Below are positions 1 through 64,000 of a DNA stretch of 64,000 nt, one piece after another (within the stretch, counting starts at the first letter, position 1; each line of letters opens with the position of its first letter). The notes below the pieces were generated by a model. It did no database searches. It saw nothing but the letters and a program-made list of their open reading frames with translations, and had not been told where the DNA came from. The DNA lies in contig NZ_PYUI01000016.1 in assembly GCF_003097355.1 (NCBI RefSeq), positions 1 through 64,000 on the forward strand, in the 5' to 3' direction. A program made the position numbers and the translations under genes. Source of the DNA: Arthrobacter sp. H-02-3 (GTDB taxonomy: Bacteria > Actinomycetota > Actinomycetes > Actinomycetales > Micrococcaceae).

Positions 1-587
1 CCGGCGGCGCGGGTTCCTTCTACCGGGTCCTGACCGATCCCCGGGACGGGGCGCCGCTGGAAATCGGGCGGAGCAGCTACCGCCTGACGGCGGCGCAGCG
101 GCACTGGCTCCGGCTCCGCGACGGCAGATGCCCGTTCCCCGGCTGCAACAACCATTCCCTGGACAACGACGCGGACCACCTCCTGGCCTGGGCCGACGGA
201 GGCACCACGGGCATCTCCAACCTGGGCCAGCCCTGCCCGAAACACCACTGCCTCAAACACGCCTCCGCCTGGACACCGAGCGGGGCCAGCACAACGAGCC
301 CGCCGGGCTGGCTTTCGCCGGCAAAACGCTATTATCCGAGTGAGCATCAGGACTGGGAACCGCCCCGCTGGCCGGACCACCTCCCGATCACGGCTACAGA
401 CACAGACCCACGGGCGGAGCGAGGCGTGCCCGCGGATCCCGAACCGGAACTGCCCCCGGACCCCTTCCCCGACTGGCACCACTTCACGGCCGGGCACCCA
501 TTCCCCGCCGCAAACACCTACGACCCCGGCTGGCCGGCACCCCTCGACGACCCCCTCCCCGAATGCGCCCTGTACCAATCCGCCTGA
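1..587 (+). CDS. HNH endonuclease of the DUF222 family, 3' end only
   Basis: The reading frame is open from the left edge (first full codon at position 3) to a TGA at 585-587, so only the last 194 or so residues are in the window. It carries an HNH-nuclease core: CPFPGC at about residue 43, a downstream DNDADH and a PKHH, arranged like the Cys/His metal-binding HNH fold. This is the usual C-terminal nuclease of the DUF222 proteins that occur in many copies in Arthrobacter and related genomes. After the HNH core the protein runs into a Pro/Asp-rich tail of about 100 residues with no recognised domain. The cellular role of the family is not established; a link to mobile DNA is often suspected. 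Family call is from the motif and the genome type, the N-terminal DUF222 part is not visible. Confidence 0.8.
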   Translation, partial: GGAGSFYRVLTDPRDGAPLEIGRSSYRLTAAQRHWLRLRDGRCPFPGCNNHSLDNDADHLLAWADGGTTGISNLGQPCPKHHCLKHASAWTPSGASTTSPPGWLSPAKRYYPSEHQDWEPPRWPDHLPITATDTDPRAERGVPADPEPELPPDPFPDWHHFTAGHPFPAANTYDPGWPAPLDDPLPECALYQSA

Positions 588-854
588 ACGACCAGTCGCG
601 GGCCGGTTTAGCGCGGTAATCGAACCTCGTTGTTGCCACACTTCCTGCCCCTGACAATCGGCTCCGGTTTCACCGTCACGCTCGCCTGCGGACAAGCGCC
701 ACCGGGCGACTTTCACAACCGATGAACGGAAGCCCTATGGGGCTGACGCGTGGCCGGTGGGCACTCTTGATTGAGACGTGGATCACGTCGGCTCACCCGG
801 GGAATTCACCTACGTGAGTCTCCCACGACAGTCACGCATGAAAGAAGGACAATG
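588..854. other. Intergenic region before the P450 operon
   Basis: No gene or terminator was recognised here. A 13-base palindrome-like element, ACGTG-GAT-CACGT, lies at 776-788, about 65 bases before the P450 start, and is the only ordered feature; it could be an operator for an unlinked regulator, but there is no regulator gene next to the operon to support that. Confidence 0.4.
776..788. promoter_or_regulatory. Inverted repeat upstream of P450 operon, possible operator
   Basis: The sequence ACGTGGATCACGT has 5-base perfect arms around a 3-base centre. It sits in the 5' region of the P450-reductase-ferredoxin operon. Size and placement fit a dimeric repressor site; this is inference only. 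Confidence 0.25.
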
Positions 855-2132
855 ATGTCTGCCGCCACCACAGAACTAACGCCCGTGGACGAGTCACTCT
901 CCGGGCCGGCCGCACTGCCGCCTTACTCCCATGAGCTCGCCTGGCCGGATGGCATGGCGCCGTTCAAGGTCGTCGACGACGGAACCCAGGGTGACCCGTA
1001 CGCGCACTACGCATGGATGCGGGACAACGCTCCGGTTCTCCGCGCCGCCTCGCCGGTCTCGGACGTCTGGTTCATCTCCCGCTATGACGATGTCCGCAAG
1101 GCCATGCGCGCCCCCAAGGTCTTTTCCTCCCAGGTGGTGGACCCGGTGCCGCTGACCTTCCTGACCCTGTTCGATGCCCCGAACCACACACGGCTGCGCC
1201 AGGTCGTTGCGCAGGCCTTCACTCCAAAGGCGATTGCCCGCTTTGAAGACCGGGTCCGCGAAAACGCCCACAAATATCTGGACCCGATGATCGCAGCCGG
1301 CGGCGGCGACGCCGTCGATGACTACGCGATCCCGCTGAGCATGTCCACCATCAGCGCCCTGCTGGATGTCCCGGCGTCGGACTTCGAGAAAATGAAGTTC
1401 TGGTCGGATGAGACCTTCAGCTACTTCGGCAGGCTGGCCCGCAATGCGCAGGGCACGGGAACCGACGAACAGAGCACCTTCGAGTTCTTCGCGTACCTGA
1501 AGGACACCATGGAACGGCTCTACCGCGAGGAAAGCGAGTCCGTGGGCGGCCATATCGCCCGGATGTGGAAGGAAGGCCTCCTCAGCGAGAAGGAAGCCAA
1601 GGAACTCTGCGCTTTCGTCTTCGTTGCCGGCCATGACACCACCACCATCCTGCTGGCCAACGCCTTCCGGGTCTTCAGCGAGCAACCCGAGCTGCTGGAC
1701 CGGATCCGGCAGAACCCCGCCGACGCGAACCTCTTCGTCGAGGAACTGGCCCGCTTCCGCGGAACGGTGCAGCGCGCCAGCCGGATCACCACCGAAGACG
1801 TCGAGGTTGCCGGCGTGCGCATCCCTGCCGGCGCCATCGTCCGGTTGCTGCCGGCAGCGGCGAACCGCGACAGCGCCAAGTACCCCGACGGCGAGACCTT
1901 CAATATCGACCGCAACACCGACGGCCACCTCGGCTTCGGCCACGGTGTGCACAGCTGTCTCGGCGCCCCGCTGGCCAGGCTGGAAACGGTCGTAACGGTG
2001 GAACTCCTCGCCGCGAAGCTCGGCTCCCTGACCCTCAACAACGACAAGCCGATCGAATACGTCCGGGGCAACAACCTGACCAACTCAGGTCCGGAACACC
2101 TTTACGTCGAGCTGGAGAAGTTCAATGCCTAG
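855..2132 (+). CDS. Cytochrome P450, class I (three-component) monooxygenase
   Basis: A 425-residue bacterial P450 that would insert one oxygen atom into a small organic substrate using electrons from the two following genes. The heme-thiolate loop FGHGVHSCLG places the axial ligand at Cys368. The I-helix oxygen-activation motif AGHDTT is at 258-263 and the K-helix ExxR is Glu297-Leu-Ala-Arg300. Length is normal for soluble bacterial P450s and there is no membrane anchor. Two ATGs are adjacent (852 and 855); the second is chosen because GAAGGA at 844-849 is then 5 nt away. A longer TTG start at 771 was rejected. The stop overlaps the reductase start by 8 nt, so the three genes are surely co-transcribed. 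Substrate and CYP family cannot be told from the sequence; terpenoid or other hydrophobic catabolic substrates are typical for stand-alone triplets of this kind. Confidence 0.93.
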   Translation: MSAATTELTPVDESLSGPAALPPYSHELAWPDGMAPFKVVDDGTQGDPYAHYAWMRDNAPVLRAASPVSDVWFISRYDDVRKAMRAPKVFSSQVVDPVPLTFLTLFDAPNHTRLRQVVAQAFTPKAIARFEDRVRENAHKYLDPMIAAGGGDAVDDYAIPLSMSTISALLDVPASDFEKMKFWSDETFSYFGRLARNAQGTGTDEQSTFEFFAYLKDTMERLYREESESVGGHIARMWKEGLLSEKEAKELCAFVFVAGHDTTTILLANAFRVFSEQPELLDRIRQNPADANLFVEELARFRGTVQRASRITTEDVEVAGVRIPAGAIVRLLPAAANRDSAKYPDGETFNIDRNTDGHLGFGHGVHSCLGAPLARLETVVTVELLAAKLGSLTLNNDKPIEYVRGNNLTNSGPEHLYVELEKFNA

Positions 2133-3378
2133 TCAGCAGCCCACTGAGTCCGTCCTGAATCCAATCGTCATCGTCGGCGCCGGCCACTCCGGAGTCGCGG
2201 TGGCCGCAGGATTGCGATCCCGCGGCTGGGAGGGGGACATCCTGCTGCTCGAAGCGGAAAAGGAGGCGCCCTACGAACGCCCTCCACTGTCCAAGGAACT
2301 CCTGAAGGCCGGCGCTCCGGATGAGTCCACCGTGCTGCGCAAAGAAAAGTTCTACCACGACAAGCGCATTGACCGGCGGGCAGGGCTCACCGTCGACGCC
2401 ATCGACCCGGCAGGCAGGACCGTCGAGCTGTCCGACGGCAGCCGCCACGGCTACCACCGCCTCGTCATCGCCACCGGCTCCCGCGCCAGGTCCCTGACAG
2501 TCCCCGGGGCGGAACTCCCCGGGGTGCAGGCCCTGCGGACCCGGGACGACGCCCTTGAACTCAAACGCGCCCTCGTCCCCGGCGCCCGGGTCGCCATCAT
2601 CGGCGCGGGATACATCGGCCTGGAAGTCGCGGCCGCCGCAGCCGCGAAAGGCTGCGACGTCACGGTGCTCGAATTCCAGGACCGCGTGATGAGCCGCGTG
2701 ACCTCCGAGCCGGTATCCCGCTTCTTTGAGCGGCTCCATGAACAGAACGGTGTCCGGTTCGTCTTCGGCGCCGCGGTGACCGCCGTCGAGGGGTCTGACC
2801 GGGCCGAGCGCGTCGTCACCGCCGACGGCGCGGCCTACCCGGCCGACGTCGTCCTCGCCGGAATCGGCGTGGTGCCCAACCAGGAACTTGCCGCCGAGGC
2901 CGGCCTCCAGTGCCAGGACGGGATCCTCGTGGACGACGACGGGCGGACCTCGGTCCCCGGCATCTACGCCACGGGCGATGTCACGCGCTTCACCAGCACC
3001 ATCGACGGCGCCAGCCAGCGCCTCGAATGCATCCAGAACGCCATGGCGCAGGCCGACAGGGTGGCAGCTGACATCACGGGCCAGGCCCCCGCGGATCCGG
3101 AGATCCCTTGGTTCTGGACCGTCCAGCACGGCGTCCGGCTCCAGACGGCCGGCGTCCGGCACCCCGACGACGACGTGATCGTGCGCGGCACCCCGGCGGA
3201 GGTCAAGTTCTCGGTGGTCTACCTCCGCGACGGGCGCCTCGCCGCCGTCGACACCATCGCAGGCCTTACCGACTTCCGTCCGGCCAAGAAACTGATCGCA
3301 CAGAAAACACGGATCGATCCGCTACTCGCCGCCGATCCCGGCACCCCACTGACCGACGCCGCGTTCGCAGCGTCCTGA
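2125..3378 (+). CDS. FAD-dependent ferredoxin reductase of the P450 system
   Basis: A 417-residue two-dinucleotide-domain flavoprotein of the putidaredoxin-reductase type. It should pass electrons from NAD(P)H through FAD to the [2Fe-2S] ferredoxin encoded next. The N-terminal FAD-binding GAGHSG is at 18-23, the central NAD-binding GAGYIG is at 160-165, and the ATGDV motif that closes the FAD site lies near residue 280. The C-terminal domain is the usual reductase dimer/ferredoxin-docking region. The ATG at 2125 overlaps the P450 stop by 8 nt, giving translational coupling. A role in dioxygenase electron transfer is the only real alternative, and the neighbouring P450 makes that unlikely. Confidence 0.93.
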   Translation: MPSQQPTESVLNPIVIVGAGHSGVAVAAGLRSRGWEGDILLLEAEKEAPYERPPLSKELLKAGAPDESTVLRKEKFYHDKRIDRRAGLTVDAIDPAGRTVELSDGSRHGYHRLVIATGSRARSLTVPGAELPGVQALRTRDDALELKRALVPGARVAIIGAGYIGLEVAAAAAAKGCDVTVLEFQDRVMSRVTSEPVSRFFERLHEQNGVRFVFGAAVTAVEGSDRAERVVTADGAAYPADVVLAGIGVVPNQELAAEAGLQCQDGILVDDDGRTSVPGIYATGDVTRFTSTIDGASQRLECIQNAMAQADRVAADITGQAPADPEIPWFWTVQHGVRLQTAGVRHPDDDVIVRGTPAEVKFSVVYLRDGRLAAVDTIAGLTDFRPAKKLIAQKTRIDPLLAADPGTPLTDAAFAAS

Positions 3379-3394
3379 AACCGAAGGAACCACC

Positions 3395-3718
3395 ATGAGC
3401 AACAACAAACTCACCGTGATCGACCGCGAGGGCTCCACCCACGACCTGCAGTGGGAGCCGGACCAGACCCTGATGGAGGCCCTCCGGGACAACGACCTCC
3501 CGGTCCTGGCATCCTGCGGCGGCACCGCCTCCTGCGCCACCTGCCACGTCTTCCTGGAAAAGGAGGTCTTCGACACCCTGGCCGAGCGCAGCGAGGACGA
3601 ACTCGAGTTGCTGGTCGATGCCGAGGGCTACCAGGAATGCGGCTCCAGGCTCTCCTGCCAGCTTGCCTTCAGCCAGGACCTCAACGGAGTCACCGTCACT
3701 CTGGCGCCCGAAGAATAG
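3395..3718 (+). CDS. [2Fe-2S] ferredoxin, adrenodoxin/putidaredoxin type
   Basis: A 107-residue soluble ferredoxin. Cluster ligands are Cys41, Cys47, Cys50 (spacing C-x5-C-x2-C) and Cys88, the arrangement of vertebrate-adrenodoxin and putidaredoxin-type proteins; Cys82 is additional. It is the direct electron donor expected for the P450 at 855-2132. A purine-rich ribosome site (GAAGGAAC) precedes the ATG by a few bases and the gap from the reductase is only 16 nt. With this gene the operon is self-sufficient in redox partners. Confidence 0.93.
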   Translation: MSNNKLTVIDREGSTHDLQWEPDQTLMEALRDNDLPVLASCGGTASCATCHVFLEKEVFDTLAERSEDELELLVDAEGYQECGSRLSCQLAFSQDLNGVTVTLAPEE

Positions 3719-3797
3719 CCGCGGCGTCCGGCCGCCGGATAGCGACGAGGCCGTCGTTCCATCTGCATATATTGGGGGATGAAACGGCCGCCGGTTC

Positions 3798-4445
3798 CTA
3801 CGACGCAGGATCCGTCACCAGGATCCGCACCGAACACAGCTCCGCCGCAGCCTTCTTGAGGACCGCGGCACGCGGATCCGGAACGTCCAGGAACGCCAGC
3901 CGGGCCACGCCGGCGTAGCGCTTCAGCACAGGCTCGGCGAGGACCTGGTCGGCCAGCGTCCGGTCGCCGCCCGGCGCCAGGTACTCGATCCGGTGCTCCG
4001 TGAAGATCCTCGCGGCGTGCTCGGCCACGGCCTCCACGAGGGCATCAGCCTGGTTGGCGCGACGCCGGGCGAAGCGCTGCTGGGACCAGCCGCCGGCAGC
4101 GGTCCGCGACTGGACGTGGCGGGTGCCGGTCTTGGACGCGACCACGGCGCCGCCGCTGACGACCGCCACCGAATAGCCGCCGCGGCGGACCAGCACGGTG
4201 CCGAGGCTCCGGGGCTGCCCGGCCAGGGACGCCAGCCGCGACACCGCGTCGCCCCCGCGCCCGGGCCGGCCATCCACGGGCCACGGCGCCTGCAGCAGCG
4301 CCACGGCGCCGTCCGCGGCGCGCAGCTGCAGACCGGCGTCGAGCTCTTCCTCCACCAGGGCGCCATGGCTTGAGGCAAAGCGCTCCACCCAGCCGGGCAG
4401 CCGGGCAGCTGAAACGAAGGCCACACGGGACTCGGGGCTGGGCAT
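3798..4445 (-). CDS. acVLRF1 family peptidyl-tRNA hydrolase (ribosome rescue)
   Basis: The 215-residue product matches the actinobacterial VLRF1 (Vms1-like release factor 1) family, proteins related to the eRF1 catalytic domain that release nascent chains from stalled, split 60S/50S ribosomes in quality control. The diagnostic loop is GGWSQQRFARRR at 118-129: a Gly-Gly turn, the candidate catalytic Gln residues 122-123 and the conserved RF-x-R. The long open frame on this strand extends to 4985, but the start at 4445 fits, with GGAAG about 8-9 nt upstream and rarA coding on the other strand beyond. It is transcribed divergently from rarA. Family assignment is from the motif; activity in this species is inferred. 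Confidence 0.85.
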   Translation of the reverse strand: MPSPESRVAFVSAARLPGWVERFASSHGALVEEELDAGLQLRAADGAVALLQAPWPVDGRPGRGGDAVSRLASLAGQPRSLGTVLVRRGGYSVAVVSGGAVVASKTGTRHVQSRTAAGGWSQQRFARRRANQADALVEAVAEHAARIFTEHRIEYLAPGGDRTLADQVLAEPVLKRYAGVARLAFLDVPDPRAAVLKKAAAELCSVRILVTDPAS

Positions 4446-4514
4446 TGGCGGGCTCTTCCGTTGCGGGGATAAGGGGGACGGCTTAGCGGTGGCAGGGCGG
4501 ACCTGAACTAGAAG

Positions 4515-4527
4515 TAGCCTATCTATG
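4515..4527 (+). promoter_or_regulatory. -10 box of a probable leaderless rarA transcript
   Basis: TAGCCT at 4515-4520 is followed by 6 nt and then the GTG start at 4527. Transcription would begin at or next to the first base of the start codon. There is no Shine-Dalgarno sequence upstream of that GTG. The -35 region is weak. Confidence 0.45.
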
Positions 4528-6068
4528 TGGATGATCTCTTTGGCGCAGGGCGGGACGACGCCGACGGAAGCGACGACGACGGCGGCAACGGCGGCGCCGA
4601 CGATACCGGCCGCGCCCGCTCCGGTGCCCGCACGGCCGGGGCCGGCTCGCCGCGGAGTCCGCTCGCCGTCCGGATGCGGCCCCGCACCCTGGATGACGTG
4701 GTGGGCCAGCAGCACCTGCTCGGCCAGGGCTCCCCGCTGCGCCAGCTCGCCGCCGGCTCCGACGCGACCGGCCCCGCCGGGCCAAGTTCGGTGATCCTCT
4801 GGGGTCCCCCCGGCACCGGCAAGACGACCCTTGCGCACGTGATCGCCAAGGGTCCCGGCCGGAAGTTCGTCGAACTCTCCGCCATCACCGCCGGCGTCAA
4901 GGACGTGCGCCGTGTGATGGACGAGGCCCTGACCGCGCGCGATCTGTTCAAGACCACCACCGTCCTGTTCCTCGACGAGATCCACCGCTTCAACAAGGCC
5001 CAGCAGGACGCGCTGCTACCGGGCGTCGAGAACCGCTGGGTGGTGCTGGTGGCCGCCACCACCGAAAACCCCTCATTCTCCGTGGTGTCCCCGCTGCTGT
5101 CCCGCTCGCTGCTGCTGACGCTCAAGCCGCTGACCGACGCCGACGTCGAGGGCCTCCTCCAACGGGCCGTCACGGATGTCCGCGGCCTGAATGGCAAAGC
5201 CGAGCTCAGCGCCGACGCGCTGGCACACCTTGTCCGGCTCTCCGGCGGGGACGCCCGCCGTGCACTGACGGCGCTCGAGGCCGCCGCCGGCGTCGCCTTC
5301 GGGGACGCGGACGACATTGACGCAACCGACATTGACGCAACCGATATTGACGCAACCGACATTGACGTAACCGACATTGACGTAACCGACATTGACGCCG
5401 CGGACGCCGCCGGCGCTGTTGCGCCGAAGCCCGTGACCATCCAGTTGCGGCACACGGAACGGGCGCTGGATGTTGCCTCGGTTCGCTACGACCGCGCCGG
5501 CGACCAGCACTACGACGTCGCCAGCGCGTTCATCAAGTCGATCCGGGGTTCGGACGTCGACGCGGCGCTGCACTACCTCGCCCGGATGCTCGAGGCGGGG
5601 GAGGACCCGCGCTTCGTGGCCCGGCGGATCGTGATCTCCGCCGCCGAGGACGTCGGGATGGCGGACCCGACGGCGCTCCAGACCGCCGTCGCGGCGGCCC
5701 AGGCCGTCCAGCTGATCGGTATGCCGGAAGGCCGCATCATCCTGGCCGAAGCCGTGGTGCACCTGGCCACCGCGCCGAAGTCCAACGCCGCGTACATGGG
5801 CATCAACCAGGCAATCGCCGACGTCCGCGCGGGGCTCGGGAACGGGATCCCCGCCCACCTGCGCGACGCCCACTACCCGGGCTCAAAACAGCTGGGCCAC
5901 GGCAAGGGCTACAAATACTCCCACGACGCGCCGCATGGCGTGGCCACCCAGCAGTATCCGCCGGACGATCTCGTGGGCCGCAATTACTATGAACCCACCG
6001 CCAACGGGGCTGAACGGGACATCGGCACTCGGCTTGAGCGGCTCCGGAAGATCATCCGCGGCACGTGA
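4527..6068 (+). CDS. rarA: Replication-associated recombination protein A (RarA/MgsA), AAA+ ATPase
   Basis: A 513-residue homologue of RarA (Mgs1/WRNIP1 family), a clamp-loader-like AAA+ ATPase that acts at stalled or gapped replication forks and interacts with SSB. Walker A is GPPGTGKT at 93-100, Walker B is FLDEIHRF near residue 150, and sensor/lid regions follow, with the C-terminal tetramerisation part from about 300 containing AEDVGMADP and the KGYKYSHD motif typical of the family. The N-terminus (residues 10-45) is an acidic and Gly/Ala-rich tail. An insertion at residues 263-292 is made of six copies of the pentapeptide DIDAT or variants, encoded by a 15-bp tandem repeat; it falls between the lid and the C-terminal domain. 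The start is GTG, probably leaderless. Confidence 0.95.
5313..5402 (+). repeat. 15-bp tandem repeat (minisatellite) inside rarA
   Basis: Six consecutive 15-bp units start at 5313, 5328, 5343, 5358, 5373 and 5388. The consensus is GACATTGACGCAACC; unit 3 has one change, units 4 and 5 share a C-to-T change, and unit 6 diverges at its end. Because the unit is a multiple of three, copy-number change alters protein length without a frameshift. The repeat is AT-richer than the surrounding gene. Confidence 0.95.
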
Positions 6069-6123
6069 TCTGTCGCTGACCAGCGGCTGCTCTGGCGCCG
6101 CCCTTCAGCGCTGGAATCCGCCG

Positions 6124-6151
6124 TTGACATAGGGGCCAAGAGGTCTAACGT
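6124..6151 (+). promoter_or_regulatory. Candidate sigma-A promoter upstream of the cupin gene
   Basis: TTGACA at 6124-6129 and TAACGT at 6146-6151 are separated by 16 bp. It lies in the 247-base gap between rarA and the cupin gene, about 165 bases before the latter. Nothing else was recognised in this gap. Confidence 0.4.
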
Positions 6152-6315
6152 GGAAATACGCCAGCATTGACCTGCTGACCATCCGTGCGGCGCAGGGGAC
6201 AGCGCGGCTCACACCGCCGGCAATCGATTACCCGGACCCCCGAACGACGGCCGGCTTCGCTCCATTCAAGGTCTTCCACTGCGAGCGTCCCCGCTCAGTC
6301 CCCAGGTAGTGTCCC

Positions 6316-6714
6316 ATGAGCATTAATTTCGTTACAGCCATGGCAGTCAAATCCTTTGATGTGCCCGACCGGAAGCGGTGCCCGGACAAGGCCGAATTCG
6401 ACCTCTGCACCGTGGACGACTACTCGGTGGCCAAGTTGATCCTCGACCCGGGCTGGCGGTGGTCGGAGAGCACCAAACCCTACGAGCAGACCGACGCCTG
6501 CCAGCACCACCATCTGGGCTTCTGCATTTCCGGTGTGCTGGAGGTCGAAACGGCCGAAGGGCTGCGCTCCACGATCCACGCCAACGACACCTACGCGATC
6601 CCGCCGGGTCATGACGAGTGGGTGGTGGGCCCGGAACCGTTCGTGGCCGTGGAATTCCTGGGTGCCGCGTCATTCGGGCGGCGGGGCAGCCGGGGCGTGC
6701 ACGCCAGGGTCTGA
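6316..6714 (+). CDS. Small cupin-domain protein
   Basis: A 132-residue single-domain cupin. The first cupin motif region carries consecutive histidines (QHHHLGF near residue 55) followed by a Gly-rich turn and Glu, and the second motif is IPPGHDEW near residue 95, so a metal-binding beta-barrel is likely. Substrate or ligand is unknown; small cupins of this kind are often sensor or isomerase-like proteins. The ATG has only a weak AGG about 7 nt upstream. It stands alone between rarA and rpsD. Confidence 0.7.
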   Translation: MSINFVTAMAVKSFDVPDRKRCPDKAEFDLCTVDDYSVAKLILDPGWRWSESTKPYEQTDACQHHHLGFCISGVLEVETAEGLRSTIHANDTYAIPPGHDEWVVGPEPFVAVEFLGAASFGRRGSRGVHARV

Positions 6715-6901
6715 CTTCGGGCCATGGGCCCTTCATGGTAGGCTTGTTCGTTGTCTGGCAAGGCACGGACGCACAATCCATTGAAAACTTCGGTTTAGTG
6801 AGGGTTGCCCTGTGCCCAGTAGCAAAAGGCAGCGGTTGGCCGATGCTCTCCATCGTGGAGGCCAGTAACACTGACACACCGCAGATATTGGAAGGACACT
6901 A

Positions 6902-7528
6902 GTGGCTAACAACACTCGTGCTCGCCGTACCGCACGCCTTTCGCGCGCACTCGGCATCGCTCTGACCCCCAAGGCCGCCAAGTACATGGAGCGCCGCCCG
7001 TACGGCCCCGGTGAGCATGGCCGTGCCCGCAAGAAGCAGGACTCCGACTACGCCGTACGTCTGCGCGAAAAGCAGCGTCTGCGCGCCCAGTACGGCATCC
7101 GCGAAGCCCAGATGACTCGTGCCTTCGAAGAAGCACGCCGCACCAAGGGCCTGACCGGTGAAAACCTGATCGAACTGCTCGAAATGCGTCTCGACGCCCT
7201 CGTGCTGCGTGCCGGCTTCGCCCGCACCATCGCCCAGGCCCGCCAGCTGGTTGTGCACCGCCACATCCTGGTTGACGGCATCCGCGTTGACCGCCCGTCT
7301 TTCCGCGTCGGCGAGGGCCAGCTGGTCCACGTCCACAGCCGCAGCGAGACCATGCCTCCGTTCCAGGTTGCAGCAGCCGGCGCTCACCGCGACGTCCTGC
7401 CGATGGTTCCGGCCTACCTGGACGTCAAGCTTGACGCCCTGCAGGCCCGCCTGGTGCGCCGCCCCAAGCGTTCCGAGATCCCCGTGACCTGCGAAGAGCA
7501 GCTCGTCGTGGAATTCTACGCACGCTAA
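6902..7528 (+). CDS. rpsD: 30S ribosomal protein S4
   Basis: A 208-residue S4 of the zinc-free (C-minus) type; no N-terminal Cys cluster is present. The N-terminal domain begins with the basic MANNTRARRTAR and contains YGPGEHG; the S4 RNA-binding domain follows from about residue 98 (RLDALVLRAGFA). It nucleates assembly of the 30S body. Start is GTG with GGAAGGA 6-8 nt upstream. It is monocistronic here, not in the alpha operon with rpoA, as is usual in Micrococcaceae, and is closed by a clear terminator. The 187-base leader may carry autoregulatory structure, but none was identified. Confidence 0.97.
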   Translation: MANNTRARRTARLSRALGIALTPKAAKYMERRPYGPGEHGRARKKQDSDYAVRLREKQRLRAQYGIREAQMTRAFEEARRTKGLTGENLIELLEMRLDALVLRAGFARTIAQARQLVVHRHILVDGIRVDRPSFRVGEGQLVHVHSRSETMPPFQVAAAGAHRDVLPMVPAYLDVKLDALQARLVRRPKRSEIPVTCEEQLVVEFYAR

Positions 7529-7545
7529 ATAAACGCAACACCTCC

Positions 7546-7579
7546 AAAGAAGCCCGTGGCAAGCGCCGCGGGCTTCTTT
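7546..7579 (+). terminator. Rho-independent terminator of rpsD
   Basis: A 15-bp stem (7546-7560 with 7565-7579, one G-U pair) encloses a 4-base loop. The distal arm ends in TTCTTT. It lies 18 bases after the rpsD stop codon. Confidence 0.85.
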
Positions 7580-7706
7580 GTATGTAAGGTACTTGGGGGA
7601 GTTCCCCGGGAGCCAGCCCTGCTTGCCGGTTCAAACCGCCGGCTGAAACCGTCGGGGCCCGACGCAACGAGCAGGTATCCACTGCAGTTCAAGGAGATGA
7701 TTGTCT

Positions 7707-8081
7707 ATGTCTGGTGGCGATATTGCCGGCCTGATCGCGGCTGGAGTGTTTTTACTGCTGGTCCTGCTGCTCGCCGTGCCGATCCTGAAACTCGGGGGAG
7801 TGTTTGACGAAGTCCGGACCTCCATCCGCTCGATCAGCGACGGCGCCACCCCGCTCATGGACGAAGTCACCGCCACGGTGTCCACCACCAACGAGCAGTT
7901 GAAGAAGGTGGACGGCATCGCCTCGAACGTCTCCGACGCTTCCGCCAACATTTCGGCGCTGTCCTCGCTCATGGCCGCCACCGTCGGCTCGCCGCTGATC
8001 AAGGTGGCGTCCTTCAGCTACGGCGTTCGCTCCGCGTTCACCGCCCGCAAAAAGCCCGCCACCGGCCGCCGTAGCCGCTAA
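7707..8081 (+). CDS. DUF948 domain protein, membrane-anchored
   Basis: A 124-residue protein with an N-terminal transmembrane helix (AAGVFLLLVLLLAVPIL, about residues 10-26), a hydrophilic segment with heptad-like pattern (DUF948), and a basic C-terminal tail (TARKKPATGRRSR). The family is small, membrane-tethered and of unknown function; it commonly sits just before alaS in this lineage. AAGGAG at 7691-7696 is 10 nt before the ATG at 7707 and 4 nt before an in-frame TTG at 7701; the ATG is preferred because it gives the usual N-terminus. The next gene starts 20 nt downstream. Confidence 0.8.
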   Translation: MSGGDIAGLIAAGVFLLLVLLLAVPILKLGGVFDEVRTSIRSISDGATPLMDEVTATVSTTNEQLKKVDGIASNVSDASANISALSSLMAATVGSPLIKVASFSYGVRSAFTARKKPATGRRSR

Positions 8082-8101
8082 GCCCACCTGGAGAACCTGA
8101 C

Positions 8102-8368
8102 ATGAACAGAATCATCTGGATGGGAATCGGCGTCGCGATCGGCGTCATCGCCTTCCGAAAGATCACCGAAGCCCGGTCCGCCGTCGGGCCCGAGGGACTC
8201 AACCGGGCCGTCGGGCGTCTGGCCGACGGCCTGTACGACTTCGCCGACGCCGTCCGCGAAGGCATGGGCGAGCGGGAAGCTGAACTCCGCGCCGCGCTCG
8301 GCGTGGACACGGCCCTGGCTACGGGCACCGATGGCATCGTTGCCCGCCGGGATGCAGTCCGGCGCTAG
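8102..8368 (+). CDS. DUF6167-like small membrane protein
   Basis: An 88-residue protein with a short N-terminal hydrophobic segment (IIWMGIGVAIGVIAF, residues 4-18) followed by a charged, probably helical region. It belongs to the short conserved ORFs found between the DUF948 gene and alaS in Micrococcaceae; the DUF6167 name is from memory of that neighbourhood. No function is known. GGAGAACCTGAC precedes the ATG at a suitable distance. Confidence 0.7.
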   Translation: MNRIIWMGIGVAIGVIAFRKITEARSAVGPEGLNRAVGRLADGLYDFADAVREGMGEREAELRAALGVDTALATGTDGIVARRDAVRR

Positions 8369-8542
8369 TCGGGAGAGAATTAGGAAGTACGGTGCCCGTC
8401 ACGGGCACGCCAGCACCTCGGCACCTCCTCGAAAGGTCTTGGAAGATCAGGGCCCGGACCGGTGCCGGACCCCAACTTGTCCCGCGCAGCACAGCCGCGG
8501 GCCACACACCGCAGTGAATATTGAAGGGTAAGAAATCAGCTC

Positions 8543-11221
8543 ATGAAGTCGCAGGAGATCACCAAGCGCTGGATCGACTTTTTTGTCAGCAAGGGACACA
8601 CCGCCGTGCCCTCCGCCTCCCTGGTCTCCAGCGACCCCTCCCTGCTGTTCACGGTGGCGGGCATGGTGCCGTTCATCCCGTACCTGACCGCCCGTGAAGA
8701 GGCACCCTACCAGCGGGCCACCAGCGTGCAGAAGTGCATCCGTACCGGCGACATCGAGGAAGTCGGCAAGACCGCCCGCCACGGCACGTTCTTCCAGATG
8801 TGCGGCAACTTCTCCTTCGGCGACTACTTCAAGGAAGACGCCATCAAGTTCGCGTGGGAACTGCTCACCACCAGCGTGGCCGACGGCGGCTACGGCCTGC
8901 CGCCGGAGCGGCTCTGGGTCACCGTCTACGAGGAAGACGACGAGGCCAAGGAGCTGTGGCTGAAGAACACCGGCGTGCCCGCCGAACGCATCCAGCGGAT
9001 GGGCAAGGCCGACAACTACTGGTCCACCGGCCAGCCCGGCCCGGCCGGTCCCTGCTCGGAGATCTACTACGACCGGGGCCCCGCGTACGGCGTCGACGGC
9101 GGCCCGATCGCTGACGAGACCCGGTACATCGAGATCTGGAACCTCGTCTTCATGCAGTACCAGATCGACAACGTCCGCTCGAAGGTGGACTTCGACATCA
9201 CCGGCGAGCTGCCCAAGAAGAACATCGACACCGGCCTCGGCATGGAGCGCCTCGCGATGATCCTGCAGGGCGTCGAGAACATGTACGAGACCGACCAGGT
9301 CCGTCCCGTGATCGACAAGGCCGCAGCGCTCTCCGGCAAGGAATACACCTCGGCCGAGACGCCCGAGGACCCCCACCACACCGATGACGTGCGCATGCGA
9401 GTCGTCGCCGACCACATCCGCTCGGCCCTCATGCTGATCGCCGACGGCGTCACCCCCTCCAACGAGGGCCGCGGCTACGTCCTGCGCCGCCTGATCCGCC
9501 GCGCCGTGCGTTCCATGCGCCTGCTCGGCGTCGAAAAGGCATGCCTGCCGGAACTGCTCCCGGCCTCCCGGGATGCCATGAAGGGCGTCTACCCGATCGT
9601 GGAGACCGACTTCGATCGCATCAGCCGGATCGCCTACGCCGAAGAGAAGGCCTTCCTGCGCACCATCGCCTCCGGCACCGCCCGGCTCGAGGACGCCGTC
9701 AAGGAATCCAAGTCCGCCGGCCGGCCGCTCTCCGGCGCCGACGCCTTCGCCCTGCACGACACCTACGGGTTCCCGATCGATCTCACCCTCGAGATGGCCG
9801 AGGAAGCCGGGCTCAAGGTCGACGAGCCCGAGTTCCGCAAACTCATGCTCGAACAGCGCCAGCGCGCCCAGGCCGACGCGAAAGGCAAGAAGGGCGCCCA
9901 CGCCGACCTCAGCGCGTTCCAGGAGCTCCTCGCCCAGGGCGAGACCGTCTTCACCGGCTACACCGAACTCCAGGGCGAATCCAAGGTCCGCGGCATCCTG
10001 GCCGGCGGGCAGAAGGTCTCGCAGGCCTCCACGGGCGACGAAATCGAACTGGTCCTGGCCGAGACGCCGTTCTACGCCGAGGCCGGCGGCCAGGCCGCCG
10101 ACACCGGGCTCATCACCGGCGACGGCTTCGTCGTCGAGGTCCTGGACGTCCAGCGTCCCATCAAGGGCCTGAGCGTGCACAAGGCCATTGTCCGCGAAGG
10201 CGAAATCGGCTCGGACGCCCTCGTCCAGGCCGCCGTCGACCGGGAACGCCGCCACGCCGCCGAACAGGCCCACACGGGCACGCACATTGTCCACGCGGCC
10301 CTGCACCAGATCCTCGGCCCGGAGGCCCTGCAGCGCGGCTCCTTCAACAAGGCCGGCTACCTGCGCTTCGACTTCGCCTGGGGCGAGGGCCTCAGCGCCG
10401 CCACCCGGTCCGAGATTGAAGAAGTCTCCAACATCGCCATCCGCAACAACTTCCGGGTGGAAACCAAAGTCATGGGGCTCGCCGAGGCCAAGGCCCTCGG
10501 CGCCATGGCGCTGTTCGGCGAGAACTACGGCAACGAGGTCCGGGTCGTGGAGATCGACGGCGCCTGGTCCCGCGAGCTCTGCGGCGGAACCCACGTTGAG
10601 AACACCTCGCTGATCGGCAGCCTGTCCCTGCTCGGCGAACAGTCCGTCGGCTCGGGAAACCGCCGGGTGGAAGCCTTCGTGGGCATGGACGCCTTCCGGC
10701 ACCTCGCCGCCGAGCGCGCCCTTGTCACCGAGCTCACGGAAATGCTGAAGGTCCCCTCCGGGCTCCTCGCGGACCGGATCGCCACCACCCTGACCAAGCT
10801 CAAGACCGCCGAAAAGGAACTCGAGCGGCTCCGCAAAGAGCAGCTCACGGCTGCCGCGGCCCAGCTGGTGGGCACTGCCAAAGACGCCGCCGGCATCAAG
10901 GTCATTGCGCACGACGCCGGCCAGGTCAGCGGCGCGGATGACCTGCGCGGCCTGGCCCTGGACCTGCGGACCCGCCTCGGCTCCGAGGCCGCGGCCGTCG
11001 CCGTCGCGGGCGTCACCAACGACCGCCCGGTGATCCTCATCGCCACCAACGAAGCGGCCCGGACCGCCGGGGTAAAGGCCGGTGCCCTCGTGCGCCTGGC
11101 CGCCGGAGTCCTAGGCGGCGGCGGTGGCGGCAAGGACGACGTCGCCCAGGGCGGCGGCACGGACGCCGCCAAGGTCGGTGCTGCCCTCAGCGCCGTCGTG
11201 GATGCCATTACCCGGCGATAA
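8543..11221 (+). CDS. alaS: Alanine--tRNA ligase
   Basis: An 892-residue class II synthetase of full length. It has the N-terminal aminoacylation domain (RTGDIEEVGKTARH near residue 68, class II motif 2 region), the tRNA-recognition part, and an editing domain with the zinc site HTGTH near residue 577 and CGGTH near residue 680. The C-terminal DHHA1-like domain includes the Gly-rich run of the C-Ala region (GGGGGGKDDVAQGGG). It charges tRNA-Ala and clears Ser- and Gly-tRNA-Ala. AAGGG precedes the ATG at a rather long distance of about 13 nt. It opens the run alaS-ruvX-mltG-aro. Confidence 0.98.
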   Translation: MKSQEITKRWIDFFVSKGHTAVPSASLVSSDPSLLFTVAGMVPFIPYLTAREEAPYQRATSVQKCIRTGDIEEVGKTARHGTFFQMCGNFSFGDYFKEDAIKFAWELLTTSVADGGYGLPPERLWVTVYEEDDEAKELWLKNTGVPAERIQRMGKADNYWSTGQPGPAGPCSEIYYDRGPAYGVDGGPIADETRYIEIWNLVFMQYQIDNVRSKVDFDITGELPKKNIDTGLGMERLAMILQGVENMYETDQVRPVIDKAAALSGKEYTSAETPEDPHHTDDVRMRVVADHIRSALMLIADGVTPSNEGRGYVLRRLIRRAVRSMRLLGVEKACLPELLPASRDAMKGVYPIVETDFDRISRIAYAEEKAFLRTIASGTARLEDAVKESKSAGRPLSGADAFALHDTYGFPIDLTLEMAEEAGLKVDEPEFRKLMLEQRQRAQADAKGKKGAHADLSAFQELLAQGETVFTGYTELQGESKVRGILAGGQKVSQASTGDEIELVLAETPFYAEAGGQAADTGLITGDGFVVEVLDVQRPIKGLSVHKAIVREGEIGSDALVQAAVDRERRHAAEQAHTGTHIVHAALHQILGPEALQRGSFNKAGYLRFDFAWGEGLSAATRSEIEEVSNIAIRNNFRVETKVMGLAEAKALGAMALFGENYGNEVRVVEIDGAWSRELCGGTHVENTSLIGSLSLLGEQSVGSGNRRVEAFVGMDAFRHLAAERALVTELTEMLKVPSGLLADRIATTLTKLKTAEKELERLRKEQLTAAAAQLVGTAKDAAGIKVIAHDAGQVSGADDLRGLALDLRTRLGSEAAAVAVAGVTNDRPVILIATNEAARTAGVKAGALVRLAAGVLGGGGGGKDDVAQGGGTDAAKVGAALSAVVDAITRR

Positions 11222-11233
11222 GCGGATCCCTAC

Positions 11234-11818
11234 ATGACTGAAGGTGCTGTAGCCGGCGTCTATCCCCGGGGCGTAAAGCTCGGGGTCGACGTCGGCACCG
11301 TCCGCGTGGGCGTCGCGGTCTGTGACCGCGACGGAATCCTGGCGACTCCGCTGCGCACCCTGCAGCGGAACGTGAAAAAGAACACTGACGTGCGCATCCT
11401 GGCCGGCCTGGCAGAGGAGCTGGACGCGGTGGAGATTTTCGTAGGACTCCCGCGGACCATGAAGGGCGAAGAGCACGCCTCTGCCCGCATGGCCACAGAG
11501 TATGCGCGGCTGCTGGCCGGTGCCCTGCAGGACGCCGGATCTGCTATTCCGGTGCGCCTGATCGACGAGCGGCTCAGCACCGTGTCCGCCCACCGCGCCC
11601 TGCACGAAGCTGGCATGAGCAGCCGCGATCACCGTACAGTAGTTGATCAGGTTGCGGCGGCAGGTATTCTGCAACATGCGATTGATATGCAAAAGGCCAG
11701 GGGAACGGAGGTCGGAAACCGCGTGTACGCGGAGTCTGCGCCGGGGCCGACCGGAGGCGGCGCACAGACCGGCCCGGCAGTACAGACGCACTCTTCAGAA
11801 CATGGAAGGCTACAGTGA
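11234..11818 (+). CDS. ruvX: Putative Holliday junction resolvase / pre-16S rRNA nuclease RuvX (YqgF)
   Basis: A 194-residue RNase H-fold protein. The first catalytic Asp is in LGVDVGTVRVGVAV (Asp19 region), the second acidic residue is in the VGLPRTMKG strand-loop, and LIDERLST carries the DE pair of YqgF enzymes. The family is linked to 16S rRNA maturation and Holliday-junction cleavage. A C-terminal extension of about 35 residues is Gly/Pro/Gln-rich and not conserved. Its TGA overlaps the mltG GTG by 3 nt. Confidence 0.92.
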   Translation: MTEGAVAGVYPRGVKLGVDVGTVRVGVAVCDRDGILATPLRTLQRNVKKNTDVRILAGLAEELDAVEIFVGLPRTMKGEEHASARMATEYARLLAGALQDAGSAIPVRLIDERLSTVSAHRALHEAGMSSRDHRTVVDQVAAAGILQHAIDMQKARGTEVGNRVYAESAPGPTGGGAQTGPAVQTHSSEHGRLQ

Positions 11819-13560
11819 GCCCGGTCAACAGTGATGACTCCTCCGGTGACGCCCTGAGTGGTGCCGGCCGACCGCTGACGCGCAAAGAGATCAGGGCCCG
11901 GGAAAAGCTCCTGGCGACGCAGGGACACAGCGTGATCCCGCCTCAGGCTTTTGAGACGGGACAGGATGATCCGACGCCGGATCCCGCGCCGCCGGCCCGG
12001 ATCCGGCCCCAAGACCCAGAAGCCCCGACGCCGGCGAGCGTCCCGCCGCAGGCCGGCCCCGAACTTCCCGAAACGGCCCCGGAACTCCCCGAATCCGCCC
12101 CGACAGTGCACGAGGAAACCGTGCCTGACATCGCTGCCGACGACGCGCCGGCCCGCGAGCACCTCAGCCGCGAAGAGCCCGCCCGCGAAGAGCCGGCCCG
12201 CGAAGACTTCACGCAGATCATCCCCATCCGCGATCTGCCCGCCCGCGAGGACGTGGGCCATGACGAGCCCGCCCACGATGACGCCATCTATGCGGCGGCA
12301 GGCCAGCACGGCTACGCAAGCCACCACGATGCGGCTGCCCAGTATGCCGGCCCTCATGACGGCTACGCGCTGCACCCCCACGATGAGGCCCACCATGTTT
12401 ACGACGACGCCCACGCCCAGGCGCACCCGGAAGCCGAAGACCACAGCGACGCCGGCCACGACCTGATGGCCGGAGCCATCCGCTATGACAAGGTTCCGTC
12501 CAAAAAGATCCGCCGCCGGCGCCGCTTCCTGGCCCTGGTGCTGACGCTGACCGTGTTCGTTATTGCCATCGCCGTCGGCGCCCAGTTCCTCAAACCGCTG
12601 CTGGGCGCCGACACCGCGGCAGACTACCCCGGACCGGGAACCGGCGACGTCACCGTCACTGTCGAACCCGGCGCCGGGCCGAAGTCCGTGGCCACCGATC
12701 TGCAATCGAAGAAGGTCGTGGCCAACGCTGACACGTTCCTCAAGGAGTTCAACGCCGCCGGCGGGTCCCTGAGCCCGGGCACCTTCACGATGCGCCAGGA
12801 AATGAAGAACTCCGATGCCGTGGCCATCCTGCTCAACAAGGGCCAGGGCAAGGTGATGTACTTTGCACTCAATGCCGGCTTGCGGATCAGCGAATCCCTC
12901 CAGGCCATATCTGAGGGCACCGGGATTTCGGTCCCCGACCTGAAGGCGCTCAGCGACGCGCCCGCGCAGTTCGGCGTCCCGGCCAAGGCCAAAAACCTTG
13001 AGGGCTTCCTGGCCCCGGGGGAGTACCGCTTCCCCCTGGGGACCTCCGCCAAGGACATCCTGCAGAAGCTCGTCGGCACCACCCTGGATGAGCTCAAGGC
13101 CCAGGGCATCACCGATCCCGCCAAACAGTACGACGTCGTGACGGTCGCCAGCATCGTCCAGGCTGAAGGCGGCCAGGCCGAATACGGCGACGTCGCCGGT
13201 GCCATCTATAACCGCCTCAAGCCCAACAACACCGAGACCAACGGACTCATCCAGTCCGATGCCACGGTCACGTACGGTCTGGGCATCCGGAGCTTCCACA
13301 TCGATGAAGCCCAGAAGGCGGACAAGTCGAACCCGTACAACACCTACGCCAACCCGGGCCTGCCCGCCGGGCCCATCGGCTCTCCCGGCAAGACGGCGAT
13401 CGACGCCGCCGCCAAGCCCAAGACCAATGACTACCTCTACTGGGTCACCATCAACCTGGACACCAAGGAGACCAAGTTCTCCAAGACACTGGCCGAGCAC
13501 CTCGGCTACGTGGAGCAGTACAACGCGTGGTGCTCGGCCAACCCGGGACGCTGCGTATGA
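11815..13560 (+). CDS. mltG: Endolytic murein transglycosylase MltG (YceG-like)
   Basis: A 581-residue protein with a long cytoplasmic N-terminal region, one transmembrane helix (about residues 238-258, LALVLTLTVFVIAIAVGAQF) and an external YceG domain. The catalytic Glu is Glu451 in SIVQAEGGQ. It would cut nascent glycan strands and so set chain length in peptidoglycan. The N-terminal 235 residues are low complexity and acidic, rich in Pro and His, with a short tandem repeat around residues 118-132 (units like REEPA). Such tails are typical of actinobacterial MltG. The GTG start overlaps the ruvX stop and the TGA overlaps the aroE ATG, so it is within one transcription unit. Confidence 0.94.
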   Translation: MSPVNSDDSSGDALSGAGRPLTRKEIRAREKLLATQGHSVIPPQAFETGQDDPTPDPAPPARIRPQDPEAPTPASVPPQAGPELPETAPELPESAPTVHEETVPDIAADDAPAREHLSREEPAREEPAREDFTQIIPIRDLPAREDVGHDEPAHDDAIYAAAGQHGYASHHDAAAQYAGPHDGYALHPHDEAHHVYDDAHAQAHPEAEDHSDAGHDLMAGAIRYDKVPSKKIRRRRRFLALVLTLTVFVIAIAVGAQFLKPLLGADTAADYPGPGTGDVTVTVEPGAGPKSVATDLQSKKVVANADTFLKEFNAAGGSLSPGTFTMRQEMKNSDAVAILLNKGQGKVMYFALNAGLRISESLQAISEGTGISVPDLKALSDAPAQFGVPAKAKNLEGFLAPGEYRFPLGTSAKDILQKLVGTTLDELKAQGITDPAKQYDVVTVASIVQAEGGQAEYGDVAGAIYNRLKPNNTETNGLIQSDATVTYGLGIRSFHIDEAQKADKSNPYNTYANPGLPAGPIGSPGKTAIDAAAKPKTNDYLYWVTINLDTKETKFSKTLAEHLGYVEQYNAWCSANPGRCV

Positions 13561-14453
13561 TGCTGCGGGCGGCCGTGCTCGGGCATCCCATCAGCCATTC
13601 GAAGTCGCCTGCGTTGCACCGGGCTGCCTACGCCCACCTGGGCGTGGACTTCGCGTACTCCGCCATCGACGTGACGGAGGCCGCGCTGCCGGAATTCATG
13701 CGGCAGGTCAGGGATGAAGCGCGAGCGGACGGCGGCTGGCGGGGGCTCTCGGTCACCATGCCGCTGAAAACTGCGATGGTGGCCGAAGTGGACGAGGTCC
13801 GGGGCGTGGCACGCGCTCTCGGCGTCGTCAACACCGTCGCCTTCGAATCCGGCGGCGGTAGTGCTGACCATACCCGGCTGGTCGCGTACAACACCGACGT
13901 TGCCGGCATCGTCAACGCGCTCCGGCACGCGGGTGCGGCCACGGCGCCCACCGCTGCCGTGCTCGGCGGCGGCGGCACCTCGGCGGCGGCCATTGCCGCG
14001 CTCAAAGAACTCGGGGCTGCATCGGCCGATGTCTTCGTGCGGGACGTCAGCCGCGCCGCCGAGGCCCGGGCCGCCTCCGCGGCAGTGAAACTCCCCGTCC
14101 GGGTGCTTCCGCTCGCCGGCGCGGCCGCCGCGGTGGCCGCGGCCGACGTCGTCATCTCCACGCTGCCGCCCCGCGCGGCGGACGCGCTGGCCGGCGAACT
14201 GGCGGCCGAGCCGCCCCGGCACGCCGAGGCGGGACGCCGCGGCGTGCTCCTGGACGTCGCCTACGATCCCTGGCCCAGCAGGATTGCCGCCGTCTGGCAG
14301 GACACGGGCGGGGCCGTGGTCCCCGGCCTTGAAATGCTCATCTACCAGGCAGTGGAGCAGGTGCGGCTCTTCACCGGGCTGGGCGAGGCCATGCCGGCCG
14401 GAGTCATAGATGTGATGTGTGACGCAGTCGGGGCGCCCCGACGGGTGTTCTAA
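13557..14453 (+). CDS. aroE: Shikimate dehydrogenase
   Basis: A 298-residue NADPH-dependent enzyme that reduces 3-dehydroshikimate to shikimate. Substrate residues are Ser15 and Ser17 in SHSKS, catalytic Lys71 in MPLK and Asp114 in YNTD. The nucleotide-binding turn GGGGTSAAA follows near residue 142. C-terminal YQAVEQ supplies the conserved Gln. The ATG at 13557 overlaps the mltG stop (ATGA); an ATG follows immediately at 13560, and a longer in-frame start at 13527 inside mltG was not used. Confidence 0.94.
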
Positions 14454-14479
14454 GCTCCCGACATGGCAGGATGGAATTT

Positions 14480-15678
14480 ATGTTGCGTTGGTTGACTGCC
14501 GGAGAATCCCATGGCCCGGCACTGGTCGGAATAATTGAAGGCGTGCCCGCCGGTGTGGAACTCACCAGCGCCCAGATCAGCGAGGCGCTGGCCCGCCGCC
14601 GGCTCGGCTACGGCCGCGGCGCCCGGATGAAATTCGAACAGGACGTCGTCACGATCCTCGGCGGCGTCCGGCACGGCCTGACCCAGGGCGGTCCCGTCGC
14701 CATCCAGGTCGGCAACACCGAGTGGCCCAAGTGGGAACAGATCATGTCCTCCGATCCCGTGGCCCCGGAAGTCCTGGCCGACCAGGCCCGGAACGCCCCG
14801 CTCACCCGGCCCCGGCCCGGCCACGCCGACTTCACCGGCATGCAGAAATACGGCTTCGACGAGGCCCGCCCGGTCCTGGAGCGTGCCAGCGCCCGCGAGA
14901 CGGCCACGAGGGTCGCGCTCGGCACGGTCGCCTCCGCCTTCCTTAAGCAGCTCGGGATCGAACTCGTCTCCCACACTGTGTCGATCGCCAGCGTTGCGGT
15001 GCCGGAAGGCCGGCCCCTGCCGGTCCCCGCCAACGTGCTGGCCCTTGACGCCGATCCTCTGCGCTGCTTCGACCGCGAAACCTCCGACGCCATGGTGGCC
15101 GAAGTCGACGTCGCACACAAGGAAGGCGAAACCTTGGGCGGTGTCGTCGAGGTGCTCGCCTACGGCCTCCCGCCCGGACTCGGCAGCTACGTCCACTGGG
15201 ACCGGCGCCTCGACTCGCGCCTGGCCGCGGCCCTCATGGGCATCCAGGCCATCAAGGGCGTCGAGGTCGGCGACGGCTTCCTCACGGCGGCCCGCCGCGG
15301 TTCGGCCGCCCACGACGAGATCGTCAAGGACGCGAACGGCAAGATCATCCGCACATCCAACCGCGCCGGCGGGATCGAGGGCGGCATGAGCATCGGCGAC
15401 GTCCTGCGCGTCCGCGCGGCCATGAAGCCGATCGCCACCGTGCCCCGCGCGCTCAAGACCGTGGACGTCAGCACGGGAGAAGCCGCCAAGGCCCACCACC
15501 AGCGTTCCGACGTCTGTGCCGTTCCGGCCGCCGGCGTCGTAGCCGAGGCCATGGTGGCCCTCGTGCTCGCCGAAGCGGTCGCAGAAAAATTCGGCGGCGA
15601 CTCCGTTCAGGAGACCGCCCGCAACATCAAGGGTTACCTGGACAACATTCCGGCGTCCCTGGACTCGATCGGCCACTA

Positions 15679-15679
<1 letters not shown>
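14480..15679 (+). CDS. aroC: Chorismate synthase
   Basis: A 399-residue FMN-dependent enzyme that converts EPSP to chorismate. The N-terminal signature [15 protein letters not shown] and the [11 protein letters not shown] region, plus [14 protein letters not shown] and the C-terminal [13 protein letters not shown] with its conserved Arg and Asp, are all present. The ATG at 14480 is chosen because the family begins [12 protein letters not shown] and GGATGGA lies 4 nt upstream; an in-frame ATG at 14471 is the alternative. The stop TAG shares one base with the aroK GTG. Confidence 0.96.
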
Positions 15680-17389
<1,710 letters not shown>

Positions 17390-17390
<1 letters not shown>

Positions 17391-17908
17391 TGATGATGGT
17401 CAAGGGCGGCACGAGCGAGTGGCCGGATGCCGGGTTTCCCGGCATCCGGATCAATCCGCAAAGCCTGATGCCCCAGATCGTCAACGAAGACGCCATGGCC
17501 GAGGCGTTGGCGGCCTCGACCGACCCCGGGGACCTGGTCTTCGTCCGGCTCGTTGAAGGGCATGCGGCCGAGGCCGCCGAACTCCTCGCCGAAGCCCGGT
17601 ACAAAGACCCCGGCTCGCTCCGGCTGCGGATCTTCGAGGCGGATGTGCTCCGGGTTTCGAACCGGTTCGACCGGGCCGTGGAGGTGTTCCGCCAGCTCCT
17701 CGCCGAAACCCAGGGCACCCTGGAAGAGGCGGCCGTCCGCCAGCACCTGGGCCGGGCCTACTTCGCCGGCGGCAACGTCGGCGCCGCCGTCGAATCCTTC
17801 GCCAAGGCCCTCGATTTGCGGGTGGCCGGCTCGGCCGACGCGGCCCTCATCTACGCCTCCACGGTCGCGCTGCAGCGTGCCCGGGAAGTGCTGGAACAGC
17901 AGTCCTGA
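17390..17908 (+). CDS. Tetratricopeptide-repeat protein
   Basis: A 172-residue protein with helical hairpins that look like two to three TPR units (about residues 75-165: LRLRIFEADVLRVSNRFDRA, VRQHLGRAYFAGGNVGAAVE and following). No enzymatic domain is visible. The start ATG overlaps the aroB TGA (TGATG) and is followed by two more Met codons, so the exact start is not certain. In related actinobacteria aroQ/aroD and pepQ often lie between aroB and efp; here this TPR gene takes that place. Function unknown; scaffolding within the operon is only a guess. Confidence 0.75.
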
Positions 17909-17940
17909 GCCTCCGTCGGGCAGCTGCCCACGGGAACCGG

Positions 17941-17946
17941 TAGAAT
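17941..17946 (+). promoter_or_regulatory. -10 box of a probable efp promoter
   Basis: TAGAAT lies 117 bases before the efp start, in the 154-base gap after the TPR gene. The -35 region is weak. The transcript would have a leader of about 110 bases with the AAGAGGA ribosome site near its end. Confidence 0.45.
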
Positions 17947-18062
17947 AGAACTTGGATTTTTGACAAACACGCGCTGGCGGCCGCTCGGCATGCCGGCCCG
18001 GCATACGACGTCCGGCCGATCGCACCGGCCGACAAGAACCAGATAGAAACTAAGAGGATACA

Positions 18063-18626
18063 GTGGCAACCACTAACGACATCAAGAACGGAACCGTCCT
18101 TAAGCTTGAGGGCCAGCTTTGGAACATCATCGAGTTCCAGCACGTCAAGCCCGGCAAGGGTGGCGCGTTCGTACGCACCAAGATGCGCAACGTGATGTCC
18201 GGCAAGGTCGTCGACAAGACCTTCAACGCCGGGCTCAAGATCGAGACCGCCACGGTTGACCGCCGCGATTACCAGTACCTGTACCAGGATGGCGCGGACT
18301 TCGTCTTCATGGATACCTCTGACTTCGACCAGCTCACCGTCCCGGCCGCCACCGTCGGCGACGCCACCAACTTCATGCTCGAAAACCAGATGGTCAACAT
18401 CGCCATCCACGAGGGCAACCCGCTCTACATCGAGCTGCCCCCGAGCGTCGTTCTCGAGATCACCTACACGGAGCCGGGCCTGCAGGGCGACCGCTCCTCG
18501 GCCGGCACCAAGCCCGCCACGCTCGAAACCGGCTACGAGATCCAGGTGCCGCTGTTCGTCGAGAACAACACCAAGGTCAAGGTCGATACCCGTGACGGCA
18601 GCTACCTCGGCCGGGTCAACGACTAG
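18063..18626 (+). CDS. efp: Elongation factor P
   Basis: A 187-residue three-domain EF-P that relieves ribosome stalling at polyproline. The domain I tip is KPGKGGAF, with the conserved Lys that can be modified in other bacteria (here Lys32 in the PGKGG loop); domains II and III follow with the C-terminal signature [21 protein letters not shown]. Start GTG with AAGAGGA 6 nt upstream. The TAG overlaps the nusB GTG by one base. EF-P is relevant here because several products of the window (MltG, the secreted protein at 56955-57851) are Pro-rich. Confidence 0.97.
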
Positions 18627-19036
18627 TGAGTGCCCGCGGTAAGGCCCGGAACCGGGCCCTCGATGTCCTCTTTGAGGCCGAGCAGCGCTCCGCCTCTGCG
18701 TTCGACGTACTGAAGTCGCGCCGCGAGCAGACAGACCAGATCGTCAACCCGTACACCCTCGAAATCGTCGAAGGCGTGGTCTCGCACCAGGCCGCCATCG
18801 ACGAGTTCCTGGAAACCTACTCGCAGGGCTGGACCCTGGAGCGGATGCCCTCGGTGGACCGCATCATCCTGCGGATCGGCACCTGGGAACTGCTCTACAA
18901 CGACGACGTCCCGGACGGCGTAGCCGTCAGCGAGGCCGTGGCCCTGGCCAAGACGCTCTCGACCGACGAATCGCCGTCGTTCATCAACGGCCTGCTCGGC
19001 CGGCTCCAGCAGCTGAAGCCTTCCCTGCTGGCCTAA
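18626..19036 (+). CDS. nusB: Transcription antitermination factor NusB
   Basis: A 136-residue all-helical NusB, partner of NusE/S10 in rRNA antitermination. The N-terminal Arg-rich RGKARNRALDVLFEAEQR and the central VDRIILRIGTWELLYNDDVP segment are typical, as is ALAKTLSTDESPSFINGLLG near the end. Start GTG overlaps efp. It ends 16 bases before a strong terminator that closes the alaS-aro-efp-nusB run. Confidence 0.96.
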   Translation: MSARGKARNRALDVLFEAEQRSASAFDVLKSRREQTDQIVNPYTLEIVEGVVSHQAAIDEFLETYSQGWTLERMPSVDRIILRIGTWELLYNDDVPDGVAVSEAVALAKTLSTDESPSFINGLLGRLQQLKPSLLA

Positions 19037-19052
19037 GGCTCCCGTCGCAGCG

Positions 19053-19089
19053 AAGAACCCCGTCCAGGACCGCCTGGACGGGGTTCTTT
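19053..19089. terminator. Strong bidirectional terminator between nusB and prsW
   Basis: A perfect 16-bp stem (19053-19068 with 19073-19088) encloses a 4-base loop and is flanked by A-rich and T-rich ends. The two genes converge on it, so it should stop transcription from both sides. Confidence 0.9.
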
Positions 19090-19105
19090 CGTTCTCCGGA
19101 AAGAC

Positions 19106-20335
19106 TTAGCCGACGACGGCGGCACGCAGGGCGGCGATTTCGGCGAGCTGGTGCTGCTCGTCGCGCTGGCGGGCCGGCACGTCCCGGCCGCTGAGGATCC
19201 GCTGTCGGGTGAAAGCCAGCCGGGTGGCGGCATCGAACAGAGCCTTCATCTGTGCGCCCCGGCCCACGGACTTGGCCCAGCGCAGTGCGGCACGGCGGCC
19301 GCTGCCGGTGGCCAGCATGTCCACCTCGGCCGCGGTGAACCAGCCCGCGGCCGCGTATTCCCTGAGCCGCTGCCGGGTGAGCCTGCGCTCCGCCACCCGC
19401 AGCAGCACGATGACCAGTGCCGCCAGGAGGAAGATCGCCACCTGCACGAACACGTACTGGGCCAGGAAATCCTGGCCCATGCTGTTCCAGCCGCTGTGCA
19501 GCAGCATCGCAGGGACAAGGCCGGCGATAAACGCCAGGGCGGCGAGCCCGTTGTTCCCGCGCCGCGCGGCGAATCCCATGATGATGCCGGTGGTACCCGT
19601 GAAGACGGCGTGGGCGAACGGCGACATCACCCCGCGGAGGAAGAAGACCACCGCCAGGTCCGTGCCGGGATCGCTGGAGTCGGCGATGGCGCGGCCGAAG
19701 TACAGGATGTTCTCCGTGAACGCGAAGCCTGCCGCGATCGTGAAGGCGAACACCACGCCGTCGACCGGCCCGTCGATGTCCTTCCGGGCGAACAGCAGGA
19801 GCAACAGCAGCCCGAGGGACTTCGCGAATTCCTCCACCACCGGGGCCTGGACGGTCACGGCGAACGTCGTATAGTCCAGCCCCGAGGCGGGCCCGGCCAC
19901 CAACGAAAAATAGGGCTGGATCAGCATCGTCACCGCTATGGAGACAAGCGCTCCCCAGGCAAACGCGAAAAGCAGCAGCGGTTTCGGCTCCGGCTCCCAA
20001 CGGTCGATGAAGCGCACCGTCAGCAGCACGGTCCCCAGCGGAACCAGCGAGGCCATGAAACCGACGACGAAGCCGGAGACTCCGGTGCTGGCCAGAAGGA
20101 AGGGCAGCACCAGGAAGAGGCTGGCGAAGGCGAGGAGTCCGCCGGCCAGCACGAGCCCCTGCGCGCCGGCGGTACTCCGGCGGTCCCGGACCGGCGCAGG
20201 GCCGGGCGGGAGCGCCGGCTGGAACCGGCCGCCGACGTTGGCCGGGGCCTGCCGGTAATCCTCCGGCCGGATCTGCCCCAACCACGTCGGGTTGGTCCGT
20301 TGGTCCGGCCCCGGCTGCGGCTCGTTCGTCGTCAT
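19106..20335 (-). CDS. PrsW-family intramembrane metalloprotease
   Basis: A 409-residue polytopic membrane protein of the PrsW/CAAX-like protease superfamily. Active-site motifs are EEFAK (Glu168-Glu169, Lys172), FAFTEN with Glu208, His242 in the AHAVF segment and His280 in LLHSGWN. About eight hydrophobic segments fill residues 60-330; the first 55 residues and the last 100 are cytoplasmic-looking. In Bacillus PrsW cleaves an anti-sigma factor; here the substrate is unknown and no sigma/anti-sigma pair lies nearby. The ATG at 20335 has a -10-like TAGGCT ending 7 nt upstream and no ribosome site, so the mRNA is probably leaderless; a longer frame to 20419 was rejected. Confidence 0.85.
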   Translation of the reverse strand: MTTNEPQPGPDQRTNPTWLGQIRPEDYRQAPANVGGRFQPALPPGPAPVRDRRSTAGAQGLVLAGGLLAFASLFLVLPFLLASTGVSGFVVGFMASLVPLGTVLLTVRFIDRWEPEPKPLLLFAFAWGALVSIAVTMLIQPYFSLVAGPASGLDYTTFAVTVQAPVVEEFAKSLGLLLLLLFARKDIDGPVDGVVFAFTIAAGFAFTENILYFGRAIADSSDPGTDLAVVFFLRGVMSPFAHAVFTGTTGIIMGFAARRGNNGLAALAFIAGLVPAMLLHSGWNSMGQDFLAQYVFVQVAIFLLAALVIVLLRVAERRLTRQRLREYAAAGWFTAAEVDMLATGSGRRAALRWAKSVGRGAQMKALFDAATRLAFTRQRILSGRDVPARQRDEQHQLAEIAALRAAVVG

Positions 20336-20342
20336 GGCATCG

Positions 20343-20348
20343 AGCCTA
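20343..20348 (-). promoter_or_regulatory. -10 box of a probable leaderless prsW transcript
   Basis: Read on the minus strand, TAGGCT is followed by 7 nt and the ATG at 20335. The same geometry is seen at rarA, comEA and the leuS leader peptide. Confidence 0.4.
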
Positions 20349-20437
20349 TGGCCGTGTGAGGTTAAACGCATTCCGGCGGCGGCAGGGGCAACTCCGGCTG
20401 TGGTAATTTGAAAGAGCAAATAATCCTTTTTTAATTC

Positions 20438-20466
20438 CGTCCCGTGAGGCGGGGAAAGGGGAGACG
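20438..20466 (+). promoter_or_regulatory. PyrR-binding RNA element over the pyrR ribosome site
   Basis: The leader segment folds with a lower stem CGTC/GACG (20438-20441 with 20463-20466), a purine-rich bulge and an upper C/G stem capped by GTGAGGC. This matches the known PyrR-binding loop consensus with its conserved GNGAGGC cap and trailing GG-AAAGG. The element includes the AAAGGGGAGA ribosome site for pyrR. In mycobacteria PyrR is known to repress translation this way; the same mechanism is inferred here. No terminator follows, so transcription attenuation is unlikely. Confidence 0.65.
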
Positions 20467-20470
20467 AGCT

Positions 20471-21085
20471 TTGACTTCCGTGCCATCAGCACCGGGTCCG
20501 GCGAACGTTGTGCTCACCCGGGTTGTCCTCAACCAGGCTGACATTGACCGCGCGCTTACTCGTATCGCCCATGAAATTCTTGAGGCCAACAAGGGCTCCC
20601 AGGACCTCGTCCTGCTGGGCATCCCGCGCCGGGGCTACCCCCTCGCCGTGCGCCTCGCCGCCAAGATCGCCGCCGCTGATCCCGCTGTGGACGCCGCCGC
20701 GATTGTCGGCCAGCTCGACGTCACGATGTTCCGCGACGACCTCTCGCACCAGCCGACGCGGCCCCCGTACCCCACCCAGCTCCCGCGCACCGGGATCGAC
20801 AACAAAGTCGTTGTCCTCGTGGATGACGTCCTCTACTCCGGACGGACCATCCGCGCCGCCCTGGACGCCATGATCGACCTCGGCCGGCCCAGGATCGTCC
20901 GGCTCGCCGTCCTCATCGACCGCGGCCACCGGGAACTGCCGATCCGCGCCGACCACGTGGGCAAGAACCTCCCCACCTCATCCGCCGAGAAGGTCCGTGT
21001 CCGGCTCGAGGAAACCGATTCCGCCGCTGGCGGGGAAAATAGCGGCGCCCCCGTCAACGAAGTGGTCATCGAGGCCACCGCATGA
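20471..21085 (+). CDS. pyrR: Bifunctional pyr operon regulator / uracil phosphoribosyltransferase PyrR
   Basis: A 204-residue PRTase-fold protein. The PRPP-binding loop is [15 protein letters not shown] and the family sequences [12 protein letters not shown] and [10 protein letters not shown] are present. It senses UMP/UTP and binds pyr leader RNA. TTG at 20471 is chosen because AAAGGGGAGA lies about 7 nt upstream; a GTG at 20444 would place the ribosome site inside the gene, and a GTG at 20480 is another possibility. It overlaps pyrB by 4 nt. Confidence 0.92.
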
Positions 21086-22089
21086 GGCACCTGCTCTCCA
21101 CTGAGGACCTCAGCCTGGCCAACGCCGTCCGCATCCTCGACACCGCCGAGGAAATGGCGGCCGTGGGGGAGCGCGAGGTCAAGAAACTGCCCGCGCTGCG
21201 CGGCCGCACCGTGGTCAACCTCTTCTTCGAAGACTCCACCCGGACCCGCATTTCCTTCGAGGCCGCCGCCAAGCGGCTCTCCGCGGACGTCATCAACTTC
21301 GCCGCGAAGGGTTCCTCCGTTTCCAAGGGCGAGTCGCTCAAGGACACGGCCCAGACGCTCGCCGCGATGGGTGCGGATGCCGTCGTCATCCGGCACTGGG
21401 CCTCCGGCGCCCCGCACCGGCTCGCCGCGACCGACTGGATCGACGCCGCCGTCATCAACGCCGGCGACGGCACCCACGAACACCCCACCCAGGCCCTGCT
21501 GGACGCCTTCACGATGCGCCGGCACTGGTCGCAACTGGCCGGGACAGCGTCCGCCGGGGCGGACCTCAAAGGCATGCGCGTCGCCATCGCCGGCGACGTC
21601 CTGCACTCACGTGTGGCCCGCTCCAACGTCTGGCTGCTGCGCACCTTGGGCGCCGAGGTCACGCTCGTCGCGCCGCCCACCTTGCTGCCCATCGGCGTCG
21701 AAAAATGGCCCTGCGCGGTCAGCTTCGACCTCGACGAGACCATGGCGCAGGGCGTGGACGCGATGATGATGCTCCGCGTCCAGGGCGAGCGGATGAACGC
21801 GTCCTTCTTCCCGACCACCCGCGAGTACTCGCGCCGGTGGGGGTTCGATGACAACCGGCTGCGCGCCCTCGACACCCTCGGACTCAAGGACACCATCATC
21901 ATGCACCCCGGTCCCATGAACCGGGGCCTGGAAATTTCCTCGGCCGCGGCGGACTCGCCCCGCTCCACCGTGCTGGCGCAGGTCCGCAACGGCGTCTCCA
22001 TCCGGATGGCGGCACTGTACCTGCTGCTTTCCGGGGAGACCCGCGAACAAGCAACCTCCACCGCCGCCTACTCCAAGGAGAGCCACTGA
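21082..22089 (+). CDS. pyrB: Aspartate carbamoyltransferase, catalytic chain
   Basis: A 335-residue ATCase catalytic subunit that makes N-carbamoyl-L-aspartate. The carbamoyl-phosphate signature [13 protein letters not shown] places Ser52-Thr53-Arg54-Thr55; HPTQALLD and [11 protein letters not shown] supply other active-site residues. No pyrI regulatory chain is present, as in other actinobacteria. It is slightly longer than the enterobacterial chain and is translationally coupled to pyrR and pyrC. Confidence 0.97.
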
Positions 22090-23459
22090 TGGCCGAACAG
22101 CAACAGCATGCAAGCACCAGCGGCGCCTACCTCATCCGCGGCGCAGCGATCCTGGGCGGAGCCGCCGAGGACCTCCTGATCCGCGACGGCGTCATCGCCG
22201 CACGCGGCCAGAACCTCTCAGCCGACGGCGCCACCATCATCGAGGCCGCCGGCCTCGTCGCACTCCCGGGCATGGTCGACATCCACACCCACCTGCGGGA
22301 ACCCGGCCGCGAAGACGCCGAAACCGTGGAAACCGGCACCCGCGCCGCCGCACTGGGCGGCTACACCGCCGTGCACGCGATGGCCAACAGCACCCCCGTG
22401 GCGGACACCGCCGGCGTCGTCGAACAGGTCCTGACCCTTGGCCGGACCGCCGGCTGGGTGGACGTCCGCCCCGTGGGCGCCGTCACCGTGGGCCTGGCCG
22501 GGGAGCAGCTGGCCGAACTCGGCGCCATGGCCGACTCCCGCGCCCGGGTGCGCGTCTTCTCCGACGACGGCATCTGCGTCCACGACCCCGTGCTGATGCG
22601 CCGCGCCCTGGAATACGTCAAGGCGTTCGACGGCGTCGTCGCCCAGCACGCGCAGGAACCCCGCCTCACCGCCGGCGCCCAGATGAACGAAGGCGAGGTC
22701 TCCGCCGTCCTGGGCCTGACCGGCTGGCCCGCGGTCGCCGAAGAGAGCATCATCGCCCGCGACGTGCTGCTCGCCCAGCACGTCGGGTCCCGCCTGCATG
22801 TCTGCCACGTCTCCACGGCCGGCTCGGTGGAGATCATCCGCTGGGCCAAATCCCGCGGCGTGAACGTCACCGCCGAGGTCACCCCGCACCACCTCTGGCT
22901 CACCGACGAGCTCGCCCGCAGCTATGACCCCGTCTACAAGGTCAACCCGCCGCTGCGCACCGACGCCGACGTCCAGGCCCTCCGCGCCGCGCTGGCCGAC
23001 GGCACGATCGACGTCGTCGGCACCGACCACGCCCCGCACCCGAGCGAGCACAAGGAATGCGAGTGGGCCCAGGCGGCCATGGGCATGACCGGCCTCGAAA
23101 CGGCGCTCTCGGTCGTGCAGCACACCATGATCGAAACCGGGCTCATGGGCTGGGAAGACTTCGCCCGCGTCACCTCCACGGCCCCGGCCGCCATCGGCCG
23201 GCTCCAGGACCAGGGCCGACCGCTCGAAGCCGGAGAACCCGCCAACGTCATACTCGTCGACCCGGCTGCGCGCTGGACCGTGGACCCTTCTAAGATGGCA
23301 ACCATGGGCCGTAACTCTCCGTTCGCGGGCCGGGAACTTCCCGGCCGGGTGGTGGCGACGTTCTTCAAGGGCCACCCCACCGTCCTGGACGGCAAACTCA
23401 ACACCCCGTACCGGTGGCCGGCGGATGCTGTCGACGCCGCACCGGCGGGCCGGCCCTGA
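22089..23459 (+). CDS. pyrC: Dihydroorotase
   Basis: A 456-residue type I amidohydrolase that cyclises carbamoyl-aspartate to dihydroorotate. Zinc ligands begin with His66 and His68 in DIHTHLREPG; GTDHAPHP near residue 315 supplies the catalytic Asp. The first 12 residues (Gln- and Ala-rich) precede the conserved start of the barrel. ATG overlaps the pyrB stop (TGATG). Confidence 0.97.
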   Translation: MAEQQQHASTSGAYLIRGAAILGGAAEDLLIRDGVIAARGQNLSADGATIIEAAGLVALPGMVDIHTHLREPGREDAETVETGTRAAALGGYTAVHAMANSTPVADTAGVVEQVLTLGRTAGWVDVRPVGAVTVGLAGEQLAELGAMADSRARVRVFSDDGICVHDPVLMRRALEYVKAFDGVVAQHAQEPRLTAGAQMNEGEVSAVLGLTGWPAVAEESIIARDVLLAQHVGSRLHVCHVSTAGSVEIIRWAKSRGVNVTAEVTPHHLWLTDELARSYDPVYKVNPPLRTDADVQALRAALADGTIDVVGTDHAPHPSEHKECEWAQAAMGMTGLETALSVVQHTMIETGLMGWEDFARVTSTAPAAIGRLQDQGRPLEAGEPANVILVDPAARWTVDPSKMATMGRNSPFAGRELPGRVVATFFKGHPTVLDGKLNTPYRWPADAVDAAPAGRP

Positions 23460-23980
23460 TGGACCGGCTGCTCGTCCTCGGCATTGCCACCGCGGTGCTC
23501 CTCGTTGCGGCGTTTGTGCTGCTGGCGCTCGGCTGGCGGAACCGCCTGCGCCGCCAGGCCGACGTCGAGCCCCTTCCCGAGGTTCCCGCCGACCTCGGCG
23601 CCCCGCTGGCCGCCGCCGACGGCCAGTACGTCGCCTCCACCACCGCCGGGGACTGGCTGGACCGGATCGCGGTCCACCACCTGGGCATCCGCACCAACGC
23701 CGACCTCAGCGTGCACCCCGAAGGCGCGCTGTTCGAGCGCGCCGGTGCCGGCCCGGTATTCATCCCGGCCGGACGACTCACCGGCGTGCGCCTGGAAAGC
23801 GGCATGGCCGGAAAGTTTGTGGAAAAGGACGGCCTGCTGGTGCTCAGCTGGATGCTGGGCTCCCGCGAACTGGACACCGGCTTCCGGACCCGGCATGCCG
23901 ACGACAAAACGACCCTGCTCAACGCGCTGCAAAAATTGATCTCCGCAGCCCCCCAGGCCAACGCCGATAGTGGAAAGTAA
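23459..23980 (+). CDS. PH-like domain membrane protein of the pyr operon
   Basis: A 173-residue protein with one N-terminal transmembrane helix ([21 protein letters not shown], residues 4-24), then a cytoplasmic beta-rich domain resembling a PH-like fold. A homologue sits between pyrC and carA in mycobacteria (Rv1382) and other actinobacteria, so linkage to pyrimidine genes is conserved, but no function is known. ATG overlaps the pyrC stop (TGATG). Confidence 0.8.
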
Positions 23981-23984
23981 CGAC

Positions 23985-25256
23985 GTGACGGACCCCAACG
24001 AAGTGATTGAGAAAACAGTGACAGAAGCTGCAGAGCCAGCAACCGCTGCCGCGGCAGCATCCACCCCCGCAGTCCTCGTGCTCGAAGACGGCCGGATATT
24101 CCGCGGCACCAGCTACGGCGCCACCGGAACCGCGCTTGGCGAGGCGGTCTTCGCAACCGGAATGACCGGCTACCAGGAGACCATCACGGACCCCTCCTAC
24201 GCGCGCCAGCTCGTGGTCCAGACCGCGCCGCACATCGGCAACACCGGCGTCAACTCCGACGACGCCGAATCCCGCCGCATCTGGGTGGCCGGCTACATCG
24301 TCCGCGACGCCGCCCGCCGGCCCTCAAACTGGCGCTCCGAGCGGTCCCTGGACGACGAACTCGTCGAGCAGGGGATCGTCGGCATCCAGGGCGTGGACAC
24401 CCGCGCCATCACCCGCCACCTGCGCGAACACAAGACCATGCGCGCCGGCATCTTCTCCGGAGACGCCGCCCGCGCCACGGACAAGGAACTCGTCGACGCC
24501 GTCCTGGCCAGCGCCCCGATGGAAGGCTCACGGCTCGCCGAGGAAGTCAGCGTTGACGCCGCGTACACGGTGGAACCCAAGGACTTCGGCTGGGACGGCG
24601 AACCCCGCTTCAGCATCGCCGCGATCGACCTCGGCATCAAGCGGATGACCCCTGTCCGGTTCGCCGAACGCGGCGTCCGGGTGCACGTGCTGCCCGCCAC
24701 TGCAACCCTCGCCGACGTCCAGGCCGTCAACCCCGACGGCTTCTTCATGTCCAACGGCCCCGGCGACCCCGCCACCGCGGACAACCAGGTCAAACTGCTG
24801 CGCTCGGTGCTCGATGAGAAGATCCCGTACTTCGGCATCTGCTTCGGCAACCAGATCCTGGGCCGCGCTCTCGGCTTCGGCACCTACAAGCTGCGCTACG
24901 GCCACCGCGGCCTGAACCAGCCGGTCATGGACCGCCGCACCGGCAAGGTGGAAATCACCTCGCAGAACCACGGCTTCGCCGTCGACGCCCCGCTCGACGG
25001 CGCCACGCAGGCACCCGAGGAGCGCTACGGCCGCGTCGAGGTCAGCCACGTCAGCCTCAACGACGACGTCGTCGAGGGACTCTCCTGCCTCGACATCCCC
25101 GCGTTCTCGGTGCAGTACCACCCCGAAGCGGCCGCCGGCCCCCACGACGCCGCCTACCTCTTCGACCGCTTCATCGATCTGATGGCGGACGCTTCTGCAA
25201 AGACAGCAACAGACACAAAGACTGCCACCGAACACAAGACTGAGGACAAGAAGTAA
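23985..25256 (+). CDS. carA: Carbamoyl-phosphate synthase, small (glutaminase) subunit
   Basis: A 423-residue glutamine amidotransferase subunit. The nucleophile is Cys286 in GICFGNQ, with His379 and Glu381 in YHPEA; SNGPGDP forms the oxyanion region. It supplies ammonia to CarB for both pyrimidine and arginine synthesis. GTG at 23985 is preferred because GGAAAG lies 7 nt upstream; an in-frame GTG at 23970 would overlap the previous gene. The C-terminus has a Lys/Thr-rich tail of about 20 residues. Confidence 0.95.
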
Positions 25257-28200
25257 TGCCCAAGAGAACTGACCTCAAGAGCGTCATGGTCATCGGGTCC
25301 GGCCCGATCGTGATCGGCCAGGCGGCCGAATTCGACTACTCCGGCACCCAGGCACTGCGCGTCCTCAAGGAGGAAGGCCTGCGGGTCATCCTCGTCAACT
25401 CCAACCCGGCCACCATCATGACGGACCCCGAGTTCGCCGACGCCACCTACGTGGAGCCGATCACCCCCGAGGTGGTCGAGAAGATCATCGCCAAAGAGCG
25501 CCCCGACGCGCTCCTGCCCACCCTCGGCGGGCAGACGGCCCTCAACACGGCCATCGCGCTGGACAAGAACGGCGTCCTGGAGAAGTACAACGTCGAGCTG
25601 ATCGGTGCCAACATCGCCGCGATCGAGCTGGGCGAGGACCGTGAGAAGTTCAAGGGCGTCGTGGAGCGCTGCGGCGCCGAGTCGGCGCGCAGCCACATCA
25701 TCCACACCATGGACGAGGCACTCGCCGCCGCAGAGGACCTCGGCTACCCGATGGTCGTCCGGCCCTCCTTCACCATGGGCGGCCTCGGCTCCGGCCTGGC
25801 CTACGACGAGAACGACCTCCGCCGGATCGTCGGCCAGGGCCTGCAGTACAGCCCCACCAGCGAGGTGCTGCTCGAAGAGAGCATCCTCGGCTGGAAGGAA
25901 TACGAGCTCGAGATGATGCGGGACAAGAACGACAACGTCGTGGTGGTCTGCTCCATCGAGAACTTCGACCCCGTCGGCGTCCACACCGGTGACTCCATCA
26001 CGGTCGCTCCCGCCCTGACCCTCACCGACCGCGAATACCAGCGGCTGCGCGATATCTCCATCGCCGTCATCCGCGAAGTCGGCGTCGACACCGGCGGCTG
26101 CAACATCCAGTTCGCGGTCGAACCGCACACCGGGCGGGTCGTCGTCATTGAAATGAACCCGCGCGTCTCGCGCTCCTCGGCCCTTGCCTCGAAGGCCACC
26201 GGCTTCGCGATCGCCAAGATCGCCACCAAGCTCTCCCTCGGCTACACCCTGGACGAGATCCCCAACGACATCACCCAGAAGACCCCGGCGTCTTTCGAAC
26301 CGACCCTGGACTACGTCGTCGTGAAGGTTCCGCGCTTCGCGTTCGAGAAGTTCCCGGCAGCCGACCCCACCCTGACCACCACCATGAAGTCGGTGGGCGA
26401 AGCCATGGCCATGGGCCGGAACTTCACCGAGGCCCTGCAGAAGGCCCTGCGCTCCCTGGAGCAGAAGGGCTCCCAGCTGGACTTCAGCCACGTCCCGGAA
26501 TGGGAAGTCGCGGAGCTGATCGAGAAGTCCAAGCGGCCCACCACCGAACGCCTGCACCAGGTCCAGCGCGCCCTGCTCGGCGGCGCCACCGTGGAGCAGC
26601 TCTTCGAGGCCACCAAGATCGATCCCTGGTACCTGGACCAGCTCCAGCTGCTCAACGAGATCTCCCGGGAGATCCGCAAGTCCAGCGCCCTGACCCACGA
26701 GATGCTGCAGCGCGCCAAGCGCCACGGCTTCTCCGACGAACAGATCGGTGCCCTGACGCACAACTCCGAGGCCGTCGTCCGCGGCGTCCGGCAGGCCCTG
26801 GGCATCCGCCCGGTCTACAAGACCGTGGACACCTGCGCCGCCGAGTTCGCCGCCTACACCCCGTACCACTACTCGTCCTATGACGAGGAGGACGAGGTGG
26901 CGCTGCACGCCAAACCGTCGATCATCATCCTCGGCTCCGGGCCGAACCGGATCGGCCAGGGCATCGAGTTCGACTACTCCTGCGTCCACGCCTCCATGGC
27001 GCTGCGCAAGGCCGGCTACGAGACCGTCATGGTCAACTGCAACCCCGAAACCGTCTCCACCGACTACGACGTCTCCACCCGCCTGTACTTCGAACCGCTC
27101 ACCCTCGAGGACGTCCTCGAGGTCATCGCGGCCGAGGAACGCACCGGCGGCGTCATGGGCGTCTTCGTCCAGCTCGGCGGCCAGACCCCGCTCAAGCTCG
27201 CCCAGCAGCTTGCCGATGCCGGCGTGCCCATCCTCGGCACGTCCCCGGAGGCGATCGACCTCGCCGAGCACCGCGGCGCCTTCTCCCAGGTCCTCGACAA
27301 GGCCGGGCTCATCTCGCCCAAGAACGGCACCGCCGTGTCCTTCGAGGACGCCAAGAAGATCGCCGACGAGATCGGCTACCCCGTGCTGGTGCGCCCGTCC
27401 TACGTCCTGGGCGGCCGCGGCATGGAGATCGTCTACGACGAGCCCAACCTCTCCCGCTACATCGCGAACGCCACCGAGATCACCCCGGAGCACCCGGTGC
27501 TGATCGACCGGTTCCTGGAAGACGCCGTCGAAATCGACGTCGACGCCCTGTACGACGGCACGGAGATGTACCTCGGCGGCATCATGGAACACATTGAGGA
27601 AGCCGGCATCCACTCCGGCGACTCCGCGTGTGTCCTGCCGCCGATCACGCTCGGGAACAACGTCCTGGAGCGGGTCCGCACCGCCACCCTCGCCATCGCC
27701 GAAGGCGTCGGCGTCCGCGGCCTGATCAACATCCAGTTCGCCCTGGCCTCCGACGTCCTGTACGTCCTGGAAGCCAACCCGCGCGCCTCGCGCACCGTGC
27801 CGTTCGTCTCCAAGGCCACCGGCGTCCAGATGGCGAAGGCCGCGGCCCTGATCGGCACCGGCGTCACCATCAACCAGCTCCGCAGCGCATACAAGATGCT
27901 GCCGGAGACCGGCGACGGCTCCACCCTGCCGCTGGAAGCGCCCGTCTCGGTCAAGGAAGCCGTGCTGCCCTTCAGCCGCTTCCGCACCCCCGAGGGCAAG
28001 GTGGTGGACTCCCTGCTCGGCCCCGAAATGCGGTCCACCGGCGAGGTCATGGGCATTGACAAGCACTTCGACACGGCCTTCGCCAAGAGCCAGGCCGCCG
28101 CGAACAACGCCCTGCCCACCGAGGGCAAGATCTTCGTCTCCGTGGCGAACCGGGACAAGCGCTCGGTGATCATGGGCGTCAAGCGGCTCTCCGACCTCGG

Positions 28201-28555
28201 CTTCGAGATCGTCTCCACCGGCGGCACGGCGGACGTTCTGCGCCGCAACGGCATCCAGGCCACCCCCGTCCGGAAGGTTGCCGAGGGCTCCAGCGCCGAG
28301 GGCGAAGGCACCATCGCGGACCTGATCGTCGCCGGCGAAATCGACATGGTCTTCAACACGCCCTCCGGCGGCGAAGCCCGCAGCGACGGCTACGAACTGC
28401 GTGCGGCGGCAACGTCGATCGGCATCCCGTGCATCACCACTGTGGCGGAATTCAACGCCGCGGTCCAGGCCATCGAGGCGCTGCGCACCTACGAATGGTC
28501 CGTCACGAGCCTGCAGGAGCACGCCGCCTACCTCAAGGCCCTCCAGGATGCCTGA
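25256..28555 (+). CDS. carB: Carbamoyl-phosphate synthase, large subunit
   Basis: A 1099-residue protein with the two duplicated ATP-grasp halves (carboxyphosphate half from residue 1, carbamoyl-phosphate half from about 560, each opening with a GSGP-x-RIGQ or GSGPIVIGQ motif) and a C-terminal MGS-like allosteric domain from about residue 950 ([19 protein letters not shown]). Length is typical. The ATG shares a base with the carA stop. The allosteric domain suggests control by pyrimidine or ornithine as in relatives. Confidence 0.98.
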
Positions 28556-29414
28556 GGCAGGCACCGCAGCACCGTCCGGCCGGGAGTCCTTCGGCTCCCG
28601 GCTGGGGCGGGCCATGGCGGCCCGCGGCCCGCTGTGCGTCGGCATTGATCCGCACCCGGCCCTCCTGCAGCAGTGGGGCCTGACGGACGACGCCGCCGGG
28701 CTGGAGCGCTTCTCGCTGACCGTTCTGGAGGCCGTGGGCTCCCTCGCTGCCGCGGTCAAGCCGCAAGTGGCCTTGTACGAACGTCACGGCTCGGCCGGGA
28801 TCGCCGTGCTCGAACGCACCCTGGCCGCGGCGGCGGAAGCCTCCGTGCTGACCATCGCGGACGCCAAACGCGGCGACATCGGCTCCACGATGGCCGCCTA
28901 TGCCGACGCCTGGCTGAGGGACGGCTCTGCGCTGGCCGCGGATTCGGTCACGCTGAGCCCGTACCTGGGCTTCGAGTCGCTCCGGCCCGCCCTGGACCTG
29001 GCGGCCGGGGCCGGGCGGGGCGTGTTCGTGCTCGCGCTGACCTCCAACCCGGAAGGCGCGTCCGTGCAGCATGTCGGCGGGGCGGACTCCGTTGCGCGGC
29101 GGATCACGGAGGCTGCCGCGGCGGAAAACCGGCGCTACGAAGGATCCCTCGGTTCGGTGGGACTCGTGGTCGGAGCCACGGTGGGCACGGCCCTCACCGA
29201 GCTCGGTCTCGACCTCGCGGCGGTCCGCGGGCCCATCCTTGCCCCCGGACTGGGCGCGCAGGGGGCCACGGCCGCGGACCTGCGGCGCACCTTCGGTGCG
29301 GCGTATCCCCAGGTCCTGGGCACCTCCAGCCGGGACATCCTCGGCGCCGGGCCGTCGGTGTCGGCCCTTCAGGACGCCGCGCGGCGTACCCTCGAGGAGC
29401 TCCTCGCGGCCTGA
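28548..29414 (+). CDS. pyrF: Orotidine-5'-phosphate decarboxylase, type 2
   Basis: A 288-residue OMP decarboxylase of the longer actinobacterial type. The catalytic DAKRGDIG motif has Asp105 and Lys107; GIDPHPAL near the start binds the substrate. It forms UMP, the last step of the pathway. ATG at 28548 overlaps carB by 8 nt. With pyrB, pyrC, carA and carB only pyrD and pyrE are missing from this cluster. Confidence 0.95.
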
Positions 29415-29422
29415 CACCGCCG

Positions 29423-29458
29423 CCGGGACCGTCCCGGGCCCGGCGCCGCCGGTCCCGG
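29423..29458 (+). terminator. GC-rich hairpin after pyrF
   Basis: CCGGGACCG (29423-29431) can pair with CGGTCCCGG (29450-29458), a 9-bp perfect stem with an 18-base loop that has further self-pairing. No U-tract follows, so it may be a weak or Rho-assisted terminator of the pyr operon. Confidence 0.4.
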
Positions 29459-29513
29459 GACGCGGGCTTTCCCCTTCGGGAGCTGTCCCGTCCCGGTCGT
29501 CCAGAGTTTTCCA

Positions 29514-29543
29514 TTGATTTCTGCGGTCACCAGACGGTAGGTT
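29514..29543 (+). promoter_or_regulatory. Candidate mihF promoter
   Basis: TTGATT (29514-29519) and TAGGTT (29538-29543) are 18 bp apart. They lie 71 bases before mihF, in the gap after pyrF. Confidence 0.45.
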
Positions 29544-29614
29544 CAGGACAGGACTGCGGCATGGGCAACGGTGCCCGTCCGGCTAGGCAGTCCGGCCATG
29601 CAGGGAGGACTTCA

Positions 29615-29932
29615 ATGAGTTTGAAACCCCTCACTCCGCAGGAGCGTTCCGACGCCCTTCGCAAGGCCGCTGCAGCCAGGGCCACCAGGGCCGCGGCCAA
29701 GGAGCGGCTCAAGACGGGGGAGCTGAGCATTGCCGACGTCATCAGTTCCGCCGAAACCGACGACGCCATTGCCCGCATGAGGATCGTCGAGCTGCTGGAG
29801 GCCCTCCCCGGGATCGGCCGGGTCCGGGCGGCGGCCATCATGGAGCAGCTCGGCATCGCCCAGTCCAGGCGGGTCCGCGGCCTGGGAATCCACCAGCGCC
29901 GGGCGCTGGTAGATTTTATTGACGACAAATAG
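29615..29932 (+). CDS. mihF: Integration host factor, actinobacterial type (mIHF)
   Basis: A 105-residue nucleoid-associated protein. Residues 45-105 form the helix-two-turn-helix DNA-binding module with the hallmark [22 protein letters not shown]; the N-terminal 40 residues are a long basic, Ala-rich helix. It bends DNA and was named in mycobacteria as an essential host factor for L5 phage integration. GGGAGGAC is 5-7 nt before the ATG. The pyrF-mihF-gmk order is conserved in actinobacteria. Confidence 0.93.
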
Positions 29933-29973
29933 TTCGCTCCGCCGAGCTGCCCCACCACCGCCCAAAGGAATAT

Positions 29974-30543
29974 GTGAGCAAGAAACCGGGACTGACAGTC
30001 CTCGCCGGACCGACGGCTGTTGGCAAAGGCACCGTGTCCACCTACATCCGGGACAACTATCCCGGCGTCTGGCTCTCCGTATCGGCCACGACGCGCCCGC
30101 CGCGGCCGGGGGAGCAGGACGGCATCCACTACTTCTTCAAGTCGGCCGAGGAATTCGATTCCCTGATCGAAAACGGCGAGCTGCTCGAATGGGCCGTGGT
30201 CCACGGCCGCAATCGCTACGGTACGCTGCGCAGCACGGTGGAAGCCGCCATCGCGGAGGGCCGCTCCGTGCTGCTGGAGATCGACCTGCAAGGCGCGCGG
30301 CAGGTCAAGGAGGCCGTCCCGGACGCCCAGTTTGTCTTCCTGGCGCCTCCGAGCTGGGACGAAATGGTCCGCCGGCTGGTCGGCCGCGGCACCGAAAGCG
30401 CCGAAGAACAGCGGCAGAGGCTGGAAACCGCTAAACTAGAACTTGCCGCTGAACCGGAGTTCGACCACACCGTCATCAATGATGACGTTCGTCGGGCAGC
30501 GGACGAGCTTGTTTCACTCATGGGGCTGACCCCGAACCCGTAG
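29974..30543 (+). CDS. gmk: Guanylate kinase
   Basis: A 189-residue P-loop kinase that phosphorylates GMP to GDP. The P-loop is GPTAVGKG at 12-19; [19 protein letters not shown] is the GMP-binding region. GTG at 29974 is used with AAAGGAA 3-4 nt upstream; an ATG two bases earlier is in another frame and stops at once. Sits between mihF and rpoZ as in most actinobacteria. Confidence 0.95.
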
Positions 30544-30570
30544 CTCAGGCGCCGGGACGTACCGGCCCGT

Positions 30571-30576
30571 TAGAAT
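30571..30576 (+). promoter_or_regulatory. -10-like box before rpoZ
   Basis: TAGAAT ends 11 bases before the rpoZ GTG, with GGAG at 30579-30582 as ribosome site. A start of transcription here would leave a leader of only a few bases. The same hexamer is found before efp. Confidence 0.35.
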
Positions 30577-30587
30577 TTGGAGAATTC

Positions 30588-30848
30588 GTGTCCACGAACC
30601 TTGAAGGCATCATCAACCCGCCGATCGACGAGCTGCTGAAGGCCGCCGACTCGAAGTACGGACTGGTGATTTTCGGTGCCAAGCGCGCGCGCCAGATCAA
30701 CGCGTACTACGCCCAGCTGCACGAGGGCCTGTTTGAGTACGTCGGTCCGCTGGTCGACACCAAGCTCAACGAGAAGTCACTCTCGATCGCCCTGCGCGAA
30801 ATCAACGAAGGCAAGCTCGTTTCCACGCCGATCCAGCCTGCAGAGTAG
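30588..30848 (+). CDS. rpoZ: DNA-directed RNA polymerase, omega subunit
   Basis: An 86-residue omega subunit that helps beta' fold and assemble. The core sequences [24 protein letters not shown] and [16 protein letters not shown] match the family. It starts at GTG with GGAG upstream. Confidence 0.95.
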
Positions 30849-30873
30849 TTCCGCAGACGCAGACGGAGATCAC

Positions 30874-32181
30874 GTGCGCATAGTCCTCGGAGTCGGGGGA
30901 GGGATTGCCGCCTATAAGGTGGCGTCGCTCCTCCGGCTTTTTACTGAAGCCGGCCATGACGTCACCGTCATCCCCACGGAGGCGGCCACCCGCTTCGTCG
31001 GCGTTGCCACCTGGGAGGCGCTTTCCGGGCACCCGGTGAGCAACAGCGTGTTCGACGCCGTCCACACCGTCAACCATGTCCGGCTCGGCCACGAGGCCGA
31101 GCTGATCGTGGTGGCTCCTGCCACGGCCGATCTCCTGGCCCGTGCGGCCACCGGCCAGGCCGATGACCTCCTCACCAACACCCTGCTCATGGCCGGCGAC
31201 TGCCCCGTGGTCATGGCCCCGGCCATGCACACCGAAATGTGGCAGCACCCGGCCACCCAGGCCAATGTCGAAACCCTGCGCAGCCGCGGCGTCACCGTGC
31301 TGGAACCCGCGAGCGGCCGGCTGACCGGCGCCGACTCCGGCCCCGGCCGGCTGCCCGAGCCCGGGGCGATCTTCACCGCGGCCATGGCCCTCGCCGGTGC
31401 GGCCGCCGCTCCGGCAGCACCTCCGGCCGCCCCGGACATGGAGCCGCGCACTTCTTCGGACCCGGCCGTCGCCGTGCCGTCGGCGATCCGGCCCCTGGCC
31501 GGGCTCACCGTGACCATCAGTGCCGGGGGCACCCGGGAACCGCTGGACCCCGTGCGGTTCCTCGGCAACCGTTCCTCCGGCAAACAGGGCGTGGCCCTGG
31601 CCGCCGCCGCTCTCGATGCCGGCGCCCGGGTCCGCCTGCTGGCCGCCCACATGGAGGTCCCGGCGCCCGCCGGCGTCGAACTCGTCCAGGTGGAGACGGC
31701 CCTGGAACTGCGGAAGGCGGCGCTGCACGCGGCCGCGGACTCCGACGTCGTCATCATGGCCGCCGCCGTCGCGGACTTCCGCCCCGCGGACGTTTCCGGT
31801 ACCAAGATCAAGAAGCGCGACGACGTCGCGGACCCCGTGATTAACCTGGTGCGCAACCCCGACATCCTGCGGGAGCTCGTCGAGGTCCGCGACGCCGCCT
31901 CCCGGAACCAGCTGATCGTCGGCTTCGCCGCCGAGACCGGCGACGCCGGCGGTGACGTGCTCGAGTACGCCCTGGCCAAGCTGCACCGGAAGGCCTGTGA
32001 CCTGCTGGTGGTCAACCAGGTGGGACGGGACAAGGTCTTTGGCGAAGACACGAACTCCGTAGTCATCCTTTCCCGCGCCGGCTCCGAACCCCAAGAGGCG
32101 TCGGGTTCCAAATCCGACGTTGCGGCTGCCGTGATCGACCGGGTCAGCGCCGAGCTGAGCCGGGTTGTACCGCCGGCCTAG
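30874..32181 (+). CDS. coaBC: Bifunctional phosphopantothenoylcysteine decarboxylase / synthetase
   Basis: A 435-residue CoaBC that adds cysteine to phosphopantothenate and decarboxylates it in CoA synthesis. The CoaC half (1-180) is an FMN flavoprotein with catalytic His68 and VVAPATADLLA; the family motif PAMNxxMW reads PAMHTEMW with His119, and the ACGD stretch that normally carries the active-site Cys reads TGAD (151-154). A Pro/Ala-rich linker (about 180-210) leads to the CoaB half with SAGGTREPLDPVR, NRSSGKQG and AAVADFRP. GTG at 30874 is chosen from ACGGAG upstream; a much longer frame begins inside rpoZ and was rejected. Confidence 0.94.
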   Translation: MRIVLGVGGGIAAYKVASLLRLFTEAGHDVTVIPTEAATRFVGVATWEALSGHPVSNSVFDAVHTVNHVRLGHEAELIVVAPATADLLARAATGQADDLLTNTLLMAGDCPVVMAPAMHTEMWQHPATQANVETLRSRGVTVLEPASGRLTGADSGPGRLPEPGAIFTAAMALAGAAAAPAAPPAAPDMEPRTSSDPAVAVPSAIRPLAGLTVTISAGGTREPLDPVRFLGNRSSGKQGVALAAAALDAGARVRLLAAHMEVPAPAGVELVQVETALELRKAALHAAADSDVVIMAAAVADFRPADVSGTKIKKRDDVADPVINLVRNPDILRELVEVRDAASRNQLIVGFAAETGDAGGDVLEYALAKLHRKACDLLVVNQVGRDKVFGEDTNSVVILSRAGSEPQEASGSKSDVAAAVIDRVSAELSRVVPPA

Positions 32182-32197
32182 GCCCGGCGTAACCAAG

Positions 32198-32216
32198 GTC
32201 TCCTTAGCATGGAGAC
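32198..32216. promoter_or_regulatory. Inverted repeat with embedded -10-like hexamer before metK
   Basis: GTCTCC (32198-32203) and GGAGAC (32211-32216) are perfect inverted arms around TTAGCAT, which contains the -10-like TAGCAT (32205-32210). The position, 44 bases before metK, suits an operator over a promoter. A SAM riboswitch fold was not recognised. Confidence 0.35.
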
Positions 32217-32259
32217 ACACGCCGCCGGACGTCCGTTTTCCAACCAGTAAGGTAGTTGA

Positions 32260-33495
<1,236 letters not shown>

Positions 33496-33540
33496 GGCCC
33501 GAGACCGCACTGGTGATGGAAACGTTATTGCTGCTCCCAT

Positions 33541-33570
33541 AAATGTCAGTGCCTTAAATGTCAGTGCCTT
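33541..33570. repeat. Two perfect tandem copies of a 15-base sequence
   Basis: AAATGTCAGTGCCTT occurs at 33541-33555 and again at 33556-33570, just after metK and before a hairpin. It looks like a recent tandem duplication; no function is evident. Confidence 0.9.
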
Positions 33571-33579
33571 GTGATCTGC

Positions 33580-33613
33580 TGTAGCCAGGCCGCCGTCAGG
33601 TGGCCTGGCTACA
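33580..33613 (+). terminator. Hairpin terminator after metK
   Basis: A perfect 12-bp stem (33580-33591 with 33602-33613) has a 10-base loop. The following tract is TGCAATTTAG rather than a clean U-run, so termination may be partial. Confidence 0.65.
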
Positions 33614-33659
33614 TGCAATTTAGCCGTTGTCGAAACGATCCGGAGGGGAGGTGCGGGCG

Positions 33660-35825
33660 GTGAGTCCTCAGCCTGCCGGCAGCGCGCCCGGCGAACCCCA
33701 GCAACTGTCCCTGCTCCACGGCTTTCCCGCCTCGGCCGCGCAAGCATCCGGACCCGCGCTGGCCGCCGACCTGCCGGTGGCACGGGTACTGATCGAATCC
33801 TCCCTGCCGCACCTGGACCGGCCCTTTGATTACAGCGTGCCCGCCGCCCTCGACGCCGAAGCCCGCCCGGGCGTCCGGGTCAAGGTCAAGTTCAACGGCC
33901 AGGAACTGGCGGGATACTTGCTGGACCGCACGGCGACGTCCGACGCCGGGCACGCTCTCGTGCCGTTGTACAAGGTCGTCTCACCCGTCCCGGTCCTGAC
34001 TCCCGCCGTCGCCGGGCTCGCGGGCCGGATCGCCGCGCGGTACGCCGGAACCGTCAGCGATGTCCTGCGCGTCGCCGTGCCCCCACGCATGGCCAAACTC
34101 GAAAAGGAATACGCCCCGGAGGGCCGGCTCGATCCTGAGCTATTCGGTCCTGACCCGTCAGGTCCTGAGCTGTCCGGGTCTGCGACCGGCGTGTCGCTGC
34201 CTTCACCCGGCGCGGCCAGCGTCTGGGCCTCCTACAGGAACGGTCCGGCGTTCCTTGCGCACCTCGGCGCAGGGGAGTCGCCCCGGGCCGTGCTGACCGC
34301 ACTGCAGGGGTACGGACCCGGCGGCTGGCCTCGGCTGGTTGCCGAAGCCGTGGCCGCGGTCCGGCTCTCCGGCCGCGGCGCCGTCGTGGTGGTTCCCGAC
34401 TACCGGGACCTGGACCGGGTCGAGTCCGCCCTCCTGGAACTCCTCCCGGCCGGCGACGTCGCCCGGCTCACCGCGGATGACGGCCAGACACCGCGCTACC
34501 GCAGTTTCCTGCGCGTGCTCAGCGGCGCCGCCGGGGTAGCCGTGGGAACCCGCTCCGCGGCCTACGCACCGGTGCACAACCTCGGGCTCGTGGTCTGCTG
34601 GGACGACGGCGACGACCTCCACATCGAGCAACGCTCCCCGTACGCGCACTCCCGCGAAGTCCTCCTGCTCCGCGCAGGCCAGGAACGCGCCGCGTGCCTG
34701 CTCGCGGCCCATTCACGCAGCACCGAAACGGAGCGGCTGGTCGAATCCGGCTGGGCGCGGCCCGTAGAAGCGGAGCGGACGGTCATCCGGCGGACGGTGC
34801 CGCGCGTGCTGAACACGGCCGACAGCTATGAACTCGAGCACGATCCGCTGGCCCGCATCGCCCGCCTGCCGGGCGCGGCCTGGCGCGCCGCCAAGGAGGG
34901 ACTGGAACGCGGTCCGGTCCTGGTCCAGGTGGCCCGTGCCGGCTACGCGCCGTCGCTGGTGTGCGAAACCTGCCGCGAACCGGCGCGCTGCACCGCCTGC
35001 AGCGGGCCCCTGGCGATCGCCGGTCCGAGCGGAAGCACCGCCGTGCCGCAGTGCCGCTGGTGCTCGTCGCCGGCCCCGGCCTGGCGGTGCGGCACGTGCA
35101 ACGGGGTCCGGCTCCGGCGCGGCGCCACGGGCGCCCTCCGCACGGCAGAGGAACTGGGCCGGGCGTTTCCGGGCAAACCGGTCATCACCTCGTCCGGGGA
35201 CCAGGTCAAGGCCACGGTCCCGGACACGAAGGCCCTCGTGGTGGCCACCGTCGGTGCCGAGCCGGTGGCCCCGGGCGGCTACGCCGCGGCGCTGCTGCTG
35301 GACGGCGACTCGCTGCTGCGCCGGGAAAACCTGAGGGCGGGAGAGGACGCTGTCCGCCGCTGGTTCAACGCCGCGGCCCTGGTACGGCCCGCACCGGAGG
35401 GCGGCCTCGTAGTCATAACCGCCGACGACGCCGCCGGGGTCGGTGCCCTGCTGCGCTGGGATCCTGCCGGGTACGCCGGCCGGGAACTGGCGCTGCGGCA
35501 GGAACTGCAGCTGCCGCCCGCCGTGCGGGTCGCTTCGATCACCGGGGTCCGGACCGCCGTCGGACATTTCACTGAGGCCGTGCAGCAGCGCCTCGCGGCG
35601 CACGGAACCGTCCTCCGGACGGCCGGACCCGCGCCGCTCATGCTGCCGGCCGCCTCCCGCCCGACGCCGCGCGATTCCGGCGAAGAGGTCCGGACATTGC
35701 TGTTCATCCCCTACGCCCAGGCCGCCGACGTCACGGCCGTGCTGCGGGCCGTCAAGGCCGCCGCCGCGGCAAAGCGCAGCGATGATCCCGTGCAGCTGCG
35801 CCTCGACGGAGTCGACGTCCTCTAG
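33660..35825 (+). CDS. priA: Primosomal protein N' (PriA), actinobacterial ATPase-less form
   Basis: A 721-residue PriA relative. The N-terminal DNA-binding domain (VARVLIESSLPHLDRPFDY) and the zinc-binding Cys pairs between about residues 430 and 490 (CETC, CTAC, CRWC, CGTC) are present. The helicase core has lost its Walker A GxGKT, and where the DEAH box should be it reads WDDGDD (314-319), so it is unlikely to unwind DNA. This is the known state of actinobacterial 'probable primosomal protein N'', which may act in replication restart as a structural factor. A short Pro/Gly repeat near residue 165 is not conserved. GTG at 33660 follows GGAGGGGAGG; starts at 33627 and 33651 are closer to or upstream of that site. 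Confidence 0.9.
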   Translation: MSPQPAGSAPGEPQQLSLLHGFPASAAQASGPALAADLPVARVLIESSLPHLDRPFDYSVPAALDAEARPGVRVKVKFNGQELAGYLLDRTATSDAGHALVPLYKVVSPVPVLTPAVAGLAGRIAARYAGTVSDVLRVAVPPRMAKLEKEYAPEGRLDPELFGPDPSGPELSGSATGVSLPSPGAASVWASYRNGPAFLAHLGAGESPRAVLTALQGYGPGGWPRLVAEAVAAVRLSGRGAVVVVPDYRDLDRVESALLELLPAGDVARLTADDGQTPRYRSFLRVLSGAAGVAVGTRSAAYAPVHNLGLVVCWDDGDDLHIEQRSPYAHSREVLLLRAGQERAACLLAAHSRSTETERLVESGWARPVEAERTVIRRTVPRVLNTADSYELEHDPLARIARLPGAAWRAAKEGLERGPVLVQVARAGYAPSLVCETCREPARCTACSGPLAIAGPSGSTAVPQCRWCSSPAPAWRCGTCNGVRLRRGATGALRTAEELGRAFPGKPVITSSGDQVKATVPDTKALVVATVGAEPVAPGGYAAALLLDGDSLLRRENLRAGEDAVRRWFNAAALVRPAPEGGLVVITADDAAGVGALLRWDPAGYAGRELALRQELQLPPAVRVASITGVRTAVGHFTEAVQQRLAAHGTVLRTAGPAPLMLPAASRPTPRDSGEEVRTLLFIPYAQAADVTAVLRAVKAAAAAKRSDDPVQLRLDGVDVL

Positions 35826-35839
35826 TTGCAGTTCCCGGG

Positions 35840-36925
35840 CTAGCCCTTGTGCCCGTTCCGGAGTGCGACGGCCTCGGCCGCGACGGCCACAAGCCGCCGC
35901 GCGGACTCGTCCCAGCTGAAGTCCGCGGCACGCTCCACGGACCGGCGTGACCGGGCCTTCCAGAGGTCAGCGTCCTCGAGCTGGCGGACCGCCTCGGCAA
36001 ACTCGGCCGGCGAGTCAGGATGCACGTAGCTGACGGCGTCATCGCCGACTTCCCGGAAGATCGGGATGTCGCTGGCGATCACCGGGGTGCCGTGCGACAT
36101 CGCCTCGACCAGGGGCAGTCCGTAGCCTTCGGCCCGGGAGAGGCTGATCAAGGCCGTGGTGCGCGCCAGGAGGGCCTCATATTCGGCATCGGTCACGCCG
36201 TTGTGGAAGACGATGTTTGCACCCGCCGGGGCGAGCGCCTCAAGTTCGGCCCGCCGCTCCGGGGTGATGCGGCTGAGCAGGTGGAGGGTCATCTCCGGCA
36301 GTTCCGCCATGCCGCGGATCATGGTTTCGACGTTCTTGTAGGGCATGAACGAACCCATGTAGAGCAGCGTCTTGTCGGCCCCGGCCCCGGGATCCCGCGG
36401 CGTGTGGCCGTGCTGCGGGGCGTTGCCCACAATCCTGACCGGCCGCCGGGTGAGCCGGTACTTCGCCATCAGGGCCGCGGTGGTGGAGCTGATGGTGGCC
36501 ACGATGTCCGCCCGGTTCAGCAGGAGCCGCTGGGGCCAGAACGCCTTGTGGTACAGCCGCCACAGGACCCGGACCGGGGCCGGCAGGAACCCCGGAGGCG
36601 TGGGGTGCTCGTAGTAGATGAGGTCGTGCAGGGTCAGCACCAGGGCATACTTGCGGCCCCAGCTGCCCATGGTCTGCATGGGGCACACCACCACGTCAGC
36701 GCCCAGCTTGTTGACCCGGGCCGCCACGAAGAGCTCGGCCGGGGACAGCGGGCTGTTGATGACGGTGTACGGAACGTCCGGCAGGAGCGCGAGCTGGCGG
36801 TGGTCGCTGATCAGCATCGAGACGTCTGCGATCTTGGCGGCCGCAGCGATCAGGCTGGCGCCGTAGCGGCTGATGCCGTCGTGGTGGTCCAGCCGGGTGA
36901 AGCGGGCATCGATGAGAATCTTCAC
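35840..36925 (-). CDS. Glycosyltransferase, family 4 type
   Basis: A 361-residue GT-B fold glycosyltransferase. N-terminal Gly-containing loop is DHHDGISRYGASL; C-terminal nucleotide-sugar domain has LYMGSFMPYKNVETMIRG and the E-x7-E motif in EGYGLPLVE. It probably adds a sugar, perhaps mannose, from a nucleotide donor during polysaccharide or glycolipid synthesis; donor and acceptor are not predictable. It overlaps the upstream hydrolase gene by 4 nt and converges with priA 14 bases away. No membrane segment. Confidence 0.9.
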   Translation of the reverse strand: MKILIDARFTRLDHHDGISRYGASLIAAAAKIADVSMLISDHRQLALLPDVPYTVINSPLSPAELFVAARVNKLGADVVVCPMQTMGSWGRKYALVLTLHDLIYYEHPTPPGFLPAPVRVLWRLYHKAFWPQRLLLNRADIVATISSTTAALMAKYRLTRRPVRIVGNAPQHGHTPRDPGAGADKTLLYMGSFMPYKNVETMIRGMAELPEMTLHLLSRITPERRAELEALAPAGANIVFHNGVTDAEYEALLARTTALISLSRAEGYGLPLVEAMSHGTPVIASDIPIFREVGDDAVSYVHPDSPAEFAEAVRQLEDADLWKARSRRSVERAADFSWDESARRLVAVAAEAVALRNGHKG

Positions 36926-37848
36926 GCGGCGTGGTCCTTCAGGAAGCGTCGGATGTAGCGGGCGGCGGGTTCGGGGGTCTCGTAGTGGATCAGGTGCCCG
37001 ACGCCGGGAATGACTTCCAGCGTCACGTCCGGAAGCCGTGCGGCGAGTTTGTGCTGGTCCGGCAACATGGCGATCTCGTCCTTTTCTCCCGCGATCAGCA
37101 GCACGGGCAGCGTCAAGTGGCCGGCCACCTCCGAGACATTGCTGCCGACGGAGGCTTTGAAGGCCTGCAGCAGGCTGTCGCGGTCCGCGAAGGAGGAGAA
37201 GTAGGCGCTGTGCTGGGCGTGCACGAACCGGCGGACGTCCTTGTCCCCGGTCTTGGCCATGGCCACGCTCATCACCCGCACGATCGCCTGGCTGCGCAGG
37301 AGCGCCAGCCCCAGCCGCCGGGGAAGCCGTGCCGCGGCCTCGTAGTAGAACACCGCAAGCTTGGTCATGACGCCCTTGGGTCCTTCAAGGGCGGGCGCCG
37401 CGATGGGGTTGATCAGGATCAGCTCGGATACCGCACCGGGGTTGGCCGCCACGAAGTGGCTGGCGATGATCGACCCGAACGAATGGCCGAGCAGGACCGT
37501 GTCCGGGCGCAGGCCCAGCGCCGCCATGAACCCGCTGAGGAACCGGCCGTAGGCGTCAACGCTGTGCTCGGTGTCCTCGAAGGCCGCAGAACCGCCGAAG
37601 CCCGGCAGGTCCGGCATGATCAGGCGCATGTCCGTCAGCTGGTCGGCGACCCGGAGCAGGCCGTGGTGGTCGCCACGGAACCCGTGCACCACCAGGATCG
37701 TGCGGGTCCCGGGCGTGACCTGGGCGGGTTCGTAGACCCAATAGGCAATGGAGGCGCCGTCAACCTCGACGGTCGCGGCACGGGTGCGCGCGGCGAGTCC
37801 GTTGCTGAGAAGGGGCGTGCGTGAGGACCCGGTGTCCACTTGTTCCAT
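36922..37848 (-). CDS. Alpha/beta hydrolase
   Basis: A 308-residue hydrolase. The catalytic triad reads Ser123 in GHSFGS, Asp257 in AGEKDE and His285 in VGHLIH; VVHGFRG forms the oxyanion loop. Substrate is unknown (esters or a lactone are possible). It is co-transcribed with the glycosyltransferase and follows the aldo/keto reductase by 11 nt, so the three genes form an operon. Confidence 0.9.
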   Translation of the reverse strand: MEQVDTGSSRTPLLSNGLAARTRAATVEVDGASIAYWVYEPAQVTPGTRTILVVHGFRGDHHGLLRVADQLTDMRLIMPDLPGFGGSAAFEDTEHSVDAYGRFLSGFMAALGLRPDTVLLGHSFGSIIASHFVAANPGAVSELILINPIAAPALEGPKGVMTKLAVFYYEAAARLPRRLGLALLRSQAIVRVMSVAMAKTGDKDVRRFVHAQHSAYFSSFADRDSLLQAFKASVGSNVSEVAGHLTLPVLLIAGEKDEIAMLPDQHKLAARLPDVTLEVIPGVGHLIHYETPEPAARYIRRFLKDHAA

Positions 37849-37859
37849 GGGTTCGAATC

Positions 37860-38747
37860 CTAGGTGACGTTGTCGGGGTGGGAGCCGGTCCGGAAGCCGC
37901 GTTCGAGCGCGGCGATCTCCGTCATGTCCAGCGGGGAGAGCTCAAAGTCGAAGACCTCGTGGTTTTCACGGATCCGCCCCGACGAGCTGGCCTTGGGAAT
38001 GGCAATGTTGCCCAGCTGCAGGTGCCAGCGGAGGATGACCTGCGCCGGCGTGCGGTCGTGTTCGGCGGCGAGGGCCAGGATCACCGGGTCCTTCAGGACC
38101 TGGCCGCGGCCCAGTGGGCTCCACGCCTCGGTGCGGATGCCCAGGAGCTCGTGCTTTTCGCGCAGTTCACTTTGCTGCAGCCAGGGATGCAGCTCAATCT
38201 GGTTGACGGCCGGGACCACCTCCGCGGTGTCCAGGAGCCGGTCCAGATGCTGCGGCTGGAAGTTGGAGACGCCGATTGCCCGGACTTTGCCCTCACGGTA
38301 CAGCGTCTCCATGGCCCGGTAAGTTTCCGGGAAGAGGCCCCGCCGGGCGCACGGCCAATGGATCAGGTACAGGTCGATGTATTCCAGGCCGAGGTTGGAA
38401 ATCGAGGTGTCGAACGCCCGCATCGTCGCGTCGTAGCCGTGGTCGTCATTCCAGACCTTGGTTGTGACGAACAGGTCCTCGCGGGACACGTACGGCGCGG
38501 TTTCCCCGGGACCGCCGCCGGTGCCCTCAAATCCGGACAGGGCACCGATGCCGCGGCCCACACCGGTTTCGTTGCCGTACATCGCGGCCGTGTCGAAGTG
38601 GCGGTAACCGGCCTCGATCGCCATGGTCACCAGATTGGCGGCGTCGGCCGGAGGGACCTTATAGAGCCCGAATCCCAGCCGGTCGATCATCACGCCGTTA
38701 TTCAGGGTCAGCCGGGGGGAGATTCTCATGACACTGACTTTACCCAC
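37860..38747 (-). CDS. Aldo/keto reductase
   Basis: A 295-residue NADPH-dependent TIM-barrel reductase. The catalytic tetrad is Asp52 and Tyr57 in HFDTAAMYGNE, Lys97 in VTTKVW and His130 in LIHWP; GVSNFQP and IPKASSSGRIREN are the family signatures. GTG at 38747 is used because GGGAG lies 5 nt upstream; an internal ATG at 38729 gives a product six residues shorter and has no good ribosome site. Substrate unknown; the product may reduce a sugar or a 2,5-diketogluconate-like ketone. Confidence 0.92.
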   Translation of the reverse strand: MGKVSVMRISPRLTLNNGVMIDRLGFGLYKVPPADAANLVTMAIEAGYRHFDTAAMYGNETGVGRGIGALSGFEGTGGGPGETAPYVSREDLFVTTKVWNDDHGYDATMRAFDTSISNLGLEYIDLYLIHWPCARRGLFPETYRAMETLYREGKVRAIGVSNFQPQHLDRLLDTAEVVPAVNQIELHPWLQQSELREKHELLGIRTEAWSPLGRGQVLKDPVILALAAEHDRTPAQVILRWHLQLGNIAIPKASSSGRIRENHEVFDFELSPLDMTEIAALERGFRTGSHPDNVT

Positions 38748-38835
38748 TGGCGCTCCCGAGTGGCGGACCGAAGGTGCCGGCCGCAGCTTCGGGTCGCCGT
38801 GCCCCGCACCCGTTCCGTGCCTGCCCCGAACCCGC

Positions 38836-39798
38836 TCAGGCGGGCCCGTCGAACCGGACCAGCCTGCGGGCGCTGGCCTCGTCCAGGATCAGGTCGGTGG
38901 CCAGTCCTGCTGCGAGGGCGCCCCGCAGCCCGTTGATCTTGGAGGCGCCGGACACCACGCAGATGCGCCGCCGCACCTGCCGCAGCTGGGCGAGGTCCGG
39001 GCCGGTGGAGCGCTCGTTGAGCGTGATGCCGTCCGAGGACCCGTCGGCGCGGAAGAACACCGTCGCGACGTCGCCCACCACATCGGAATTCGCGAGGACG
39101 TCCAGGTCGTCCTCATCGAGGTAGCCGCCGGCATAGACGTGGCTGGGGTAGTCGGCGTCGACCGATCCCACGCCAAAGATCGCGATGCTCATCCGGGACT
39201 GCAGCTCCAGGATGCGTTGAACACTGCGCTCATTCCACATGGCCGTTTTGGTCGCCGCGTGGTCGAAGAAGGCCGGGACCGGGAACTGTTCAACCCGTGC
39301 ACCGTAGGCGCTGCCGAACCGGCGCATGATGTCCGAGGCATAGGTGATGCCGGTGGTCTGCATGTTTCCGGCGCCGTTGAGCTGGACGATCACGCTGTCG
39401 TGCGTGATCTTGCGGGTCAGGTGCCGGCTCACGGCGCTGAGCGTCGACCCCCAGGCGACGCCGATGATGGCGTTCGAGTCCACCAGGGGCCCGATCGTCC
39501 TGGCGGCCTGCATGGCCACACGGTCCAGTGTTTCCGCCTCATTGAGCGTGTCCACCACGGGAACAACGTGCACATCCACCTTGTATTCGGCGCGGATCAT
39601 GCTTTCAAGCTCAGGTCCGGTGTCCAGCGGGCTGCGGATCTGGATCTGCACCAGTCCCGAATCGCGGGCCGCCGAGAGCAGCCGCGACACCGTGGACCGG
39701 GACGTCCGGAGCTCCCGGGCAATCGCGTCCATGGTCAGGTCCTGCAGGTAATACAGCTGGGCCGCGCGGAGGGCGTCGGACTGGCGTGGAGGTGTCAT
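38836..39798 (-). CDS. SorC-family sugar-binding transcriptional regulator, probable glp repressor
   Basis: A 320-residue regulator with an N-terminal helix-turn-helix (about residues 15-43: LTMDAIARELRTSRSTVSRLL) and a SorC-type sugar-phosphate-binding domain (GVAWGSTLSAV near 118, SGASKINGLRGALAAGL near 290). It lies divergent from glpD-glpF-glpK, so glycerol-3-phosphate or another triose phosphate is the likely inducer. The palindrome at 39812-39825 is its best candidate operator. A longer frame reaches 40041 but runs into glpD. Confidence 0.88.
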   Translation of the reverse strand: MTPPRQSDALRAAQLYYLQDLTMDAIARELRTSRSTVSRLLSAARDSGLVQIQIRSPLDTGPELESMIRAEYKVDVHVVPVVDTLNEAETLDRVAMQAARTIGPLVDSNAIIGVAWGSTLSAVSRHLTRKITHDSVIVQLNGAGNMQTTGITYASDIMRRFGSAYGARVEQFPVPAFFDHAATKTAMWNERSVQRILELQSRMSIAIFGVGSVDADYPSHVYAGGYLDEDDLDVLANSDVVGDVATVFFRADGSSDGITLNERSTGPDLAQLRQVRRRICVVSGASKINGLRGALAAGLATDLILDEASARRLVRFDGPA

Positions 39799-39811
39799 GA
39801 AATTTCCCGTC

Positions 39812-39825
39812 TGCACGTTTGTGCA
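39812..39825. promoter_or_regulatory. Palindrome TGCAC-N4-GTGCA, candidate SorC-type operator
   Basis: A perfect 5-base inverted repeat around GTTT sits 14 bases upstream of the regulator start and 7 bases before the -35-like element of the glpD promoter. It could control both directions. Confidence 0.55.
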
Positions 39826-39831
39826 TAGTGC

Positions 39832-39861
39832 TTGACTCCATTTTCCATTACTCCAAAGAAT
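39832..39861 (+). promoter_or_regulatory. Candidate glpD promoter
   Basis: TTGACT (39832-39837) and AAGAAT (39856-39861) are 18 bp apart. The element directly adjoins the palindrome at 39812-39825. Confidence 0.45.
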
Positions 39862-39922
39862 AGTGTTGAACGGCGCCGCGCCATGGGGCGCGCCGCACAG
39901 AACCAAACCCAAGGGAGCAGTT

Positions 39923-41704
39923 TTGGGACAGAAGGACTCAGCCCGCACACCGGCCAACGATCGCGCCTCGGTGCAGAAGCTGCGGACGCGGCGGCACGCG
40001 CAGGTTCTGATCATCGGAGGCGGCATCAACGGGGTGGGCACGTTCCGGGACCTGGCCCTCCAGGGCGTCGACGTCGCGCTCGTGGAGCGCGGCGACTACT
40101 GCCAGGGCGCCAGCGGCGCTTCCTCCCACATGATCCACGGGGGCATCCGCTACCTCGAAAACGGCGAGTTCCGCCTCGTGCAGGAGTCCGTCGTCGAACG
40201 CAACAGGCTCCTGCGGATCGCACCGCACTACGTCAAGCCGCTGCAGACCACCATCCCCATCTTCAGCACCTTCTCCGGTGTCCTGGCCGCCCCGATGCGC
40301 TTCCTGACCCACAAGCAGGGCAAGCACACGGAACGCGGCGCATTCCTGATCAAGCTCGGCCTGAGCATGTATGACTTCTTCTCCCGCGACGGCGGCACGG
40401 TGCCGCGCCACCAGTTCCGCGGCCGCAAGCGCGCGCTGGCCGAACTGCCCCGGCTGCACCCGGGGATCAAATACGCGGCCACCTACTTCGACGCCTCGGT
40501 CCACAACCCCGAGCGCCTCACCCTCGACGTGCTCCAGGACGGCGAGAAAGCCGGCGGCGCGGCCGGCCACCTGGCCCGGGCCAGCAACTACGTTTCGCTC
40601 GTCTCCATGGGCGGCAGCACCGGAAGCGCTGCCGGAACCGGTACCGGAACCACCGTTCAGCTGCGCGACGAGCTCAGCGGCGAGGTGTTTGACTTCACCG
40701 CCGACGTCATCGTGAACACCACGGGCGCTTGGGTCGACCTGACCAACGAGGCCATGGGGGCGGCGTCGTCCTTCATGGGCGGAACGAAGGGTTCGCACAT
40801 CGTGCTGGACCACCCGGAGCTGCTGGCGGCGTGCAACGGGCGCGAAATCTTCTTCGAACACACCGACGGCCGGATCGTGCTGATCTACCCGATGGGGGAC
40901 CGCGTCCTGGTCGGCACCACGGACGTTGACGCCGACATGGCGGAGGACGCCGTCTGCACCGAGGCGGAAATCGACTACTTCTTTGACCTGATCGGCCACG
41001 TCTTCCCGGACATCACGGTGGACCGGGGACAAATCGTCTACACGTTCTCCGGAGTGCGGCCGCTTCCCAAGCACGACGCCACCCAGCCGGGCTTCGTCAG
41101 CCGGGACTACCGGATCGAACGCCGTGCGGGCGCCGGCGGGGCCGTGCTGAGCCTGGTGGGCGGCAAGTGGACCACGTTCCGTGCCCTCGCCGAGCACCTG
41201 AGCAACGACGTCCTGGCCGAACTCGGCATGGAACGCAAGCTCTCGACGGCGAAGCTCGCCATCGGCGGCGGCGCGGGCTTCCCCGACAGCGAGGACGGCG
41301 TCCAACGCTGGATCAAGGCCCACATGTCCGCCGGCCGCGACGCCGCCCGCGTCACCGGACTCCTGACCCGCTACGGGACCCGCGCCGAAGAGGTCATCCG
41401 GTTCCTGGATGATGCCAACGCCGGCGAGGCGGACAGGCTGCTGCACTCCACGCGCGAGCTCAGCACCCGCGAACTGGAGTTCATGGCGGCACACGAGCAG
41501 ATCGGGCACCTCGTGGACGTCCTCATCCGCCGCACGTCCCTGGCCTTCCGGGGCCTCGTGACCGGCGAACTGCTGAACGAAATTGCCGACATCCTCTCCG
41601 GCCCGCTCGGCTGGGATGCGGCACTCCGCGCCACGGAAATCACCCACGCACAGGAGGTGCTTCAGCGGTTCCACGGCGTCCGGGTCCACAGCCTGGTCGC
41701 CTGA
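39923..41704 (+). CDS. glpD: Glycerol-3-phosphate dehydrogenase, FAD-dependent (aerobic)
   Basis: A 593-residue flavoprotein oxidising glycerol-3-phosphate to dihydroxyacetone phosphate and feeding electrons to the quinone pool. The FAD-binding motif IIGGGINGVG is at 30-39; HMIHGGIRYLE and GGKWTTFR are family signatures. A Gly/Thr/Ala-rich loop of about 15 residues near 230-245 (GSTGSAAGTGTGT) interrupts the middle of the protein and is encoded by a short repetitive stretch. TTG at 39923 is used: AAGGGAG is 5 nt upstream. A longer GTG start at 39863 overlaps the promoter and is rejected. First gene of glpD-glpF-glpK. Confidence 0.94.
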   Translation: MGQKDSARTPANDRASVQKLRTRRHAQVLIIGGGINGVGTFRDLALQGVDVALVERGDYCQGASGASSHMIHGGIRYLENGEFRLVQESVVERNRLLRIAPHYVKPLQTTIPIFSTFSGVLAAPMRFLTHKQGKHTERGAFLIKLGLSMYDFFSRDGGTVPRHQFRGRKRALAELPRLHPGIKYAATYFDASVHNPERLTLDVLQDGEKAGGAAGHLARASNYVSLVSMGGSTGSAAGTGTGTTVQLRDELSGEVFDFTADVIVNTTGAWVDLTNEAMGAASSFMGGTKGSHIVLDHPELLAACNGREIFFEHTDGRIVLIYPMGDRVLVGTTDVDADMAEDAVCTEAEIDYFFDLIGHVFPDITVDRGQIVYTFSGVRPLPKHDATQPGFVSRDYRIERRAGAGGAVLSLVGGKWTTFRALAEHLSNDVLAELGMERKLSTAKLAIGGGAGFPDSEDGVQRWIKAHMSAGRDAARVTGLLTRYGTRAEEVIRFLDDANAGEADRLLHSTRELSTRELEFMAAHEQIGHLVDVLIRRTSLAFRGLVTGELLNEIADILSGPLGWDAALRATEITHAQEVLQRFHGVRVHSLVA

Positions 41705-41709
41705 TTCGA

Positions 41710-41834
41710 CTTGCGTGCCCGGGCAGGGAAGCCCGGGTGCAAGCACTGCGCGGTCCGCCCCGGCGGCCGGCGCAGTGGCTGGCCGGCAGCACCAACATGC
41801 TGCCGGCCCCACGGCCTCCAAACTCGCGGAGGCC
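41710..41834 (+). other. Three successive hairpins between glpD and glpF
   Basis: Within 130 bases there are three stems: CTTGC...GCAAG with CCCGGGC/GCCCGGG (41710-41743), a perfect 11-bp stem 41781-41791 with 41798-41808, and GGCCTCC/GGAGGCC (41813-41819 with 41828-41834). None has a U-tract. They lie between co-directional genes of one pathway and may mark RNA processing or partial termination that sets glpD versus glpFK level. Confidence 0.6.
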
Positions 41835-41860
41835 GACAACAGAAAATAGAGGAGTCAAAG

Positions 41861-42613
41861 ATGTCTCTTGGAATAGTTTTCCTGTCCGAAGTATTCGGCA
41901 CCGCAATGCTGACCCTGCTGGGTTGCGGCGTGGTGGCCAACGTTGCGCTCAAAGGCACCAAGGGCAACAACGGCGGGTTCCTGATGGTCACCTGGGGATG
42001 GGGCATTGCCGTCTTCTCCGGTGTCTACGTTGCCGCCCAGTCAGGGGCGCACCTGAACCCTGCGGTGACCTTCGGTCTGCTGCTCAACGGCAAGAAGTTG
42101 TACGCTCCCGGCGTTCCAGTCGACTTCGCCTCGACACTGACCTACTTCGGCGGTGAACTGCTCGGTGCCTTCCTGGGTGCCATCGTGATGTGGCTGGCCT
42201 ACAAGCAGCACTTCGACGCCGAGCCCGAGCCGGCCAGCCAGCTGGCAGTCTTCTCCACCGGCCCGGCCATCCGCTCCAACCTGTGGAACGTGGTCACCGA
42301 AATCATCGGCACCTTTGTCCTCGTGTTCGTCATCCTGACTTTCGGCGGAACCCCCTCGGGGCTCGGCCCGTTGTCGGTGGCCCTGCTCGTTGTCGGCATC
42401 GGTGTCTCGCTCGGCGGGCCCACGGGCTACGCCATCAACCCCGCACGTGACCTCGGCCCCCGCATCGCCCACGCCCTGCTCCCGATTAAGGGCAAGGGTT
42501 CCAGCGACTGGAGCTACTCCTGGATCCCCGTCGTCGGACCCCTCATCGGCGGCGGACTGGCCGGCATCGTAGCCGCAGTCGTGCCGATCATCGCCCCGGT
42601 AATCCCTCACTAA
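41861..42613 (+). CDS. glpF: Glycerol uptake facilitator (aquaglyceroporin)
   Basis: A 250-residue MIP-family channel with six transmembrane helices. The two NPA boxes are Asn66-Pro-Ala in HLNPAVT and Asn193-Pro-Ala in AINPARDLGPR; the Asp after NPAR (Asp197) is the mark of glycerol facilitators. It admits glycerol to be trapped by GlpK. AGGAGTC is 6 nt before the ATG; earlier in-frame codons to 41711 cover the hairpin region and are rejected. Confidence 0.95.
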   Translation: MSLGIVFLSEVFGTAMLTLLGCGVVANVALKGTKGNNGGFLMVTWGWGIAVFSGVYVAAQSGAHLNPAVTFGLLLNGKKLYAPGVPVDFASTLTYFGGELLGAFLGAIVMWLAYKQHFDAEPEPASQLAVFSTGPAIRSNLWNVVTEIIGTFVLVFVILTFGGTPSGLGPLSVALLVVGIGVSLGGPTGYAINPARDLGPRIAHALLPIKGKGSSDWSYSWIPVVGPLIGGGLAGIVAAVVPIIAPVIPH

Positions 42614-42655
42614 TCGCCAATTCACCTGCCACGCCAAACAGACAAGGACGTCAAT

Positions 42656-44170
42656 ATGAACCAGTACGTAGTCGCCATTGACCAGGGCACCACGAGCACC
42701 CGCGCCATCGTGTTCGACCACAGCGGCAGCATTGTCTCCTCGGGCCAGATGGAGCACGAGCAGATCTTCCCGCAGGCCGGCTGGGTGGAGCACAACCCCG
42801 CGGAAATCTGGAACAACACCCGCGAGGTGATCGCCTCGGCACTGTCCAAGGCGAACCTGACCCGCCACGACATCGCCGCCGTCGGCATCACCAACCAGCG
42901 CGAAACGGCCGTTGTGTGGGACAAGACCACCGGCGAGGCGGTCTACAACGCGATCGTCTGGCAGGACACCCGCACGCAGCCGATCGTCGACGAACTCGCC
43001 AAGGACGGCGGACCGGAACGCTTCAAGCAGAAGGTCGGCCTGCCGCTGGCGACCTACTTCTCCGGCACCAAGATCAAGTGGATCCTGGACAATGTCGAAG
43101 GCGCCCGGGCCAAGGCCGAGGCCGGCGACCTCGTCTTCGGCAACACGGACTGCTGGGTGCTGTGGAACCTCACCGGCGGGACCGACGGCGGCGTCCACGT
43201 CACCGACGTGACCAACGCCTCGCGGACCATGTTCATGGACCTGGAGACGCTGTCCTGGGACCAGGAGATCCTGGACGCGTTCGGCGTCCCGGCCTCCATG
43301 ATGCCGACCATCAAGTCCTCTTCCGAGGTCTACGGCACGGTGCACACGTCCCAGCTGCTGCGTGAGGTTCCCGTCGCCGGGATCCTGGGCGACCAGCAGG
43401 CGGCCACGTTCGGCCAGGCCGCCTTCGATGCCGGTGAAGCCAAGAACACGTATGGCACGGGCTGCTTCCTGATCTTCAACACCGGCGAGGAAATCGTCCA
43501 CTCGAAGAACGGGCTGCTGACCACGGTTGGTTACAAGCTGGGCGACGCTGCACCGCACTACGCGCTGGAGGGCTCCATTGCCGTCACCGGTTCGCTGATC
43601 CAGTGGCTGCGGGACAACCTCGGCATGATCAGCAGCGCCCCGGAGGTCGAGACCCTGGCCGCCTCGGTGGAGGACAACGGCGGCGTCTACATTGTGCCGG
43701 CGTTCTCGGGCCTCTTCGCGCCGTACTGGCGTTCGGACGCCCGCGGCGCCATTGTGGGCCTCACCCGCTATGTGAACAGGGCCCATATTGCCCGCGCGGC
43801 ACTGGAGGCCACGGCTTTCCAGACCCGTGAGGTGCTGGACGCGGTCAACGCCGACTCCGGCGTTCCGCTGACGGAGCTGAAGGTCGACGGCGGCATGGTC
43901 GCCAACGATGCCCTCATGCAGTTCCAGGCGGACATCCTCGGGGTGCCGGTCATCCGGCCCAAGGTGGTCGAGACGACGGCGCTGGGCGCAGCCTACGCGG
44001 CCGGCCTGGCCGTCGGATTCTGGAAGGACCTGGGCGAGTGCTCGGCCAACTGGGCCGAGGACAAGCGCTGGGAGCCGCAAATGGACCAGTCCGAGCGCGA
44101 ACGCCAGATGCGCCTCTGGAAGAAGGCCGTCACCAAGTCCATGGACTGGGTTGACGCGGACGTGAAGTAG
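42656..44170 (+). CDS. glpK: Glycerol kinase
   Basis: A 504-residue FGGY-family kinase producing glycerol-3-phosphate. The phosphate loop [34 protein letters not shown] and the FGGY signature region with [17 protein letters not shown] are present. It lies 42 bases after glpF, in the same operon, and is followed by a terminator. Confidence 0.97.
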
Positions 44171-44213
44171 CACCACGTCCCAACCCGCCAGCCGGTCGTT
44201 CCGGCGGACACGG

Positions 44214-44250
44214 AAGAGCTCCGGCCAGGATTCCCCGGCCGGAGCTCTTT
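44214..44250. terminator. Terminator after glpK
   Basis: A 13-bp perfect stem (44214-44226 with 44237-44249) with a 10-base loop ends in a T-run. It also lies 20 bases after the end of the convergent minus-strand gene and could serve both. Confidence 0.85.
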
Positions 44251-44269
44251 TGTGTCCGGTGACAGGTCG

Positions 44270-45193
44270 TTAGGGCGTCGAGACGACTGCGCGCGGTGTC
44301 TTCGCGTAGACGTCCTTGCTGACCGTGTAGCCCCGGCGGTCGATCGCCAGCGCACGCGCGTTGACGCTTGCAAGTTCGGCGCTGGAGAGTTTCTTGATGT
44401 TGACCAGATCCAGGAACTCCTGGTCTTCCCCGCCGACAGCCGTCACCTTGATGAGCCCGGTCCCGGCCGAGTAGTACTTGCGCTGGTGGCCGGCGGTGGG
44501 CGGATCCAGTGGATTGAACTCATCGATCACCATCACGTCGTCGTAGCACCCCGCGGGTACACAGACGCACAGGTGCTTGTACTTGACGTCGCCGCAGTCC
44601 AGGAAGTCCACGGAGGGGGCGTAGGCCTGGACGTAGGCAGGCGTGTTCCGATGCGGCTCGGCCTGCATCGCGATGCCGGCCCGGGCTTTGTCGATGCCGC
44701 TGATGAAGGTGCTGGGCGCGCCGGCAAGCTTGCCGTTCTCGTACTCCTCCGGATATTCGCCGAAGAGCCACACCGCCCCCGTGGTCGTCTGGGCGAAGAA
44801 GGCGAGCTCGGACTCCACGAGTTCACCGTCGGAGTAGTCGCGGTCCCAAATCGCGATCGTCGTGACGCCGTCGATCACCTTGGTCAGTCCCGTGACGGTG
44901 CTGACAACCTTGCGCACGGTGGTCCCGTCCGCGGAGACGACTTTGCCGGTGGTGGTGTACTGCATGCCGGGCTTGAGCGTGAGCCACTGGTTGTTGATCA
45001 GGGGCTTTGCCGGGAAGGCGGAACGGTTGAATGACAGCGCCGAACCGGGGCCGCACAGTTCCTGGGAACCGGTGGCCGCCGGCGCGGCGGCAGCCGCAGT
45101 TGCCGCCGTCGCCGCCGTCGCCGCCGTCAGCGACGCCACCACCAACAGGAACGCCGTGCCGTAAGCGGTGAATCTCTTACCTCGTGGAGTCAT
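44270..45193 (-). CDS. Secreted protein of unknown function
   Basis: A 307-residue protein not recognised as a known family. The N-terminus has a signal peptide: basic MTPRGKRF, a hydrophobic stretch and an Ala/Thr repeat (TAATAATAATAA, residues 23-34) encoded by a 9-base repeat. The mature part contains six or so Cys, including a cluster CVCVPAGC, and no catalytic motif that could be named. Middle region is rich in Thr, Val and Gly and may be beta-rich. The start has GAGAGG 8 nt upstream. It lies 31 bases after the RND permease gene on the same strand, so it could be part of that transcript. Confidence 0.7.
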   Translation of the reverse strand: MTPRGKRFTAYGTAFLLVVASLTAATAATAATAAAAAPAATGSQELCGPGSALSFNRSAFPAKPLINNQWLTLKPGMQYTTTGKVVSADGTTVRKVVSTVTGLTKVIDGVTTIAIWDRDYSDGELVESELAFFAQTTTGAVWLFGEYPEEYENGKLAGAPSTFISGIDKARAGIAMQAEPHRNTPAYVQAYAPSVDFLDCGDVKYKHLCVCVPAGCYDDVMVIDEFNPLDPPTAGHQRKYYSAGTGLIKVTAVGGEDQEFLDLVNIKKLSSAELASVNARALAIDRRGYTVSKDVYAKTPRAVVSTP

Positions 45194-45224
45194 CTGTCTG
45201 CCCTCTCAGTGTTGGTGGTTGCTG

Positions 45225-48200
45225 CTATGCGGCGGGTACGGGCTCCGGCTGGCGGGGCTCGCGGTCACGTGCCGGACCCTTCTTGGCGAACCGCAAGTAG
45301 AGCGATGGAACGATGAACAGATTGACCAGTGTCGAGGTCACCAGTCCGCCGAGGATCACTACGGCCATCGGGTGCTCGATCTCATGACCCGGCCTGGTAC
45401 CCATCACCACCAGCGGCACTAGGGCCAGTGCGGTGGCCAGGGTGGTCATCAGGATCGGTGACAACCGCTCGGCGGCACCCCTCAGGACCAGGTCCCGGCC
45501 GAACGGCACGCCCTCGAACTGCTCCAGGTGCTGGCAATGGTTGATGAGCAGGATGCCGTTGCGCGCGGCGATGCCCATCACGGTCAGGAACCCGACCAGC
45601 GAGCCAAGGGACAGGATTCCGCCGCTCATGTGCGCGGCGATTACCCCGCCCACCAGTGCGACCGGCAGAGTCAGGATGGCGAGCGTGGCCAGGCGCCAGC
45701 TGCGGAATGCTGCCTGGAGCAGGAGGAACACCACAACGACGGCACCGATCGCGAAGAGGAGCAGCCGTTGGGAGGCGGCCTGCCGCTCTGCGTATTCGCC
45801 CAGGATGTCCGCGCTGTAGCCGGTGGGGAACTCCACCGATTTGAGTTCGGATTCCAGTTTCTCGACGACCCTCGCGAGGTCGCCTTCCTTGACGTTGGCG
45901 CTGACGTCCAGCCGCCGGGACCCTTCCGAACGCTCAATGACGTTGGGGGTGGGCTTCACCGAGATCCTGGCGACGTCGGCCACCCGGATCCGCTGTCCGC
46001 TCGGGGTGTCCAGGGGGAGGTTTTCGATGCTGGTGACGCTGGTCCGGATTTCGGGAGGACTCCAGACCTGGACGTCGTAGGCTTTGCCGTCGCGGTAGAC
46101 GTCGCCGACCTCCTCTCCGGAAACCATGGTGGCAGCGGCACGGCGGACGTCACCGGGCTTGAGCCCGTAGCGGTTGGCGGCGTCCAGGTCCACCTCGACA
46201 TTGACCTGCGGCACGTTGACCTGCAGGGCAACCTTGGCCCCGAGTGCCCCGTCGATGCCGGCGAGGACCGTCTTGACCTTGTCCGCCTGCTTCTTCAGCG
46301 TGTCCAGGTCATCGCCGTAGACGCGGACGACGATCGAGTAGCCCGTGCCGGTCAGCACCTCGCGGACACGTTCCTTGAGGTAGGTCTGGACGTCCCGGTG
46401 GATGCCGGGATAGCCGTCCACGATCTGCTGGATGGAGGCCAGGGTCTTGTCGTAGTCGACCGAGGGGTCGACGCTGATCCAGTTCTCACCGAAGTTGACG
46501 CCCACCACCTCGTCGGCGGCGAATGCCTGACCGATGTGGGACCCGCAGTTGTTGACGCCCGGAACGGTCATCAGCTCCTTGCAGGCCAGTTGACTCACGC
46601 GTACTTCTTCGGCGTTGGAGGTGCCGGGCTGCGTGACCCAGTGCATGAGGAAGTCGCGTTCCTTGAATGACGGCAGCAGCGACTGGCCCAGTAGCGGGGC
46701 CGCGATGATGCCCACGACGCCGAACGCTGCCACGGCGAGGTAGCCGGGGAGCGGCCGCCGCACAATGGGCCGGAGTGCGGCGCCGTACCAGCGTTTGAGG
46801 ACCCGGACCACCGGCGGATCCCGGTCTTCCAGCGTGGCATTGCGCAGGAAGATGTACGCCATGGCGGGCGTGACCGTGAGGGCCACCAGCATGGACGCCA
46901 TCACGGCGAGGGTGTAGGAGATGGCCAGGGGCCGGAAGAAGGCGCCTGTCAGTCCGTCCAGGAAGAAGATCGGCACAGTGGCTGCGACGATGATCAGCGT
47001 GGCGTAGACGATGGGGCCGCGAACCTCCAGGGAGGCATTGACCACCACGCGGGCGGTGCTTTCGGTTCCGCCGCTGGCACGGTGGTGCCGCAACCGCCGG
47101 ACGATGTTTTCGACGTCGATGATGGCGTCGTCCACCACCACCCCGACGGCGATCACCAGCCCGGCCAGCACCATGGTGTTGATCGTTCCTCCGGTCCAGT
47201 AGAGCACCAGGGCGGCGGCTGTCAGGGACAACGGGATGGCCATGACGCTGATCAGCGCGGTCCGCCATTGGAACAGGAAGACGCTCAGCACCAGGACCAC
47301 CAGGAAACAGCCCAGCAGGAGCGCGAGGCCCAGGTTGCCGAGAGACTCCTCGATGAACGAGGCGGGCCGGAACAACGTGGTGTCGACTGCGATCCCGGTC
47401 AGGCCGGGCTGCAGTTCCTGAAGGGCCGCCTCAACACCGCGCGTGACTTCGAGCGTGTTGCCCCACGGCAGCTTTTCGACAATCAGCATGAGGCCGGGGC
47501 CGCCGTTGATCACCGCGTCACCGATCAGCTGCTGGTGGTCTTCCACGACGTTTGCCACGTCGGCGAGCCGCAACGGGGGCAGCCCTTCACGCTCCTCCAG
47601 CGCCACCTGGGCAAGGTCCGCCGGGGACGTGATGGGCTGGACGTGCCTGATGCCCATGCTTTGGTTCGGCGTCTCGAGCGCCCCTCCGGTGCCGATCAGG
47701 GCGCCGGGGGAGTACTTGAGCAGGCCGGCGTCCAGGGCATCGGACGTGGAGTTCATGACGTTCTCCAGCGTGACGTCGTTGGCAGCCAGTTTGGCCGGAT
47801 CAACCTGGACCTGCAGCATTTGAAGGCGTTCACCCCAGATCGCCACATTCGCGACGCCCGGCACCCGGAGCAGGTGCGCCCTGATGTTCCAGTAGGAAAT
47901 CATGGACATCTCGATCAACGATCGGGTATCGGAGGAGAGCCCGATCTTCATGACGCGGCTGGTGGAGGACAGCGGCTGGAGCATCAGCGGCGGCGCCGCC
48001 CAGGTGGGCAGGGTCGGAATGACGGTTGCCATCCGCTCGGACACCAGTTGCCTGGCCGTGAGCAGGTCGGTTCCGGGCTTGAACTCCAGCACAATAGCGG
48101 ACAGCTGCGACACCGACTTCGACCGCATCTGGTCCAAACCGTCAATGCCGTTGAAGGCCTCCTCCATCGGAACCGTTACCAGCTCCTCAACTTCGGAGGC

Positions 48201-48368
48201 GGTGAGCCCCAGACACGCCGTCTGGACCTCGACACGGGGCGGCGCGAACTCCGGGAAAACATCCACCGAAGCACTGCTGAGCTGCGCGCCGCCCACGATC
48301 ATGAGGGCGGCGGCCATCGCAATGATGATCGACCGGAACCTCAGGCTCGCAGCGACAATCCGGCGCAT
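45225..48368 (-). CDS. RND-family efflux permease, second of the pair
   Basis: A 1047-residue RND transporter of the heavy-metal-efflux/CzcA-like class (12 predicted transmembrane helices, two large external loops). The TM4 proton-relay pair is intact: Asp413-Asp414 in VVVDDAIIDVEN; TM10 contains MGIAARNGILLINH. This bacterium has no classical outer membrane, so the partner architecture of Gram-negative tripartite pumps cannot apply directly. It starts one base after the stop of the small lipoprotein gene and follows a paralogous permease gene, all on the minus strand. The substrate is unknown; metal ions or hydrophobic compounds are possible. Confidence 0.93.
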   Translation of the reverse strand: MRRIVAASLRFRSIIIAMAAALMIVGGAQLSSASVDVFPEFAPPRVEVQTACLGLTASEVEELVTVPMEEAFNGIDGLDQMRSKSVSQLSAIVLEFKPGTDLLTARQLVSERMATVIPTLPTWAAPPLMLQPLSSTSRVMKIGLSSDTRSLIEMSMISYWNIRAHLLRVPGVANVAIWGERLQMLQVQVDPAKLAANDVTLENVMNSTSDALDAGLLKYSPGALIGTGGALETPNQSMGIRHVQPITSPADLAQVALEEREGLPPLRLADVANVVEDHQQLIGDAVINGGPGLMLIVEKLPWGNTLEVTRGVEAALQELQPGLTGIAVDTTLFRPASFIEESLGNLGLALLLGCFLVVLVLSVFLFQWRTALISVMAIPLSLTAAALVLYWTGGTINTMVLAGLVIAVGVVVDDAIIDVENIVRRLRHHRASGGTESTARVVVNASLEVRGPIVYATLIIVAATVPIFFLDGLTGAFFRPLAISYTLAVMASMLVALTVTPAMAYIFLRNATLEDRDPPVVRVLKRWYGAALRPIVRRPLPGYLAVAAFGVVGIIAAPLLGQSLLPSFKERDFLMHWVTQPGTSNAEEVRVSQLACKELMTVPGVNNCGSHIGQAFAADEVVGVNFGENWISVDPSVDYDKTLASIQQIVDGYPGIHRDVQTYLKERVREVLTGTGYSIVVRVYGDDLDTLKKQADKVKTVLAGIDGALGAKVALQVNVPQVNVEVDLDAANRYGLKPGDVRRAAATMVSGEEVGDVYRDGKAYDVQVWSPPEIRTSVTSIENLPLDTPSGQRIRVADVARISVKPTPNVIERSEGSRRLDVSANVKEGDLARVVEKLESELKSVEFPTGYSADILGEYAERQAASQRLLLFAIGAVVVVFLLLQAAFRSWRLATLAILTLPVALVGGVIAAHMSGGILSLGSLVGFLTVMGIAARNGILLINHCQHLEQFEGVPFGRDLVLRGAAERLSPILMTTLATALALVPLVVMGTRPGHEIEHPMAVVILGGLVTSTLVNLFIVPSLYLRFAKKGPARDREPRQPEPVPAA

Positions 48369-48369
48369 G

Positions 48370-48828
48370 TCAATGGGCCGTATCGAACTCGGCGCCGAAC
48401 AGTTCAGCCGCGCCGACGGTCACGACGGCGGTGCCCACCGCGGGCCCCGCCGAAGCGGTGACCACTCCGGACTCCACCTTGGCCACCGTGACCGGTTCCC
48501 GCTGGTAGACCCGCGGGGCCGGGTTGGTGTACACCCAGGTCTTGCCGCCGGCGTCGTAGAGCAGGGCCGCATAGGGCAGCAGGACGGCCGTCCCCGTGCC
48601 GGCCTTGACGGTATCGGTCTTCAGGTCCAGGCGCTCGATTCCCTTTTCGGTCAAGGTCAGTTTCGCGATGCCGGTCGCGGCATTCTTCTCCACCTTGGCG
48701 GGTTCGTTGGCCGAGACGGCGGCGGGCGTTGCCGCCGTCGTCTGGGCGCACGAGGGCAACGCGAACAGAAGGGCTGCGCAGACGGCGGCCGCCAGGGGCA
48801 GGCGCCGCAGGGGCTGTTGGCTGGTCAT
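48370..48828 (-). CDS. Small adaptor-like lipoprotein between two RND permeases
   Basis: A 152-residue protein with a signal peptide and lipobox ending at Cys27 (LPSCAQ), so probably lipid-anchored outside the membrane. Residues about 45-152 resemble only the membrane-proximal and C-terminal beta region of RND membrane fusion proteins (GIERLDLKTD..., VYTNPAPRVYQREPVTVAKV); the long alpha-hairpin and lipoyl domain are absent. That is much shorter than a normal 350-400 residue adaptor. The ATG at 48828 overlaps the upstream permease stop by 4 nt. Confidence 0.75.
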   Translation of the reverse strand: MTSQQPLRRLPLAAAVCAALLFALPSCAQTTAATPAAVSANEPAKVEKNAATGIAKLTLTEKGIERLDLKTDTVKAGTGTAVLLPYAALLYDAGGKTWVYTNPAPRVYQREPVTVAKVESGVVTASAGPAVGTAVVTVGAAELFGAEFDTAH

Positions 48829-51800
48829 TTTGCTTCCACCTTTTCCTGCATAACGGGCTGGACTGGAACTTCGGCTTCGTAGACTTCCGCCCACTCTTCG
48901 GGGGCGGACCGGGGCCCGAACCAGAGCGCGAGCAGGGGGAGCACGAAGATCCCGATGAGGGTTGTAGTGACGAGTCCGCCAACAATGATCAGGGCCATCG
49001 GCCCCAGGAGGGCCCCGCCCACGGCGCCGCCGAAGAGTCCCGGCGGGATGAGGATCGCCACCGTGATCAGGGCGGATTTCAGGATGGGCGACACCCGCTC
49101 CCGCGCTGCAGTCAAGACGGCTTCTTCACGGGACTCCTGCGGGGCCGCCCGCCACAGCTCATCTGTACGGGCCGAGAGCAATGCCGCGTTGCGGCCGGCG
49201 ACGGCCAGCAGCGCCGCAAACGCGGTGAGCGACAGCACGGTGATTGCATCCCCCGCGATCCACGCCGCTATGGCGGCCCCGGCCAGCGCGGCCGGCAGGG
49301 ACAGGAAGACGGCGAGGGCCAGCTTCCAGCTCCGCACGGCTGCCTGGAGCAGGAGCAGGATGGCAATGAGGGCTGCCGCGCCGATCCACAACACCAGGGA
49401 GTCTCCGGCCAGTTGTTCACTGTATTTGGTGGGGATTTCGGCGTGGTATTCCAGCGGGAACTGGATCTGCGAGATCGCCGCGTTGATGTCGCGCTGGATA
49501 TCCGCCAGCGGCCGCCCGCTGACGTCGGCCACGACGTCGATCCTCCGCGAGGTGTCATCGTGCATGATCACGACTTCGTTTGGTACGAGCCGGACGTCGG
49601 CGATCTGGCCCAGCTGGACCTGACCGCCGCTTGGCGTGTCGAGCAACAGTTCGCGGATGCTGGTCAGGTCGTCCCTGACGTCCACCGCGCCGCGCACCAC
49701 CACTTCAAAGACCTTTTGCTGTTCGAAGAGGTTGCCGACCACAATGCCCTGCATCAGGGCCGCGGCGGCGCGCCGCGCATCGCCGGGTTTGATGCCGACT
49801 TTCTGCGCCTCGGCGAGGTTGACTTCGACTTCGACGATGGGCGTCATGGCGCCGGCGTTGATGGTCGGGTTCTGCACGCCGTCAACCGTCTCAAGGGCCT
49901 TGCGGACCTCTTCGGCTTTTTCGCGCAGGACCGGCATGTCGGTGCCGTAGACGCGGACGGCGAATCCCGGATCCATGCTGCTGCGCTGTTCACCGATCTT
50001 CTGCTGGGAGTAGTTCACGACGTTGTGGGCGATGCCCGGGTAGCCTTGGACGACGTCGCGGACAGCTTTCTCCGTCTCGGTGAAATTGGCGTCCGGTGTG
50101 ATGGACACCCAGAGTTCCGCGGAGCTGTTACCCACCACCTGGTCGGAGGAAATGGCGCGGCCGATATGTCCGCCGACTCCCGAAACGCCCGGCAGTGCCC
50201 GCAGCTCTTCGGACGCCTTCGACGCCACCCTGCGGACTTCGTCGTTGGACGTGCCGGCCATGGAGTCCCATTGCACCAGGAGCGTCCGGTCCGGAATGGT
50301 CGGAACGACCGCACGGGTTCCGACCAGCTGGGATGCGGCGGCGAGTCCGAGCAGGCCAACGACGGCGACAGCAACGATGCCGACCGCGGTGCGGGACCGC
50401 GCGCCCTCGAGCGCCCGGTCATAGTAGGACTTGGCCCGGACAACAACGGGCGAGTCGGGCCGCGGGGCCCTCTCGCGGGGCAGCAGGAGATACGCCAGGA
50501 CAGGCGTCACGGACAAGCCCACCAGCATTGAGACGGCAAGCGTCAGCGCCATCGACCAGTACAACGGCTGGAAGAACGCGCCGCCGACTCCCGTGACGAA
50601 CAGCGTCGGCGCGAGCGCCATGGCCATGACGAGGGACCCGTGGAACAACGGGGTGCGGACGCTGCGGACCAGCTGCACCATGCGGAACCTGATGGTGGCT
50701 TCAGTCTCGGGTCCGGTGGCCCGCAGGGGCCGGCGCCGCTGCGCCTGAACATCCTCCACAATGTCTCCCACGATCACGGACACGCCCAGCAGGATGCCGG
50801 CGAGGATTGAGATGTTCAGTGTGGCGTCAAGCAGGTAGAGGACCGCCCCGGCCGCCATGACGGTAGTCGTGAGGGCCACAAGGGCGATCACCGCGACGCG
50901 CCAGGAACGGAAGAGCAGCCAGAAGAGCAGGATGGCGATCAGGAGGCTCACGAGCAGTGCCACGCCAAGACCGTCCACTGCATCCTGCAGGAACGAGGCG
51001 GGCCGGAAGACGGACGTATCCATCTGGATTCCGGACAGTCCCGGCTGCATGTCGTTCAAGGCAGCCTCGATATCCCTGGTGACCTGCAGCGCGCTGGTTC
51101 CGGGGAACTTCTCCACCACCAGCAGCAGGCCTGCATCCTGTCCGACGACGGCGTCGCCGATCAGCGGCTGGTGGTCCTCCTTCACCTGGGAAATCTCACC
51201 CAGGAGCATGGGAGAGCCGGAGTCTTCGACGCTCACCTTGGCGAGGTCGGCGGGCGTCCGGATGGGCAGGACGTGCTGAATGCCCAAGCGTTGGCTTGGC
51301 GACTCCACGAACCCGCCCGTGCCGGGCGTTGATGCCTCAAGGAAGCTCAGCGGAGACACCCAGACGGCGTTGCCCGTGGTTTTGATGACCTGCTCGAGCG
51401 TGATGCCCTTGTCGCGGAGTTGCGTGGGAGTGACTTCGACCTGGAGCTGCTGTTCGCGCTGACCCCAGATGGACACGTTGGCAACACCGGGAATGCCGAT
51501 GAGCCGCGGCTTGATCTTCCACCGGGCCAGGACGGACATTTCGATGCCGGAGAGCTGCTGGGAGGTCATCCGGACCATGAGCACGCGGCTGGTTGACGAC
51601 ATCGGCTGCATAATCAGTGGTGGCGCCGAGACGTTGGGCAGCGCGTGGGCCTGGGTCATGCGCTCGGCCACGAGTTGGCGCGCGCGCAGAAGGTCGGTGC
51701 CCGGCTCGAACACGAGCTCGATCGAGGACAGGCCGGGGACTGACTTGGACCGGATTTCATCAAGCCAGGCCACCCCGTTGAGAAGGTCGGCTTCCATGGG

Positions 51801-52001
51801 AGAGGTGATGAGCTGCTCGACCTCGGCGGCGGACAGGCCCAGGGCCTCGGTCTGGATCTCGACGTGCGCGGGCGCGAACTCGGGCATGCTGTCGACGGCG
51901 ATATGCGGGAGGTTCACCACCCCGAAGGCAATGAGTCCCGCGGCCAGGGCGAGGACCAGGATGCGGAACTGCATACTGAAACGGGTAATCCAGCCGAACA
52001 T
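48825..52001 (-). CDS. RND-family efflux permease, first of the pair, altered relay
   Basis: A 1058-residue RND transporter paralogous to the permease at 45225-48368, with the same layout and the N-terminal MPEFAPAHVEIQTEALGLS region. In TM4 the Asp-Asp pair is reduced to Gly412-Asp413 (VIVGDIVEDVQ). The TM10 region reads AVAGRNAALLSARTDEL and is also less conserved. So it may be a non-pumping partner of the second permease, or use another coupling. ATG at 52001 is 2 nt after the stop of a small ORF and has no ribosome site of its own. Overlaps the lipoprotein gene by 4 nt. Confidence 0.9.
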   Translation of the reverse strand: MFGWITRFSMQFRILVLALAAGLIAFGVVNLPHIAVDSMPEFAPAHVEIQTEALGLSAAEVEQLITSPMEADLLNGVAWLDEIRSKSVPGLSSIELVFEPGTDLLRARQLVAERMTQAHALPNVSAPPLIMQPMSSTSRVLMVRMTSQQLSGIEMSVLARWKIKPRLIGIPGVANVSIWGQREQQLQVEVTPTQLRDKGITLEQVIKTTGNAVWVSPLSFLEASTPGTGGFVESPSQRLGIQHVLPIRTPADLAKVSVEDSGSPMLLGEISQVKEDHQPLIGDAVVGQDAGLLLVVEKFPGTSALQVTRDIEAALNDMQPGLSGIQMDTSVFRPASFLQDAVDGLGVALLVSLLIAILLFWLLFRSWRVAVIALVALTTTVMAAGAVLYLLDATLNISILAGILLGVSVIVGDIVEDVQAQRRRPLRATGPETEATIRFRMVQLVRSVRTPLFHGSLVMAMALAPTLFVTGVGGAFFQPLYWSMALTLAVSMLVGLSVTPVLAYLLLPRERAPRPDSPVVVRAKSYYDRALEGARSRTAVGIVAVAVVGLLGLAAASQLVGTRAVVPTIPDRTLLVQWDSMAGTSNDEVRRVASKASEELRALPGVSGVGGHIGRAISSDQVVGNSSAELWVSITPDANFTETEKAVRDVVQGYPGIAHNVVNYSQQKIGEQRSSMDPGFAVRVYGTDMPVLREKAEEVRKALETVDGVQNPTINAGAMTPIVEVEVNLAEAQKVGIKPGDARRAAAALMQGIVVGNLFEQQKVFEVVVRGAVDVRDDLTSIRELLLDTPSGGQVQLGQIADVRLVPNEVVIMHDDTSRRIDVVADVSGRPLADIQRDINAAISQIQFPLEYHAEIPTKYSEQLAGDSLVLWIGAAALIAILLLLQAAVRSWKLALAVFLSLPAALAGAAIAAWIAGDAITVLSLTAFAALLAVAGRNAALLSARTDELWRAAPQESREEAVLTAARERVSPILKSALITVAILIPPGLFGGAVGGALLGPMALIIVGGLVTTTLIGIFVLPLLALWFGPRSAPEEWAEVYEAEVPVQPVMQEKVEAK

Positions 52002-52003
52002 GG

Positions 52004-52090
52004 CTAGGCCTGTTCCAGGGGGCCGCCGCGGTACGGGCGGGCACTGAGGGTTTTTGCTGGTTGCATAGAAGTAGTGCGCAAGTGACTCAT
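52004..52090 (-). CDS. 28-residue leader ORF upstream of the RND genes
   Basis: ATG at 52090 is preceded by GAGGAG with 6 nt spacing, a near-ideal ribosome site. The 28 codons encode MSHLRTTSMQPA, then a stretch with basic and Pro/Gly residues, ending GPLEQA, and stop 2 nt before the permease ATG, which itself lacks a ribosome site. This is the pattern of a translationally coupled leader peptide. It has no similarity that could be named, and it might simply serve to start ribosomes for the permease. Confidence 0.55.
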   Translation of the reverse strand: MSHLRTTSMQPAKTLSARPYRGGPLEQA

Positions 52091-52534
52091 GACAGGCTCC
52101 TCAACCCGAGACCATGTGCGAATCCCCCCGGCGAGATCCCAATTGCTGACCTATCTCGAATGGTGTTCCCCTTTGAAGTGTTTGGCAAGCAGAAATTGTG
52201 AGGCTGCATCGGGTGGATTCATGGGTATTTCCCAGTTAAGCGGCATATAATGCGTTTTTTTATTCGCGACCACCCGGAGGGGCCCAAAAACCGCCGCTTC
52301 CCACCCGGGTGATGTTGGCATTTCTGCTTGTTTTCCTTTGGTCGCTCCCTGAATTTTCGTTTCCACTACTTGCCGGCGGCCATTTTGGGCTCACCGTAGG
52401 TACCGCGGGTCCGCAGGTGAGGCATTTATAACAATTTCGGGCACAATCGCCCGCACGGCGGGGGACCGGTCCGTGCGCCCGCGACTCCCGGGCCGCATCG
52501 GGCTGTCGTTTCAGCGCGAATCAGCCCGAGGGGC
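52091..52534. other. AT-richer non-coding region upstream of the RND locus
   Basis: No convincing gene was found. Base composition is clearly less GC-rich than the flanks. It contains CACCCGGGTG, a 10-base palindrome at 52302-52311, with a related half-site CCACCCGG at 52269-52276; an inverted pair CTCACC (52390-52395) and GGTGAG (52416-52421); and TTTATA near 52423-52428, a -10-like element for the minus strand. The promoter of the RND genes and its control are expected here. Confidence 0.5.
52302..52311. promoter_or_regulatory. 10-base palindrome upstream of the RND genes
   Basis: CACCCGGGTG is self-complementary, and the half-site CCACCCGG recurs 32 bases away at 52269-52276. A repressor binding two sites is possible, but no linked regulator gene exists. 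Confidence 0.25.
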
Positions 52535-52540
52535 TAAAGT
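52535..52540 (+). promoter_or_regulatory. -10 box of the leuS leader transcript
   Basis: TAAAGT is followed by 6 nt and then the ATG of the leader peptide at 52547. No ribosome site is close to that ATG, so the transcript should be leaderless. The -35 region is weak. Confidence 0.5.
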
Positions 52541-52546
52541 GGTCCT

Positions 52547-52573
52547 ATGCGCGCTGTGCTCCTGCTTAGTTAG
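52547..52573 (+). CDS. Leucine leader peptide of the leuS attenuator
   Basis: An 8-codon ORF, MRAVLLLS followed by TAG, with three consecutive leucine codons (CTC, CTG, CTT at 52559-52567). It starts right after a -10 box and precedes a terminator hairpin ahead of leuS. Ribosome stalling at the Leu codons when charged tRNA-Leu is short would change folding downstream. Short leaderless leader peptides of this type are known for amino acid genes in actinobacteria; that it controls leuS is inferred from position. Confidence 0.6.
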   Translation: MRAVLLLS

Positions 52574-52655
52574 CCGCCCGGCATCCCGACGAGACCTCGA
52601 TCCCGAAGAGACCTCGGATTGCCGAGCGGCGGCCCCTCCATGTCGAGGGGCTTTT
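52573..52655 (+). terminator. Attenuator structures and terminator before leuS
   Basis: The terminator is GCCCCTC (52632-52638), 6-base loop, GAGGGGC (52645-52651), then TTTT. Competing pairings exist: CCTCGA (52595-52600) with TCGAGG (52643-52648), which takes away the terminator's 3' arm, and GCCGCC (52573-52578) with GGCGGC (52628-52633), which overlaps its 5' edge. GAGACCTCG occurs twice (52591-52599, 52608-52616). This set is what a ribosome-mediated attenuator requires. Confidence 0.6.
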
Positions 52656-52754
52656 GTGTGTCCGGGCTCTGTTCCGGAACGCAGGGCAGGCGGTAACGGC
52701 AGGAAGCGCCGCGCACGGACAGCAAGGAGCCAGGGCCGGGCAACCGGCTTTGGC

Positions 52755-52845
52755 GGTGCAGTCTTGAAGACAGTGCAGACTTGAAGGTAAACAGGCCTGG
52801 CGGCAGGCAGGCCTGACGGTAGACAGGCTTGAGTTAACAGGCCGT
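52755..52845. repeat. Short degenerate repeats in the leuS leader
   Basis: Two 14-base copies of a GTGCAG-x-CTTGAA sequence start at 52755 and 52772. They are followed by four copies of CAGGCCTG-like units at 52792, 52808, 52824 and 52838 (spacing 16, 16, 14). They lie between the terminator and leuS; the function is not known. Confidence 0.6.
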
Positions 52846-52866
52846 ATAGAACAGAAGAGGCCAGCA

Positions 52867-55398
52867 GTGAGCGTTCAGCCGGAAACACAGACCGGATCAC
52901 CAGCAGCCGCGGCGGAGGGGCCCGAGGAAGGTGCCTACAGCTTCGCGGCGATGGAAGCCAAATGGCCGCAGGTCTGGGAAGACCTGAAGGTCTTCACGCC
53001 GCTCGACGACGGTTCAAAGGAACGCCGCTACGTGCTGGACATGTTCCCGTACCCGTCCGGTGACCTTCACATGGGCCACGCGGAGGCATTCGCGATGGGC
53101 GACGTGGTGGCCCGTTACCTGCGCCAGCAGGGCTACGATGTGCTGCACCCGATCGGCTGGGACTCCTTCGGCCTGCCCGCGGAGAACGCCGCCATCAAGC
53201 GCAACGCGCACCCCAGCGAGTGGACCTACGCCAACATCGACACCCAGGCGGCGTCCTTCAAGCGTTATGCCATCTCCGCGGACTGGTCCCGCCGGCTGCA
53301 CACCTCCGACCCCGAGTACTACCGCTGGACGCAGTGGCTGTTCAAACGTTTCTACGAGCGCGGCCTGGCGTACCGCAAGGATTCGCCCGTCAACTGGTGC
53401 CCCAAGGACCAGACCGTGCTGGCCAACGAGCAGGTAGTCAATGGCGCCTGTGAGCGGTGCGGCACGCCCGTTACCAAGAAGTCGTTGAACCAGTGGTACT
53501 TCAAGATCACCGACTACGCGGACCGGCTGCTCGATGACATGGACGAACTGCGCGGGCACTGGCCCGAGCGCGTCCTCGCCATGCAGAAGAACTGGATCGG
53601 CCGCTCCGAGGGCGCCCACGTCAACTTTGTGATCGAGGCCGACGGCGGCAAGGCCGCCAAGGACGTCACGGTCTTCACCACGCGCCCGGACACCCTTTAC
53701 GGCGCCACGTTCTTCGTCGTCGCCGCCGACGCGCCGCTCGCCGTCGAGCTGGTCACCGACGAGCACGCCGCGGCCCTGGACGCCTACCGCGAACAGGTCA
53801 AGGCACTGTCCGAGATCGAGCGCCAGTCCACCGAACGCGAGAAGACCGGAGTGTTTACCGGCCGCTATGCGGTCAACCCGCTCAACGGCGAGAAGCTGCC
53901 CGTCTGGGCCGCGGACTACGTCCTGGCCGACTACGGCACGGGCGCCATCATGGCCGTCCCGGCCCATGACCAGCGCGACCTCGACTTCGCCAAAACCTTC
54001 GACCTGCCCGTCCGGGCGGTGCTGGACACCGGCGAGGAAGACCCCGCAGTCTCCGGCACGGCAACCGCCGGCGAAGGCACCCTCATCAATTCCGGCGCAC
54101 TGGACGGGCTGGCGAAGGCCGAAGCCATCCCGGCCGCCATCGCGATCCTGGAGCAGCAGGGCACCGGCGAGAAGTTCGTGAACTTCCGCCTGCGTGACTG
54201 GCTGCTCAGCCGGCAGCGGTTCTGGGGCACCCCGATCCCCATCATCCACTGCCCGGCCTGCGGCGAGGTCCCCGTCCCGGATGACCAGCTGCCCGTGACC
54301 CTGCCGGCGGACCTGCGCGGCGAGGACCTGTCCCCGAAGGGCACGTCCCCGCTGGCCGCCGCCGAGGCCTGGGTCAACGTCGAGTGCCCCGAGTGCCACG
54401 GCCCGGCCAAGCGCGACACGGACACCATGGACACCTTCGTGGATTCGTCCTGGTACTTCCTGCGCTTCGTCTCCCCGGAGTTCACCGAGGGCCCGTTTGA
54501 CCCCGCCAAGATCAACGACTGGATGCCGGTAGGCCAGTATGTCGGTGGCGTCGAACACGCCATCCTGCACCTGCTCTATGCACGGTTCTTCACCAAGGTC
54601 ATCCACGACCTCGGCATGATCGACGCCGACGAGCCCTTCCGTGCGCTGCTGAACCAGGGGCAGGTGCTCAACGGCGGCAAGGCCATGAGCAAGTCCCTGG
54701 GCAACGGCGTCGACCTCGGCGAACAGCTGGACAAGTATGGCGTGGACGCCGTCCGCCTGACCATGATCTTCGCCTCCCCGCCGGAGGACGACGTCGACTG
54801 GGCAGATGTCTCGCCGTCTGGTTCCGCGAAATTCCTGGCCCGCGCCTGGCGGCTCGGCCAGGACGTGACGAGCGAAGCCGGCGTCGACTTCGCCACGGGT
54901 GATCGTGCCCTGCGCACCGTCACCCACCGCACCATCGCCGACGCACAGGCCCTGCTGGATCACAACAAGTTCAACGTGGTTGTCGCCAAACTCATGGAAC
55001 TGGTCAACGCGACCCGCAAAACCATAGATTCAGCCACCGGTGCTGGCGGGGCGGACCCTGCGGTCCGCGAAGCGGTCGAAGCCGTCGCCGTCATCCTGAG
55101 CCTGTTTGCGCCGTACACCGCAGAGGACCTGTGGAACGTCCTGGGGCACCCGGCGTCGGTCGCCAACGCGGGATGGCCCATGCACGACGACGCCTTGCTC
55201 GTGGAGGACACGGTCATCGCCGTCGTCCAGGTGCAAGGCAAGGTGCGGGACCGCCTTGAGGTTTCCCCGGACATCTCGGAGGACGACCTGCGCGAACTGG
55301 CGCTGGCCTCCGAAAACGTTCAGCGGGCCCTCGACGGCCGGGCCCTCCGCACGGTGATCGTGCGGGCGCCTAAACTGGTCAACATCGTCCCGGCCTAG
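52867..55398 (+). CDS. leuS: Leucine--tRNA ligase
   Basis: An 843-residue class Ia synthetase of bacterial type. The HIGH-like motif is His68-Met-Gly-His71, KMSKS reads KAMSKS at 605-610, the CP1 editing domain ([13 protein letters not shown]) and zinc-type CPAC/CPEC pairs near residues 463 and 509 are present. GTG at 52867 has AGAAGAGG about 6 nt upstream. Preceded by the leucine attenuator and followed by a strong hairpin. Confidence 0.97.
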
Positions 55399-55427
55399 CC
55401 GGACGCAGCAGCCAGTCGCTCTAGCCT

Positions 55428-55463
55428 GACACTGGCCGCCGGCAGATGCCGGCGGCCAGTGTC
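55428..55463 (+). terminator. Long hairpin after leuS
   Basis: A perfect 17-bp inverted repeat (55428-55444 with 55447-55463) separated by only 2 bases; in RNA the loop would open to about 6 bases. It lies 30 bases after the leuS stop and lacks a U-tract. Confidence 0.65.
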
Positions 55464-55562
55464 GCCAAGGCCCGTGGTGCCGACGCGGCGGGCACGGACC
55501 CCGTGGCCGCAGGTCCAATCCAAACGATCCAGTCCAGGCGTCCCGACAGCAGGAGGTCCCCG

Positions 55563-56654
55563 GTGCCAGAGCGCGAATCAGGCTGGCCGTGGTTGCGCGA
55601 GCGGTTCGTTCGGCTCCGGCCGGGCCACCGGGCCGGCGTCGGCCCCGAAGCCGTACCGGGCGCCGTCGTGCAGGTTGCGGTGGTCACGGACTCTGCCGCT
55701 GCGCTGCCCGCCGACTGGGTCCGTGAGTTCAGCGCTGACGGCCGGCTCACGGTGGTGCCGATGCCCGTCATGGTGGGCGCCGAAATCTACGGCGAAGGCG
55801 AGGACGACATCGCCGAGACGATCGCCGTGGCCCTGGCCAGCGGAAAGCCCGTCAAGACCTCGCGTCCTTCACCGGGCCAGTTTGAACACGCCTACCGGGC
55901 GGCCGGCGGGCGTGGCTTCCAGTCCGTGGTTTCGATCCATATTTCCGGTGACCTGTCCGGGACCGCCGACGCAGCACGGCTGGCGGCCGAACGGGTCGGC
56001 ATCCCGGTGGAGGTCATCGACTCGCGGACCGTCGGCATGGCGCAGGGGATGGGCGTGCAGGGCGCCGTTGTCGCGGCGGCCGAGGGCAGGAACGCGGCCG
56101 AGGTGAAGGCCTTCGCGCAGGACCGGCTGGACCGCACCAAAGTGTACTTCTACGTTCCGAGCCTGGAACAGCTGCGCCGCGGTGGCCGGATCGGGGCGGC
56201 CGCCTCGCTCTGGGGGACCATGCTCTCCATCAAACCCATCCTTGCCGTTGACGGCGGCCGCATCATTCCGCTGGAAAAAGTCCGGTCCGCGGCGAAGGCC
56301 ATTGCGCGGCTGGAAGAAATCGTTGCCGCCGATGCCTCCGCCCGCCCGGCGGGGCAGGCGCGGCTGGCCGTGCATCACTTCGGCAATCAGGCCCAGGCCG
56401 AGGAGCTTGCCAGACGCCTCGCGGCAGCGTTGCCGGCCTGCCCGCCGGCCCAGATCAGCGCCCTCCCCGCTGTCCTGGCTGCCCACGCTGGGCTCGGCGT
56501 GCTGGCAGTGATCGTGGGGGAGGGCAGTACCTCCGACACCTGGGAAGCGGGCGCGGACGGCGGAAGCCAGTCCGCGGGCGCGACCACGGGAGGCGTCCGT
56601 CGGGACGCCGGGGAACCGGGAACCGGCAGGGCCGCCGCTGAAGCTGGCGACTAA
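55563..56654 (+). CDS. DegV family fatty-acid-binding protein
   Basis: A 363-residue DegV/FakB-like protein. After a basic N-terminal 40 residues, the domain begins VQVAVVTDSAAALPADW; KTSRPSPGQFEHAY carries the lipid-head-group Thr/Ser motif, and SLEQLRRGGRIG and SIKPIL follow as in the family. In Firmicutes such proteins carry acyl chains for a fatty acid kinase; here no fakA is next door. A Gly/Ala-rich C-terminal tail of about 45 residues is not conserved. AGGAGG at 55551-55556 is 6 nt from GTG 55563; the frame is open further upstream into the leuS hairpin. Confidence 0.9.
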   Translation: MPERESGWPWLRERFVRLRPGHRAGVGPEAVPGAVVQVAVVTDSAAALPADWVREFSADGRLTVVPMPVMVGAEIYGEGEDDIAETIAVALASGKPVKTSRPSPGQFEHAYRAAGGRGFQSVVSIHISGDLSGTADAARLAAERVGIPVEVIDSRTVGMAQGMGVQGAVVAAAEGRNAAEVKAFAQDRLDRTKVYFYVPSLEQLRRGGRIGAAASLWGTMLSIKPILAVDGGRIIPLEKVRSAAKAIARLEEIVAADASARPAGQARLAVHHFGNQAQAEELARRLAAALPACPPAQISALPAVLAAHAGLGVLAVIVGEGSTSDTWEAGADGGSQSAGATTGGVRRDAGEPGTGRAAAEAGD

Positions 56655-56706
56655 CGCCTGCCTCTGCTGCGGACAGAGGACTCTGGCCGGGAAAGTGCGC
56701 TGGCGG

Positions 56707-56712
56707 TAAAGT
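56707..56712 (+). promoter_or_regulatory. -10 box before the small ORF at 56748
   Basis: TAAAGT ends 35 bases before the ATG, leaving a normal leader with GGAGG at 56738-56742. The -35 region is unclear. Confidence 0.35.
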
Positions 56713-56747
56713 CACTGCACCGAACCCCAGCGCAACCGGAGGCCGTC

Positions 56748-56933
56748 ATGGCAATGCAGGTGCACCACGTAGCCCAGTTCGATCGCGACGTCGCCGAAGA
56801 GGTGACGAAATGGCTGAAATACCTCAAGGGCCAAGTCACCAGTGTCCAGTTCCTCACCACCACCGTTCCGGACCCCAAGGCCGCCGACAAGTGGCGGGTG
56901 CAGTACGAGGCTTACATCACCTACCAGCAGTGA
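56748..56933 (+). CDS. Small protein of unknown function, possibly Cse60-like
   Basis: A 61-residue protein with GGAGG 5 nt upstream of its ATG, so it is very likely expressed. It begins MAMQVHHVAQFDRDVAEEV and ends YEAYITYQQ. The pattern of an N-terminal acidic helix and a C-terminal strand ending in Tyr is like the Cse60 sporulation-sigma-E family of small proteins, though the match is by eye and this lineage does not sporulate. No partner in the neighbourhood. Confidence 0.65.
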   Translation: MAMQVHHVAQFDRDVAEEVTKWLKYLKGQVTSVQFLTTTVPDPKAADKWRVQYEAYITYQQ

Positions 56934-56954
56934 TTTCCGGCTGGTAGCTGCCCC

Positions 56955-57851
56955 TCACGGGGTTGGCCGGGGCGTGTGCAGGGAGGTCGGCGGAGACGTC
57001 GGCCGCGTCGTCGCTCCTGAGGTTGGTTCCGGCGTCGGATCCGACGTCGGTTGTGACGTCGGTTGTGATGTCGGCGGTGTGCTCGGCTGGGACGTTGGTT
57101 CCGCAGTCGGTTCCGGTGTCGGTGGCGTGGTCGGCACGGCCGGAGGCTGTGTGCTTGGCTGGGACGTCGGCGGGAGTGCCGGTTCCGGGGCCAGCGGCTG
57201 TGCGGGCTGTGGAGGCTGTGCGGGTTTCAGCGACGCCGGCAGCGACGCCTGTTGCGAGGCAGAGTGTGCCGGTGGCTGAGATGCCGGTTGCGAGGCCGGC
57301 GGCGGGGTGGGCTGAGACGTCGGTTGAGACGTCGGTTGAGGGGCCGGCTGCGAGGTTGGCTGTAGGGTCGGCTGGGGGGCCGGCTGTGCGGTTGGCTGTG
57401 GGGTCGGCGTCGGCGTCGGTGGTGAGGCCCGCGGAGGCGTCGGCTGATTCGGCCCGATGGTGTAGTTGGGCTGTGGGGCCGAGCCGTTGACCCAAAGGGC
57501 CGCGGTCACCCTTCGGGCGTCGCCCGGCTCCAGCCACCAGAGCACCTGGACATTGCAATGATAGACAATCGTGACGTTCGCGATGGCGCCCTGCGGCGGG
57601 ACCGAGTGGATGGACGTGGCCGCTGCTTGCGTAGTCCAGATGAAATTCTGGTCGGCAGACATTCCCGCGCTGCCGTCAACCGTCACGTGCGCTATGCCGT
57701 ACAGGCCGTGCTGCGGGCAGTAACTGCCGTCAACCGCGAAGTTCACGACCTGGGTCGAGGTAGCTTGCGTTGTGTCTGCCGCCGCAGGAGGTGCCAGCAC
57801 TGCTGCGACGCCAAGGGCCGCAACCGACGCAGGCCCAGACAACCACTTCAT
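56955..57851 (-). CDS. Secreted protein with Pro/Thr/Ser/Gln-rich tail
   Basis: A 298-residue protein with a signal peptide (MKWLSGPASVAALGVAAVLAPPAAA, about residues 1-25), a domain of some 110 residues (WTTQAAATSIHSVPPQGAIANV and a Trp-rich strand), and then about 150 residues of low-complexity PTSQP, PTPQP, PASQP repeats. It is mucin-like and would be a natural target for O-glycosylation and for EF-P-dependent translation. No LPxTG or membrane anchor is visible, so it is probably secreted or loosely wall-bound. Function unknown. Start at 57851 is chosen from the signal peptide; an open frame to 58025 is rejected. Confidence 0.7.
   Translation of the reverse strand: MKWLSGPASVAALGVAAVLAPPAAADTTQATSTQVVNFAVDGSYCPQHGLYGIAHVTVDGSAGMSADQNFIWTTQAAATSIHSVPPQGAIANVTIVYHCNVQVLWWLEPGDARRVTAALWVNGSAPQPNYTIGPNQPTPPRASPPTPTPTPQPTAQPAPQPTLQPTSQPAPQPTSQPTSQPTPPPASQPASQPPAHSASQQASLPASLKPAQPPQPAQPLAPEPALPPTSQPSTQPPAVPTTPPTPEPTAEPTSQPSTPPTSQPTSQPTSDPTPEPTSGATTRPTSPPTSLHTPRPTP
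56960..57440. repeat. Low-complexity repeat encoding the Pro/Thr/Ser/Gln tail
   Basis: Short imperfect direct repeats of GGT/TGG/CGG-type hexamers and nonamers (minus strand: PTSQ and PQPT codons) fill this stretch. Copy number probably varies between strains by slipped pairing. Confidence 0.75.
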
Positions 57852-58063
57852 TGCACACCAGCTTTCGACGTCTGGCGGACACAGCCAGACGATCAAGATT
57901 GCCCCCAGCCGGCAAGGTTTCTCGATGAGGATCCAGACGTTACCACCGGGTCCTGGCGGGCACCAGCGTAGGGAATACTTGCCTGCTGGCGCTCCAATAC
58001 GTGTTTTACGCAGGTATTTCCACATACGCCCGGTCCGGGATGTCGGTGGCGCTGCGGGTTTCC

Positions 58064-58069
58064 TAGAGT
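58064..58069 (+). promoter_or_regulatory. -10 box of a probable leaderless comEA transcript
   Basis: TAGAGT is followed by 7 nt and the comEA ATG at 58077. No ribosome site precedes that ATG. Confidence 0.45.
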
Positions 58070-58076
58070 CGTTCCC

Positions 58077-59015
58077 ATGTCACGCCGGGACCCGGGAGCC
58101 GAATCCGCCGCAGGCGCCAGCGTTGCCCGGGAACGCCTGGCAGCGACGCTAGGAAGTTCCGGGGACGCCGGGAACCGCCGTCATGCCCACGACGCCGAGT
58201 ACCCGGGCTCAGCGTCGGATGCTGGCAGGGCGGCGGCGCCCTCCCCGGGCTTGCTGGACGTCCAGACGCCCCCGCATGGTCTCCCCGCAGGCCACTTGGA
58301 TGGACTCGCCGGGCACCGGCGGGACGGACGGCCCCCGCTTTCCGCGCGGCTGCGGGCCAGGACAGGTGTGAGGGCTGCGGCTTTGCTGGGCGTCCTGGCC
58401 GCGGTGCTGGGCGGCTGTTTCTGGTGGCAGGCGGGCACCGGAGGCCCCCGGATGGCCCCGCTCAGCGAGTCCGCCTCCGCGACGGAGGCGCCCCCGGCCC
58501 AGTCGGCCGCGGTGGCCAGTGCGCCGCCGGGAGACGATGCCGGCGCTGGGGTAGGAACGATCACGGTCCATGTCGCCGGTGCCGTGGCCAGAGCCGGGGT
58601 GGTTCAGTTGCCGGCAGGGAGTCGGCTTTACGAAGCGATCGCGGCTGCGGGCGGGGCTACGGATACCGCGGAGCCGGACCGGCTTAATCTTGCAGCCGTG
58701 CTGGAGGACGGACAGAAGGTCCTCGTGCCGATACGCGGCGAACCCGATCAGGCCGGTGCGTCCGACGGCGGGGGCGCTTCGCCGCCGGGTTCCGGCGCGG
58801 CCGGCACGAGCCAAGGCGGCGGCGGAAAGATCAACCTCAACACTGCCGGGCTCGAGGAACTGGGAACCCTCCCGCGCGTCGGGCCGGTCCTGGCACAGCG
58901 GATCGTGGACTGGCGGACGCAGCACGGGCGGTTCAAGACCGTGCAGGAACTCGATGCGGTGGACGGCATAGGCCCGAAGTTGCTCGAGGCCCTGCTGCAG
59001 TTAGTGAGCGTCTGA
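58077..59015 (+). CDS. comEA: ComEA family DNA-binding competence protein
   Basis: A 312-residue membrane protein that binds exogenous DNA. It has a long cytoplasmic N-terminal part (1-95), one transmembrane helix (about 98-118), an SLBB domain (VHVAGAVARAGVVQLPAGSRL near 165), a Gly/Ser linker and a C-terminal pair of helix-hairpin-helix motifs (ELGTLPRVGPVLAQRIVDWR and VDGIGPKLLEALL). With the next gene it forms the DNA-uptake pair. Start ATG is probably leaderless. Confidence 0.92.
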   Translation: MSRRDPGAESAAGASVARERLAATLGSSGDAGNRRHAHDAEYPGSASDAGRAAAPSPGLLDVQTPPHGLPAGHLDGLAGHRRDGRPPLSARLRARTGVRAAALLGVLAAVLGGCFWWQAGTGGPRMAPLSESASATEAPPAQSAAVASAPPGDDAGAGVGTITVHVAGAVARAGVVQLPAGSRLYEAIAAAGGATDTAEPDRLNLAAVLEDGQKVLVPIRGEPDQAGASDGGGASPPGSGAAGTSQGGGGKINLNTAGLEELGTLPRVGPVLAQRIVDWRTQHGRFKTVQELDAVDGIGPKLLEALLQLVSV

Positions 59016-59016
59016 T

Positions 59017-61134
59017 ATGGCCCGGAGCGACACTGACGTGCCCCGGAATGAAGCTGATGCGCAGCGGCGAGGCGTGGAGACGAACACGGGGCGGGGTCCT
59101 GTGCCCGGCGGACGCAACCTCTGGCAGCGGTATGCCGACGCGGCCGTCCGCTCGCCGGCACTCTGGGAAGCCGGCGGCCCGGAGGCCGGCGCCGGGGTTC
59201 GAGGGCCCCGGACATCGCTGTTACGGAATCACGGGCTGCAGCCGGATGCCGGGCGCGGGCGCCCGGCGGAACGGCGCCCAAGGGAACGGCAACGGCGGAC
59301 GGATATGCGCCTCGTGCCGCCGGCCCTTCTGGTGTGGGGGACCGCCGTCGCCGGCAACTGGTTGAATCCGGCGGAGCTGGCACTTCTCTGCGGCGGCATG
59401 GCGGCGGCCGGGGCAATGCTGCTGGTCGTGGCGGGTTGCTCCCACGTTGGTCACTCCCACGTTGGGCGGCGCACTGTGGGGCGTGCCGGGCCCGGCCGTG
59501 GAATCTTGCGGTATGACCCGCGTCATGGGCCGGCGGCCCCGCGTAGCTTCCGCGCCACCCTGGCCGCGGCCTTGATGTTGTCCGTCGCGGCGGGCGCCCA
59601 TGCCGCCGTCGAGTCATCCCGGCGGCATGACGGCGCGATTGCTGAGGCCGTGGCTGCCCGGGCAGCCGTGGTCGCGGAAGTGGAGGTTGCGGGCGCGCCG
59701 CGGCGGCTCAGGACTCCCGGAGCGAGCGGCCTGGCAGGCCGCTGGGCGGTCCCCGTGACGCTAAAGGTCGTGACCTTCGACGGCCGAAGGATCGCCGGTG
59801 ACGCCCGGTTCGTCGTCATGGGAGGAACGGCGTGGGAACACGCAGTTCCGGGCCAGCAGCTGCGCACCACTGGAAGACTGCGCGCCGCTGCGCCGGGGGA
59901 GCCCGACGCGGGAATCCTTTCAGCCTCGTCCGCGCCCACGGTGCTGCGCGGCCCCGGGTTCTGGCAGCAAGCTCCCGGCGGGCTGCGCCGGAGTTTCACC
60001 GCCGCCGCTGCCCGGTTCGGGGGCGACGCCGGCGGGCTGCTGCCCGGGATGGTCACCGGCGACACCAGTGCCCTGAACGCGGAACTGGAAGACGCCATGA
60101 AGACAGTCGGGATGACGCACCTGACCGCCGTCAGCGGCGCGAACTGCAGCCTGATCCTGGGGACGCTGCTGCTCACGGCCCGCACGCTGCGTCTGCCACG
60201 CGTGGCCGCCGCAGCGGCCAGCCTCGCCGGGCTCGGGCTGTTCGTCCTCATGGTCGGGCCGGAGCCCAGCGTGCTGCGGGCCGCGCTCATGGGCGGCATC
60301 GGTGTCGCATCAATAGCGTCTGGCCGGGCAGGGCGTGGACTCAGCCTCCTGTGCGTTGCCGTCATAGGCCTGCTGCTGGTACAGCCGGTCCTGGCGACAA
60401 GCTTCGGCTTTGTGCTCTCGGTCCTGGCCACGCTGGGAATTGTGATTGCGGGACGCCGCATCATGGACTGGATTCCGGCGCCGGTGCCGCGCTGGGCCGC
60501 GGGCGGCGTGGCCGTACCGCTGTCCGCCCAACTCTTCTGCGGTCCCGTGATCGTCTTGCTGCAACCGCAGTTCGGCGCCTACGCGGTGCCCGCCAACGTG
60601 GCCGCCGCGGCGCTCGTGGCACCCGTAACGCTGCTAGGGACCGCAGCCGCGGCCCTTCTTCCCGTAGTCCCTGCCGCCGCCGAGCTCTTGATGGCCCCGG
60701 CTGCCGCCTTGGCCGGCGCAGTGGCGGGGATCGCGCGCTTCTTCGCGGCCCTCCCGGGCGCCGCCCTGCCGTGGCCGGAGGGAGGCTTTGGTGCGGCCAC
60801 CATGGGCATCTTTTCCGCGACCGTGCTCGGCATGGTGTGGCTGGCCCTGCATCCCGCCGCGGTGGTTCGGTCGTCGCTGGCGGCACACGCGTGGACCGTC
60901 GCCGTCCTGGCGGGCTGGCCGCCGACGATGCGGGCCCCGGGGTCCGTCCGACGGTCCGGGCAGACCGCCCGGCAGGCTGCCCGGCAGAGCGCGGGGTACG
61001 GCTTGGAGCACCGGTCCGGGCGTGGGACGCTTAGAGTCTGCAAACCAACTTCCGGGAGGAATCACGAGTGGCTGCTGCCCAGACCCCACGACCCAGGACC
61101 TCGGCGACGAAGAGCGCCACCTGGCGCGATGTGA
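59017..61134 (+). CDS. comEC: ComEC/Rec2 family DNA-uptake channel protein
   Basis: A 705-residue polytopic protein with the competence domain from about residue 300 (GMTHLTAVSGANCSL and the following eight or so helices) and an OB-like extracytoplasmic region near 230-300. The C-terminal metallo-beta-lactamase domain of Bacillus ComEC, with its HxHxDH, is missing; the frame instead ends in an Arg/Pro-rich tail. That tail (last 22 codons) overlaps the first 67 bases of holA in another frame. It starts 1 base after comEA. The N-terminal 95 residues are long and basic. Confidence 0.88.
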   Translation: MARSDTDVPRNEADAQRRGVETNTGRGPVPGGRNLWQRYADAAVRSPALWEAGGPEAGAGVRGPRTSLLRNHGLQPDAGRGRPAERRPRERQRRTDMRLVPPALLVWGTAVAGNWLNPAELALLCGGMAAAGAMLLVVAGCSHVGHSHVGRRTVGRAGPGRGILRYDPRHGPAAPRSFRATLAAALMLSVAAGAHAAVESSRRHDGAIAEAVAARAAVVAEVEVAGAPRRLRTPGASGLAGRWAVPVTLKVVTFDGRRIAGDARFVVMGGTAWEHAVPGQQLRTTGRLRAAAPGEPDAGILSASSAPTVLRGPGFWQQAPGGLRRSFTAAAARFGGDAGGLLPGMVTGDTSALNAELEDAMKTVGMTHLTAVSGANCSLILGTLLLTARTLRLPRVAAAAASLAGLGLFVLMVGPEPSVLRAALMGGIGVASIASGRAGRGLSLLCVAVIGLLLVQPVLATSFGFVLSVLATLGIVIAGRRIMDWIPAPVPRWAAGGVAVPLSAQLFCGPVIVLLQPQFGAYAVPANVAAAALVAPVTLLGTAAAALLPVVPAAAELLMAPAAALAGAVAGIARFFAALPGAALPWPEGGFGAATMGIFSATVLGMVWLALHPAAVVRSSLAAHAWTVAVLAGWPPTMRAPGSVRRSGQTARQAARQSAGYGLEHRSGRGTLRVCKPTSGRNHEWLLPRPHDPGPRRRRAPPGAM
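61032..61037 (+). promoter_or_regulatory. -10 box of a probable holA promoter inside comEC
   Basis: TAGAGT lies 30 bases before the holA GTG, leaving a leader of about 24 bases with GGGAGG. Confidence 0.35.
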
Positions 61135-62084
61135 CACCTGCGGCTGTCGTCCTGGTGGGCGGGCCGGAGGACTACTTGGGCGCGCGTGCCATGGACCGTA
61201 TCCGCGGGCAGGTCCGCGAGGCGGCACCCGACGTCGAAGTCACCCGGCTTAACGCCGCGAGCTACTCGGCCGGGTCGCTGGCCATGAACGTCAGCCCGTC
61301 ACTCTTCGGCGAGCAGAAGCTCATCGAGATCGACGGACTCGAGGCGATGAACGATGCGTTCCTCGCCGATGCCCTGAAGTATGTGGCACAGCCGGAGCCG
61401 GATGCCGTCCTGGTGCTCCGTCATGGCGGGGGAGTCCGCGGCAAGAAGCTACTGGATACGATCAAGGCTGGCGGCTGGCCGGTCGTTGACTGCCAGCCCC
61501 TCAAGAAAGACGCCGAGAAGATCGCGTTTGTCACGACCGAGTTCAAGGCGGCCTCCCGGCGCATCGAACCCGACGCCGTGCACGCACTCGTCAACGCGGT
61601 TGGCGCGCAGCTCGCGGAACTCGCGGCCGCCTGCAGCCAGCTGATCGCTGACGCCACCACGGCCGTGGATGCCGCCATGGTGGACAGGTACTACGGCGGC
61701 CGGGTCGAAGCAACGGCCTTCAAGGTCGCCGATGCCGCGATGGCCGGGAACGGCCCTCTCGCCCTCTCCACGCTCCGCCACGCCCTGGACACCGGCGCGG
61801 ACCCGGTACCGATCGTGGCGGCCCTCGCATCCAAACTGCGCTCCCTGGCAAAGGTGGCCGGCGCGCAGGGCTCGTCCTCGCAGATTGCCAAACAGTTGGG
61901 GATGCAGCCTTGGCTCGTTGAACAGGCACAGCGGGAGGTCCGGCGCTGGACGCCCGAGGGGCTGGTCCGCTCCATCCAGGTCACCGCCGAGGCTGACGCG
62001 CAGGTCAAAGGCCTGTCCCGCGATCCCGTCTACGCCGTGGAACACGCCGTCACGGTGATTGCGACGTCGGTCCGGAGGTCCTGA
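61068..62084 (+). CDS. holA: DNA polymerase III, delta subunit
   Basis: A 338-residue delta subunit of the clamp loader. The AAA-like domains I and II (VVLVGGPEDYLGARAMDRI near 25, VLRHGGGVRGKKLLD near 118) and the C-terminal collar domain are recognisable; the P-loop is degenerate as usual in delta. GGGAGG is 9 nt before the GTG. The gene overlaps the end of comEC by 67 nt, in a different frame. Confidence 0.93.
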   Translation: MAAAQTPRPRTSATKSATWRDVTPAAVVLVGGPEDYLGARAMDRIRGQVREAAPDVEVTRLNAASYSAGSLAMNVSPSLFGEQKLIEIDGLEAMNDAFLADALKYVAQPEPDAVLVLRHGGGVRGKKLLDTIKAGGWPVVDCQPLKKDAEKIAFVTTEFKAASRRIEPDAVHALVNAVGAQLAELAAACSQLIADATTAVDAAMVDRYYGGRVEATAFKVADAAMAGNGPLALSTLRHALDTGADPVPIVAALASKLRSLAKVAGAQGSSSQIAKQLGMQPWLVEQAQREVRRWTPEGLVRSIQVTAEADAQVKGLSRDPVYAVEHAVTVIATSVRRS

Positions 62085-62729
62085 CGCCCGGGTGCGCGCC
62101 GCCGGCCCGCCAACCGGCGGACCCGGCGTGTCCGACCAGACGCGGGCCGGTTTAGCCACGGCACGACGGTGTGGGTCGAAGCGGTACTTGGCGCGCGCAC
62201 CGCCAGCGGCTGCAACTGCAGTCACCGAGACAAGACGGGGGAAGCTATGAACAAACGTCCGGCGGGCCACAGTAGAAGGCCTTCGGCGGTGTCCGTCGCC
62301 AATCTTGTCATCAGCCTCTGCGCCTGCTCCTGCCATTCCAAATGGAACTCTCGCTCGCAATCAATGCGTCAGTTCCTGCAACGCTGATGGTCGCTGCGGC
62401 CTCTTCCTTTGGCGTGCTGGCCTCACGCCGGCCGGTCGAAGTCTCCCAGCCAGCACGTCCTCCAGCCATCGTCTGACCTGGAGTGCCCGCGGACCCGTAA
62501 GGCTCTGCATCGTGCCGACCCACAGGGGTCATGGCCGATGCGGTCGGGGCTCGCGATCCTCAGGGGCCCGTGCAAATGTGTCTTGCATCCGTCGCTGTTC
62601 GGGAGCCACCTGGCAACGCCGTCGCCAGCGAATCTGGGCACCCTGGTGTTGCCGCTAACGTGCTCACCCCGCGCCCGCGTTCTTCCTGCCCGGTCGTGGG
62701 GTGGATAGACTGCCGGTTTAGGGGGAAAT
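62085..62729. other. 645-base region without a recognised gene
   Basis: A CCGCCGG/CCGGCGG hairpin (62099-62105 with 62114-62120) follows holA and may act as terminator. Beyond it, open frames are short and unlike the rest of the window: a 46-codon ORF from 62247 with a fair GGAAG ribosome site, and a hydrophobic 44-codon frame from 62342 without one. Neither is supported enough to annotate. In many relatives rpsT lies near holA; it was not found here. Confidence 0.5.
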
Positions 62730-62927
62730 ATGGAGTGGATTGTTTTGGGCATCGGTGCACTGGTCATTGTTGTCATGTCCATCTGGCGCGATATATCCAG
62801 GCGGTCGGTTCGGCCGCCTGCAGGCACTGACCCGGCGTCGGAGCGGCAGCTTCGTGATTTTCACCGGGGGCAGACTCTGGGCCAGTCGCATGTCGTGGGC
62901 CTGGACAATACGGGCCACCGCCGGTAG
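62730..62927 (+). CDS. Short membrane protein ORF, probably frameshifted
   Basis: A 65-codon ORF with AGGGGG upstream of its ATG. Residues 3-20 form a transmembrane helix (WIVLGIGALVIVVMSIW) followed by a basic segment. The frame stops at 62925, but the +1 frame continues without a stop to a TGA at 63016-63018 that overlaps the ATG of the next gene (TGATG). Deleting a single base near 62925 would give one protein of about 95 residues ending RRAFSAARII. The gene thus looks like one damaged by a one-base insertion or a sequencing error. Function unknown. Confidence 0.5.
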   Translation: MEWIVLGIGALVIVVMSIWRDISRRSVRPPAGTDPASERQLRDFHRGQTLGQSHVVGLDNTGHRR

Positions 62928-63017
62928 ACGTGTCCTCGCCGCGTTGCCGCCCGCCATCGAAGCCTGGAACAGCGGGGGAACCGGTCGGCGTGCCTTCAGT
63001 GCTGCGAGGATAATCTG

Positions 63018-64000
63018 ATGACGCCAAGTAGGGATCTACTTTTGCAGGGACCTCGAGGGCGTCGTTTGTGTCTTGAGCTGGCAAAGCAGCTGGATCCGGA
63101 GGTGAAAGCTGCGGCCTTCTGGTTGGGTTACGAACTTGGGAGTGGCCCGGGAACCTCGCGGGTGCTGCTGACCGCTTCCTCTTCCGGTCACCTTGCGACT
63201 CCGCCCTCAGCTCCGTCACCAGAGGAGCTGGCGGCGAGACTCGCTTCCCTGGACTTTGACGGCCTCGACAGTGAACTGATGCAGGCGGCCCTGGAGCGGT
63301 CAGTCGACACGGCAAGGTACTGGCAGGAGCCCGATTCAGAAGATGTGCTCGCGGGACTCCCGGTCATTACTGCGGCTTTGACCTCCGTCGCGGAGCAGGT
63401 CATGGCCCTACCGGACATCCAGTGGTACTGGCAGCCCCGCCGGGATGAGCAGTGGGCCATCGACTGGCGGTCCTCACACGGCCCGGCGCCGCTGCCGAAA
63501 AATCCGCGGCAAACACTGACAGATTGGGGACGCAAGGAACGCGCCGAGGAAATACGGGCTGCGCACGAACGCCCGAGCGATCCTCGTGCCAACTGGTCAG
63601 GAACCTGGTGGTCGATCCCGCACGGGCTGGTCCACACCGTTGGGCAGGTCCCGGCCGCGCTGGGCCTCGTGGAAGATTCGCTGGGGTGGGAGCATGCGAC
63701 CGCGGTTCCGGTTCGGGGAACGGGCCGGACTCTTGAGGTCGGTACCCCAGATGACTGGATATCGCTGTGCCGCAGGTTCCCGTTTGAAGTCACTGCGTCG
63801 CGGCGACACGACTGGTTCCGCGCGACCGGACGCCATGGCCGATGGGTCATCCCGGATTGGGAACAAGTGGCAGGCGAGTGGGACGCCGTGCACCTCTCAG
63901 TCCTGGGTTACCTTTCCGGCGCTTCGCGCGCGCTGAAGGTCGACGCCGAAACGGCCACGGTCATTGCCGGATGGGCCCCGGACAGCACGATCTGGCTCAC
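63018..64000 (+). CDS. Protein of unknown function, 3' end outside the window
   Basis: A frame open from ATG 63018 to the right edge (327 codons so far). It begins MTPSRDLLLQGPRGRRL, is rich in Trp (WYWQPRRDEQWAIDWR, NWSGTWWSIPHGLVHTV) and ends in the visible part with IAGWAPDSTIWL. No membrane segment or named domain could be recognised. From memory, similar hypothetical proteins exist in Arthrobacter, but no function is attached. Its start overlaps the TGA of the preceding damaged frame, which suggests an operon. Codon use is somewhat less GC-biased than in the core genes. Confidence 0.75.
   Translation, partial: MTPSRDLLLQGPRGRRLCLELAKQLDPEVKAAAFWLGYELGSGPGTSRVLLTASSSGHLATPPSAPSPEELAARLASLDFDGLDSELMQAALERSVDTARYWQEPDSEDVLAGLPVITAALTSVAEQVMALPDIQWYWQPRRDEQWAIDWRSSHGPAPLPKNPRQTLTDWGRKERAEEIRAAHERPSDPRANWSGTWWSIPHGLVHTVGQVPAALGLVEDSLGWEHATAVPVRGTGRTLEVGTPDDWISLCRRFPFEVTASRRHDWFRATGRHGRWVIPDWEQVAGEWDAVHLSVLGYLSGASRALKVDAETATVIAGWAPDSTIWL

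Follow-up and report, generated by a model that had tools for sequence, protein, structure and literature searches.

RND pumps are usually pictured as three equal protomers rotating through proton-driven states. A locus of Arthrobacter sp. H-02-3, in which two RND permeases are separated by a very small lipoprotein and one of the two lacks an aspartate of the TM4 relay pair, raises the question of what would power such a pump and what its second permease would contribute. The window analysed is a stretch of 64,000 nucleotides (contig NZ_PYUI01000016.1, positions 1 to 64,000), in which permease A, lipoprotein LP and permease B form a single minus-strand operon with the following features, given in the direction of transcription:

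52091..52113, minus strand: conserved block GGTCTC..GGAGCCTG, preceding the upstream ORF and taken as a ribosome-binding region; its alignment columns are conserved in at least 90% of 23 loci
52004..52090, minus strand: upstream ORF of 28 codons, stopping 2 bases ahead of the ATG of A
48825..52001, minus strand: permease A, 1058 aa, an apparently relay-degraded RND permease with Gly412-Asp413, Arg937 in TM10 and Arg969
50763..50768, minus strand: codons Gly412-Asp413 of A, at AcrB Asp407-Asp408 in the alignment to AcrB, CusA, MdtB and MdtC
48370..48828, minus strand: predicted mini-adaptor lipoprotein LP, 152 aa; signal peptide, lipobox Cys27, then the membrane-proximal domain alone
45225..48368, minus strand: permease B, 1047 aa, an apparently relay-intact RND permease with Asp413-Asp414 and an extra Asp418
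47127..47132, minus strand: codons Asp413-Asp414 of B, at AcrB Asp407-Asp408
44270..45193, minus strand: gene D, a secreted 307-aa protein, 31 bases past B, of no named family

The initial annotation, made from the letters of the window, had described two RND permeases split only by a 152-residue lipoprotein, with genes overlapping or 1 base apart, and this description holds in order and spacing: LP and A share 4 bases (ATGA), the ATG of the one overlapping the stop of the other, and B starts 1 base past LP. At A's end of the locus its coordinate needs correction, as 52090 is the start of the upstream ORF and A starts at 52001. Absent from that annotation were gene D and a second paralogous copy of the locus elsewhere in the H-02-3 genome (G000:C24).

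Distribution and descent of the gene trio

All 21 loci read in the genus have the A-LP-B order, as do 78 of 80 named loci; in the remaining two the contig ends after LP. The named loci are the best 80 of 259 and were sampled by relatedness to A, so that a solitary B outside the phylum would escape. Arthrobacter globiformis NBRC 12137 (L111) and A. pascens DSM 20545 (L088) are among the carriers of the trio. The loci span Actinomycetota, Chloroflexi, KSB1, Geobacter, Bacteroidetes, Pirellulales, Latescibacterota and Rokubacteria. A survey of 396 genomes of the phylum found B in 17 and LP in 15. Every genome with LP also contains B; A adjoins LP in all 15 and B adjoins LP in 14, and in the remaining one (G143) LP lies at a contig end and a fragment of B opens another contig. 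In G262 and G445, which have B only, B is cut on its N-terminal side by a contig end, and no genome among the 396 has LP and B but lacks A. These genomes support a tight genetic pairing of A and B. An isolated N-terminal half of A lies in two genomes of the genus (G013 and G058), where the 16 kb read contains neither LP nor B. We take these halves to be decay. They count against an obligate pairing of A and B.

Membership of the RND superfamily is clear from ACR_tran (PF00873), which A and B match at 456 and 713 bits, above the gathering score over ~1020 residues; a low-confidence structural model (pLDDT 63, made for A only) has the RND fold, with a TM of about 0.6 to OqxB, CusA and AcrB. Within one locus, A and B are on average 47% identical. 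In a tree built with the TM4 columns left out, A (43 rows) and B (36 rows) fall on opposite sides of one branch (SH-aLRT 99), most simply explained by one old duplication.

The two permeases diverge unequally, with A more diverged than B in 630 of 630 pairs from 36 loci. The values of dN/dS are 0.11–0.14 for A versus 0.06–0.085 for B (3 pairs each), which shows A to be still under purifying selection. Conservation across the 36 loci is lower in A than in B for TM (0.60 vs 0.76) and PC1 (0.58 vs 0.78), and is equal or higher in A for PN1 (0.79 vs 0.76) and the docking domain DN (0.74 vs 0.63). The divergence of A is correlated with that of B (Mantel r 0.73); this correlation, like adjacency and co-inheritance, would also fit two homotrimers made together.

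Proton relay of the two permeases

TM4 reads VIVGDIVED in A (G412-D413) and VVVDDAIID in B (D413-D414), as initially annotated. In the genus, A has G-D vs D-D in B at 20 of 21 loci, the remaining locus being T-D vs D-D; since the 4-base A/LP overlap also recurs in 21 of 21 genus loci, that of the window included, the pattern of the locus is not due to chance. Among unique sequences, B is D-D in 95 of 95, whereas A is D-D in 31 of 103 and has lost the first Asp (AcrB 407) in 68; the other motifs of A are G-D (62), T-D (3), A-D (2), D-E (2), D-N (1), D-Q (1) and N-D (1). At least 8 changes of state were counted for A across 43 tree rows, at least 5 of them between D-D and not D-D. On the sequences read, the predicted proton relay is kept by B without exception and has been lost or altered by A several times. 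In most of the distant phyla A is still D-D, so the asymmetry of the motif does not go back to the origin of the family; Lentzea nigeriaca (L136) is one species whose A has kept D-D.

The position that A has lost is a widely retained one. An Asp occupies AcrB 407 in AcrB, AcrD, AcrF, MdtF, MdtB, MdtC, CusA and the lone RND of H-02-3, and the TM4 site of ZneA reads VDG. A Gly at this position in a proven stand-alone pump, which the initial annotation had named as contrary evidence, was found in none of AcrB, AcrD, AcrF, MdtF, CusA and ZneA. The Asp kept by A (AcrB 408; 111 of 115 sequences) is replaced by Ala in CusA and by Gly in ZneA. A also retains the TM10 Arg in 114 and the TM11 Arg in 110 of 115 sequences, with locus L167 lacking both as well. 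An extra TM4 Asp (AcrB 412; Asp417 in A) is found in 67 of 68 unique A sequences without Asp407, in 22 of the 35 other A sequences and in 94 of 95 unique B sequences. A Fisher test relating the loss of Asp407 to the 412 Asp was set aside, as it ignores relatedness.

The initial annotation had likened the pair to an active and a regulatory permease as in MdtBC. The MdtABC/MuxABC heterotrimers (HAE-1) do have two co-encoded, diverged permeases (MdtB and MdtC are 51% identical), and a relay mutation in MdtB is reported to be more harmful than the same one in MdtC (PMC4338810). At the level of the relay the likeness fails: MdtB and MdtC are both D-D and sit with AcrB on the tree, away from A and B (on long outgroup branches), which rules out MdtBC as a system of the same kind. 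No gene lies between mdtB and mdtC, whereas LP lies between A and B, and MdtABC works with a full adaptor and TolC (PMC4338810). MdtBC is, by comparison of the two systems, a functional analogy only. In a large RND phylogeny (PMC10872679), MdtABC and MuxABC form clade B and tandem permease pairs are reported in clade B only; that work excluded Actinobacteria and Chloroflexi, both of which are among the host groups of the present locus.

A predicted one-domain adaptor and its cell envelope

LP has a lipobox (..LPSC) with an invariant Cys27, and ~110 of its 152 aa lie in the modelled domain. The AF2 model matches the membrane-proximal domain of ZneB (Z 11.5 over 95 residues) and CusB (Z 10.8 over 93), and that part of BesA at Z 8.1 over 80 residues; Foldseek gave a best E of 0.0024, with none <0.001, and 19 of the top 21 rows are RND-type adaptors or adaptor complexes. 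By sequence the relationship is faint, with 14.7 bits on TIGR01730 (cut-off 94.9) and a best E of 0.079, not significant, for the LP profile against the PDB (an efflux transporter entry). Barrel, lipoyl and hairpin domains are lacking. As modelled, LP is an RND adaptor cut down to its membrane-proximal domain, and the earlier description of a membrane fusion protein reduced to its C-terminal part stands as to the missing hairpin but is incomplete, as the N-terminal segment of that domain is kept too. Longer forms (245–272 aa) in some Chloroflexi, Rokubacteria and Meiothermus have, by eye, an apparent added barrel-like insert. BesA of Borrelia is likewise a lipidated RND adaptor without an alpha-hairpin (PMC3807786), but it keeps the lipoyl and beta-barrel domains and serves the TolC-like BesC; LP has neither domain.

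Proposed as an adaptation to a cell without outer membrane, the mini-adaptor turns out to occur in diderm loci too (KSB1, Geobacter, Bacteroidetes, Pirellulales and Latescibacterota; MAG contigs, except for a MAG chromosome in Latescibacterota), three of which have outer-membrane porin genes downstream, and the reading as such an adaptation is rejected. The H-02-3 genome gave no match to a TolC-type channel (OEP, PF02321) at E 0.01 and none to RND_mfp above cut-off. In the other groups, neither OEP nor any metal family is among the 25 commonest of 86 families (90 flanking ORFs of 112 listed, 20 loci). A metal ATPase context was considered and rejected, ten flanking ORFs in other phyla, mostly long ones, being DUF5916, GGDEF/EAL, helicase, UvrB, BTAD, PMT_2, an ABC pair or unmatched.

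Metal-efflux (HME-RND) systems such as CusCFBA, ZneCAB and CzcCBA are the nearest in several comparisons: of the NCBIfam models, TIGR00914 (CusA/CzcA) gives the highest score for both A and B, both have ZneA as top PDB match, and the folds closest to LP are ZneB and CusB. The differences are that the TIGR00914 scores (349.1 bits for A, 566.7 for B) are under the 701.45 cut-off, that HME systems have one permease rather than two, and that here the adaptor is reduced to one domain in a genome lacking a TolC-type channel match. The CusA-type Met triad (Cu/Ag members only) is found in neither permease; in an alignment at 22–28% identity to CusA, Met573/623/672 correspond to His, Phe/Ala and Glu in B and mostly to Gln, Ser and a variable residue in A, and a metal substrate is not supported by these residues. 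A search of open-licence papers gave no apparent description of this two-permease, mini-adaptor pump.

Candidate readings of the pump

We consider it rather probable that the locus encodes a heteromeric, proton-driven RND pump in which B supplies the power, A is a partner with a degraded relay and LP is a minimal adaptor. A and B would assemble as one heterotrimer whose cycle is driven by proton uptake at the TM4 aspartates of B, while A, carried through the cycle by its neighbours, would give a substrate path or regulation rather than a proton step of its own. LP would sit on the porter domains and stabilise or stimulate the trimer. A duct to a TolC-type channel is beyond what LP could form, so substrate would be released outside the cytoplasmic membrane, with secreted D as a possible recipient or helper.

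Two separate homotrimeric pumps from one operon, with A running an altered relay of Asp413, Asp417 and the TM10/TM11 arginines, appear unlikely. The near-constant retention in A of the 408 Asp and both arginines, with the 412 Asp in nearly all A sequences without Asp407, means that A could run a different, working relay. However, the Asp lost is the one that AcrB, CusA and ZneA keep, the one retained is that replaced in CusA and ZneA, the 412 Asp is shared with B and is thus a family trait rather than an A-specific compensation, and in some A sequences it is the second acid that has been replaced (by N, Q or E). Quite unlikely is that A is a non-transporting pseudo-transporter without a substrate path, regulatory or structural, which holds LP and B together or sets the rate of B: its faster evolution is centred on the TM region and the C-terminal porter domains, with the docking and N-terminal porter domains conserved, and its relay was lost several times on the tree, but its dN/dS is still low. 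Drift in a redundant paralogue A heading for loss, with no mechanistic consequence, is very improbable, as the half-length remnants in two genomes and the frameshifted LP and B of L042/L068 (one genome, two entries), where A is the intact gene, are set against a whole A in 78 of 78 named loci with all three genes (best 80 of 259), purifying selection on A, and the 396 phylum genomes, none with LP and B but without A and the two B-only ones contig-cut.

The B-powered heteromeric pump may extend to a broader picture, which we hold tentatively: a distinct cross-phylum lineage of obligate two-permease RND pumps, with proton coupling repeatedly switched off in the same subunit, a trimer with one or two powered protomers, LP as an allosteric activator cap rather than a duct in monoderms and diderms, and a dedicated secreted partner in D. 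A natural pump with one permease lacking the shared proton-carrying Asp would be a ready test of the number of powered protomers required by a trimer and of what an unpowered protomer adds, its partner B never losing the Asp in the sequences read. A membrane-proximal-only adaptor, in diderms included, would likewise split the activating from the duct-building role of RND adaptors.

Gene D gave no relative worth naming in Pfam, NCBIfam or the PDB; it goes with the trio in 60 of 119 loci, across phyla. Upstream of A, Rfam gave no match in the window at gathering score, and a leader hairpin is not claimed, as folding was no better than shuffles in 2 of 3 sequences tried. An ORF is present at the place of the upstream ORF in 23 of 23 group-1 loci read, its stop lying 2 bases ahead of the start of A in 17 of them.

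Layout of the locus and its genome

The window carries two RND permeases, one with a degraded proton relay (A) and one with an intact relay (B), separated by a mini-adaptor lipoprotein (LP) and followed by a gene for a secreted protein (D). The locus is read as a putative RND pump whose two permeases divide the labour, and comprises the following features:

52090-52004, minus strand: upstream ORF of 28 codons, stop 2 bases 5' of the A start
52001-48825, minus strand: permease A, full-length ACR_tran protein
48828-48370, minus strand: lipoprotein LP, between A and B
48368-45225, minus strand: permease B, full-length ACR_tran protein
45193-44270, minus strand: secreted protein D, last in the operon, unmatched in Pfam and NCBIfam

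A and LP overlap in an ATGA junction, with gaps of 1 base between LP and B and 31 bases between B and D. Both permeases have their best NCBIfam-type score with the CusA/CzcA model, yet fall under its cut-off. An ORF of 17–29 codons, ending 2–13 bases before A and encoding a poorly conserved peptide, was present in all 23 group-1 loci read and looks like a translationally coupled leader of A. In the window, a conserved block GGTCTC..GGAGCCTGnnATG precedes this ORF, block and ORF together covering 52004-52113 (minus strand).

The host genome (4.7 Mb, 44 contigs) encodes five ACR_tran proteins, namely the window pair, a second pair on another contig and one lone RND permease. The second pair belongs to a diverged A-LP-B copy with its own LP and D also at the 3' side (G000:C24:13650-21345, L036). 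No TolC-type channel was matched and no RND_mfp adaptor scored above the cut-off in this genome.

Distribution and gene order

Among 61 genomes of the genus, including the host, A and B are present in 17. Two others (G013 and G058; L158 and L159) hold the N-terminal half of A alone, with neither LP nor B in the 16 kb read, and these halves are probably remnants, while a piece of A in G027 is cut by its contig. All 21 loci first read (the window and 20 fetched) agree in gene order, in strand and in the 4-base overlap of A with LP; LP and B are frameshifted in one of them (L042). In a wider set of 396 phylum genomes, 15 carry LP, each with A adjoining it, and 17 carry B; the two genomes with B alone (G262, G445) have it truncated by a contig end.

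A scan of named genomes with the A alignment gave 259 relatives, the best 80 of which were kept; this set overlaps in part with the genus and phylum sets, the same genomes being counted in both. A, LP and B occur in the same order in 78 of these 80 loci, and in the other two (L062, L109) the contig ends after LP. The named relatives nearest to the host genome are Arthrobacter and Pseudarthrobacter, and by record title the taxa of the best 80 include Arthrobacter, Cryobacterium, Agromyces, Catellatospora, Lentzea and Streptosporangiaceae, together with Chloroflexi, Rokubacteria, KSB1, Pirellulales, Geobacter, Bacteroidetes, Latescibacterota and Meiothermus, although single assignments may be wrong as many of these loci are metagenome-assembled genomes. 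One locus (L169, G084:C68) has an extra LP upstream of A in addition to the usual one, an arrangement that would fit an earlier state with one adaptor per permease. In a Chloroflexi locus, A and LP are separated by the genes of an ABC transporter, one for its ATPase and one for an ABC-2 membrane protein (L123, 9213-11605, plus strand).

The mini-adaptor and the secreted protein

LP consists of a conserved lipobox Cys followed by about 125 residues, and had no significant Pfam match. Its AlphaFold2 model (pLDDT 75, at least 80 in every ten-residue block from 41 to 140) aligns to both ends of the ZneB (Z 11.5 over 95 residues) and CusB (Z 10.8 over 93 residues) chains, a match to the membrane-proximal domain, which in these adaptors is formed by N- and C-terminal segments; LP lacks the barrel, lipoyl and hairpin domains. 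The LPs of KSB1 (L129, L132), Geobacter, Bacteroidetes and Latescibacterota are just as minimal (142–156 aa), some of those from Chloroflexi, Rokubacteria and Meiothermus reach 245–272 aa with an insert that is barrel-like by eye, and no obvious lipobox was seen in the LPs of L116, L134 and L175. A Porin_O_P gene lies 24 bases after B in Bacteroidetes locus L133 and a Porin_5 gene downstream in L129 and L132; these hosts should possess an outer membrane, with the same mini-adaptor. DUF5916 proteins are encoded upstream in L128, L129, L132 and L133.

By eye, the N-terminus of D resembles a signal sequence; searches of Pfam, NCBIfam and the PDB gave no known family or structural relative. Homologues occur in 60 of 119 loci from several phyla (the 119 including duplicates between two collections). 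Placed by script and by eye, 47 follow B on its strand (two of these in the frameshifted genome), 12 precede A, one of them in the opposite orientation, and the D of L137 sits between A and LP, the script having assigned it after B because B is cut there. Relatives of any strength were found in 37 of 246 phylum genomes. The 14 matches above 300 bits fall in 13 genomes, all carrying the trio or part of it, and two of them (G101, G002) lie away from it. Weaker relatives are also found where the trio is absent, and in G280 a weaker relative is the only one despite the presence of the trio.

Proton relay and a proposed division of labour

The TM4 residues reported in the initial annotation, Gly412-Asp413 in A and Asp413-Asp414 in B, are borne out. 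In alignment with AcrB, positions 407/408 read D-D in AcrB, AcrD, AcrF, MdtF, MdtB, MdtC and the lone RND permease and D-A in CusA, with VDG in ZneA; the Asp common to the AcrB group, CusA and ZneA makes 407 the shared relay residue, and this is the relay position lost most often in the family. B is D-D in 95/95 unique sequences. The 103 unique A sequences comprise G-D (62), D-D (31), T-D (3), A-D (2), D-E (2) and one each of D-N, D-Q and N-D. The Gly form is found in Arthrobacter and nearer relatives and most of the distant A are D-D, so that the asymmetry looks derived, and it arose more than once. In a quick LG+G4 tree built without the TM4 columns from 43 A rows and 36 B rows, A and B lie on opposite sides of one branch (SH-aLRT 99), and the relay state in A changed at least eight times, at least five of these between D-D and another state. 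One old duplication would explain this most simply but is not proven, as outgroup branches are long, basal forks are uncertain and one A row (L125) falls outside the A clade with CusA as outgroup.

A is not a pseudogene: comparison with three relatives gave dN/dS values of 0.11–0.14 for A, 0.06–0.085 for B and 0.15–0.21 for LP, and comparison with two gave 0.12–0.15 for D. Over 36 loci, A diverged more than B in 630/630 pairs, with correlated distances (Mantel r 0.73, 0/2000 permutations as high). With domain borders that we take from AcrB numbering, the extra divergence lies in the TM and C-terminal porter domains, while A is at least as conserved as B in the first porter domain and N-terminal docking domain. 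This pattern would be expected of a subunit that still fits into the trimer but no longer needs a proton step of its own, though it does not prove it.

In the proposed reading, B would be the motor of the pump, A a partner with degraded coupling, LP an activating cap and D a secreted helper. Literature support for unequal relays comes from the two-permease pump MdtBC, in which the MdtB relay weighs more than that of MdtC, which is thought to bind substrates (PMC4338810). AcrB is reported to lose its function when a relay residue is substituted (PMC8277102). Tandem permeases were reported only in the MdtBC clade in a survey that had excluded Actinobacteria and Chloroflexi (PMC10872679). No description of the A-LP-B locus was seen among the open-licence papers listed, including passages of PMC10872679, PMC8277102, PMC4338810 and PMC3807786.

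At AcrB 940, Arg replaces Lys in all but one family sequence read, and an additional Asp occurs at AcrB 412 in 100/115 A and 105/106 B. The lone RND permease of the host (G000:C7:64721-67768, L005) has Asp-Asp in TM4 and Thr at AcrB Lys940; relatives sharing about 25% identity with A appear in 61/61 genus genomes searched, 54 whole and 7 in pieces as counted by eye.
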